A stretch of 35,070 bases of DNA from a virus. The stretch lies in the IMG/VR virus record IMGVR_UViG_3300025120_000227, positions 1 through 35,070 of that record; one strand, 5' to 3'. Below are positions 1 to 35,070 of this stretch, piece by piece. Each line of letters begins with the position of its first letter. Positions within the stretch are counted from its first letter, which is position 1. The notes under the pieces were generated by a model. That model was not told where the DNA came from. It saw only the letters and a program-made list of their open reading frames with translations, and did no database searches. Made by a program: the position numbers and the translations under genes.

Positions 1-3000
1 AGCAAATGTGCCTTTGTTTTTAAGAACAAAAGATTCAGTAAAGAAAGTTAATATAGGTGGAACATTTTCTTTACCTTCAAACCAAACTTCTCTAGCTTTC
101 TTTTTGCCTTGTATACTAGTCATGTTGATAGGATCTTCTCCATTAGCTTTGACTATGCTATTCCATAACGTCTGATCTTTTCTTTTACCCTCTTCAAATT
201 CTTTATTAGTATTTTCTATAGCTTTTAACTGTTTGCTATTTAATTTAGTTGAAGGACCTTGTGATGCCATTAAATTGTTTTTACCTTCAATTAATGCTTG
301 AGGAACGTTTTGTCCTTTTTCTTCTAATACTTCTCTAACTTCTTGGTTAGTTAACATACGCTCAGTCTGAGATACTAAAGCTTTTATTCTAGCGCTAGTA
401 TTTCTATCACTAACATTAGGTTGACCTGCTGGCGTGATACCAAACACTTCTTTAAATTCAGCTGAAGTTATATCGTTTCTTTTTTCATATATAGATAATC
501 CAGCTTTACTACCAGTCTTAGCCATAGAAGCTCTACCTGTTTTTTTGTAAAAATTATCTAATAATACTTTTTGAATACCTGTAGAAGTTCCACTTGGCGT
601 AGCTCCCTCAGGCAACATAGTTATTAAAGACTCTGCATTTTTATTTATGTATTGCTGCGCGCTTCTTACATCGTCTTTAGTTAAATTACCAGGCTTAGGT
701 TTTATACCAAATAAAGTTTGTACCTCTTCTAAAGCTACATTTCTTAATGTTTTAAAATCAAGTTGATTTATTGGTAGGTTTTTAATTTCAGATCTAACTT
801 TTTTTATAGCACCGTCTATCTCTCCTGTTAATCTCTTTTTTAGTTTTATAGCTCTCTTAGGTTTACCAACAATTTCATTGTCTGATTCTTCTACTGCAGC
901 TAAATTTTTTTGATCATCTATATCATCTTCAAACTCTTCGCCAAGTATTCTTCTCGAAGCTTCAATGGCTCTAGATGGTAAAAACTTATTTATATAAGCA
1001 GCTAGTGGAACGCCAGACTCTTGCTTATAAGATCTAATTAAATCAAGCAAACCACGTTCTCCAGTTTCTATTTCGTCTGTTAGCAACTGTCTATCAAACC
1101 CAGGAGCTTCACTTCTTCTTTGTACAATTTTGTTTACTATAGGTTTAAACTGCTCTATAATTTCAAATGCACCAGCCTCGCCTTGATCTTCAAATATTTC
1201 TTGAACTTTCTCACTAGGACCTTGAGATAGTTTTAAATCACTATCTTTACTTTCTTCCGGCGGAGCCATTTTTAAATCTAATTTAGAAACAGAATTTTGA
1301 AAACTTTTTACATAACTAAATACATCACTACCTGTTTTTAATGGAAACAAAAACTGTGTCTGAGGTATGTTAAACTTCCTAATCATGGATTTTAAAACAT
1401 ATTTTAATCCATTTATTTTATTAAAATTACCCTCACTTAGTATCCCTGTAGATGACATATCACCAAATAAATTCAATAACTCTTCTACATCTACTTTACC
1501 CGTTGACTTATCTGTATATTGTTTCTTTCTTTTTTGATAATCGTTAAACTGTTCTTGAGTTATTTTACCTTGATTAAAGTTTTGTCTTACTTGAACATCA
1601 GCTTCGTTTATAGCTTGTTCAGCTTCTTTCACAACAACTTCATCAACAACTATACCCGCTTTTCTGTTTTGTATATGCTGAAGCTCGTGTAGCGGAGACA
1701 CAGCAGCAAACATAGCCGCGGTTTTTTCTTTACTTGACATTAAGTTCTTTTTAATATTATCTTTAAATATAATAATATCATCGCCAACAAATGTAGCATT
1801 ATCACCTCTGTCTCTAGCCTCTATAACTTGTTTAGATGTTTCATCACTAAATTGTTTTTGTAGATCTTCTACAGTAGACTCTTTATCAACTCTAATTAAC
1901 TTGTTACCATTAAGTTCTTGTTGAACGCCAACAACATCTGTCCAAAATTCATTAAGACCAAGGTTGTAAGCTGCTAAAGCAGGATCTGCTGCTTCTTTCA
2001 TACTCTCTTGGTTTTGCTTTTCTTTTTTACTTAACAATTCGTTTCTTTGAGCATCTAAAGAATTAAATTCTTTTACTAGCTTTGTCTTTTGATTTTTAAT
2101 AGCTTTACTACCAGCTTCACCTCTCCCACCTAAGTCTCTTAAGTTGTTTATTATTTTTCTTCTTTGTCTGTTTATTTCAAACAATTGTGTTTTCTCTTCT
2201 GTAGACATTTGAGCTAGCTTTTGAACACTTACTATGTTGTTAAAAGCTGCTGTCTCCATTAGACCTGTTTTTTCTTTTCTTAATTCTTTTATTTTTTGTG
2301 GGGAAGTTTCTGAAGATAAAGCATCTTCTACTTGTAATAATCTTTTAAAAGCCATTGTCTCAGCTTTAATTCCAGATTTTGTTTTTACTTCATCAGAAAA
2401 CATATTATAAATATTAGACCCTATTGATGGACCTTGTATAGCTAAAGAGGTTAATGCAACGTTGTCAAAAAACTTAGCATCAATACCATCGACTATACTT
2501 TTATCTTCTTTTAATACATATATATCAGAAATATTATTTCCTATAGCTGCAGCTGTTTCTTCAACAAGTTCAATCCCAACATTAATGCTTGATTTTAATC
2601 CTTGATACATCATTTTTTTAAACAAACCAGCGTCAACGGTAGCTCCTAGTTTACTTAAGTTTTTCATGTAGCCTAGCGAACCTATTTTTTCTGAGTACAT
2701 GTCTATACTGCCAGCAAGAAGAGATGATCCAGCTTTTTGTAAAACATTGTAATTTATAGTATTATTTAACTCTTCTATTTCTTTTTTCTTTTGAGCAATT
2801 TCTAATTTACTAAATTTAGGTTTACCTTCTTCGTCTAACTCTTCAATATCATTTCTAAGTAACTCTATTGCTTCTGGAGCATTTTTTTGAGCTATAGCTA
2901 TTTCCATACCTTTACCACCATAACCCATGCCAAAGAAAGCTGCTTGAGCTAATTTACTAGCGCCCATTTCTGCTTTTGTTCTAACAGCTTTAGCTACATC

Positions 3001-4677
3001 ACCGGTTAAGCCTTTAGACTTAATTCTTCCAGCTACTCGTCCACCTTTTGTACTCATTAGTATAGTTGCTATACTAGGAGCTCCTTCAGCTAAAACGCCT
3101 CCCATATAATTACCTACATTGTCAATAGTAACGTCGTCTCTTTCTATGCCTGGAGCTATAGATATTGCTATACCTTTAGCAAGACTTTCATTGTAATTTA
3201 TAGCAACTCCTTCTACTTTGTGTAAAAAATCACTTAAAGAATTCGGCATAGTTTCTTCACCTAATATTTTACCTGCTGTTATATCACCAAGAATACCGGC
3301 TGTAGTACCTATAGATCCCATAACCATATCACCCATAAAAGCTTTTTCCACGTTTAGTTTAGCTTTTTCTAATAGACTATAATTCTTAGAACCTAAATCT
3401 AAAGCTAAAGCAACATCACCTAACTCATTAGCATCACTTTGTAGTTCTTCTCTTTTTCTATTCCAGTTTTCGACCATAGTAGCTTGAGCTAGTTTTTTGT
3501 CTTGAAAACCTTTAGTTTTATATTCTAGTTTAACTTCTTCAAATTGAGCTAATAAATTATTGTATTTTTTAATATCAGCTGGTGGAGACTCAGGGTTAAT
3601 GCCATCATCTTTCATTTCTTGAAGTTGTATAGAAATCCCTTCAGCTCTATCATTTATTTTTATATACTCTTCGTCTGAATCTAATGCTAGTTGAGAATCT
3701 TCAATAGCTACCATGTCTTTCATTATAGCGTCTGCTCTAGCATTGTTTTTCTTTACTTCTAAATTTAACAAATTAGAGTTGTCAGCAAACTTCATAACGT
3801 CTTCATAACCTAATTTACCCTCCATCTGGTCACTGGCTAAAGCTGTTATTTGAGCTCTAGCTTTTTCATCCATTCCAGTAGCATGAAAATAATTGTTTAA
3901 TTTACGCTTTTGAATCTCTTTTTTTGTAATATTTTTATAGCTATCAGGTACGTTTTTAATAATATCTTGAGGAACTTTACCAGTTTCCAAATAAGACTTA
4001 CCAGCTTCCCATTTAGCTTGAGAAACCCATGAAGGTTTTTCATCACCTTCGTACATAGAATTAAATCTTTCTTCTGGAGATTTAGCCATGACTTCAAGTC
4101 CTTCTAGAGCTTGAAAAGTGTTTCCTTCATCATCTTTATTTTCAAACTCAAGAGCTTTAAACATTAATTCCTTTTCATACTCTTCATCAGAATCATTCAC
4201 GCCTTCTAGTAACTCTCTTACTTCAGTAGCTTTTTCTTTGTAATCAATTAAGTCAACTCCTTCTTCATAAATATCTTTTTCTCCAGCAGATAAATCTTCG
4301 TAAGTATCTTGTTCGTGAGCTAATTGAGCAGACTGTAAAGGAGATTCTTCTGCTAGTTCAATAGTTTCTACAGCTTGAGACTGAGGACTAATTGCATTAT
4401 CAGACTCCATCTCTACAGACACTGGATCTGGAAAACCATCTTGTTCTGACGGTGCATTTTTTTCTTCTATGCTGCCAGCTAGTTTTTGAACCATGTCCCA
4501 ATTTACATTGTCTTCTTGTATTTCACCACCTTCAATTTCTTGAACCTCTGTCTCTGTAACTATTTCCTCTTCGTCAGGCACTAGATTTGGTTTATAATCT
4601 CTTATAACCATTGCTATAACTTCCTCTGGCTCCCCAGCGTCAATCATTCTTTGTACTATACCTTCTAGTTCGTCCAT
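1..4677 (-). CDS. Giant internal virion / ejection-type protein with zincin motif (3' end beyond window)
   Basis: This reading frame is open from the ATG at 4677 to the window edge, giving at least 1559 residues with no stop seen. The first ~170 residues are acidic and low-complexity. Gly/Ala-rich hydrophobic stretches lie near residues 440-470 and 500-540. HELQH at 997-1001, preceded by AVSPL, matches the HExxH zinc-peptidase signature. Residues ~1178-1245 resemble sigma-70 region 2. The peptide SQGPS occurs at 1151-1155 and 1472-1476, possibly marking domain edges. It is the last of three putative ejection proteins, and its ATG overlaps the preceding stop (TAATG). Great size, position after the tail genes and membrane-like stretches suggest a role like T7 gp16, delivered with the DNA. 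It could also be classed with phage polyvalent proteins that carry metallopeptidase domains. Peptidase activity and the third zinc ligand are not established. Confidence 0.8.
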   Translation of the reverse strand, partial: MDELEGIVQRMIDAGEPEEVIAMVIRDYKPNLVPDEEEIVTETEVQEIEGGEIQEDNVNWDMVQKLAGSIEEKNAPSEQDGFPDPVSVEMESDNAISPQSQAVETIELAEESPLQSAQLAHEQDTYEDLSAGEKDIYEEGVDLIDYKEKATEVRELLEGVNDSDEEYEKELMFKALEFENKDDEGNTFQALEGLEVMAKSPEERFNSMYEGDEKPSWVSQAKWEAGKSYLETGKVPQDIIKNVPDSYKNITKKEIQKRKLNNYFHATGMDEKARAQITALASDQMEGKLGYEDVMKFADNSNLLNLEVKKNNARADAIMKDMVAIEDSQLALDSDEEYIKINDRAEGISIQLQEMKDDGINPESPPADIKKYNNLLAQFEEVKLEYKTKGFQDKKLAQATMVENWNRKREELQSDANELGDVALALDLGSKNYSLLEKAKLNVEKAFMGDMVMGSIGTTAGILGDITAGKILGEETMPNSLSDFLHKVEGVAINYNESLAKGIAISIAPGIERDDVTIDNVGNYMGGVLAEGAPSIATILMSTKGGRVAGRIKSKGLTGDVAKAVRTKAEMGASKLAQAAFFGMGYGGKGMEIAIAQKNAPEAIELLRNDIEELDEEGKPKFSKLEIAQKKKEIEELNNTINYNVLQKAGSSLLAGSIDMYSEKIGSLGYMKNLSKLGATVDAGLFKKMMYQGLKSSINVGIELVEETAAAIGNNISDIYVLKEDKSIVDGIDAKFFDNVALTSLAIQGPSIGSNIYNMFSDEVKTKSGIKAETMAFKRLLQVEDALSSETSPQKIKELRKEKTGLMETAAFNNIVSVQKLAQMSTEEKTQLFEINRQRRKIINNLRDLGGRGEAGSKAIKNQKTKLVKEFNSLDAQRNELLSKKEKQNQESMKEAADPALAAYNLGLNEFWTDVVGVQQELNGNKLIRVDKESTVEDLQKQFSDETSKQVIEARDRGDNATFVGDDIIIFKDNIKKNLMSSKEKTAAMFAAVSPLHELQHIQNRKAGIVVDEVVVKEAEQAINEADVQVRQNFNQGKITQEQFNDYQKRKKQYTDKSTGKVDVEELLNLFGDMSSTGILSEGNFNKINGLKYVLKSMIRKFNIPQTQFLFPLKTGSDVFSYVKSFQNSVSKLDLKMAPPEESKDSDLKLSQGPSEKVQEIFEDQGEAGAFEIIEQFKPIVNKIVQRRSEAPGFDRQLLTDEIETGERGLLDLIRSYKQESGVPLAAYINKFLPSRAIEASRRILGEEFEDDIDDQKNLAAVEESDNEIVGKPKRAIKLKKRLTGEIDGAIKKVRSEIKNLPINQLDFKTLRNVALEEVQTLFGIKPKPGNLTKDDVRSAQQYINKNAESLITMLPEGATPSGTSTGIQKVLLDNFYKKTGRASMAKTGSKAGLSIYEKRNDITSAEFKEVFGITPAGQPNVSDRNTSARIKALVSQTERMLTNQEVREVLEEKGQNVPQALIEGKNNLMASQGPSTKLNSKQLKAIENTNKEFEEGKRKDQTLWNSIVKANGEDPINMTSIQGKKKAREVWFEGKENVPPILTFFTESFVLKNKGTFA

Positions 4678-6413
4678 TATTGGCTATATTTTTTTATATA
4701 CTGGGCGCTTGTCATCCCGCCAGGAGACTCAGCTGTTCCTTTTGAGATTGTGTAATCAAGATAAGCATCTTGCCCACCAAACTCAATCTCTCTTAAAACT
4801 CTTTGTAATGAAGCTACATCTTTAATTTCGTCGTAGAAACTACGTATATCTTGACCAGGATAAAGCTCTTCAAATTCTTGAATAACGCTTTCCTTTGTTA
4901 ATGGACCACCAGTAATTCTAGATTCAAGATCTTTTGCTGAAGTTGAATTAATTATAGCTTTATCTTTTATATCACCTTTTTGAATTTCCCTAGCCTTGTC
5001 ATCTTCCCACTTAGTTGTGCTTCTAATTGTAGTTTTTGGAGGTGTAGGAGTTTTTCTTTTTGATAGAATTTTAACTGCGCCTATTGTGTCTCCGTTATTG
5101 TTTACAGCGGTTGATGCAATATGAAACTTAGCTATACTGTCTTGCTGTTCTTTTATAGCCCCTTCTAATTCTTTGTCTTCTTCAGCAAATTCATGCCACC
5201 TACTATTTTGTAAATAATCATATCCATTGTCAAATAGTTTTTTATTTTCAGGCGTTTCATTTGCATAATCAAAATTATTAGGATCAAATGGTAAAGGTTG
5301 ATTATTACTATCTCTCATTGGAAATTTAGGTGGACTTGTTCCTTCGTTAAGCTTAGCAGCGATGCCAGCTATAGAGTTTGATTCAAACTTTCCAGTAGCA
5401 GGATCAAATTTACCATCAGGAATACTATCTTGCCAGTAGGTATTCATTTTACTACTGCTCACTATAGGACCCATAGCTTTACTATTAACTATTTTCTGCA
5501 TAATTAAGTCTGCATTTTTAGAAGTACCATCATCGTTCATCTCTGGAGTATATGCTATTTGCCAAGTTTGGCCCTCTGGTATATTGTCATAAGTAACACC
5601 ATTAACTGTCATTCCTCTAGTCACAGCTTGAGTTCTAACAAACTCACTAGATGGATCATCAGGATTAACTTCAGCATCGTACATAGTCTTTTGAGCTTTA
5701 GAGACATCATACTTAGATTCCCAAATATCTTCTTCTCTAGCATCCATAGCTCTAAGTTCTTTACCATTTATTAAAGAGCCTGCGTATTCAGCTTTAGGTA
5801 AGCCATTTTTGTCAAACATTTGAGATGGATCTTGTTCTTCCTCTGTATCATTTCCATTAGCATCTTTAACAAATGAAGGTTTAAAATAATAAAGTTCTCC
5901 GCCTCTTTCTACAGTTCTGACGTCTCCACCCATACCTATAGCCTCAACAACGTTTTGTGACTGTATAGATCCTGTACTAGCCAATTGACCTGATTCTCTT
6001 AAGTCTTTACCTAAAGTAACTTGAGCTCCAAATATAGATGCATCTTGTTTAAACTTAGGTATCAAACCTCTTATCTGTCTTAATCTAACATTTCCTTCCT
6101 GCTTACTTAACTCACCACTAGATATTTTTTGTTTAATATCAAAGTACTCATCTTTTTTCTGTTGCCAAAGAGACACTATATTTCTATCAAGTTTATCACT
6201 AGGATAGTTACCTATTTGATTCATCTTACTAGCAAAAACATCTTTCTCTGCTTCAACAGCATCCTCTCTTCTAGTTGCTTCTTCTTTTTGATCTTTAACT
6301 TGCTGTTGTATTTGTTTATTAGTAACGGCTATTTGATTTACCAAACCTCTAGAAGCTTGAGCAAATCTATCAAAACTAGTATTTATAATTCTTTTTGGAT
6401 CCCTATATCCCAT
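4677..6413 (-). CDS. Putative internal virion (ejection) protein, 578 aa
   Basis: I do not recognise a named family. The first ~110 residues are helical, rich in Gln, Lys and Glu, and likely coiled coil. The middle is Asp/Asn/Gly-rich and ends in a mixed charged region. No signal peptide or clear membrane segment is visible. It sits between an Ala-rich protein with hydrophobic ends and the giant protein, the same three-gene order as the T7 internal core proteins gp14-gp15-gp16, so a gp15-like role is inferred from order and not from sequence identity. Its TAA stop shares one base with the ATG of the giant gene, suggesting coupled translation. The upstream leader is A/T-rich with no Shine-Dalgarno sequence. 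Confidence 0.7.
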   Translation of the reverse strand: MGYRDPKRIINTSFDRFAQASRGLVNQIAVTNKQIQQQVKDQKEEATRREDAVEAEKDVFASKMNQIGNYPSDKLDRNIVSLWQQKKDEYFDIKQKISSGELSKQEGNVRLRQIRGLIPKFKQDASIFGAQVTLGKDLRESGQLASTGSIQSQNVVEAIGMGGDVRTVERGGELYYFKPSFVKDANGNDTEEEQDPSQMFDKNGLPKAEYAGSLINGKELRAMDAREEDIWESKYDVSKAQKTMYDAEVNPDDPSSEFVRTQAVTRGMTVNGVTYDNIPEGQTWQIAYTPEMNDDGTSKNADLIMQKIVNSKAMGPIVSSSKMNTYWQDSIPDGKFDPATGKFESNSIAGIAAKLNEGTSPPKFPMRDSNNQPLPFDPNNFDYANETPENKKLFDNGYDYLQNSRWHEFAEEDKELEGAIKEQQDSIAKFHIASTAVNNNGDTIGAVKILSKRKTPTPPKTTIRSTTKWEDDKAREIQKGDIKDKAIINSTSAKDLESRITGGPLTKESVIQEFEELYPGQDIRSFYDEIKDVASLQRVLREIEFGGQDAYLDYTISKGTAESPGGMTSAQYIKKYSQ

Positions 6414-6441
6414 ATCTTATTTATTTAATCAATTAACTTGG

Positions 6442-7128
6442 CTATTTACCTATACCACCAGCTGCAATTCCAGCGCCTGCTATTACCGATGTTCCTATGC
6501 CTACTATAGCTGCGCTTCTAGCAGCATCAGCATCAGCAGCGTTTTGTTTTGCGTTGTCCATTAAATTAGCTGCTCTGTCCATTTTCATTTCATGAAAACC
6601 TATAGTATCTCTTTGAACAGTTAAATCTCCTTGTGCTCTTTGCATATCTAAGTTTTGCTGACCTTGCGCTTTTAGTTTAGCAACATTAGCCGCACCTTCA
6701 GCTTGTAAAGCTCTGTTTTTAGTTTCTTGAGCACCTATACTAGCTGCAATGCCTCTCTTACTTTGTAATGCAGCCTGAGCTAATGCAGTTGCACCTGCAG
6801 CACCCATACCAACCTCCATCATGACATCTAAGCTATTAGCTAAAGCTTGATCAGCTTGCTCAGCTTGTATTTTAAAAGCTTCTGTAGAAACAGTTAAATT
6901 AGCGTATTCATTATTTAATCCATCAAAAGAGTTCCTAACGTTATCATAAGGATTCGTCATGGTAGGTCTACTTTTTTCTAAAGCTTCTACTTGAGCCGCT
7001 TGTATATCAGCCTCTGTTAATGCTATGTTTCTAGCTTGCTTTGCTTTGTTAGCTGCTATAGCCGATGTTGTTGCACCTACCACTGCCGCGGTTGCTCCTA
7101 CTGCTATTAATGCTGTTACTGCTGCCAT
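6442..7128 (-). CDS. Ala-rich putative internal virion / membrane-channel protein, 228 aa
   Basis: Residues 1-26 form an Ala/Val-rich hydrophobic segment. The centre is a long Ala/Gln/Lys helix with coiled-coil character, and the last ~25 residues form a Gly/Ala/Ile hydrophobic tail. This plan (hydrophobic ends around a helical core) is typical of small phage ejection proteins such as T7 gp14 or P22 gp7. It is the first of three consecutive genes of this kind, directly after the tail genes and a GNAT-like gene. The family assignment rests on composition and gene order only. The ATG at 7128 follows the preceding stop by 4 bases. Confidence 0.65.
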   Translation of the reverse strand: MAAVTALIAVGATAAVVGATTSAIAANKAKQARNIALTEADIQAAQVEALEKSRPTMTNPYDNVRNSFDGLNNEYANLTVSTEAFKIQAEQADQALANSLDVMMEVGMGAAGATALAQAALQSKRGIAASIGAQETKNRALQAEGAANVAKLKAQGQQNLDMQRAQGDLTVQRDTIGFHEMKMDRAANLMDNAKQNAADADAARSAAIVGIGTSVIAGAGIAAGGIGK

Positions 7129-7132
7129 ATTT

Positions 7133-7537
7133 CTATTTTAAAATTTTAACTATTTCATAGGATGGAGTATCATCTACTTGCCAGCCTAACTCTCTATGTT
7201 TATCTATTAATTTTTTTGTTCTACCTATTGTAAACATGTATTTATAGCCCCATGATTTTATAATCTTTTCTATTGAGTCTATAAGATATACTACGAATAA
7301 GTCTCTGTCATCTTCTCTATATTCTGGATCTGATACTATCCATTCAAGTAATACTGCTTTAGAATTAGTTATATACGTAAATCCAGCAACTATAGGTTTA
7401 CCGTCTTTTTCTACCATAAAACCACCTTCACCATTATCAGGTAAAAAATCTCTTGACGGAGCTACCCAGTTAGGCCATGATGCCCACCATTTTACTAGAG
7501 TATCATAGTCTGATTGTATTAATTTTCTTATATTCAT
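7133..7537 (-). CDS. GNAT-like acyltransferase, 134 aa
   Basis: The N-terminus (MNIRKLIQSDYDTLVKWW) has the beta1-alpha1 look of GNAT N-acetyltransferases. A central VAGFTYI / VLLEWIVSDPEYREDDRD stretch matches the beta4 strand and the start of the acetyl-CoA loop. The tail (KYMFTIGRTKKLIDKHRELGWQV) resembles the usual end of the fold. The Q/RxxGxG/A pyrophosphate loop is not clear (YREDDRD takes its place), so catalytic competence is uncertain. The gene lies between tail and ejection genes, spaced 5 and 4 bases from its neighbours, so it is probably expressed late and may modify or accompany the particle. The substrate is unknown. A GNAT-fold protein with a purely structural role is the alternative. 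Confidence 0.6.
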   Translation of the reverse strand: MNIRKLIQSDYDTLVKWWASWPNWVAPSRDFLPDNGEGGFMVEKDGKPIVAGFTYITNSKAVLLEWIVSDPEYREDDRDLFVVYLIDSIEKIIKSWGYKYMFTIGRTKKLIDKHRELGWQVDDTPSYEIVKILK

Positions 7538-7542
7538 TTAAT

Positions 7543-9525
7543 TTAATTTGCGTTAACAGTGTAACTTAATCCTACTGCATATAATTCTTTAAATCCACCT
7601 GGATCAGTTTGGCCATCTGTTTTAAGTGTTACATCTAAATAATAACCTTTAACTCCAGATATTTGATTTCCATAAGCTACTTCACCATTTTGTGCACCCG
7701 AAGTATTTATAAAGTTAGCTACATATCTATTTGCTTTTCTATCAAAACCAGCTCTTAAAAGCCCGCGGGTTGGTATTGCGGATGTACCTTCATTTCCTAC
7801 AGTATCGTAAGCACCTTCAACGTAGCTATATACTGATGGTCTAGTCGAACTCGTAGTATCGCTAAACCTATCCCAATCTCCAGTCCAAGACGGATCCGCT
7901 GGCGGAACTCCAGCTACATAAATTTTATTTTCACCAGTAGTATCTGAAGTAGCGGTAGAAACTTGCCAACCACTATCACCTTCGTAATCTATTGTTAAAA
8001 AAGTTTTTTGTAAAGAAGGTCTTGAATTTGCAACTATACTAACTTGAGAAGCATTGTTTATTCCATAAAACTGACCTCTTTGTACAGAATCATTATAGTG
8101 TTTGTAGTTACCTAAAGTTAAATTTTGAGAACCATCCCAAGGGTAATTATTAAAAGTATAGTAAGTATTTTTTAAACTCCCTAAATTAGATGGCCTGTAT
8201 GTATAAAAACTAGGCCAGCCATTTATTTGTTCGTCAAATCCTAGAGTAAAATAAGTTGTGTCTCTTCTTAATGGTCCATTAATACTATCTTCAGTAGTTT
8301 TGTTAGGTTGTATAGATAAAACATACTGTTTATTGTATATATCCCATCCAGCAGGTATTCTACTTCTATAATTGCTAACTAGTTTTATTCTTGAATCATA
8401 ACCATCCTCAAAGAAAACAGGATCAAGAATTTTATCTAATTGAATTCTATTTTCTTCTACATTTTTTACAGTCGCTGTAGTATCAACATAAGTTCCTCCA
8501 CCATCACTTGAGTAAAATACTTTTGCCCCAAGAGTATATTGAGACAAAGATCCAATTTGAGAAGTATATGGTGGTTCCGCTGGAGGGTTTGGATCTACAA
8601 CATCAAAGAAGGACTGAGTTCCACCTTCACCTGGTTTTACTATAGAAGAAGGTGCTACAAAATTCACTGTTGATAATTTTTTAGTATACTGATTTGTGTA
8701 ATCATCATTTAGAGGTGTTAATTGATCTCTAAAATAATCTCTCATGCCATACTCAGATATTTCTGTTATACCATCGTTAGAAAGTCTTATTACACAATTC
8801 CTATGTCTATCAACAAAATATTTTCTATAAGCGTATATAGCAAAGCTTTCTGGATTTCTACTTATTCCATATTCACCTGTGTAAGGAACTATTTCCCCTA
8901 AAACTTGATCAGTAGTTGTAACACTACCACCGCCTTCTGCATTGTATATAGCATTTTTATCTATTAAACACCTACTGCATTTGTCTTCTTGAAGTACAAC
9001 TAAATTGTTTTCTTCAGCATATATTTTTTGTATAGAATTATACTGAGGATTAGCAGACCTAGTAATACTAGTACCTATAGGGAATTCATTAGTTCTATTT
9101 AAACCTGTTCTTGAGTTATATATACCTGAATATATTAAAGTGTTTGATCTATGCTGTTGTATAGGATCATCTTCATCTAAATAAGCTCTAACACCTAATT
9201 CCATAGAGGTGTTGTTAAATCCGCCTTCTATTCTAGACTCTTCAACATAAAAGTTTTCTATTACATTAGACCCAGCATAACCATCAATTGGCTTTACGTA
9301 TGGAGTTGACGGAAACCCAGGTGTACTAGTACCTGTCCCAGCAGTAAATGGTGGCGCGTATACATTATTTAAAGGATACACATTAGTAGCTGCAGAACCC
9401 GCGCCGCCAGGAACAACAATGTTATTTGTTTGCGACTGAGGCTGAGGAGTTAGTATTTTCTTGTTCCAAATACAGTTATAATAATCTACTTCAATAAGTG
9501 GTAATGTTGCTGCTTGATTTGCCAT
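7543..9525 (-). CDS. Tail protein, 660 aa
   Basis: This looks like a beta-rich structural protein: many Tyr, Asn, Ser, Thr and Gly residues and no membrane segment. The most distinctive block is near residues 175-275, with KCSRC, an EGGGSVTTTD loop, PYTGEYGISRNPESFA and a DGITEISEYGM stretch. I associate this block with tail or tail-hub proteins of marine and Bacteroidota podoviruses. It directly follows the 1710-residue tail protein in transcription order, with a 34-base spacer holding a repeated sequence element. Cys pairs (KCSRC and HRNC) could bind metal or simply be structural. A role in tail assembly or adsorption is inferred; exact position in the tail is unknown. Confidence 0.65.
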   Translation of the reverse strand: MANQAATLPLIEVDYYNCIWNKKILTPQPQSQTNNIVVPGGAGSAATNVYPLNNVYAPPFTAGTGTSTPGFPSTPYVKPIDGYAGSNVIENFYVEESRIEGGFNNTSMELGVRAYLDEDDPIQQHRSNTLIYSGIYNSRTGLNRTNEFPIGTSITRSANPQYNSIQKIYAEENNLVVLQEDKCSRCLIDKNAIYNAEGGGSVTTTDQVLGEIVPYTGEYGISRNPESFAIYAYRKYFVDRHRNCVIRLSNDGITEISEYGMRDYFRDQLTPLNDDYTNQYTKKLSTVNFVAPSSIVKPGEGGTQSFFDVVDPNPPAEPPYTSQIGSLSQYTLGAKVFYSSDGGGTYVDTTATVKNVEENRIQLDKILDPVFFEDGYDSRIKLVSNYRSRIPAGWDIYNKQYVLSIQPNKTTEDSINGPLRRDTTYFTLGFDEQINGWPSFYTYRPSNLGSLKNTYYTFNNYPWDGSQNLTLGNYKHYNDSVQRGQFYGINNASQVSIVANSRPSLQKTFLTIDYEGDSGWQVSTATSDTTGENKIYVAGVPPADPSWTGDWDRFSDTTSSTRPSVYSYVEGAYDTVGNEGTSAIPTRGLLRAGFDRKANRYVANFINTSGAQNGEVAYGNQISGVKGYYLDVTLKTDGQTDPGGFKELYAVGLSYTVNAN

Positions 9526-9526
9526 A

Positions 9527-9543
9527 ATTTATAATCACTTGTT
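9527..9543 (-). repeat. Repeated 17-base intergenic element, copy A
   Basis: On the minus strand this reads AACAAGTGATTATAAAT, ending two bases before the ATG at 9525. An identical 17-mer occurs at 16749-16765, and a variant (CAAGTGAT followed by AATATAAAT) lies at 34889-34906. The TATAAAT core resembles a -10 box, but this copy is too close to the ATG to be the promoter of that gene. It may act in translation initiation or as a protein-binding site. Confidence 0.4.
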
Positions 9544-9559
9544 TATATGTGTGTTTTAC

Positions 9560-12500
9560 TTAAGGTGTTAGCTGTAGTGTAAATAAAGCGTTTGGTTGAG
9601 ATCCACCAAAACTTGCTGCACCAATAATGTCACCTACATTAAAACTTGTAGGAGGAGTTATTACAGTCATATCTCCAGTTGATGTATCCATTCTCGCAAC
9701 TAAACCTTGTACGTTACCATTCTGAGCTCCACTTGGTGGTAAAGGATTAGGTAAAGGTATATTTGAAAATGCACCACCATTATAAAGAAGGCCATTAGTA
9801 GTTGAAAAAAGAGGAATTTGAGGATAAACAGGTGAACCAACAGTTGCTCTATATTTTCTTAAGAACACTGGTTGAACTCTTACATTTATTTGAAATTGAC
9901 TAACAGTTTTTGTTAATCCAGTGCCATTTTGATCAGTAACTCTTATTTCAACCGACATTGTTTGAGCATTAAAACTTCCACCAAAAGTTCCTAGTTCTAG
10001 CACTCTTTGAGTTGCAGCATTAGCAACTCCACTAGTAGATAAACTTATACCTAAATTAGCTATAGGATTAGCTGTAACATTAACGTAATTAGTTCCACCA
10101 CTTGTGTCAACATGTAAGGACCAGCTTAATTCTTGACCAAAATTTACGTTTGATGCAAAACTACCATTAGTAGCTTCAGATAAACTAGTATTAGCGCCAT
10201 TTTGATTTGTCCATGTTGAAGGTGTGGCTGGTGTTATTAGTGGTACAACTTCAGGCGTAGGATCAACCCCAGCACCTTGATAAAAATAATATACTGTTGT
10301 TGGAGTATTAACAAAAGCATTTACTCTTGCAGGAATTACATTTTGAATTACAGTTGATATAGGTATACTGTACTGTATAGGTACAATAGCAAATTGTAAA
10401 AATTTAAATGAAACGTTAAAGTTTATAATATTTTGCTGAGTGTTAACACCACTATAAAAAGGATTTGTTGCAGTTGTTTTTAATAAATAAACAGAATCAC
10501 CTCTTTCTGTTGAATCCGCAGACTCTGTTACTGTATATGGAGCACTAGCACCAACAGTAGTTCCATCGCCATATAGAGCTGTAGATATACCAAATTCTTT
10601 AGCTAATAAATAAGTAACCAAATCACCAGCACTATCTAATATTTGAAACTTTTTTATTGTAGGTGTTGAACTAAAATTTAATGATTCTAGAACTGAAACA
10701 GTTCCAATACCATTACTACCAGTTGATCCAGCAACTCCTGTATATTGAACTAATAATTGAGGTACAGCTAAGTTATCTCTAACTAACTGATTCAAACTTA
10801 ATATAGTTCCAGATGTACTAGTCTCATAATATATATCTAAAGATGATATTACAGGTGTTGTTTCATAAATTGCGGCTATTGTCTCTGCTTGAGAAGAAGA
10901 CTTAGCTGTTTGAGCATTTTGACCTATATTAAAATTATTTTTAATTATAGCTGCTGGAGGATCCGTATCTGCATTGTATAATCCAAAATAACTTCCTCTT
11001 CTAAATAAAGCTTCAAAATTACCAATGGATTGAACTTTAGATACTCTAGCTCCAGTAGAATTACCAGGGAATATTGCTATTGCAGATGTGTTTGTAGATG
11101 TGTATGGAAAATCTGCAGTGACAGCAGGGGTAGTCCAGTCATTACTAAAAGCTGCTCTAGGTATTAATTCAGTATCACTAGTTGAATAGTTTTGTTGAAC
11201 AGGACTAGTCTCTATAAGTGCTGGTGGAACCTTATTAGCATTATCTGTTATAAGTGTTGTAGTATTTATAACACCATTACTAGCTTCTGTACTAAACTCA
11301 GTTTCTCTACTATTTAGATTTGAGCTTATAATAAATATATCAATCTCTGGATATTTAACACCTGGTGCTGGGTTTGCTGGTAATTTCAAATGATCACCAG
11401 TTTTATAATTTGTTCCTCCATTTCCAGTAGCCCCTAAAGAAAGTTTTAATTCTTTAAGAGCTCCATCTAATACAATATCAACATTTATAGTTGCTCCACT
11501 TCCGTTCCCTGTTACTACTGTTGGAACTACATTATAATTTATACCAACATCCATTGTTGATTGCTCTGGCTCTTCAAAAGAATTTTCAAAGTTCTTTATA
11601 GGAGCTGGCTCAGCAGTATAACCAGTTACAGCAGGTGTGCTAATTTCAAATTGACTATAGTTTAATATGTTAGATATAAAATAAGTGTTAGCTCCAGCCA
11701 CTACCTTCATTCCTTCTAATAGTGGAAATGTTAAGTATTCTAAATCACCAATAGGATCTACTTTAACAACATTAGATCCAGTAACGAAAGTACAGTCTAA
11801 TTTAAAAGGTTTTATAATAGGTAAGCCATCTAATAAACTAGGTAAGTAAACATTGTAATAATCTTGTTGCTCTTGTTTTACAACAACTTTATAAGAATAC
11901 CAACCTAAAGGTTGATCACTTTGTATAAAATCAATAACCGTATCAAGATTAAACAAAGAAGAAACAGTTGTCATGTTAGTTCCTGTAAAAGGTAATCCAT
12001 TTGGTTTTACTATTGCAAGAATCCTAAATGCTGCAGTTCCTTCTATTTGTCCAACATAAGCTTGTTGTATAGTTCCTTCTCCAGGAGCACCAACTACGGT
12101 CTCTTTCCAAGATATTAACATACCTGGCTTTATATTGTTATTTAAACCACCAGCGTCTATGTATATTCTAGAATCATTATTTCCTCCAACAGCCTTAGTA
12201 GTTTTTGTTGTTACAAACGGATCTTCGTATAAGCCAGGATAACCTTGAGCATAAGATATTGAAGAAGGTATTTGCTCTGCAAATAAAATCTTTAAAGAAT
12301 CTCCAGGCCAATTAATTAATCCTGAGTATATTTTGTTTGATTTAGTTATATCTCCAGCGGGTGTCAAAGGTGCAATTACCGAACTTAAATAAGGGTTATA
12401 AACTGTGGATCCAAAAAACACTAAAGGATCTTCAGCAAATCCACCAGTTGCTAGTGTAAAATTTATTTCAGAAAAACTAGAAAGTATAACATCTGAAGAC

Positions 12501-14692
12501 CTACCGTATCTATCTTGTAATATTAAACCTACTTGATAACTCCTATTTTGTTTTAAACTGTGATTAGGGTAAGATACAGTTGAAAATGAGTTTGGTATAA
12601 AAGGACTTCTATCAAACTGAATACCTCCGTCTGAGGACTTAACTTGAGTAGTAGTTGCAGGTGTTAGTTTTGAATTAGCAGCAGCAAAGAAACTTAGTCC
12701 AGATGGAGAAGTGTGTCTATCGTAATAGTTACCATATATTATTCTATTACCAGCTGAAGATAATGTTTTTGCTCTTACAGGTGCAACATCATACACTCTA
12801 GTTATCTCATCAGATCTTAATGTTTTTATAGGTTTCTTTGATTGATATGTATAAGAATAAGTTTTAGTCGTGTTTGACGTTACTGAAAGATCCGTTATTT
12901 CTATACTATCTATTATCTTTAAAGTAGTGCTATCAGATTCTTTATATATTATATCTATTTCAGAAACTTTAAGCGCATTAGCTAATTCATTTATAGTATA
13001 TTCACAATTTATGTTAAGATTAACTTGAGTAATCTCGTTCTTCATAAAATCTGTTATAGTAGTTTGACCAGCTGTATTTTCTTCTGGTACATAATTATTT
13101 AGACTTGAACCTGTAGATTTTTGTCTACCTACTTTTTTTAAAAAATAACCTTTTTGTTTTGGTACAAAAATACTTTGTGTATATGGAGATATCAAAGAGT
13201 ATTGTCCATCATCATACTTAAACCTATATGCAAATCTTACAAATTTATCTTCTAAAAAAGTAGGATCTCCAGGGAATGTATATTTATAGTCTTTGTTGGG
13301 CCAGTGTATTGTTAATACATCACCTGTTGATAAAAGATCTGAAGGGTTTGCTTGAAGAATTAATTGCCCATTGATAATATTAGTTAGTTCAGATATTTGA
13401 AACCCATGACCGTTAGTTACTGTTGGATCTGTTACGTAGCTTATACAATAGTATTTTTGAGGATTAAGTTTTGGGTGGGTTACTCTGCATAGTCCCGTTG
13501 CCGCAGAGCCTTGATTTTCTGGAAAGTGATTAGGTAATTGAAATGGCGGAACTATTGCACCGCCTGTAGCGCCTTTATAATACTGGTAAGGTCCTCTAGT
13601 TCCAAAAGCATAAAGAGATTGTGCAGCCATATAAGTACCAGGATTTATGTCACTATATCTAACCATACTATTAGGTGCGTCAAAGTTTCTTATAGTTAGC
13701 TTAACTTGATCTTCTCTTAGCCAAGGTGAACTAACATCTAAAGATGTTCCTTGTATGAAAGTTAAATTATAATCTTGAAAAGCTGGAGTTTCTGATGTGG
13801 GAATAGCTGTTGATAATTCTCTATCTATAAAAACTAAAGTAAGAGGTGAAAATACGGTTCCGCCACTAGTTATCTGCATTGGAGTACCTGAAGCATTATT
13901 AGGATCTACCATAACATAAGCAACTTTAAACTCCCACAAAGTATTGTCAGTTCCTTTTATATAACCCTGCATTCCTATGTTATTTGTTAAAGCAGTTATT
14001 AAAGCTGGATCACTAGTTGCAGTATCTAAAACAAAATGAGAATAATAACTTTGCCAATTAGCATTACTATTAGTGTCCATGAAACTCTTAGAAACAAAAG
14101 CAGCTGATGGCGCTTTGTATTCGTTTGACAAACTTATAGGTTTATGTGGATAGTATTTAACTACAGAAATATGATCTTCATTATAGTAATAAGTATTATC
14201 AGCTTCAGCTGTGTTTATGTTTATTACTCTTGGCTGATTTCTGTCGTCAGTCCAAAACATTAGATCTTCTAATATTACTATATCAAGTATTGGACTATTC
14301 CATGAGAAGTTTAAAAACCTACCATTAACTATTGTTTGTATTGTTTGAGCTTTAATATCACCTACTAGTATTCTACATGTAGAATTAACTGAGGCAAAGT
14401 TAGATATTTGATCACCTGTACTATCTTGAAAGTTAGTGTCAAATATATAAACCTTGTCATTATCGGGATTAAAATACCAACCTATAGTTTGCATTAAAAA
14501 AGGAGAGCTAGAATTTAATTGAGTAAATAAACTATTACCTAGTATATTCTCTAAAGCTCCAACATCGTCAGCTTCAGCCCTAGAAACAGATATATTTATC
14601 CCATCTCTATATTCATCAGGGGCAATTAATCTAGCATCTAAATCTTTATTCATTTTAGATTTAGTGAAAGTGTGTTGAAACCTATCTTGCAT
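9560..14692 (-). CDS. Large tail (stabilization / tail-tube B type) protein, 1710 aa
   Basis: The N-terminus has a recognisable signature at residues ~14-50: MNKDLDARLIAPDEYRDGIN followed by a DDVGALENILGN block. I know this from the stabilization proteins of crAss-like phages and related tail proteins of marine podoviruses. The long remainder is Ser/Thr/Asn/Gly-rich and beta-like. A Gly-rich repeat (GNGSGATINVDIV with GNGGTNYKTGDH) lies near residues 1060-1110 and resembles repeats in cyanophage structural proteins. Near residues 1510-1640 is a probable Ig/cadherin-like domain with a EIRVTDQNGTG motif. The gene follows two adaptor-type genes, so it probably forms part of the tail barrel or its surface decoration. 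The length suggests that a conserved tail domain was extended by extra domains. Confidence 0.75.
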   Translation of the reverse strand: MQDRFQHTFTKSKMNKDLDARLIAPDEYRDGINISVSRAEADDVGALENILGNSLFTQLNSSSPFLMQTIGWYFNPDNDKVYIFDTNFQDSTGDQISNFASVNSTCRILVGDIKAQTIQTIVNGRFLNFSWNSPILDIVILEDLMFWTDDRNQPRVININTAEADNTYYYNEDHISVVKYYPHKPISLSNEYKAPSAAFVSKSFMDTNSNANWQSYYSHFVLDTATSDPALITALTNNIGMQGYIKGTDNTLWEFKVAYVMVDPNNASGTPMQITSGGTVFSPLTLVFIDRELSTAIPTSETPAFQDYNLTFIQGTSLDVSSPWLREDQVKLTIRNFDAPNSMVRYSDINPGTYMAAQSLYAFGTRGPYQYYKGATGGAIVPPFQLPNHFPENQGSAATGLCRVTHPKLNPQKYYCISYVTDPTVTNGHGFQISELTNIINGQLILQANPSDLLSTGDVLTIHWPNKDYKYTFPGDPTFLEDKFVRFAYRFKYDDGQYSLISPYTQSIFVPKQKGYFLKKVGRQKSTGSSLNNYVPEENTAGQTTITDFMKNEITQVNLNINCEYTINELANALKVSEIDIIYKESDSTTLKIIDSIEITDLSVTSNTTKTYSYTYQSKKPIKTLRSDEITRVYDVAPVRAKTLSSAGNRIIYGNYYDRHTSPSGLSFFAAANSKLTPATTTQVKSSDGGIQFDRSPFIPNSFSTVSYPNHSLKQNRSYQVGLILQDRYGRSSDVILSSFSEINFTLATGGFAEDPLVFFGSTVYNPYLSSVIAPLTPAGDITKSNKIYSGLINWPGDSLKILFAEQIPSSISYAQGYPGLYEDPFVTTKTTKAVGGNNDSRIYIDAGGLNNNIKPGMLISWKETVVGAPGEGTIQQAYVGQIEGTAAFRILAIVKPNGLPFTGTNMTTVSSLFNLDTVIDFIQSDQPLGWYSYKVVVKQEQQDYYNVYLPSLLDGLPIIKPFKLDCTFVTGSNVVKVDPIGDLEYLTFPLLEGMKVVAGANTYFISNILNYSQFEISTPAVTGYTAEPAPIKNFENSFEEPEQSTMDVGINYNVVPTVVTGNGSGATINVDIVLDGALKELKLSLGATGNGGTNYKTGDHLKLPANPAPGVKYPEIDIFIISSNLNSRETEFSTEASNGVINTTTLITDNANKVPPALIETSPVQQNYSTSDTELIPRAAFSNDWTTPAVTADFPYTSTNTSAIAIFPGNSTGARVSKVQSIGNFEALFRRGSYFGLYNADTDPPAAIIKNNFNIGQNAQTAKSSSQAETIAAIYETTPVISSLDIYYETSTSGTILSLNQLVRDNLAVPQLLVQYTGVAGSTGSNGIGTVSVLESLNFSSTPTIKKFQILDSAGDLVTYLLAKEFGISTALYGDGTTVGASAPYTVTESADSTERGDSVYLLKTTATNPFYSGVNTQQNIINFNVSFKFLQFAIVPIQYSIPISTVIQNVIPARVNAFVNTPTTVYYFYQGAGVDPTPEVVPLITPATPSTWTNQNGANTSLSEATNGSFASNVNFGQELSWSLHVDTSGGTNYVNVTANPIANLGISLSTSGVANAATQRVLELGTFGGSFNAQTMSVEIRVTDQNGTGLTKTVSQFQINVRVQPVFLRKYRATVGSPVYPQIPLFSTTNGLLYNGGAFSNIPLPNPLPPSGAQNGNVQGLVARMDTSTGDMTVITPPTSFNVGDIIGAASFGGSQPNALFTLQLTP

Positions 14693-14696
14693 TTAA

Positions 14697-15899
14697 TTAG
14701 TGTTTAATCCATTTAGATTGACCTCTAAATACTTGAACTATCTCATCAAGTTTTAAATTAGATAATCTTATTTTTGCATTACGAATTTTAACGTAAGCAT
14801 CTCTTTTATAAAATTGTTTTACTCCTGGGTCTACATCTCTTCTTGGTAATATTAAGGTAGACATTATCTTAGAATACATAGCGTCTTCTATCATTTTAGG
14901 TACTAACGAATCTAAATCATAAGCTAAACCATCTGATATGTAGTCTATCATTATTAACCTACCAGATAAGTTACCAGAGAAATTAAAAGTACCTAATCTT
15001 TCGTTAATGCTAAAGTAGCCATTTACTTGTGACAATTCAGGTTCTAAACCATATCTTTGTCCATAAGCTTGTTTCCACCACACTTGATCATAGACGTTTG
15101 CTTGTGCTGATGTAGGATTAAATTGACCATTTAAATTAGACTGATTAGCTGATTTCCAATTTTGCTCTATTATTGATTGTGCAGCTTGTAAGTTTGAATC
15201 AAAAGAATCTTGAGTAGGAACACCGTTAAGACCTTCTATAGGTAGTTCTATTGGGTTACCACTTAATCCATTTAAAGGATATATAGTATGTAAAACACCT
15301 GCACCGTCTGACCAAGATAATCTAACATAATTAACATAGTCTTGAGGCAGTGGCGACACTAAGGATGTAGGTATAGTGGTTTCAATAGATTTTGCAGAAG
15401 GTAACGTATCATAAGATAATTCTTGCATAGCTCTTCTAGCATAAAATAAAACGTCAGTTCTTTTAACTCTTTGCAATATTTTATCTTGACCTACATAGGC
15501 TACTAAAAAATTATCTATAATATCATTTAATGATAAGTAACCGTAGCTTCCGTAATTATCTCCTATTGCTGGGTTTGATAATTGTATAAATAAAAAATTA
15601 TTAACAGGAACTACACTGCCGCTATTAATAGTATTACTAATAGGATCTGTAACATAAACAAGATTCGCCGGAATTTTATTAGCTGCAGAGGGAAGTGTAG
15701 TAGATGTAGGTAAGATGTGTAACGAAAAATTACCATCATTACTAATCTGTTGACCACCTCCAGTATAACTACTTACTAATGTAGTATTAAAAGTAGGGAA
15801 ACTATAGATATTAGTTCCGTTACCAGGTATCTTTAATTGACCAGCGTAGTATTGTGCATCGTTCTCTTGTAAAGGTATTGTAGCTACTGTATTAGTCAT
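14697..15899 (-). CDS. Neck / head-tail adaptor-type structural protein, 400 aa
   Basis: The first ~120 residues are Thr/Ser/Asn-rich and beta-like. A conserved-looking middle block near residues 125-165 (LNDIIDNFLVAYVGQDKIL, then RTDVLFYARRAMQELSYD) resembles the helical core of podovirus adaptor or ring proteins, which sit between portal and tail. The C-terminal ~90 residues (LVPKMIEDAMYSKIMSTLI, then KFYKRDAYVKIRN-like helices) are also typical of that fold. It lies directly upstream in transcription of the large tail protein and 3 bases after another adaptor-type gene. Function is inferred from position and this helical block; no catalytic motif is visible. Confidence 0.6.
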   Translation of the reverse strand: MTNTVATIPLQENDAQYYAGQLKIPGNGTNIYSFPTFNTTLVSSYTGGGQQISNDGNFSLHILPTSTTLPSAANKIPANLVYVTDPISNTINSGSVVPVNNFLFIQLSNPAIGDNYGSYGYLSLNDIIDNFLVAYVGQDKILQRVKRTDVLFYARRAMQELSYDTLPSAKSIETTIPTSLVSPLPQDYVNYVRLSWSDGAGVLHTIYPLNGLSGNPIELPIEGLNGVPTQDSFDSNLQAAQSIIEQNWKSANQSNLNGQFNPTSAQANVYDQVWWKQAYGQRYGLEPELSQVNGYFSINERLGTFNFSGNLSGRLIMIDYISDGLAYDLDSLVPKMIEDAMYSKIMSTLILPRRDVDPGVKQFYKRDAYVKIRNAKIRLSNLKLDEIVQVFRGQSKWIKH

Positions 15900-15902
15900 A
15901 TC

Positions 15903-16706
15903 TTATTGTTGTTGTTGATTATCTATTTGTGCAGCACCTTGAGATGCTATCTGAGTTATTTCAGAATCTCTAATAACTACACCAGCATATGCTAGTATTT
16001 TTAATATAACTTCAGACTCATCTAAACTTGATATAGTGAAATCAGTTGATAATGAACCTGCAGTTGTTGTTGGATTAAATACATATTGACCTAAATTACC
16101 TAATGTAAAATCCCAAACTACATTTGTTGGTTTTTGAACGTAATCTAAACTATATGTTATTGCGCCTATCGATGCGGTAGCCACTCTACTTACTATTTTA
16201 GGTAGTATAAATATTTTAGTTCCTTCTATAAAACACATGGGAAACTTTGAAGTTGGCGTTGTAAGTCTTGATCTTCTAGCTGTTAAAAGCTCTGATTTAG
16301 TTACTTTTTCAACTACAACAGGTAAATTAACTCCTGCCAAGCCTTGTTCATGAAATTCTAATTCTCCAAATCTATGCGGTATACCTGGGTCGGTTAATGA
16401 AGACATATCAGCTACTGCAAATGTAGGCGCAGTGGCGTCAGCCGCAACAAGTATAGGTCTAGTTACTCTAAAACTATCTATTTTTTCTTCTATAGTTTTT
16501 ACCCTATCAGCATACTCACTAGAGTTTTGAGGAGATCTTAGCTGTTGATTTAGGTCTTCAAAGTATTTTTCAAAAACTTCTAATTGAACTTGCGTAGCTA
16601 ATTTATTAAATTCATAAGGTGTTAAATAACCTCTTTGCTCTTTGTTTAATATAGCTAATACAGTTGTATATACTTCGTTTACGTCTATTGTTCCGGGTAA
16701 TGCCAT
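15903..16706 (-). CDS. Adaptor / tail-ring type structural protein, 267 aa
   Basis: The N-terminus (IDVNEVYTTVLAILNKEQRGYLTPYEFN) is a helical block common at the start of neck proteins of phages with T7/crAss-like heads. It is followed by a Gln-rich helix and a beta-rich middle containing SELLTARRSRLTTPTSKFPM and YSLDYVQKP. The protein ends in a Gln-rich tail (QQQQ). It heads the tail-gene unit directly after a strong terminator, with an A-rich leader (AAATATAAAACATG) before its ATG. A head-tail connector role is inferred from order: capsid genes upstream, a second adaptor and the tail protein downstream. Confidence 0.6.
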   Translation of the reverse strand: MALPGTIDVNEVYTTVLAILNKEQRGYLTPYEFNKLATQVQLEVFEKYFEDLNQQLRSPQNSSEYADRVKTIEEKIDSFRVTRPILVAADATAPTFAVADMSSLTDPGIPHRFGELEFHEQGLAGVNLPVVVEKVTKSELLTARRSRLTTPTSKFPMCFIEGTKIFILPKIVSRVATASIGAITYSLDYVQKPTNVVWDFTLGNLGQYVFNPTTTAGSLSTDFTISSLDESEVILKILAYAGVVIRDSEITQIASQGAAQIDNQQQQ

Positions 16707-16717
16707 GTTTTATATTT

Positions 16718-16748
16718 AAAAAAAAAGGGTGGCGATAAAACCACCCTT
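16718..16748 (-). terminator. Rho-independent terminator after the 264-aa gene
   Basis: On the minus strand an 8-bp stem (AAGGGTGG pairing with CCACCCTT, 8-base loop TTTTATCG) is followed by a run of nine T. It lies in the 57-base gap between the stop at 16764 and the next ATG at 16706, and separates the 264-residue gene from the tail genes. Confidence 0.9.
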
Positions 16749-16765
16749 ATTTATAATCACTTGTT
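16749..16765 (-). repeat. Repeated 17-base element, copy B
   Basis: This is an exact copy of the 17-mer at 9527-9543 (AACAAGTGATTATAAAT on the minus strand). It begins inside the stop codon of the 264-residue gene and abuts the terminator stem. Because it precedes a terminator, a promoter role here would give only a short transcript unless termination is incomplete. Confidence 0.4.
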
Positions 16766-17558
16766 ATTTGAACTTTTTCTCTATAGATCTATAAACTTCA
16801 AGTCCTTCATCTGTCTTAAACCAAGCAGCCATTGCTGAGTAAGGGTTTTCGTCAAAAGGAACATTCATTAATTTACGTCCATTACTTTTCCATAGGAAAG
16901 TTCTATTATCATCACTTAAGCCTATTATTTTTTCTTCAGTTGCTTTTATAGCAAAGTTTCTTAGTATGATATTATCATCTTCAGCCAAGTCTAAGAATAG
17001 ATCTGGTTGTCTTTTAGCAAATAATAATAAATCTCTTTTAAGCTCCTTAGAACTCAACTTAGTAACATCTGATCCCATTTCAACTCTTATTATAGCTTCT
17101 GCTTGATCTATATCCATTTCATAAGCCATATTTAAAGCTGCTATTTCAGTTTCTATTTCTTCAAACTCATCTTCTGCTTCAATAACAGAATCGTACATTC
17201 CAAATATTAAACCGTTGTGTGGGTGTTTTTCTAAAAACTCTTGTAAGTTTCTTTTTTCTGCAGGTACTATAAGCAAGCCATCTCTAAATATAATATGCTT
17301 CATAGTTACTTGACCTTCTTGCTCGTCTACAAAAACACTTTTTTGATTTGTAGCGTATCTTAATTCTCTTTCATAACCTAAGTCTTTGTCGAACCAGACT
17401 AGTGGATATCTTTGAGAGTGTCTAGAAGGTATAGTATATGTTAATGGCTCTTTCTCGCCTAACAGATAATAATTTCTTATTTTGTATTCCCAAGTATCTT
17501 TTTTTACTTCAGGAGTTTTTACAGCTTTAGCTGTAGTTTTATTTTCTTTTGTTTCCAT
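16764..17558 (-). CDS. Conserved-looking virion-region protein of unknown function, 264 aa
   Basis: I do not recognise a named family. The N-terminal ~22 residues are Lys/Thr-rich and probably disordered. The region at 23-120 looks globular and mixed alpha/beta (YPLVWFDKDLGYERELRY, HIIFRDGLLIVP). Residues 125-160 are very acidic, and the rest is helical. The gene is isolated: a terminator ends the capsid unit just upstream and another lies just downstream, so it has its own transcript or depends on read-through. It shares an identical 25-base A/T leader with the scaffold gene. Position between capsid and tail genes suggests a structural or assembly role. Confidence 0.6.
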   Translation of the reverse strand: METKENKTTAKAVKTPEVKKDTWEYKIRNYYLLGEKEPLTYTIPSRHSQRYPLVWFDKDLGYERELRYATNQKSVFVDEQEGQVTMKHIIFRDGLLIVPAEKRNLQEFLEKHPHNGLIFGMYDSVIEAEDEFEEIETEIAALNMAYEMDIDQAEAIIRVEMGSDVTKLSSKELKRDLLLFAKRQPDLFLDLAEDDNIILRNFAIKATEEKIIGLSDDNRTFLWKSNGRKLMNVPFDENPYSAMAAWFKTDEGLEVYRSIEKKFK

Positions 17559-17580
17559 AATATAATATAATATAATAATT
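17556..17580 (-). promoter_or_regulatory. A/T pentamer leader in front of the 264-aa gene
   Basis: Directly before the ATG the minus strand reads AATTATT followed by repeats of ATATT. The 22 bases before the ATG, plus the ATG itself, are identical to those in front of the scaffold gene at 20740-20764. There is no Shine-Dalgarno sequence. The block could be a promoter, a translation enhancer of the Bacteroidota A/T type, or both. Confidence 0.55.
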
Positions 17581-17607
17581 AAAAAAGACCCCGCATAAGC
17601 GGGATCT
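17581..17607 (-). terminator. Rho-independent terminator closing the capsid unit
   Basis: On the minus strand a 9-bp stem (AGATCCCGC with GCGGGGTCT, 4-base loop TTAT) runs into a T run. One pair is G-U only in the minus-strand RNA and would be a C-A mismatch in the plus-strand RNA, which supports minus-strand use. It follows the stop at 17620 and precedes the leader of the next gene. Confidence 0.9.
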
Positions 17608-17619
17608 TATTATTGTTGT

Positions 17620-18006
17620 TTACGATATTGTCCCGTAAGACGCTGTAGATGAAGTTATTAAAGCACTAGCTCCAAATACTCCATTAATGTCTGGGCCAAA
17701 TAAATAAGGAAGGCTTCCTGGTGACTGTATCGCTTGCGACATAGCATCATAAAAACCAAAACTTATATTTGCTGCAGTAGTTACATTAGTATTAGGTAGA
17801 AGGATCTCTAAAGTCTGTTCAGACAATGTAGTTCCAGCACCATCAGATAGTGTTAAGCCATCATAATGTAAAATTAGTGTGTGGGCATTTCCCACTGTTC
17901 CACCAAAAGTGATTTTATTCACTCCATCAACGTTGATTAAATCGTAAGATTCTTGAGGCACTGCTGCCGTAGAAGCTACTTTTAATCCTTTTATATACAT
18001 ACTCAT
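17620..18006 (-). CDS. Small capsid-associated protein, 128 aa
   Basis: This is a small beta-rich protein with no Cys, rich in Thr, Ser, Gly and Ala, directly downstream of the major capsid gene and closed by a terminator. There is no recognised motif. The size, composition and position fit a head decoration protein, head fibre base or similar capsid accessory. A second Met at residue 3 (MSM) leaves the exact start ambiguous by two codons. The upstream spacer is A/T-rich (AAAGATAAATTATG) without a Shine-Dalgarno sequence. Confidence 0.6.
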   Translation of the reverse strand: MSMYIKGLKVASTAAVPQESYDLINVDGVNKITFGGTVGNAHTLILHYDGLTLSDGAGTTLSEQTLEILLPNTNVTTAANISFGFYDAMSQAIQSPGSLPYLFGPDINGVFGASALITSSTASYGTIS

Positions 18007-18035
18007 AATTTATCTTTTAAAATGTTAATAATTAA

Positions 18036-19535
18036 TTAAGCTCCTTTGAATAATACAAAGTTGTTTGCAGCTTGAGTTACTAAACATCTTTCAGATAAAA
18101 AGTTTACTCTCATTGTATCTAAATCAGTAGTGTAAGCACCACCAACAGATCCAGTGATCCATGCTTTGAATCTTCTATCTTCAGTTTCAGAAGCTCTATA
18201 CCTAACATGTAAGAAAGGTCTTCTAATATTTGATCCTAACATTTGATCATATACTGTAGAAGTTCCAGCTGGTATCATAACACCATCTATCTCTCTAGAC
18301 ATTCCTCTTGTAGTAGCATCGTTTAAGTATTTCCAGTCAGTCTTGTAGAAGTCATAAGAACCTCTTCTGAATCCTGAAAATCCAAAGTTTAATGCCATTT
18401 CTGATTCATTATCAAATAAACCGTAAGAAGCAGATTGAGTTGAAGCATAACCACCATTAGTAGCAGCTAACATATCATCAAAATCAAGAGCCGTAGACCT
18501 TGATAAGAATAACATATTTTCTTCAATTGCACCTTGCTTATCTAAGTTTTTAAGAATAGCATCAAAATCAGCAAGTGCACCAGATCCAGGAGCAGCAGCT
18601 CCAGCAAAACCTTGGTATACATTACCTCTTTGTTCGATAGCAGCAAATAATCCTTCAGAACCTTTAATGTTTTGAGCAGCTCCACCTGGGGTAAAACTAG
18701 CACCAAAAGCAGTAGCGGCTGTAGACATTAATTCTCCTTCTACCATTGCCATTTCCATATAATCTTCAAATCTTAATCTAGTTTCAGACTCAGCTTTTAA
18801 ATACCATAAGTATCCAGAAGTTCCGTCTTCAGTAGCGACTTCGATCCATCCAATTTGTGCAGAATCAGAACCACTTAATTCATAATTATCTTTAAGGATA
18901 ATTGGAGAATTATTAAAAGTAGTAACACCTGGCTCAATAGCGCCTTGCATTCCATTACTTCCTTTTGGAAATTCAGATCCGTATACAAATAGACTAGAAA
19001 CAGTACCAGCTCCAGTTATAGCAGCTTGATTAGCGGCATCATAACATTGAGCAGTTAAAGTAAATCCAGTTGCATTACTTCCAACAACTAGACATTTTAA
19101 ACTTACTAAACCAGTAACGTTGTCAGTTAATACAAGAGTATTACCAACTCTTACACCTGAAGATGCCTGCACTGGTGTAGTTACTCCTGGAGTAATTACT
19201 ATATCAAGAAGTGGAAAACCAGCTGCATTTGTAGTAATAGCTACGTTGTCATAAGCAATATGTAATCTATTTTGTTCTGTCCAAACTACTTGATCAGAAG
19301 TCATAGGCATTTCAGCTCCGACCATTCTCAAGAAACCGGACAAAGTCCTATTTCCGTATCTTTCTACTTCTTGCTCATAAAGCTCAGGTAGATATTGTTG
19401 TGCCCATTGCGAAAAATTCGCAACACCACCAGCAGCACCTGTATCTTGGAAATTAATATAGTTTCCTTGAACAGCTACTTGTGTTGGCATGGGTATAATT
19501 GATGCGGGAAAACTCCCACCGGGTATTAAACTCAT
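18036..19535 (-). CDS. Major capsid protein, 499 aa
   Basis: The length, the place after portal and scaffold genes and a terminator soon downstream fit the major head protein. The N-terminal region (YLPELYEQEVERYGNRTLSG, then FLRMVGAEMPMTSDQVVWTEQ) resembles the N-arm and E-loop region of HK97-fold coat proteins of Bacteroidota and marine podoviruses. The middle is Gly/Ala/Thr-rich. The C-terminal part includes FLHVRYRASETEDRRFKAWI and ends in FVLFKGA. No protease gene is evident next to it, and the separate scaffold gene upstream suggests assembly without an HK97-type fused delta domain. I am confident it is the coat protein from context, less so from sequence alone. Confidence 0.85.
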   Translation of the reverse strand: MSLIPGGSFPASIIPMPTQVAVQGNYINFQDTGAAGGVANFSQWAQQYLPELYEQEVERYGNRTLSGFLRMVGAEMPMTSDQVVWTEQNRLHIAYDNVAITTNAAGFPLLDIVITPGVTTPVQASSGVRVGNTLVLTDNVTGLVSLKCLVVGSNATGFTLTAQCYDAANQAAITGAGTVSSLFVYGSEFPKGSNGMQGAIEPGVTTFNNSPIILKDNYELSGSDSAQIGWIEVATEDGTSGYLWYLKAESETRLRFEDYMEMAMVEGELMSTAATAFGASFTPGGAAQNIKGSEGLFAAIEQRGNVYQGFAGAAAPGSGALADFDAILKNLDKQGAIEENMLFLSRSTALDFDDMLAATNGGYASTQSASYGLFDNESEMALNFGFSGFRRGSYDFYKTDWKYLNDATTRGMSREIDGVMIPAGTSTVYDQMLGSNIRRPFLHVRYRASETEDRRFKAWITGSVGGAYTTDLDTMRVNFLSERCLVTQAANNFVLFKGA

Positions 19536-19545
19536 CTTGTTTTTT

Positions 19546-20742
19546 TTATTTGTTTATGTTTTTTCTTTTGATTTTCAACTTAGTTTCATCAACAGTAGAT
19601 AGAGATCTAGCTTTCCAATTACCTGTAGTAGACTCACTAGTATTAACGGGTCTACTATCTGTAGTTATGTTCTTAGATTTTGCAATAATTTCTTTAGTAG
19701 CATCGGCTTTCCCTTGCTCATAAAAATGTTGTGCAATTCTATCTGAATTTTTAGCAGTGTATATAGCTTTATGATAACCTTGTAGATCACTAATAGAACC
19801 GTCTTTATCCATAAATTTATTAATAAACTTACCGACGTCTGTTTGACCTTCAATTATATCATTATTGTTTGATAATTTGTACTTAAACTTTTTTTCTCCT
19901 ACGTCGAAATTGAAACCTTCAAACTCGTCTTGGAAATAGTTTCTAGTTTTATTAATAAACTCACTACGCTTATCTGCTATAGTTGATTGCTCTTTGTTGT
20001 ATCGTTGGAAAAAGTCCATAGCTTTCTTCTGCTCATTAGTAACAGATGGCCTCAACTTGATTTCATCATAGTATTTACCTTTCATTTGCTCCAAAAAGTT
20101 CTTGGCTTTTGCAACTTCTTCTTTATGCGCTAACTTTTGCTTACGCACAAATCTCTCTTCGTCCGCTTCTTCATCATAACTAAAATTATCTTCCATTATG
20201 AATCTAACTTCTTCATCATTAAGATGCGGTCTAGTTTTTTTATAGTATTCTTTAATAACGTCGTCGTCATTATACTCATGGTATGGTTTGTTTAAAGCTA
20301 CGTAATCTTCTACAGTTCCACCTGTCTCATCCATGAATGACACTAATTTTTCTATATTTTCTGGCAAAGGTTTACCTAAAACCTTTTCATCTCTTATAGC
20401 TTCTTTAGTTTCATTAACTAGTTTTTCAACAGACTTTTCTTTTATTACTTCTACTTCTTCTTCAACTACCTCTTTAATTTCTTCCTTCTTTTCAATAACC
20501 TCTTCTAAAGTGTTTTCAACTTTTACTTCTTCTTTTTTTACTTCTTCTTTTTTTTCTTCTACTTTAGAATCTGTACTAGGCACTGTAACTTTTGTAGGTG
20601 CTTTATCTGCTTCAATTTGTTTTTTCTCTGCGTTTAAATCAACTTTAGTTATGTTATCTATTTTACCTAAATTTTTAGCTTTACCTTGTGATTTTCTTTT
20701 TGAAACTTTAAAGGAGCCTTCTTGTTTTACTTCTTCTGACAT
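19546..20742 (-). CDS. Scaffold-type head assembly protein, 398 aa
   Basis: Residues ~50-125 are extremely rich in Glu, Lys and Val with coiled-coil character (EEKKEEVKKEEVKVE). The middle is charged and helical. The C-terminal ~35 residues are basic and Ser/Thr-rich (WKARSLSTVDETKLKIKRK). This composition and its position between portal and coat protein are the usual marks of a podovirus scaffold, which guides head assembly and then leaves. No protease domain is visible. Its leader is the repeated A/T pentamer block. The gene is 10 bases upstream of the capsid gene, so the two are probably co-transcribed. Confidence 0.75.
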   Translation of the reverse strand: MSEEVKQEGSFKVSKRKSQGKAKNLGKIDNITKVDLNAEKKQIEADKAPTKVTVPSTDSKVEEKKEEVKKEEVKVENTLEEVIEKKEEIKEVVEEEVEVIKEKSVEKLVNETKEAIRDEKVLGKPLPENIEKLVSFMDETGGTVEDYVALNKPYHEYNDDDVIKEYYKKTRPHLNDEEVRFIMEDNFSYDEEADEERFVRKQKLAHKEEVAKAKNFLEQMKGKYYDEIKLRPSVTNEQKKAMDFFQRYNKEQSTIADKRSEFINKTRNYFQDEFEGFNFDVGEKKFKYKLSNNNDIIEGQTDVGKFINKFMDKDGSISDLQGYHKAIYTAKNSDRIAQHFYEQGKADATKEIIAKSKNITTDSRPVNTSESTTGNWKARSLSTVDETKLKIKRKNINK

Positions 20743-20764
20743 AATATAATATAATATAATAATT
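20740..20764 (-). promoter_or_regulatory. A/T pentamer leader in front of the scaffold gene
   Basis: The 25 bases including the ATG are identical to 17556-17580. They consist of AATTATT plus ATATT repeats on the minus strand. The block lies in the 39-base gap after the portal gene, so it could start or enhance expression of scaffold and capsid, which are needed in high amounts. Confidence 0.55.
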
Positions 20765-20781
20765 AATAATATATACTATCT

Positions 20782-23193
20782 TTAAGATAATATACCTTCT
20801 AACGGATCTTGTAAATCCTCTATAGAACCTTGATCTTCAAAATCAATAGGATCTAATTCTCTTTGCTTTTGATTAGCTATCATACTCTGTTGAGTACCTA
20901 CTATTCTAGTTCTTTTATCTTTTCTTTCTTCTATTTCTTTTTCTCTGCTTGCAACAGTATTAACTTTTTGTTGACCTAGTTGCATATTGTAATTAAACTC
21001 TAGCTCCATTAAGTCTTTTTTAACTTGTGCCTCAACTCTTATTCTTTCTATTTCGTAGCCAGATTTAGCTTGTTCAACTTTTAATTGAGTGTCAGCTATA
21101 GCTTGTTTCTTTTGAACTTCTGCCATTGCTGATGCTTCACTAGCGGCTGCGTTAGCAGCTCCTTGAGCTTCTATATTTTCTAAGTTAGCCTTCTGCGCGG
21201 CCTCTGCAGCTTTTTTACGTTTAAGCTTAATTGTTTGATTAGCTAATTTTAAATTGTTTATTTGTCTAATATCTATTGCATCTTCCAGGTTTATACTTCC
21301 ACTAGATAATGCCTGCTGTATATTAGCTTCTAATTGTTCTTTTTCAACGTCATCAGGAACTATGCTAAAATAAATACCAAAGTCAGCTAAATGAATATTT
21401 TTCATATCACTTAATTGACCTACGTTCCAAGTTGATATACTATTTTTTAATGCTTCATTCGTTAAAGCAAACTCAATAGAGTCAGAAGTTCTTAACACTA
21501 TATTTTCACAAGTCTTTTCAGTTATATATAACATAGCTTGTAATATATGCTTTGTTGCTGTATTAGAACTTGCTGCAGCTAGTTTTTGTAAACCTACTAA
21601 AGATCTAGAATCTGGCTGACTACCATCTCTAGCTTCGTTAAGACCTGTTACGTCTCTAATCATCTGCAAGTAATACTGGTATGTAGATATTAAAGATTGT
21701 ATTTTACTACCTCCATCATTTGTACTTAGTTCTTGTATAGGTATTCTACCACCATTCATTTCACCCTCTGTAGTCATTGATCTACCAAGTATACTACCTG
21801 TTTGAAAATACATGTTTAAAGCTTCCTTAGCGTTATAGTTAGTACCATTACCCAAATCTACCTCTGCTAAACCATCCACATCTAAGTAAACACCATCTGG
21901 TATTATTTTAGATATTACTTGTTGTATCTTTAAGTGTGTTAATTGAATCATATCTGCAAAACCCATCATTCTGCTTACTAAAGATTCTACTCTACCTTGG
22001 TAAATCTTTGGAGCACATAGATTATAATTCATATTAACTTTAACTAAATTAGATTTAGGCCTAGTCATATTCTCAGACATCTTCCACTCAAGCATCATAT
22101 CATACCCTAAAACTTTAGCTCCAGTATATAACACTTCTATAGATCTACTAACTCTATCAAAATTATCATTAGCTTCTGGATTAAATGTATCAGGTTTTTC
22201 TAATGCTTTTTCTAATCCTGTAGATGTTTTTTTAATTTTAAACACTTGCTCACTATAAGTCTTGTATTCAAAATACAATATATAAATAGCATTACCATCT
22301 CTTCTGCCGTTCCAGTTATATAAAAAACTACTATTACCTTGGTATTGTTCTAGCCTTTCTAATTCTTCATTATTTAGATTAGGAAATTCTTTTTTAGCTT
22401 CAGCTAAAGATATTGCTTTAACCTCTCCAACATACCATAAGTCTTGGAAATTTGGGTCATCGCTATATGAATGAACAACTCTTGTTGGATCAACGTAATC
22501 AACTTTTACTCCTTCAGCTTTGTTCCAGCTTGTTTTAGTTATACCTAAACCTAAAACAACTAAATCTTCTAACACTCTTCTTTTTACTAGATTATATTTA
22601 TTATAAGCTAGTGTGTTGCTTATAACTTCTTCACAAGATATCTCTGCAGCTTGCTTGTAGCTTAGTTGCATATGCATATCTAATTCTTCTTGATTTTCAG
22701 GTAACTGTTCTGGATCAGCTGTGTTAAATAAGTTTATACCTACAGCAGTATCTAACTCTTGAAGAAACTCTTTTGTCTCCATGTCTGCCAATATATCTTG
22801 AGCATATTGGGATCTTTGTCTTCTTGACTCTGGATCTTGAGCAGAGGCTTTTACATCGTAAACCTTGTCATCCATACCATTTACAACTATATCTACAAAT
22901 TTAGGTATAATAGGCACTGGCTTCCAGTCTAAATTTAAATAAGATAAATCACCGTTAATAGCCATTTCATCTTTATATTTTTGAACTGGTTGTTCGGCTC
23001 TTGAATAAAGCCTACGCATCCTAAAGTTATTGTACTGTGTATTAAATCTATTCTCAACACCAGATCTAGTACCACTAAACCAATCACCCTCAATAGCTTG
23101 ACCAACTTGTTCTCCGTATTCTATACTTTTTTTTATTTCATCAGATACTACCTGATCAGGGAAAGAGCTATATGTATTTGAAATTTTTTTCAT
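20782..23193 (-). CDS. Portal protein, 803 aa
   Basis: The portal forms the dodecameric DNA channel at one head vertex. The N-terminal region (SGTRSGVENRFNTQYNNFRM) and the block WKPVPIIPKFVDIVVNGMDD near residues 90-110 resemble portal proteins of crAss-like and marine Bacteroidota podoviruses. It is followed by VVLGLGITKTSWN and VDPTRVVHSYSDDP, typical of the portal core. Residues ~640-770 form a long Ala/Gln/Lys/Glu helix, probably a barrel or crown extension. The length is at the upper end for portals. It lies 3 bases downstream of the large terminase, the usual order. Confidence is high from context and the core block together. Confidence 0.85.
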   Translation of the reverse strand: MKKISNTYSSFPDQVVSDEIKKSIEYGEQVGQAIEGDWFSGTRSGVENRFNTQYNNFRMRRLYSRAEQPVQKYKDEMAINGDLSYLNLDWKPVPIIPKFVDIVVNGMDDKVYDVKASAQDPESRRQRSQYAQDILADMETKEFLQELDTAVGINLFNTADPEQLPENQEELDMHMQLSYKQAAEISCEEVISNTLAYNKYNLVKRRVLEDLVVLGLGITKTSWNKAEGVKVDYVDPTRVVHSYSDDPNFQDLWYVGEVKAISLAEAKKEFPNLNNEELERLEQYQGNSSFLYNWNGRRDGNAIYILYFEYKTYSEQVFKIKKTSTGLEKALEKPDTFNPEANDNFDRVSRSIEVLYTGAKVLGYDMMLEWKMSENMTRPKSNLVKVNMNYNLCAPKIYQGRVESLVSRMMGFADMIQLTHLKIQQVISKIIPDGVYLDVDGLAEVDLGNGTNYNAKEALNMYFQTGSILGRSMTTEGEMNGGRIPIQELSTNDGGSKIQSLISTYQYYLQMIRDVTGLNEARDGSQPDSRSLVGLQKLAAASSNTATKHILQAMLYITEKTCENIVLRTSDSIEFALTNEALKNSISTWNVGQLSDMKNIHLADFGIYFSIVPDDVEKEQLEANIQQALSSGSINLEDAIDIRQINNLKLANQTIKLKRKKAAEAAQKANLENIEAQGAANAAASEASAMAEVQKKQAIADTQLKVEQAKSGYEIERIRVEAQVKKDLMELEFNYNMQLGQQKVNTVASREKEIEERKDKRTRIVGTQQSMIANQKQRELDPIDFEDQGSIEDLQDPLEGILS

Positions 23194-23196
23194 GCA

Positions 23197-25419
23197 CTAT
23201 ATTATTTGTGAAGTAGATCCTTCATTGTTATATCTACGTATGTCTAAACTAATTTTATCTATAATTTTATCAGCTACAGGTCTATATTTGTTTTTATTAC
23301 AAGCCATTATAGCTAAACCAGAACTAATAGAAGCATCATGTTTTGTTCTATTATTTATGTTGAATTTAGCCCAGTCATCTAAAGTTTTTTGAAAATACAT
23401 ATTACCGTAATCATCATTTAGTCTTCCTACATGATTTTCTATATAATATTCTATTGCAGCCGCGTGAGCTTGCTTAATATCTTCACTAGAGTTAGGTATT
23501 CCTCCAATTTCTTTTTCAGTTACCGACAACTTGTTATATAATTTATCAGGTCTGTTTATACTAAAACCTCTATAACCTCTACGTTTAAAATAATAAAGTA
23601 ATCTAGGTTTATTGTTTTCAGCAAGTATTGGCATTCCATAAAACACACAAGCCATGAGCACATCTTCAAAAAATATTTCAGCTGTATCAGGTCTCGCTAT
23701 GTATTCTAAAAAAAACTGATTAGATGGAGCATCTTCCATACTAAACTTTGTTAACCCATGTAATGCACCTTTAGAACCTTTTCCATCAACTGTTCCTGAT
23801 ATATCATAACTATCACATCCAAAAGCGCCTATGTGTTCATTGCCTGGGTATTTAGTTCCATTCTTTATAATCACTTGATTTTGCAAATTATTAGGTGGAA
23901 CCCAAGATAATGAAAATCTTCCATTTTGACTTGGCATAAAAGTTACTTGAGTATCTTTAATACCGTGTAACCAAGAAAAGTTGCCAGTACTAACAGAGTG
24001 TCTATTAACTAGATCTTCATTGTAATCTATTTGCTCGTATATTCTTGTTAAATTAAATAAGCTATCTTTTGTTTCGTCTCTAAAAGCGTGTTTTGTAGTT
24101 CTTGGAAACTGTCTGTAATATTCATTTAAAGCGTCTTGATCTCCTCTTAATCCTTCAACTTCGTTTTCCCAATGCTCGATGACTCCAACTGTAATCGTAG
24201 AACCATCAATTCCGACAACTGGATCTGCTGGCGCAGTGAATATAGGTGATCCGTAAGAATCCATGAATCCTTCGTAGTTCCATTCCATAGGGATGAATAA
24301 AGAATAGAGTCCAGAAGCTGTTTGTCCATTTTTATTTCTTTTTTCAACGTTTGAATTTCCGTATAGTTTTTTAAAGTTTTCTCCACCTTTGTTTAAAGCA
24401 TTTGAGGTACTACCCATCATACATTTTCCTATAACTCTACTCCCTAGTCTTAATGTAGTTTTTGTAACCCTCCAGTTATTTAATATATTATCAGGTCTTT
24501 CCCATTTACCACTTTCATCGTGAGCTAATATTTTTAACTTTTCACCATCGTAAGAGTTGTCACCTGTATTTTTCCAGTCAATAGTTGTATCAAGCCCGTC
24601 AAGTTCTTTTAGTTGCTCATTACTCTCAAGCTTTCTTCTAGTAAGTTTTGAAGCCGGAACCCTATACGCCAGTTCTGTCTTAGGACGATCCATACCGTCT
24701 TGGATCGGCTTGAAGAAAAACGGATAGTTAACGGATATTGGCACGACTTTATCTGTAAACATTTTTTTAGCATCTGATCCAGATTTAGATAATATACCGA
24801 ATCTGGAGTCACTGGATATCGTCGCTTGATTAACAAGCTCTGCTGACGACATAAATGAAAATCCAGACCTTCTGTTTTTAAGGTAGCACATCCCGTAACA
24901 TCTGTGATCTGCCTTACATGCTTCCCAAAATATAAAGAATAGTCTATTTGCTTGTCTGTAGTCTGGTGCTCCAATGTCAATCTTTGACCATTGCAAATAC
25001 ATGTAATGTGAACCAGTAATATAAACAGGCAGGCCTTCGCTATAAAACCAAAAACCTTGTTCTCTTCTTTTGAATTCATCGTCGATATAATCATACCATT
25101 TTTCTTTAAAATCTGATGGGTATTCCTCCCAGTCAAACCTACTTTTAATTCTTTTTAGTTCTTTTGGATACTCTTGTTTTTCCCAATACTGTTCCGCTTT
25201 AATTTTGCTTCGTTTAAACGGTTCATGTTCTGCTGGTAAAGCAATCCTGAGATTCTGTATTTCAATAATTTGTCCAATTTGCCCAGTTTTACTTATTACT
25301 ATAAAATCATATTCAACATTGTATCCATAATCCCATTTTTTAAAACGATTTTGTTTTTTTAATATCTTAGGATTTACAACATCTTTTATTTCTTTCCAGA
25401 GTGTTTGGCTGTAGCTCAT
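23197..25419 (-). CDS. terL: Terminase large subunit, 740 aa
   Basis: This is the packaging motor ATPase/nuclease. The Walker-A-like segment is at residues 181-188 (KNRRSGFS), without the canonical GK[ST], as in several phage terminases. The Walker B segment ILAHDE is at 297-302, with the acidic pair D301/E302. A probable coupling motif, GKCMMGSTSN, is at 331-340. The nuclease domain is likely after residue ~525: GAFGCDSYDISG carries D536 and D539, FFEDVLMA carries E585 and D586, and a late KHDASISSGLA supplies another Asp. Its start overlaps the stop of the small gene upstream by ATGA, the common small/large terminase arrangement. A purine-rich GAGGGGAG just before the ATG could act as a ribosome site. 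Confidence 0.92.
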   Translation of the reverse strand: MSYSQTLWKEIKDVVNPKILKKQNRFKKWDYGYNVEYDFIVISKTGQIGQIIEIQNLRIALPAEHEPFKRSKIKAEQYWEKQEYPKELKRIKSRFDWEEYPSDFKEKWYDYIDDEFKRREQGFWFYSEGLPVYITGSHYMYLQWSKIDIGAPDYRQANRLFFIFWEACKADHRCYGMCYLKNRRSGFSFMSSAELVNQATISSDSRFGILSKSGSDAKKMFTDKVVPISVNYPFFFKPIQDGMDRPKTELAYRVPASKLTRRKLESNEQLKELDGLDTTIDWKNTGDNSYDGEKLKILAHDESGKWERPDNILNNWRVTKTTLRLGSRVIGKCMMGSTSNALNKGGENFKKLYGNSNVEKRNKNGQTASGLYSLFIPMEWNYEGFMDSYGSPIFTAPADPVVGIDGSTITVGVIEHWENEVEGLRGDQDALNEYYRQFPRTTKHAFRDETKDSLFNLTRIYEQIDYNEDLVNRHSVSTGNFSWLHGIKDTQVTFMPSQNGRFSLSWVPPNNLQNQVIIKNGTKYPGNEHIGAFGCDSYDISGTVDGKGSKGALHGLTKFSMEDAPSNQFFLEYIARPDTAEIFFEDVLMACVFYGMPILAENNKPRLLYYFKRRGYRGFSINRPDKLYNKLSVTEKEIGGIPNSSEDIKQAHAAAIEYYIENHVGRLNDDYGNMYFQKTLDDWAKFNINNRTKHDASISSGLAIMACNKNKYRPVADKIIDKISLDIRRYNNEGSTSQII

Positions 25420-25691
25420 TTGCTTCTCCCCTCTGCAAAACCTTTAAAAGCTTTTTTTACTTTAACCTCTTTAGTTTTTTCATTTAAAATATCTTCTTCT
25501 AACTGTATACGAGTTAAAATCTCAAAGGCATCCATTATAGCTAATTTTTTTGTTGCAGCAGCATTTTTTAATCTGTCAGCGCTTACATCGTCGTCTGAGT
25601 CTACAATCTTTTCTTTTGCTACTTTAATTAGTTCTTCAATGGCTTTGTGCCCAGCTTGGATTATTTTCTTTTTCGTTTCCTTCGTATTCAT
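25416..25691 (-). CDS. Probable terminase small subunit, 91 aa
   Basis: This is a short helical charged protein with the block SADRLKNAAATKKLAIMDAF near residues 38-57, and no Cys or membrane segment. It overlaps the large terminase start by four bases (ATGA), the place where small terminases normally lie. It begins inside the 3' end of the upstream gene, with a 56-base overlap. The next Met lies deep in the protein, so this start is preferred. No DNA-binding helix-turn-helix is evident by eye, so the assignment rests on size, helical character and context. Confidence 0.55.
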   Translation of the reverse strand: MNTKETKKKIIQAGHKAIEELIKVAKEKIVDSDDDVSADRLKNAAATKKLAIMDAFEILTRIQLEEDILNEKTKEVKVKKAFKGFAEGRSK

Positions 25692-26229
25692 TTACTAAAG
25701 CTATATCATTTGATTTCATACAATAAAGTCGTTCACCTTCTATTATAAACTCAAATTCAGAGTTTGGGGTAAACGTAATAAGATCTCCAGGGCTTATTCC
25801 TAGAGTCTTTAATTTGTTATTAGTATATTTAACTACACCAATATTTGGTTGCTCTTTTCTGTTCTTTAAATAGTCTTTATTTAAAATAGGTTTAATAAAA
25901 CAATAATCTAAATGAGATTTATTATTGTACATATATATTTGATCAGGGCTAACAAAATACATATCTTCTTTAAAAAAGCTACTGCTATTTCTTTGGTTTT
26001 GCTTTTGATCATACCACCTTCTAAAAACATTATGATGTATATAAACTTCATCTCCTACATTTATGAGAGTTGAGAAAGCAGCTGGTATCGCGCAAACAAC
26101 TGCCTTCTTACTCACAAACACGTGGTTTTCTATACTGGTATTTATAATAAGAGAATCATCTCCTATTTTTTTTATATTGTCATACCTTTCATTAAAAGGT
26201 TTAACAATAAAATTATATAAGCTATTCAC
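25636..26229 (-). CDS. Tandem GroES-fold-like protein, 197 aa
   Basis: Two successive halves follow the GroES pattern. Copy 1 (residues ~5-102) has YNFIVKPFNERYDN, VINVGDEVYIHHNV-type strand, and PDQIYMY at the end. Copy 2 (~109-180) has YCFIKPILNKDYL, GVVKYTNN, LGISPGDLITFTPNSEFEF and SNDIALV. The same order of blocks is seen in the phage GroES of this window (YIVIDPLKEV, AKVVEPG, KKGDDIYYD, FDVVVIV). The mobile loop GG[IL]xL of GroES is missing, so binding to GroEL is doubtful. The start is GTG at 26229, directly after the upstream TAA. It sits just ahead of the terminase genes. The function is unknown; a structural or assembly factor built on the GroES fold is the best guess. Confidence 0.55.
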   Translation of the reverse strand: MNSLYNFIVKPFNERYDNIKKIGDDSLIINTSIENHVFVSKKAVVCAIPAAFSTLINVGDEVYIHHNVFRRWYDQKQNQRNSSSFFKEDMYFVSPDQIYMYNNKSHLDYCFIKPILNKDYLKNRKEQPNIGVVKYTNNKLKTLGISPGDLITFTPNSEFEFIIEGERLYCMKSNDIALVNEYEGNEKENNPSWAQSH

Positions 26230-26454
26230 TTAATATTTTAAATCATATTCAATAGAAACAGACATATTATGATTAAATTTTTTCCAAGGTAGTATTTCAT
26301 TATTTTTAGTTATAAAAATATTGTAAGACTGATCCTTCTCTTCGTAAATTATATTATCAATAATATGACCACCATATACCTCTTGACCTAGAGAGTAATG
26401 CATGGCTTCGTTTTTATAGTCTGACCCTATGCTAATCTTTCTTATTTTGGACAT
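26230..26454 (-). CDS. Small conserved-looking protein, 74 aa
   Basis: I do not recognise a named family. It is a compact, probably beta-rich protein: MSKIRKISIGSDYKNEAMHY at the N-terminus, an acidic middle, and ILPWKKFNHNMSVSIEYD near the end. There is no Cys, membrane segment or catalytic motif. It is packed between a coiled-coil gene (23-base overlap at its start) and the tandem GroES-like gene, whose GTG start follows its stop with no gap. Tight coupling suggests shared late expression and perhaps a shared assembly function. Confidence 0.6.
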   Translation of the reverse strand: MSKIRKISIGSDYKNEAMHYSLGQEVYGGHIIDNIIYEEKDQSYNIFITKNNEILPWKKFNHNMSVSIEYDLKY

Positions 26455-26695
26455 TTTCTTTTATTCTTTCCCATGAACCATCTTCAAGACTTATAGTTAT
26501 ACTGCCATATTTTTTCTCTAATACATTTTTGTATTCTCCTATATCTTCATTTAAAGCAGCTATCTCATGAAGTAATGCATGCTTTCTAGTTTCGATAGCA
26601 CCTATTTCTTGTACTATAGTATTTGATTTTTGTTGCTGTTGTTTAACAGAAGTAAATTCTTCTTCTGTTAAATTACCTTTTTTATTTTTATTCAT
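26432..26695 (-). CDS. Small coiled-coil protein, 87 aa
   Basis: Residues ~10-60 form a helical, Gln/Glu/Lys-rich stretch with heptad character (VQEIGAIETRKHALLHEI). They are followed by a short strand-like end (YGSITISLEDGSW). No known family is recognised. The gene overlaps the next gene by 23 bases and lies in a run of small genes between the holin-like gene and the terminase. The ATG at 26695 has an A/T leader (TTAAATTAAATG). It may be a small structural or assembly cofactor; nothing more can be said. Confidence 0.6.
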   Translation of the reverse strand: MNKNKKGNLTEEEFTSVKQQQQKSNTIVQEIGAIETRKHALLHEIAALNEDIGEYKNVLEKKYGSITISLEDGSWERIKENVQNKKD

Positions 26696-26716
26696 TTAAT
26701 TTAATTGTTTTTGTTT

Positions 26717-26992
26717 TTAGTATATAGCTACACAGTCAACCCCTACAAGTAATTTGGTAGCTAGCATAGGTGTTTTATCTCCTACTACTGTTCCTGGCTG
26801 CACGCTTTTAAACACAACTGTATTACCACCCTCAGTTACTATTGTAACGTCTTGTTTTTCTTCACTGCCATTGTATATCACAACACCTCTGTCTGATGTA
26901 TTTGCTATTGCACCTGTTCCAGCCGTTAAAGCTTTTGCATCATGACCAAATACTCTTGGTTCAGCCATTGTATTTCCTTGTAAACCGTTCAT
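26717..26992 (-). CDS. Small beta-rich protein, 91 aa
   Basis: The protein is Val/Thr/Gly-rich with alternating hydrophobic residues (VTIVTEGGNTVVFKSVQPG), giving a beta-sandwich look. There is no membrane segment. It starts two bases after the stop of the holin-like gene. A second Met at residue 9 (MAEPRVFGHDAKALT) is an alternative start at 26968. Size and composition resemble small capsid decoration or particle surface proteins, but it lies apart from the head genes, so no function is assigned. Confidence 0.6.
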   Translation of the reverse strand: MNGLQGNTMAEPRVFGHDAKALTAGTGAIANTSDRGVVIYNGSEEKQDVTIVTEGGNTVVFKSVQPGTVVGDKTPMLATKLLVGVDCVAIY

Positions 26993-26994
26993 TT

Positions 26995-27444
26995 TTATTT
27001 TTTTATTTTTGTTATTTTTTCAGCACCCCGACTACCGAAGTATGCTACGTAAACTGTTATTAATAGTGTTTTTAAAAGTTCTATCCAAGCTGTATCTACT
27101 TCAAATTGTAAATGAAAAGAATCTATACACATTATAAGTGTAGAGGCGAAAGTTAAGAATATCAAAGCTAATGGACGAGTGTTTTTAGAAAGCCACGAGT
27201 CACTTTTCATATCGTTCTTCCAGCGGCTAGAAACCTCTTTCATTTCAGCTATATCTTGCTCTAGTAGTTTCATAGCCATATCTTTGTCTATTGGCTTAAT
27301 ACTATTATCACTTGCTATAATATTTTTTACTATTCCTAAACCACCTTTATCAGGTAAGAAGCTGCCTAATGTTTTTAATAGCTTAGGTGCTTTAGACTTT
27401 AAGAATATACCTATATTAGTTTCTTTAAACGTTTTCTTTGACAT
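26995..27444 (-). CDS. Holin-like membrane protein, 149 aa
   Basis: Two clear hydrophobic segments lie at residues ~91-108 (PLALIFLTFASTLIMCID) and ~120-137 (WIELLKTLLITVYVAYFG). They are preceded by an amphipathic region and the block SRWKNDMKSDSWLSKNTRP. This arrangement matches the 3TM holin family described for gene-transfer-agent release (Pfam GTA_holin_3TM). Such proteins open the inner membrane so that the amidase can reach the cell wall. I chose the Met at 27444, five bases after the upstream stop. The frame is open to a Met at 27516, but that would add 24 residues overlapping the previous gene. The lysis role is supported by an amidase gene about 2 kb upstream in the same block. Confidence 0.75.
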   Translation of the reverse strand: MSKKTFKETNIGIFLKSKAPKLLKTLGSFLPDKGGLGIVKNIIASDNSIKPIDKDMAMKLLEQDIAEMKEVSSRWKNDMKSDSWLSKNTRPLALIFLTFASTLIMCIDSFHLQFEVDTAWIELLKTLLITVYVAYFGSRGAEKITKIKK

Positions 27445-27448
27445 ATTA

Positions 27449-28585
27449 TTATCTATTCTTTTTAAATTTAGTAATCTTACTTCTCTTGCCTTCAGTTTTT
27501 CTTCTACATTTACCACCTTTTTTAAAGAAACCTTGTTTGCATGTTGCTTTAGCGTTTTGAATTGCTCTTTTTACTTTTCTTTTAAAACCTCCTTTATTAC
27601 GCTTTCCACTTCCACCAGAACCACCAGAACCACCGCCATCACCACCACTAGTTGTTATTGTAATATTTGGTGTAATTTTTTTCTTTTCTATATATTCATC
27701 ACTAACTGTTGCGGTCTCTTTACTAGATGGAAATAAATTATAAAAGGAACTACTAACTAAACTTCCTTCCATAACTTCTTCTCTTGTTTTGCCTTGGTTT
27801 AATAATTTTTGAATATAAGCATTTCCATCAGTAGCTTGTTTTTGACCTAATTTAGCTTTAGAACCTACTACTACATTATCAGTACCACTAGCAGATGCAG
27901 AAGCAGATTTATAAAATCTAGTATTACCATCTTTTAATACCTCCTTTTGATATTCTAGTTTTTCTAATTCAGCTTTAGCGTTTTCTTCTGCTTGTTTTTT
28001 TAATTCTTTTTTTGGATCATCTCCTGGTCCTCCTTCAAAAACAGATGGTCCTCCCCATTTCTTTAAAGGACTATACATTGCAAAGTTTTCTTCTGCAGAA
28101 ACTTTCTCATTATCAGCAGCTCTCCCTGCTTTGTGTCTTGATCCCATAACTTTAAAAGCTATTGGAGTTTCAGGCTGCATGTCCGGAGGTCCATCTAACT
28201 TTTCTGGATTAGGTCTTAAATCTTCCTGTTTACCTTCGTCACCAGCTTTGTAAGCATCTTTCTCCCACGGTAAACTTCTATCACTTTCTGTAAAGTTTTT
28301 TCTGCTATGAGCCTTAGGTCCACCACCTGATAAGTCTTCATAAACATTTTCACTATCATATGCTAGTTTATTGTCTTGCATATCTTTTATGTGATGACCT
28401 TCATGAGCTAATGCATTTTTCTCTAATGGGCTTCCTTTTTTTATATTCTTATCTATTATAATAGTGCTATTGTCATTTGCTTTAGCAACTAAACCATTAT
28501 CGTTTGGTATATTGTCAGGAGTAAAAGGGACTTGATACACCGATATTGGACTTATATCATAAGAAGGCTTTAATTTAAAACTCAT
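27449..28585 (-). CDS. Zincin-like metallopeptidase-domain protein with basic tail, 378 aa
   Basis: HEGHH at residues 61-65, within NALAHEGHHIKDMQ, matches the HExxH zinc signature. E108 in LPWEKDAY may be the third ligand as in gluzincins (ExxA); this is inference. The middle is low-complexity, with a SPLKKWGG peptide at 172-179 and a KGSPLEKN peptide at 50-57. A Gly/Ser linker near 318-330 leads to a strongly basic, Cys-containing tail (GKRNKGGFKRKVKRAIQ, KKGGKCRRK). The basic tail could bind DNA or the virion. It lies between a 48-residue gene and the holin-like gene. Possible roles are a virion maturation protease or a packaged peptidase. It is not clearly a lysis enzyme. Confidence 0.65.
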   Translation of the reverse strand: MSFKLKPSYDISPISVYQVPFTPDNIPNDNGLVAKANDNSTIIIDKNIKKGSPLEKNALAHEGHHIKDMQDNKLAYDSENVYEDLSGGGPKAHSRKNFTESDRSLPWEKDAYKAGDEGKQEDLRPNPEKLDGPPDMQPETPIAFKVMGSRHKAGRAADNEKVSAEENFAMYSPLKKWGGPSVFEGGPGDDPKKELKKQAEENAKAELEKLEYQKEVLKDGNTRFYKSASASASGTDNVVVGSKAKLGQKQATDGNAYIQKLLNQGKTREEVMEGSLVSSSFYNLFPSSKETATVSDEYIEKKKITPNITITTSGGDGGGSGGSGGSGKRNKGGFKRKVKRAIQNAKATCKQGFFKKGGKCRRKTEGKRSKITKFKKNR

Positions 28586-28589
28586 ATCT

Positions 28590-28736
28590 TTACATTATTT
28601 TTGGAACTCTAATTCCGTTTAATACTTTTTTTCTACTTTCGCAACCACATCCTCCAGGGATTTTGTCTGCTAATTTTTTTATACCTGTGGCTTTAGTGAA
28701 TCTTTCTACCATATCGCCTAATCCAACTGTTTTCAT
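28590..28736 (-). CDS. Small conserved-looking protein, 48 aa
   Basis: This gene fills the 154-base gap between its neighbours: ATG at 28736, TAA at 28590-28592. The protein has VGLGDMVERFTKATGIKKLA followed by a GGCGCESRK knuckle with two Cys and a short basic end. I associate the GLGDxVExxTKATGI...GCGC pattern with small proteins of marine phages. Its ATG is four bases from the stop of the preceding gene, and its stop is five bases from the next ATG, so spacing supports translation. The CGC pair might bind metal. Function unknown. Confidence 0.75.
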   Translation of the reverse strand: MKTVGLGDMVERFTKATGIKKLADKIPGGCGCESRKKVLNGIRVPKIM

Positions 28737-28739
28737 ATT

Positions 28740-29015
28740 TTACCATTTTACTTTGTCTGCCCAATAGGCTGCAGACATTTTGCCTTTAGCTATATTCTTA
28801 CCATGCCTATCTTTAAAACTTTTTCTTTTGGCTTTCATTTTTTTTGATTCACCGTCTTTTGGTTCACCAGCTGTTGAAGCACCTTGTTGGCCAAATCTAA
28901 TAATTTTCTCTTTACCATTTTCACAAGCTTTCACTATGTGAGACTTGGTTCTATGAGTAGGTGTTCTACGAGGCTTATTACAAGCCATTGTTTTTTTATC
29001 TACTTTATCTGCCAC
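28740..29015 (-). CDS. Small basic conserved-looking protein, 91 aa
   Basis: The protein is basic. It has MACNKPRRTPTHRTKSHIVK at residues 10-29, IIRFGQQG near 38-45, KAKRKSFKDRHGKNI, and an aromatic end (SAAYWADKVKW). I associate the IIRFGxQG...RxSFxxRH pattern with a family common in marine phages; its function is not known to me. The frame starts at 29015, overlapping the previous gene by 11 bases. An alternative start is Met10 at 28988. There is no membrane segment. It may be a small nucleic-acid-binding or virion protein. Confidence 0.7.
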   Translation of the reverse strand: MADKVDKKTMACNKPRRTPTHRTKSHIVKACENGKEKIIRFGQQGASTAGEPKDGESKKMKAKRKSFKDRHGKNIAKGKMSAAYWADKVKW

Positions 29016-29364
29016 GTTTTTTAGATTTTAAAAGATTTAATTGTTTTGCAAGCTCATCTAGTTTACCATCTGTTTTTGTACCATCTTTAACTAGCGTGGA
29101 TAATACTTTTATTTCTTCAGATAGTATACTATTCATCTGCTCCATCATATCTACTCTTTCTTTTAGATCTTCTATATTAGCATGATTCCATTGTTCTTTT
29201 AAATCATATTCTAATCTCTTAACTTCAATAGGTGGTAAGTTTCTAGCTTCAGCTATGTCATCTTGCAATGAATAATACATACCAACAAAAGTTGATGTTA
29301 ACATTATTATAGCTATTACTGTTTTTATATCAATTTTAAATTCTGTGTTTTCAGATATTTTCAT
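29005..29364 (-). CDS. Membrane-anchored coiled-coil protein of the lysis cassette, 119 aa
   Basis: One membrane segment lies at residues ~14-33 (KTVIAIIMLTSTFVGMYYSL). It is followed by a charged helical region with coiled-coil character (NIEDLKERVDMMEQM) and a basic end (KSKKRGR). This plan fits a spanin-like, holin-accessory or tail-anchored protein. I chose the Met at 29364 because AGGAG lies three bases upstream and the overlap with the amidase is then only 14 bases. A longer frame to 29433 would overlap the amidase by 83 bases. It directly follows the amidase, so a lysis role is likely but not proven. Confidence 0.65.
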   Translation of the reverse strand: MKISENTEFKIDIKTVIAIIMLTSTFVGMYYSLQDDIAEARNLPPIEVKRLEYDLKEQWNHANIEDLKERVDMMEQMNSILSEEIKVLSTLVKDGTKTDGKLDELAKQLNLLKSKKRGR

Positions 29365-29761
29365 ACTCTCCTGTTGCATCAAATGACGGGCACGCTTTGT
29401 TAGCGAACTCGTTGTGTGAATAAATAATAGCATCTTGATACATCGCCTTTAATGTTTTAAGGACGTGTAACAGACTTTCTTTTTGTACTTCTGTTCTAGT
29501 GTCCTTTGGTGTCTTACCATCACTCTCTACGCCGCCACAATAACAAATTCCTATAGAATTACGATTATGCCCTTTACAATGAGCACCTATTTTATCGATA
29601 TCACGACCTTTGTTTATAGTTCCGTCTAAATCAATATAAAAATGATAACCTATATCGTTCCAACCTTTGGCTAAATGCCAGTCTCTAATAGTGTCAACTG
29701 AAACTTGTTGTTCTTCTCTAGTAGCAGAGCAATGTATTATAATTTCTTTTACTAGTCTCAT
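29351..29761 (-). CDS. N-acetylmuramoyl-L-alanine amidase (T7 lysozyme type), 136 aa
   Basis: This enzyme cleaves the amide bond between MurNAc and L-Ala in peptidoglycan, for lysis. Zinc ligands H10 (IIIHCSAT), H116 (YSHNEFA) and C124 (KACPSFD), with Y39 and K122, have nearly the same spacing as H17, Y46, H122, K128 and C130 of T7 lysozyme. The GYHFYIDLDGTINKGR stretch is also typical. The length (136) is slightly below T7 lysozyme (151). There is no signal peptide, so export needs a holin. The ATG overlaps the upstream stop (ATGA). T7 lysozyme also inhibits the phage RNA polymerase; no such polymerase gene is visible here. Confidence 0.92.
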   Translation of the reverse strand: MRLVKEIIIHCSATREEQQVSVDTIRDWHLAKGWNDIGYHFYIDLDGTINKGRDIDKIGAHCKGHNRNSIGICYCGGVESDGKTPKDTRTEVQKESLLHVLKTLKAMYQDAIIYSHNEFANKACPSFDATGEYENI

Positions 29762-30009
29762 TGTTTCGATTCTTTTTTAACAAAACCTTCAGCCGCTTTT
29801 TTATTTCTAGCATCGAACTCAGATTGAGTCATATTAGTTCCAAAAACCTTAGGTTCATTTTTTTTCTCTTTATTGGATTTAACCTGGTCTTTTTTAGCTT
29901 GTAAAGCTGCTTTAGCCTTTTCAAGCTTTTCTTTAATTTTATCACCAGGCCCGTTGTCGCCATGGAATTTAAAACCTAAGGGTGTCATATGTTTGCTTAA
30001 AACACTCAT
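29758..30009 (-). CDS. Small charged protein with TPLGFKF motif, 83 aa
   Basis: The N-terminal TPLGFKF (residues 9-15) closely matches SPLGFNVF in the Cys-rich protein at 32180-32728. The middle is a Lys/Glu/Ala helix (KIKEKLEKAKAALQAKKD). The C-terminal part includes TNMTQSEFDARNKKAAEG. There is no known domain. The start overlaps the TGA of the small membrane protein (ATGA), and its own stop overlaps the amidase start (ATGA), so the three are translationally coupled. Function is unknown; a virion-associated or lysis-accessory role would fit the position. Confidence 0.65.
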   Translation of the reverse strand: MSVLSKHMTPLGFKFHGDNGPGDKIKEKLEKAKAALQAKKDQVKSNKEKKNEPKVFGTNMTQSEFDARNKKAAEGFVKKESKQ

Positions 30010-30152
30010 TTGTTTTTTATTTTATACCACTTATGAGCCGTATAGCCAATGGTCATTATTAATAATATTATCTCTAATATCGGTTCCATCCAATCTAAAC
30101 TAGCGATTGTGAATGAAGATATATTAAATAAATACAGCTTCAAGTCTTCCAT
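30006..30152 (-). CDS. Small single-pass membrane protein, 48 aa
   Basis: The ATG at 30152 opens a 48-codon frame ending at TGA 30006-30008, overlapping the next ATG. It has MEDLKLYLFNISSF at the N-terminus, a hydrophobic segment (PILEIILLIMTIGYTAH) at residues ~24-40 and a basic end (KWYKIKNK). The size and layout resemble small holins or holin regulators. Immediate coupling to the next small gene and then the amidase supports a lysis role. A similar short membrane protein is common in marine phages in my recollection; no named family is claimed. Confidence 0.7.
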   Translation of the reverse strand: MEDLKLYLFNISSFTIASLDWMEPILEIILLIMTIGYTAHKWYKIKNK

Positions 30153-30158
30153 ATCCAA

Positions 30159-30329
30159 TTATTTTTGAGCTAGTAAAGCTGGGTTGCCTTTATATTTTAT
30201 ATCGTCAATCTTTTTCAAATTGGGAATTATTGTCATGTCATTTGATTTCATGACTCTTGTACCGTAAGGTTTGCATTTAGGACTTATATCTTTACCTGCT
30301 GGCTTTTGTTTTACTCCGTAACTTGGCAT
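30159..30329 (-). CDS. Small basic protein, 56 aa
   Basis: The ATG at 30327-30329 opens a frame to TAA at 30159-30161. The protein is basic: MPSYGVKQKPAGKDISPKC, then PYGTRVMKSNDMTIIPN, and KGNPALLAQK at the end. There are two Cys-free halves and one Cys near residue 19. No family is recognised. It is separated by six bases from the small membrane protein and follows the 462-residue gene by 25 bases. The reading frame and tight spacing support it, but nothing in it shows function. Confidence 0.6.
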   Translation of the reverse strand: MPSYGVKQKPAGKDISPKCKPYGTRVMKSNDMTIIPNLKKIDDIKYKGNPALLAQK

Positions 30330-30354
30330 AACTTTGTTTTTAATTGTTTAGTAA

Positions 30355-31743
30355 TTATATATTATCGTATTTTCTTTTTTTATACGTATCATACTTTATG
30401 TCACCAGCTAGTTTAGATATATGCTTCTCATCATTAGTCATACTCTTTTTACTACCACCGTGCTTATTATCATATATAATATCTCTTTTCAAATAGTCAA
30501 TATGAGCTTTATCATCTCTTTTGGCCGAACCAACATTACTTTTAGTCACCCTGCTATTAACATGATTCATTTTTCCACTATAACCTGCTAAAGGTGATTT
30601 GTCAAAATTTTCTATATATTCTATTTTTTCAGCTGGTTTAGACATATTATAAGCTGCTGGTCCTGATCTAGCTTTTTGAGCTTCAGTTGGTCCTGATCCT
30701 GCGCCTTGCATTTTCTTTTGAGCAATTGATCCAGCTATTTTATTAGCTGCTTCTTTACTTTTACCTTCATTTTGTAATTTAGAAACTAAACCTTTAAAGC
30801 TAGCTGGTCCTTTTTGTTTTACAGGATTACCTTTGTAACCAGGTCTTCCCATGCTAAACTCAGGTCCTTCATACATACCAGGTGCATTTTTAACCATATC
30901 AGCAAACTTTCCAGTTTTACCAGCCATTGCTCCTTTTAAACCTTCATTAAATTCAGGTCCTTCATACATAGACATTCCCGATCCTTCAAATGGAGCGTCG
31001 TCAGAATAATCATTAATTGGCACTGTATCTATTGCTAGGTCTTCTTGAGCCTTTGCTTCTTTTAAAGCATCTTTATTACCTTTTTTTAATTCTCTTTTAG
31101 CTTTTAGCTTATCACCTACGCTTTCTAATCCTTCAATATTACCTGCAGCATCTCCTAGAGCTCCCGTTAATTCATCACCAGCTCCAGCTAGAACTTCTTG
31201 TTTTGCTGAGTTGTCAATAGATTTTGGATTCGCATATCCACTTGCTACTTCTCCTTCTTTCGCAGTATCTCCATAAGCGGCCATACCACCTGCTTTAGGA
31301 AATGTTTGTGCCTGTGGAGTTTGAACAGCTGTTGTTGGCACTGGCTGCGGATAAGCTTTTCCTTGAGAACTAGCTATATCATTGAACTTCATATCTCTAC
31401 CCATACTAGCTGCAGAAACTTTAGCAGCATCTTGATCTGGCAATACATTGTTAGTTAAATTACCACGTTCAGGAGCAGCTGCTGCTCTATTTACTGGTGG
31501 TTGCATAGCTGGGTTTTGCATTGCATTTGGTTCTTGAACCATTGGAAAAGCGTCTCCGTAACTCTTAACCATTTTTAGTGCGTCGTCATTCATTCCTTTA
31601 TTTTCTACTTTTTTTGCTGTTGTTATTGGGTCAGGTATTACAGATTGTTCACCATCAGCAGTATTATATGTTGTGCCTGATAAACCTGTAACCTTATCTT
31701 CACCCATTGTTGGAAAATTTGGTGTTTTCTTTAAATTAGCCAT
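30355..31743 (-). CDS. Low-complexity protein with repeated MYEGPEF peptide, 462 aa
   Basis: Most of the protein is Ala/Pro/Gln/Gly/Lys-rich and probably disordered. The peptide MYEGPEF occurs at residues 259-265 and 290-296. An SPLAGY peptide lies at 383-388. The helical block SFKGLVSKLQNEGKSKEAAN at 315-334 leads into a KIAGSIAQKKMQGAGSGPT stretch that I have seen in many marine phage proteins. The last ~70 residues are basic with several Asp/Lys-rich repeats. There is no catalytic motif. It may be a flexible packaged or assembly protein. It lies just after a winged-helix-like gene, one base from its stop. Confidence 0.6.
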   Translation of the reverse strand: MANLKKTPNFPTMGEDKVTGLSGTTYNTADGEQSVIPDPITTAKKVENKGMNDDALKMVKSYGDAFPMVQEPNAMQNPAMQPPVNRAAAAPERGNLTNNVLPDQDAAKVSAASMGRDMKFNDIASSQGKAYPQPVPTTAVQTPQAQTFPKAGGMAAYGDTAKEGEVASGYANPKSIDNSAKQEVLAGAGDELTGALGDAAGNIEGLESVGDKLKAKRELKKGNKDALKEAKAQEDLAIDTVPINDYSDDAPFEGSGMSMYEGPEFNEGLKGAMAGKTGKFADMVKNAPGMYEGPEFSMGRPGYKGNPVKQKGPASFKGLVSKLQNEGKSKEAANKIAGSIAQKKMQGAGSGPTEAQKARSGPAAYNMSKPAEKIEYIENFDKSPLAGYSGKMNHVNSRVTKSNVGSAKRDDKAHIDYLKRDIIYDNKHGGSKKSMTNDEKHISKLAGDIKYDTYKKRKYDNI

Positions 31744-31744
31744 A

Positions 31745-32179
31745 TTATCTTTTTTTATCTTTATTAACGAAAGATATAGCTTTAGCAGTAACCTTCCATG
31801 AGTATCTATTATTTTTATCTATTATTTTTGTAGGCATATCTTCTTCGCCTAACATTATACGGTACATACGACTGATTAATTGTTTACACTTAAATGAAAC
31901 TTTATATATGTTGTATTTTTGAGTAGTGCGGTTTCTTTCTCGCCACACTTGAATCCACTCTTCTTTTAACAGTCTGTTCCAGCGTCTATTGTCCCAACTA
32001 TATGAGTACGTACCTTTTTTATAATCATCTTTTGTGAAGTGCTCTATTGCGTCTAAGTATACTAGCAGCTCTAAGTCCGCGTCGTTTAAGTTACTTATTT
32101 TACAAGCCCACTTTCTAATTATTCTATAATGTTTTAGTAAATTTAATTCTTTTAAATCTTTAGAGGTTAATCTCCTCAT
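31745..32179 (-). CDS. Winged-helix-like (MarR-type fold) protein, 144 aa
   Basis: The protein is basic and mostly helical. Near residues 35-95 it has LELLVYLDAIEHFTKDDYKK, then SYSWDNRRWNRLLKEEWIQV and a probable wing (WRERNRTTQKYNIYKVS), followed by a helix with GEEDMP. This order (helices, recognition helix, wing) resembles MarR-type winged helix-turn-helix proteins. It could bind DNA and regulate late genes or take part in packaging. The gene abuts the upstream stop with no gap. No target site can be assigned. The 34886-34922 region is one candidate. Confidence 0.55.
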   Translation of the reverse strand: MRRLTSKDLKELNLLKHYRIIRKWACKISNLNDADLELLVYLDAIEHFTKDDYKKGTYSYSWDNRRWNRLLKEEWIQVWRERNRTTQKYNIYKVSFKCKQLISRMYRIMLGEEDMPTKIIDKNNRYSWKVTAKAISFVNKDKKR

Positions 32180-32728
32180 CTACAAGCAATTTTTCATGTA
32201 GTAGTTTTTGCCAGTTTTACCTTTAGCTTCTAATCTAGCACATTTCTTTGTTCTACGCGCTGTCTTTTTACCACCTTTTTTTATTTTCCTAGCAGCCTGT
32301 ATACACTTACGTAAAGGTTTATTGCCAAAAAGCTTTCTTCCGCCATGCTTAGCTTTGCATTCACTTTTAGCATCTTTAAAATCTTGCTTAACCTCTCCTT
32401 TAGATTTTACTACTTCTGGCTCTGGTGCTTCGTCTTCTGCTTGTTGTCTTTCGTCTCTAGCAGTAGCTTGTTCTTGCTCTTCTGCTAATTTTTTTCTTTG
32501 AAAAAATGCATCAACCTCTCCTCTAGAATAGTCAGTATCAGAAGCTATTTCATCATCTGTGTTAGCACCATCTTTAGCAGCTTGAGTTACAGTAGTTGCC
32601 TTTGCCGTAGTATTTTTTATGTTTTGCACATTCTGCTTTAACCTATCAAAAACATTAAACCCAAGAGGCGAACCTTTTCTCATAGTAAAACCTGTGGTGG
32701 CTGTTTTATTTTTTCTTAGTCTACTCAT
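32180..32728 (-). CDS. Basic Cys-containing protein with SPLGF motif, 182 aa
   Basis: The N-terminus has SPLGFNVF (residues 20-27), close to TPLGFKF in the 83-residue protein. The middle is Asp/Glu/Ala/Gln-rich. The last ~65 residues are very basic with repeated Cys (SECKAKHGGRKLFGNKPLRK, KKCARLEAKGK, and NCL at the end). The basic tail suggests nucleic-acid or membrane binding; the Cys residues could bind metal or form disulfides in the virion. There is no known family. It follows groES by four bases and abuts the winged-helix-like gene. Confidence 0.6.
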   Translation of the reverse strand: MSRLRKNKTATTGFTMRKGSPLGFNVFDRLKQNVQNIKNTTAKATTVTQAAKDGANTDDEIASDTDYSRGEVDAFFQRKKLAEEQEQATARDERQQAEDEAPEPEVVKSKGEVKQDFKDAKSECKAKHGGRKLFGNKPLRKCIQAARKIKKGGKKTARRTKKCARLEAKGKTGKNYYMKNCL

Positions 32729-32732
32729 TTTT

Positions 32733-32993
32733 TTATACTATTACTACAACATCAAATTCTTTTATAACTTTATATTGCTTGTTTTTTATTTCAATATTAA
32801 AACCGGCTGATCTATCATAATATATATCATCACCTTTTTTTAACACTTTAACATCAGAGCCAGGTTCTACAACCTTAGCTCTTCTGTATCTTATATCTTC
32901 TCTTTGCTTTTCAGCAAGTATTAATCCACCTTGTGTTTTAGTATTCACTTCTTTTAAGGGATCAATAACTATATACTTACCTATTGCTTTCAT
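32733..32993 (-). CDS. groS: Phage-encoded GroES co-chaperonin, 86 aa
   Basis: This is the heptameric lid of the GroEL folding chamber. The N-terminal strand (GKYIVIDPLKEV) is followed by a mobile loop with GGLIL, equivalent to GGIVL in E. coli GroES, which binds GroEL. Then come AKVVEPGSDVKVLKKGDDIYY and a terminal FDVVVIV. The segment between the loop and KKGDDI is short, so the roof hairpin of E. coli GroES seems to be missing, as in T4 gp31. Its ATG lies 17 bases inside the 3' end of groEL, so translation is probably coupled. The order groEL-groES is reversed relative to bacteria. Confidence 0.88.
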   Translation of the reverse strand: MKAIGKYIVIDPLKEVNTKTQGGLILAEKQREDIRYRRAKVVEPGSDVKVLKKGDDIYYDRSAGFNIEIKNKQYKVIKEFDVVVIV

Positions 32994-34536
32994 CTCTAAC
33001 GTTATTGATTACACAATCTGTAGACATAATAGTAGTAGCTACTGAAGCTGCATTTTTTAATGCACTTTTTGTTACTAGTAGAGGATCTATAATTCCGGCT
33101 TTAACCATATTAACCGTATTTCCTGTAACCACATTTATACCATATCCCTCTAACTCTTTAACATCACTAACTTCTAAACCTGCATTCTTAAGTATAACTT
33201 CGTAAGGTTTCTTTATAGCACTGTAAAGTACTTCTTCACCTATTGAATCGGGTATTAGTGTTTGTGCGGCATTTAATAAAGCTATACCTCCTCCTGGAAC
33301 TATGCCTTCTTTAATAGCAGCTTTTGTAGCGCAAATAGCATCTTCTACTCTATCTCTTTTTTCTTTTAATTCCATTTCAGAATTAGCACCCACTTTAACT
33401 ATAGAAACTTTAGCTTTTAATCTAGCTAATCTAGTTTCAAGCATAGCCACTATACCTGGGTTTCTAGTATTATTTAACTGATTTTCTATAGACTTTATTA
33501 TACCATCAACAGCTTTGTTTTCTGATAAATTAACTTGTATTAAAGTTTCAGTTCTATCACTAACAGATCTCAGGCATTCACCTAAGTGAGAAGGATCTAT
33601 CATGTCCATATCATCTCCTAGGTCTTCGTTAATAAGTGTAGCACCAGTAACAGCACATAGATCATTTAGTATGTCTCTTTTGCTGACTCCATAAACTGGT
33701 GTGTCTATAATGTTGACCTTTATATTACCATTCATCTTATTCATCGCCAGCGCAGATTCCACTTGATGATCAACATTTGCTACAATAAGTAAACTCTGTT
33801 TAGACTGTATTACATATTCTAAAACTTTTTGAATTTGCCTAATATTTTCAATTCTTGATTCTACTATTAAGACTAAAGGATTATCTAGTTCTGAAGATTC
33901 TTTATCTTTATTAGTTATAAAATGAGCACTTTTAATTGGTTGACTATACTGAATTCCTTCAATAAGCTCTACAGTAGTTGTTGGTTGATCATTAACCTCC
34001 ATCATAACAACACCTGTTTCATCTACCATCTTAAAAGCTTTAGCAATTAAAGATCCAGTTTCTTTATCATTGTTAGATGATATTATAGCAACTTGATCTA
34101 TTTTACTGCCTTTAATTTTTTTTGATATTTTGTTTAAATACTTAACAACCTTATCAACACCTTTGTTTATACCTTCTTTCATTAGCCTATTGTCACAAAC
34201 TAAAGAATGACTATCCGCTTCGTCTAATATAGCTTTTGCTAATATAGTTGCTGTGGTTGTTCCATCTCCAGCATCTTTAACAGTTCTTTGAGAAGCTTGT
34301 TTTATTAAGGTAGCTCCAATGTTTTCTAGTGGATGCCTTAAGTTTATTGCATTAGCAACTGTAACACCATCTTTTGTAATAACAGGATTTCCTGTGTGGT
34401 CTTCTAATATTACACATTTACCACTAGCGCCTAACGTAGATGCAACTGCATTTGTTAGTTTTTCTACGCCAGCTAGTATCTGACCTTTAGCGTCATTGCC
34501 AAAGGTCAGTTCTTTTACTAACTTTATTTCTTCCAT
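32977..34536 (-). CDS. groL: Phage-encoded GroEL chaperonin, 519 aa
   Basis: This is the ATP-driven folding chamber. ATPase motifs are intact: KDGVTVA at 55-61, DAGDGTTTA at 88-96 with the catalytic-region D91, RVEDA with D399 (E. coli D398), PGGG at 414-417 and GIIDP with D484 (E. coli D495). The apical domain is divergent and the protein is ~30 residues shorter than E. coli GroEL (548). The flexible GGM tail is absent. The leader is A/T-rich without a Shine-Dalgarno sequence. It likely folds capsid or other phage proteins late in infection, with the phage GroES or the host co-chaperonin as partner. Confidence 0.95.
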   Translation of the reverse strand: MEEIKLVKELTFGNDAKGQILAGVEKLTNAVASTLGASGKCVILEDHTGNPVITKDGVTVANAINLRHPLENIGATLIKQASQRTVKDAGDGTTTATILAKAILDEADSHSLVCDNRLMKEGINKGVDKVVKYLNKISKKIKGSKIDQVAIISSNNDKETGSLIAKAFKMVDETGVVMMEVNDQPTTTVELIEGIQYSQPIKSAHFITNKDKESSELDNPLVLIVESRIENIRQIQKVLEYVIQSKQSLLIVANVDHQVESALAMNKMNGNIKVNIIDTPVYGVSKRDILNDLCAVTGATLINEDLGDDMDMIDPSHLGECLRSVSDRTETLIQVNLSENKAVDGIIKSIENQLNNTRNPGIVAMLETRLARLKAKVSIVKVGANSEMELKEKRDRVEDAICATKAAIKEGIVPGGGIALLNAAQTLIPDSIGEEVLYSAIKKPYEVILKNAGLEVSDVKELEGYGINVVTGNTVNMVKAGIIDPLLVTKSALKNAASVATTIMSTDCVINNVRDESNR

Positions 34537-34566
34537 TAAATTTAATTATATATGATTTGTTGAATA

Positions 34567-34860
34567 TTACTTAAAGGTTTTAACTACTTTAGGTCCTTGA
34601 ATAAACTCTAGCTTTTGTATGTAGTGAGCTATAGAACTATCTATTGCTTGCTCTGCACCTGCTATTGTTTCTCTTCTGGTAACATCTATCCACATTTCTG
34701 TATCATCAATGTCTCTATATTCGGTTTGTAAATATCCATTTGGCAATTGAACTATTCTCCAGTTTTTCTTCTGTGAAATATGTTTCCATGCTTTTATGGT
34801 TTCTTCTGTTGGTTGTGGTGCACTATTCCACGTGTTTGTGCGGGTATATAAAAACGTCAT
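34567..34860 (-). CDS. Unknown protein upstream of groEL, 97 aa
   Basis: I do not recognise a family. The protein is mixed alpha/beta: a PTEETIKAWKHISQKKNWRI block, NGYLQTEYRDIDDTEMWIDV in the middle and an ETIAGAEQAIDSSIAHYIQ helix, with a basic end (GPKVVKTFK). There is no membrane segment or catalytic motif. It lies 30 bases upstream of groEL and is the first complete gene after a region with an inverted repeat. Its reading frame is clean, and an A-rich leader (AAAACCAAATACAATG) precedes the ATG. Confidence 0.6.
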   Translation of the reverse strand: MTFLYTRTNTWNSAPQPTEETIKAWKHISQKKNWRIVQLPNGYLQTEYRDIDDTEMWIDVTRRETIAGAEQAIDSSIAHYIQKLEFIQGPKVVKTFK

Positions 34861-34885
34861 TGTATTTGGTTTTAAGTTAAACGTT

Positions 34886-34922
34886 GGTTATTTATATTAT
34901 CACTTGATAATTCGGTTATTTA
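34886..34922 (-). promoter_or_regulatory. Possible control region ahead of the chaperonin genes
   Basis: The gap 34861-34931 has no gene. It holds the inverted repeat TTATCA-CT-TGATAA at 34897-34910, flanked by direct repeats GGTTATTTA at 34886-34894 and 34914-34922. On the minus strand it also contains CAAGTGATAATATAAAT, a variant of the 17-base element seen at 9527 and 16749. An operator or promoter serving the downstream genes is inferred. No exact promoter consensus is claimed. Confidence 0.4.
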
Positions 34923-34931
34923 ATATTTTTT

Positions 34932-35069
34932 TTAAAAAGTTGCTGTATCATAAACTCTGTATCTCATTTTGATACTCATTGTAGTAATAGCTGTATTTAA
35001 AGCACTTGTATTTGCCCTTCTTATTGTTGTTGCTGTATTTGGCTTATAAGTTCTGTTTAAAGTTGCATA
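34932..35069 (-). CDS. Unknown protein, C-terminal 45 residues (5' end beyond window)
   Basis: The minus-strand frame entering the window at 35069 is open to a TAA at 34932-34934. The visible residues are Thr/Ala/Asn-rich with Arg (TATTIRRANTSALNTAITT, MRYRVYDTATF). There is no recognisable family. It ends 71 bases before the next ATG, leaving room for the control region described above. Frame openness and codon composition like the neighbouring genes support it as a real gene end. Confidence 0.55.
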   Translation of the reverse strand, partial: YATLNRTYKPNTATTIRRANTSALNTAITTMSIKMRYRVYDTATF

Positions 35070-35070
35070 C

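Follow-up and report, generated by a model that had tools for sequence, protein, structure and literature searches.

A sigma-70 region 2-like domain within a giant, probably injected protein of uncultured marine flavophage-type podoviruses

Takeover of host transcription before any phage protein has been made is, to our knowledge, known for few phages that lack a polymerase of their own. Among the closest described systems are the polyvalent proteins of phages and conjugative elements; Iyer et al. (2017, PMC5512222) counted 131 domains in them and proposed a role for zincins in processing injected proteins of this multidomain type. The word 'sigma' is absent from the main text of this catalogue (PMC5512222), and we found no report in the open-access literature of a sigma domain in an injected phage protein. 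The virion RNA polymerase of N4 is a giant virion protein with a described zincin domain and is aimed at early transcription (PMC5512222, PMC4496689). In T4 gp55, an acidic helix of the region 2 homology domain contacts the beta-prime clamp helices of RNA polymerase via E70, D74, and E77 (PMC7892883).

The locus described here resembles each of these systems in part. Like the polyvalent proteins, its giant protein is very large and multidomain, is predicted to be injected with the DNA, carries a zincin-type motif and swappable modules, and presumably serves the takeover of early infection steps, transcription included; unlike in those proteins, its most conserved module is similar to sigma-70 region 2. 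N4 injects a whole single-subunit polymerase, whereas the present phages have no detectable polymerase and would deliver just one module, to act on that of the host. As with T4 gp55, the likeness is to a sigma factor cut down to its region 2 homology domain, with an acidic helix toward the clamp; gp55, however, stands as a protein of its own, acts late, and reads a −10-like element, whereas the present domain is embedded in a virion-type giant, with most of the −10 contacts gone. RpoD, SigE/SigK, and the 250-aa sigma factor of the phages themselves share the region 2 fold and spacing with this domain, but are free proteins with regions 2 and 4 (and most also region 3), whereas here region 2 stands alone in a larger polypeptide.

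The stretch of DNA analyzed (the window) is a viral record of 35,070 bases. Its terminase is 64% identical to that of MW202828, an unclassified podovirus genome, and about 46% identical to those of Flavobacterium phages of the elemo group, with other matches to phages of Cellulophaga, Tenacibaculum, and Maribacter; the window phage is an uncultured marine podovirus of flavophage type. The giant gene runs off the left edge of the window, so that only the first 1,559 of 2,826 aa are encoded within it. The full-length gene was recovered at positions 10001-18481 of contig L002, which is 100% identical to the window. The genes at this end of the window are as follows.

1..4677, minus strand: giant protein gene, with the ORF start at 4677, cut by the left window edge
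4677..6413, minus strand: upstream gene for a 578-aa protein, between the tail genes and the giant gene
6442..7128, minus strand: upstream gene for a 228-aa Ala-rich protein, assigned from position and composition

The order is tail genes, the 228-aa and 578-aa proteins, and then the giant gene. A PHROG search gave no informative match for the 578-aa protein, which, given its position, is probably an internal core or ejection protein; the 228-aa protein, from its position and composition, is probably an internal protein similar to T7 gp14. Because the giant gene follows the tail genes and two core-like proteins, it is likely the equivalent of a large ejection protein, and the elemo gene at the same position is annotated 'structural protein'. 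An earlier note on this DNA had spoken of a giant ejection-type protein. Gene position, size, and the zincin motif all fit that description, and it is from these three features that we infer its placement: the giant protein is predicted to be a virion protein that enters the cell with the DNA. It mixes unlike domains, namely an HExxH motif, the sigma region 2-like domain, a weak HAD-like match, and a conserved C-terminal region. The HAD-phosphatase-like module (IRVFDFDDTLATSNS) lies outside the window, at about residues 1985-2110 of the L002 giant, and its Pfam match is weak (E 0.055). Within the window, the parts of the giant protein that concern us are the following.

1675..1689, minus strand: zincin-type metallopeptidase signature HELQH at residues 997-1001, some 155 residues ahead of the domain
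919..1215, minus strand: sigma-70 region 2-like domain, residues 1155-1253, supported by alignments, AlphaFold, Foldseek, and profile tests
943..1146, minus strand: segment singled out in the earlier note (residues 1178-1245), which corresponds to helices 2-5 in the AlphaFold model
1063..1092, minus strand: residues 1196-1205, an acidic helix (43-52 in the model) that is the counterpart of region 2.2
943..1005, minus strand: residues 1225-1245, a long helix (72-92 in the model) that is the counterpart of regions 2.3/2.4
853..918, minus strand: linker that follows the domain (residues 1254-1275), acidic and poorly ordered, with pLDDT below 50 over model residues 98-124
262..852, minus strand: downstream conserved module, residues 1276-1472, seen in alignment A8, AlphaFold pTM 0.53

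The residues in which the earlier note had seen, by eye, the order and spacing of sigma-70 region 2 are present and in frame at 943-1146 (residues 1178-1245 of the minus-strand ORF 4677..1), and they align to sigma70 without gaps from D403 to about D445. One detail of that alignment proved to be misplaced: the 'FD' of FDRQ precedes region 2.2, and the position of the sigma 'FD' is taken by the Y-K of IRSYKQ. The segment by itself matched neither Sigma70_r2 in Pfam nor anything in the PDB. Single-sequence searches with the window protein (Pfam, PHROGs, NCBIfam, and PDB) returned nothing useful, and in single-sequence Pfam searches Sigma70_r2 was unmatched in 46 of 47 members and reached E 0.096 in the other one, below the gathering score, which marks the domain as a distant relative of sigma factors.

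Aligned with hhalign to 14 diverse sigma factors, the domain obtained a probability of 64% (P 6.6e-5), and its score of 25.8 exceeded those of all 600 column-permuted decoys (mean 11.05, s.d. 2.26, maximum 23.3); enlarging the sigma set by the phages' own factors brought the score to 33.0, with a probability of 84% and a P of 7.2e-6, whereas none of 300 decoys went beyond 19.7. In the reverse direction, a sigma profile built without these proteins and run over 51 whole or partial giants found its best match inside the domain in 49 of them (48 with the first sigma set alone), and none of 91 other ORF translations from two related phages scored above −0.1 bits. When the profile of the 47-member alignment was searched against all PDB sequences, SigE (8b3z) ranked first (E 0.11) and SigK (8vjl) third (E 0.27), both with regions 2.2/2.3 in register, and with a larger alignment the two occupied ranks one and two (E 0.15 and 0.22). 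A blind tblastn search of 50,697 phage records with the domain consensus gave eight sub-threshold matches, five of them annotated sigma factors. On the profile match by which the note had proposed to check the resemblance, the outcome is thus divided: profile-profile and sigma-profile scans beat their decoys, whereas single-sequence Pfam was not significant. Recent derivation from the sigma factor that these phages encode was rejected, as the domain scores no higher against such factors than against SigE or a cyanophage sigma.

A structural model leads in the same direction. The AlphaFold model of the domain, computed from the 47-member alignment (A2; a further alignment, A7, holds 63 members) without templates, is all-helical, with five helices, an overall pLDDT of 83.6 (approximately 90-96 in the core), and a pTM of 0.76. 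Sigma factors, matched at region 2, made up nearly all of the best 50 rows of a Foldseek search against the whole PDB, with probabilities that reached 0.91; on the N-terminal domain of SigE (74 residues) the TM-score was 0.67. The two non-sigma rows among these 50 had probabilities of at most 0.14, and the E-values were weak, none being below 0.85. In a search of predicted viral structures, a giant protein from an uncultured virus came first (TM 0.71), and most of the matches next in rank were phage sigma factors. The helical core of region 2, which structure prediction had been expected to reveal if the resemblance was real, is therefore present in the predicted fold, and what began as a likeness noticed by eye stands beyond chance by the hhalign decoys, the sigma-profile scan, and the PDB searches. 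We are highly confident that residues 1155-1253 are homologous to sigma-70 region 2 and share its fold. The linker and module that follow do not extend this homology. The downstream module is conserved across alignment A8 yet divergent between relatives, and Foldseek gave no coherent match for it, to sigma factors or otherwise; with this result and its pTM, we rejected it as a candidate sigma region 3/4. Pfam models of sigma regions 3 and 4 matched neither part of the giant protein, in which no flap-binding part is recognizable.

In sigma factors, the region 2.2 helix faces the beta-prime clamp helices. Aligned to E. coli sigma70, the domain keeps the positions D403, G408, G411, F419 (as Y), G424, and Y430. 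Of the residues through which region 2.2 contacts the clamp helices (D403, Q406, and E407), D403 is kept in 55 of 63 members, Q406 has become E in 59, and E407 has become T in 57; an acidic residue is found at position 403 in 90% and at position 406 in 94% of members, and an invariant E replaces the hydrophobic residue at position 404. The net charge of the region 2.2 helix is −2.9, versus −2.4 in sigma factors. Elsewhere, R423, K426, W433, R436, Q437, and R441 are all replaced (W433 by K, R436 by P, and R441 by E), as is T429 (by A), so that of the −10-reading set T429, Y430, W433, W434, Q437, and R441, only Y430 and an aromatic residue at 434 are kept. Judged from the alignment, the polymerase-facing surface is preserved in part and the −10-reading surface is largely lost. 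Changes at the hallmark and −10 residues (Q406/E407 to E/T, W433, R441, and others) also make a different partner possible.

No other stretch of the giant protein is as conserved as this domain. Across 12 giants, mean identity to the window sequence is 0.67-0.77 over residues 1151-1250 and 0.2-0.3 just upstream. Between the window and its distant relative G003, identity is 79% in the domain, 76% in TerL, 58% in the MCP, 57% in the portal, and 55% in the C-terminus of the giant protein, and the zincin region is unmatched. Third-position identity at four-fold sites is 0.54, versus 0.46 expected from composition; synonymous sites are thus near saturation, which implies long purifying selection and led us to reject recent horizontal spread as the source of the conservation. 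In 52 of 53 relatives an HExxH motif precedes the domain, mostly by 140-200 residues and amid very divergent sequence, yet neither Pfam nor PHROGs gave a zincin match. The place of HExxH is nearly constant while its flanks can hardly be aligned, as if different zincins had been swapped into one slot. Short motifs (LKLSQGPS, NLMASQGPS, LKFSKGLN) recur in relatives at the borders of the giant's modules, here at about 1210-1230 and 262-280 of the window (minus strand) and at about residue 2149 of the L002 giant; they are possible protease processing sites or linkers.

With regard to distribution, the domain is encoded in at least 265 viral contigs, detected with the conserved region (53 in a first pass); a terminase search gave at least 600 matches. 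It was not found in approximately 50,000 named phage records, in plasmids, by a pattern scan of cellular genomes, or in elemo or MW202828, and tblastn with the domain region or the C-terminus of the giant revealed no relative among named phages. Weak first matches to Mycobacterium portal proteins were dismissed as chance. Among six whole giants that share the C-terminus of the window protein, the profile found the domain in two and not in the other four, one or two of which have a weak, non-significant profile match at or near the equivalent place. In giants that lack the profile match, stretches resembling sigma region 2 by eye follow the HExxH motif at the corresponding place, at L301:5841-6350 (minus), L303:5215-5724 (plus), L300:4818-5327 (plus), and L302:6580-7089 (minus); we treat these candidate divergent equivalents as no more than a lead. 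As the giants of some close relatives, elemo, and MW202828 give no profile match, the domain, for all its conservation, is dispensable or replaceable.

The transcription genes of the related phages give this domain a context. A separate sigma factor of about 250 aa is encoded in 12 of 18 related contigs and probably directs later phage transcription; since contigs may be fragments, its absence from the others carries little weight. This free protein (MKKYN.QNYIR...), with a region 2 and a region 4-like end, was seen in L154-L158, L209-L213, and L217. No multisubunit RNA polymerase was matched in 15 contigs, in a search whose positive control worked. A model for T7-type polymerases was silent in contigs and controls alike and is thus uninformative, and no ORF of a suitable kind stands out in two long contigs. 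Since no multisubunit polymerase was found and a sigma factor is encoded, these phages appear to rely on the polymerase of the host and to redirect it with their own sigma factor as soon as this has been synthesized. A sigma region 2-like module delivered with the DNA would fit the time before that point.

We propose a role for such a module. As a giant polyvalent protein of the virion, its carrier would enter the host cell together with the DNA, and the module would act once inside, or after release by the neighboring zincin. Its acidic region 2.2 face would dock on the beta-prime clamp helices of the host RNA polymerase, the site of the host sigma, where it could displace or keep off that sigma, or hold the polymerase at the incoming genome, until the complete sigma factor of the phage has been made. 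With regions 3 and 4 and most −10-reading residues missing, occupying or tethering the core enzyme is a more likely activity than reading a normal promoter. That an injected polyvalent protein docks on the host RNA polymerase at entry by way of this module, and so blocks or redirects the host sigma, is quite possible, with binding and injection both deduced from the features above; the fuller proposal, in which a virion-injected partial sigma factor on a zincin-containing polyvalent carrier seizes the beta-prime clamp before phage gene expression, we advance with slightly less confidence.

The main rival accepts the ancestry and denies the function. A true descendant of sigma region 2 may have been reused as a structural or processing module that binds a virion protein, the zincin, or the phage sigma, and never polymerase. 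The changes at Q406/E407 and at most DNA-contact residues would be expected from such a history, as would the appearance of new invariant or nearly invariant residues (E1202, T1205, R1208, D1212, N1230, and R1236) and the fact that the domain always sits mid-way in a structural-type giant protein, beside a zincin motif. However, the acidic polarity of region 2.2 has been kept, and the zincin and the downstream module diverge strongly whereas the domain does not; a domain that stays constant while its neighbors change is more readily explained by a conserved external partner than by an internal one that evolves along with it. We regard such a change of role, internal or within the virion, as a somewhat doubtful explanation, if one to be taken seriously.

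Docking on the clamp also has to be weighed against a more active role, in which the domain is a genuine promoter-reading minimal sigma similar to T4 gp55, injected to form a holoenzyme with the host core and to start early transcription. T4 gp55 reads its promoter by the region 2 homology domain and a helix-loop-helix, and does so without region 4 (PMC7892883); here, Y430 and aromatic residues at positions 419 and 434 are kept, and the phage genomes encode no detectable multisubunit polymerase. Yet the equivalents of T429, W433, Q437, and R441 are replaced, and neither a region 4 nor a flap-binding part can be recognized, which makes a promoter-reading function unlikely. If the domain were a small helical fold that resembles sigma factors by coincidence and not by descent, this would account for Foldseek E-values above 0.8 and for the absence of a significant single-sequence Pfam match, but independent tests agree with one another, beat shuffled controls, and hold the same register from region 2.1 to 2.3, so that we consider coincidence very improbable. 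Polymerase docking by an injected, sigma-derived module is the reading that we tentatively prefer.

If this reading is true, these phages take over transcription by a route that differs both from that of N4, which injects a polymerase, and from that of T4, which injects the modifying enzyme Alt, and the route is a common one among uncultured marine phages. For an abundant marine phage group, a sigma-like module that is conserved and enters with the DNA would give a direct and testable answer to how early takeover is achieved, and would add both a sigma-type module to the injected polyvalent toolkit and a new small binder of the polymerase clamp.

Other genes of the window also deserve mention. 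Two adjoining genes at 7543-9525 and 9560-14692 (minus strand; 660 and 1,710 aa) match different parts of phrog_14478, which suggests a split gene for one virion structural protein. Within the structural cluster, a 378-aa protein encoded at 27449-28585 (minus strand) combines another HExxH motif (NALAHEGHHIKD) with a tail rich in Lys/Arg, and is a possible small metallopeptidase. At 29351-29761 (minus strand), a 136-aa protein resembles, by eye, an N-acetylmuramoyl-L-alanine amidase (IIIHCSATREEQQVS...) and is a likely endolysin. Upstream of the packaging genes, at 32733-34536 (minus strand), are phage GroES and GroEL genes, which are common to MW202828 and elemo, and GroEL is also encoded in the relatives G002 and G003.
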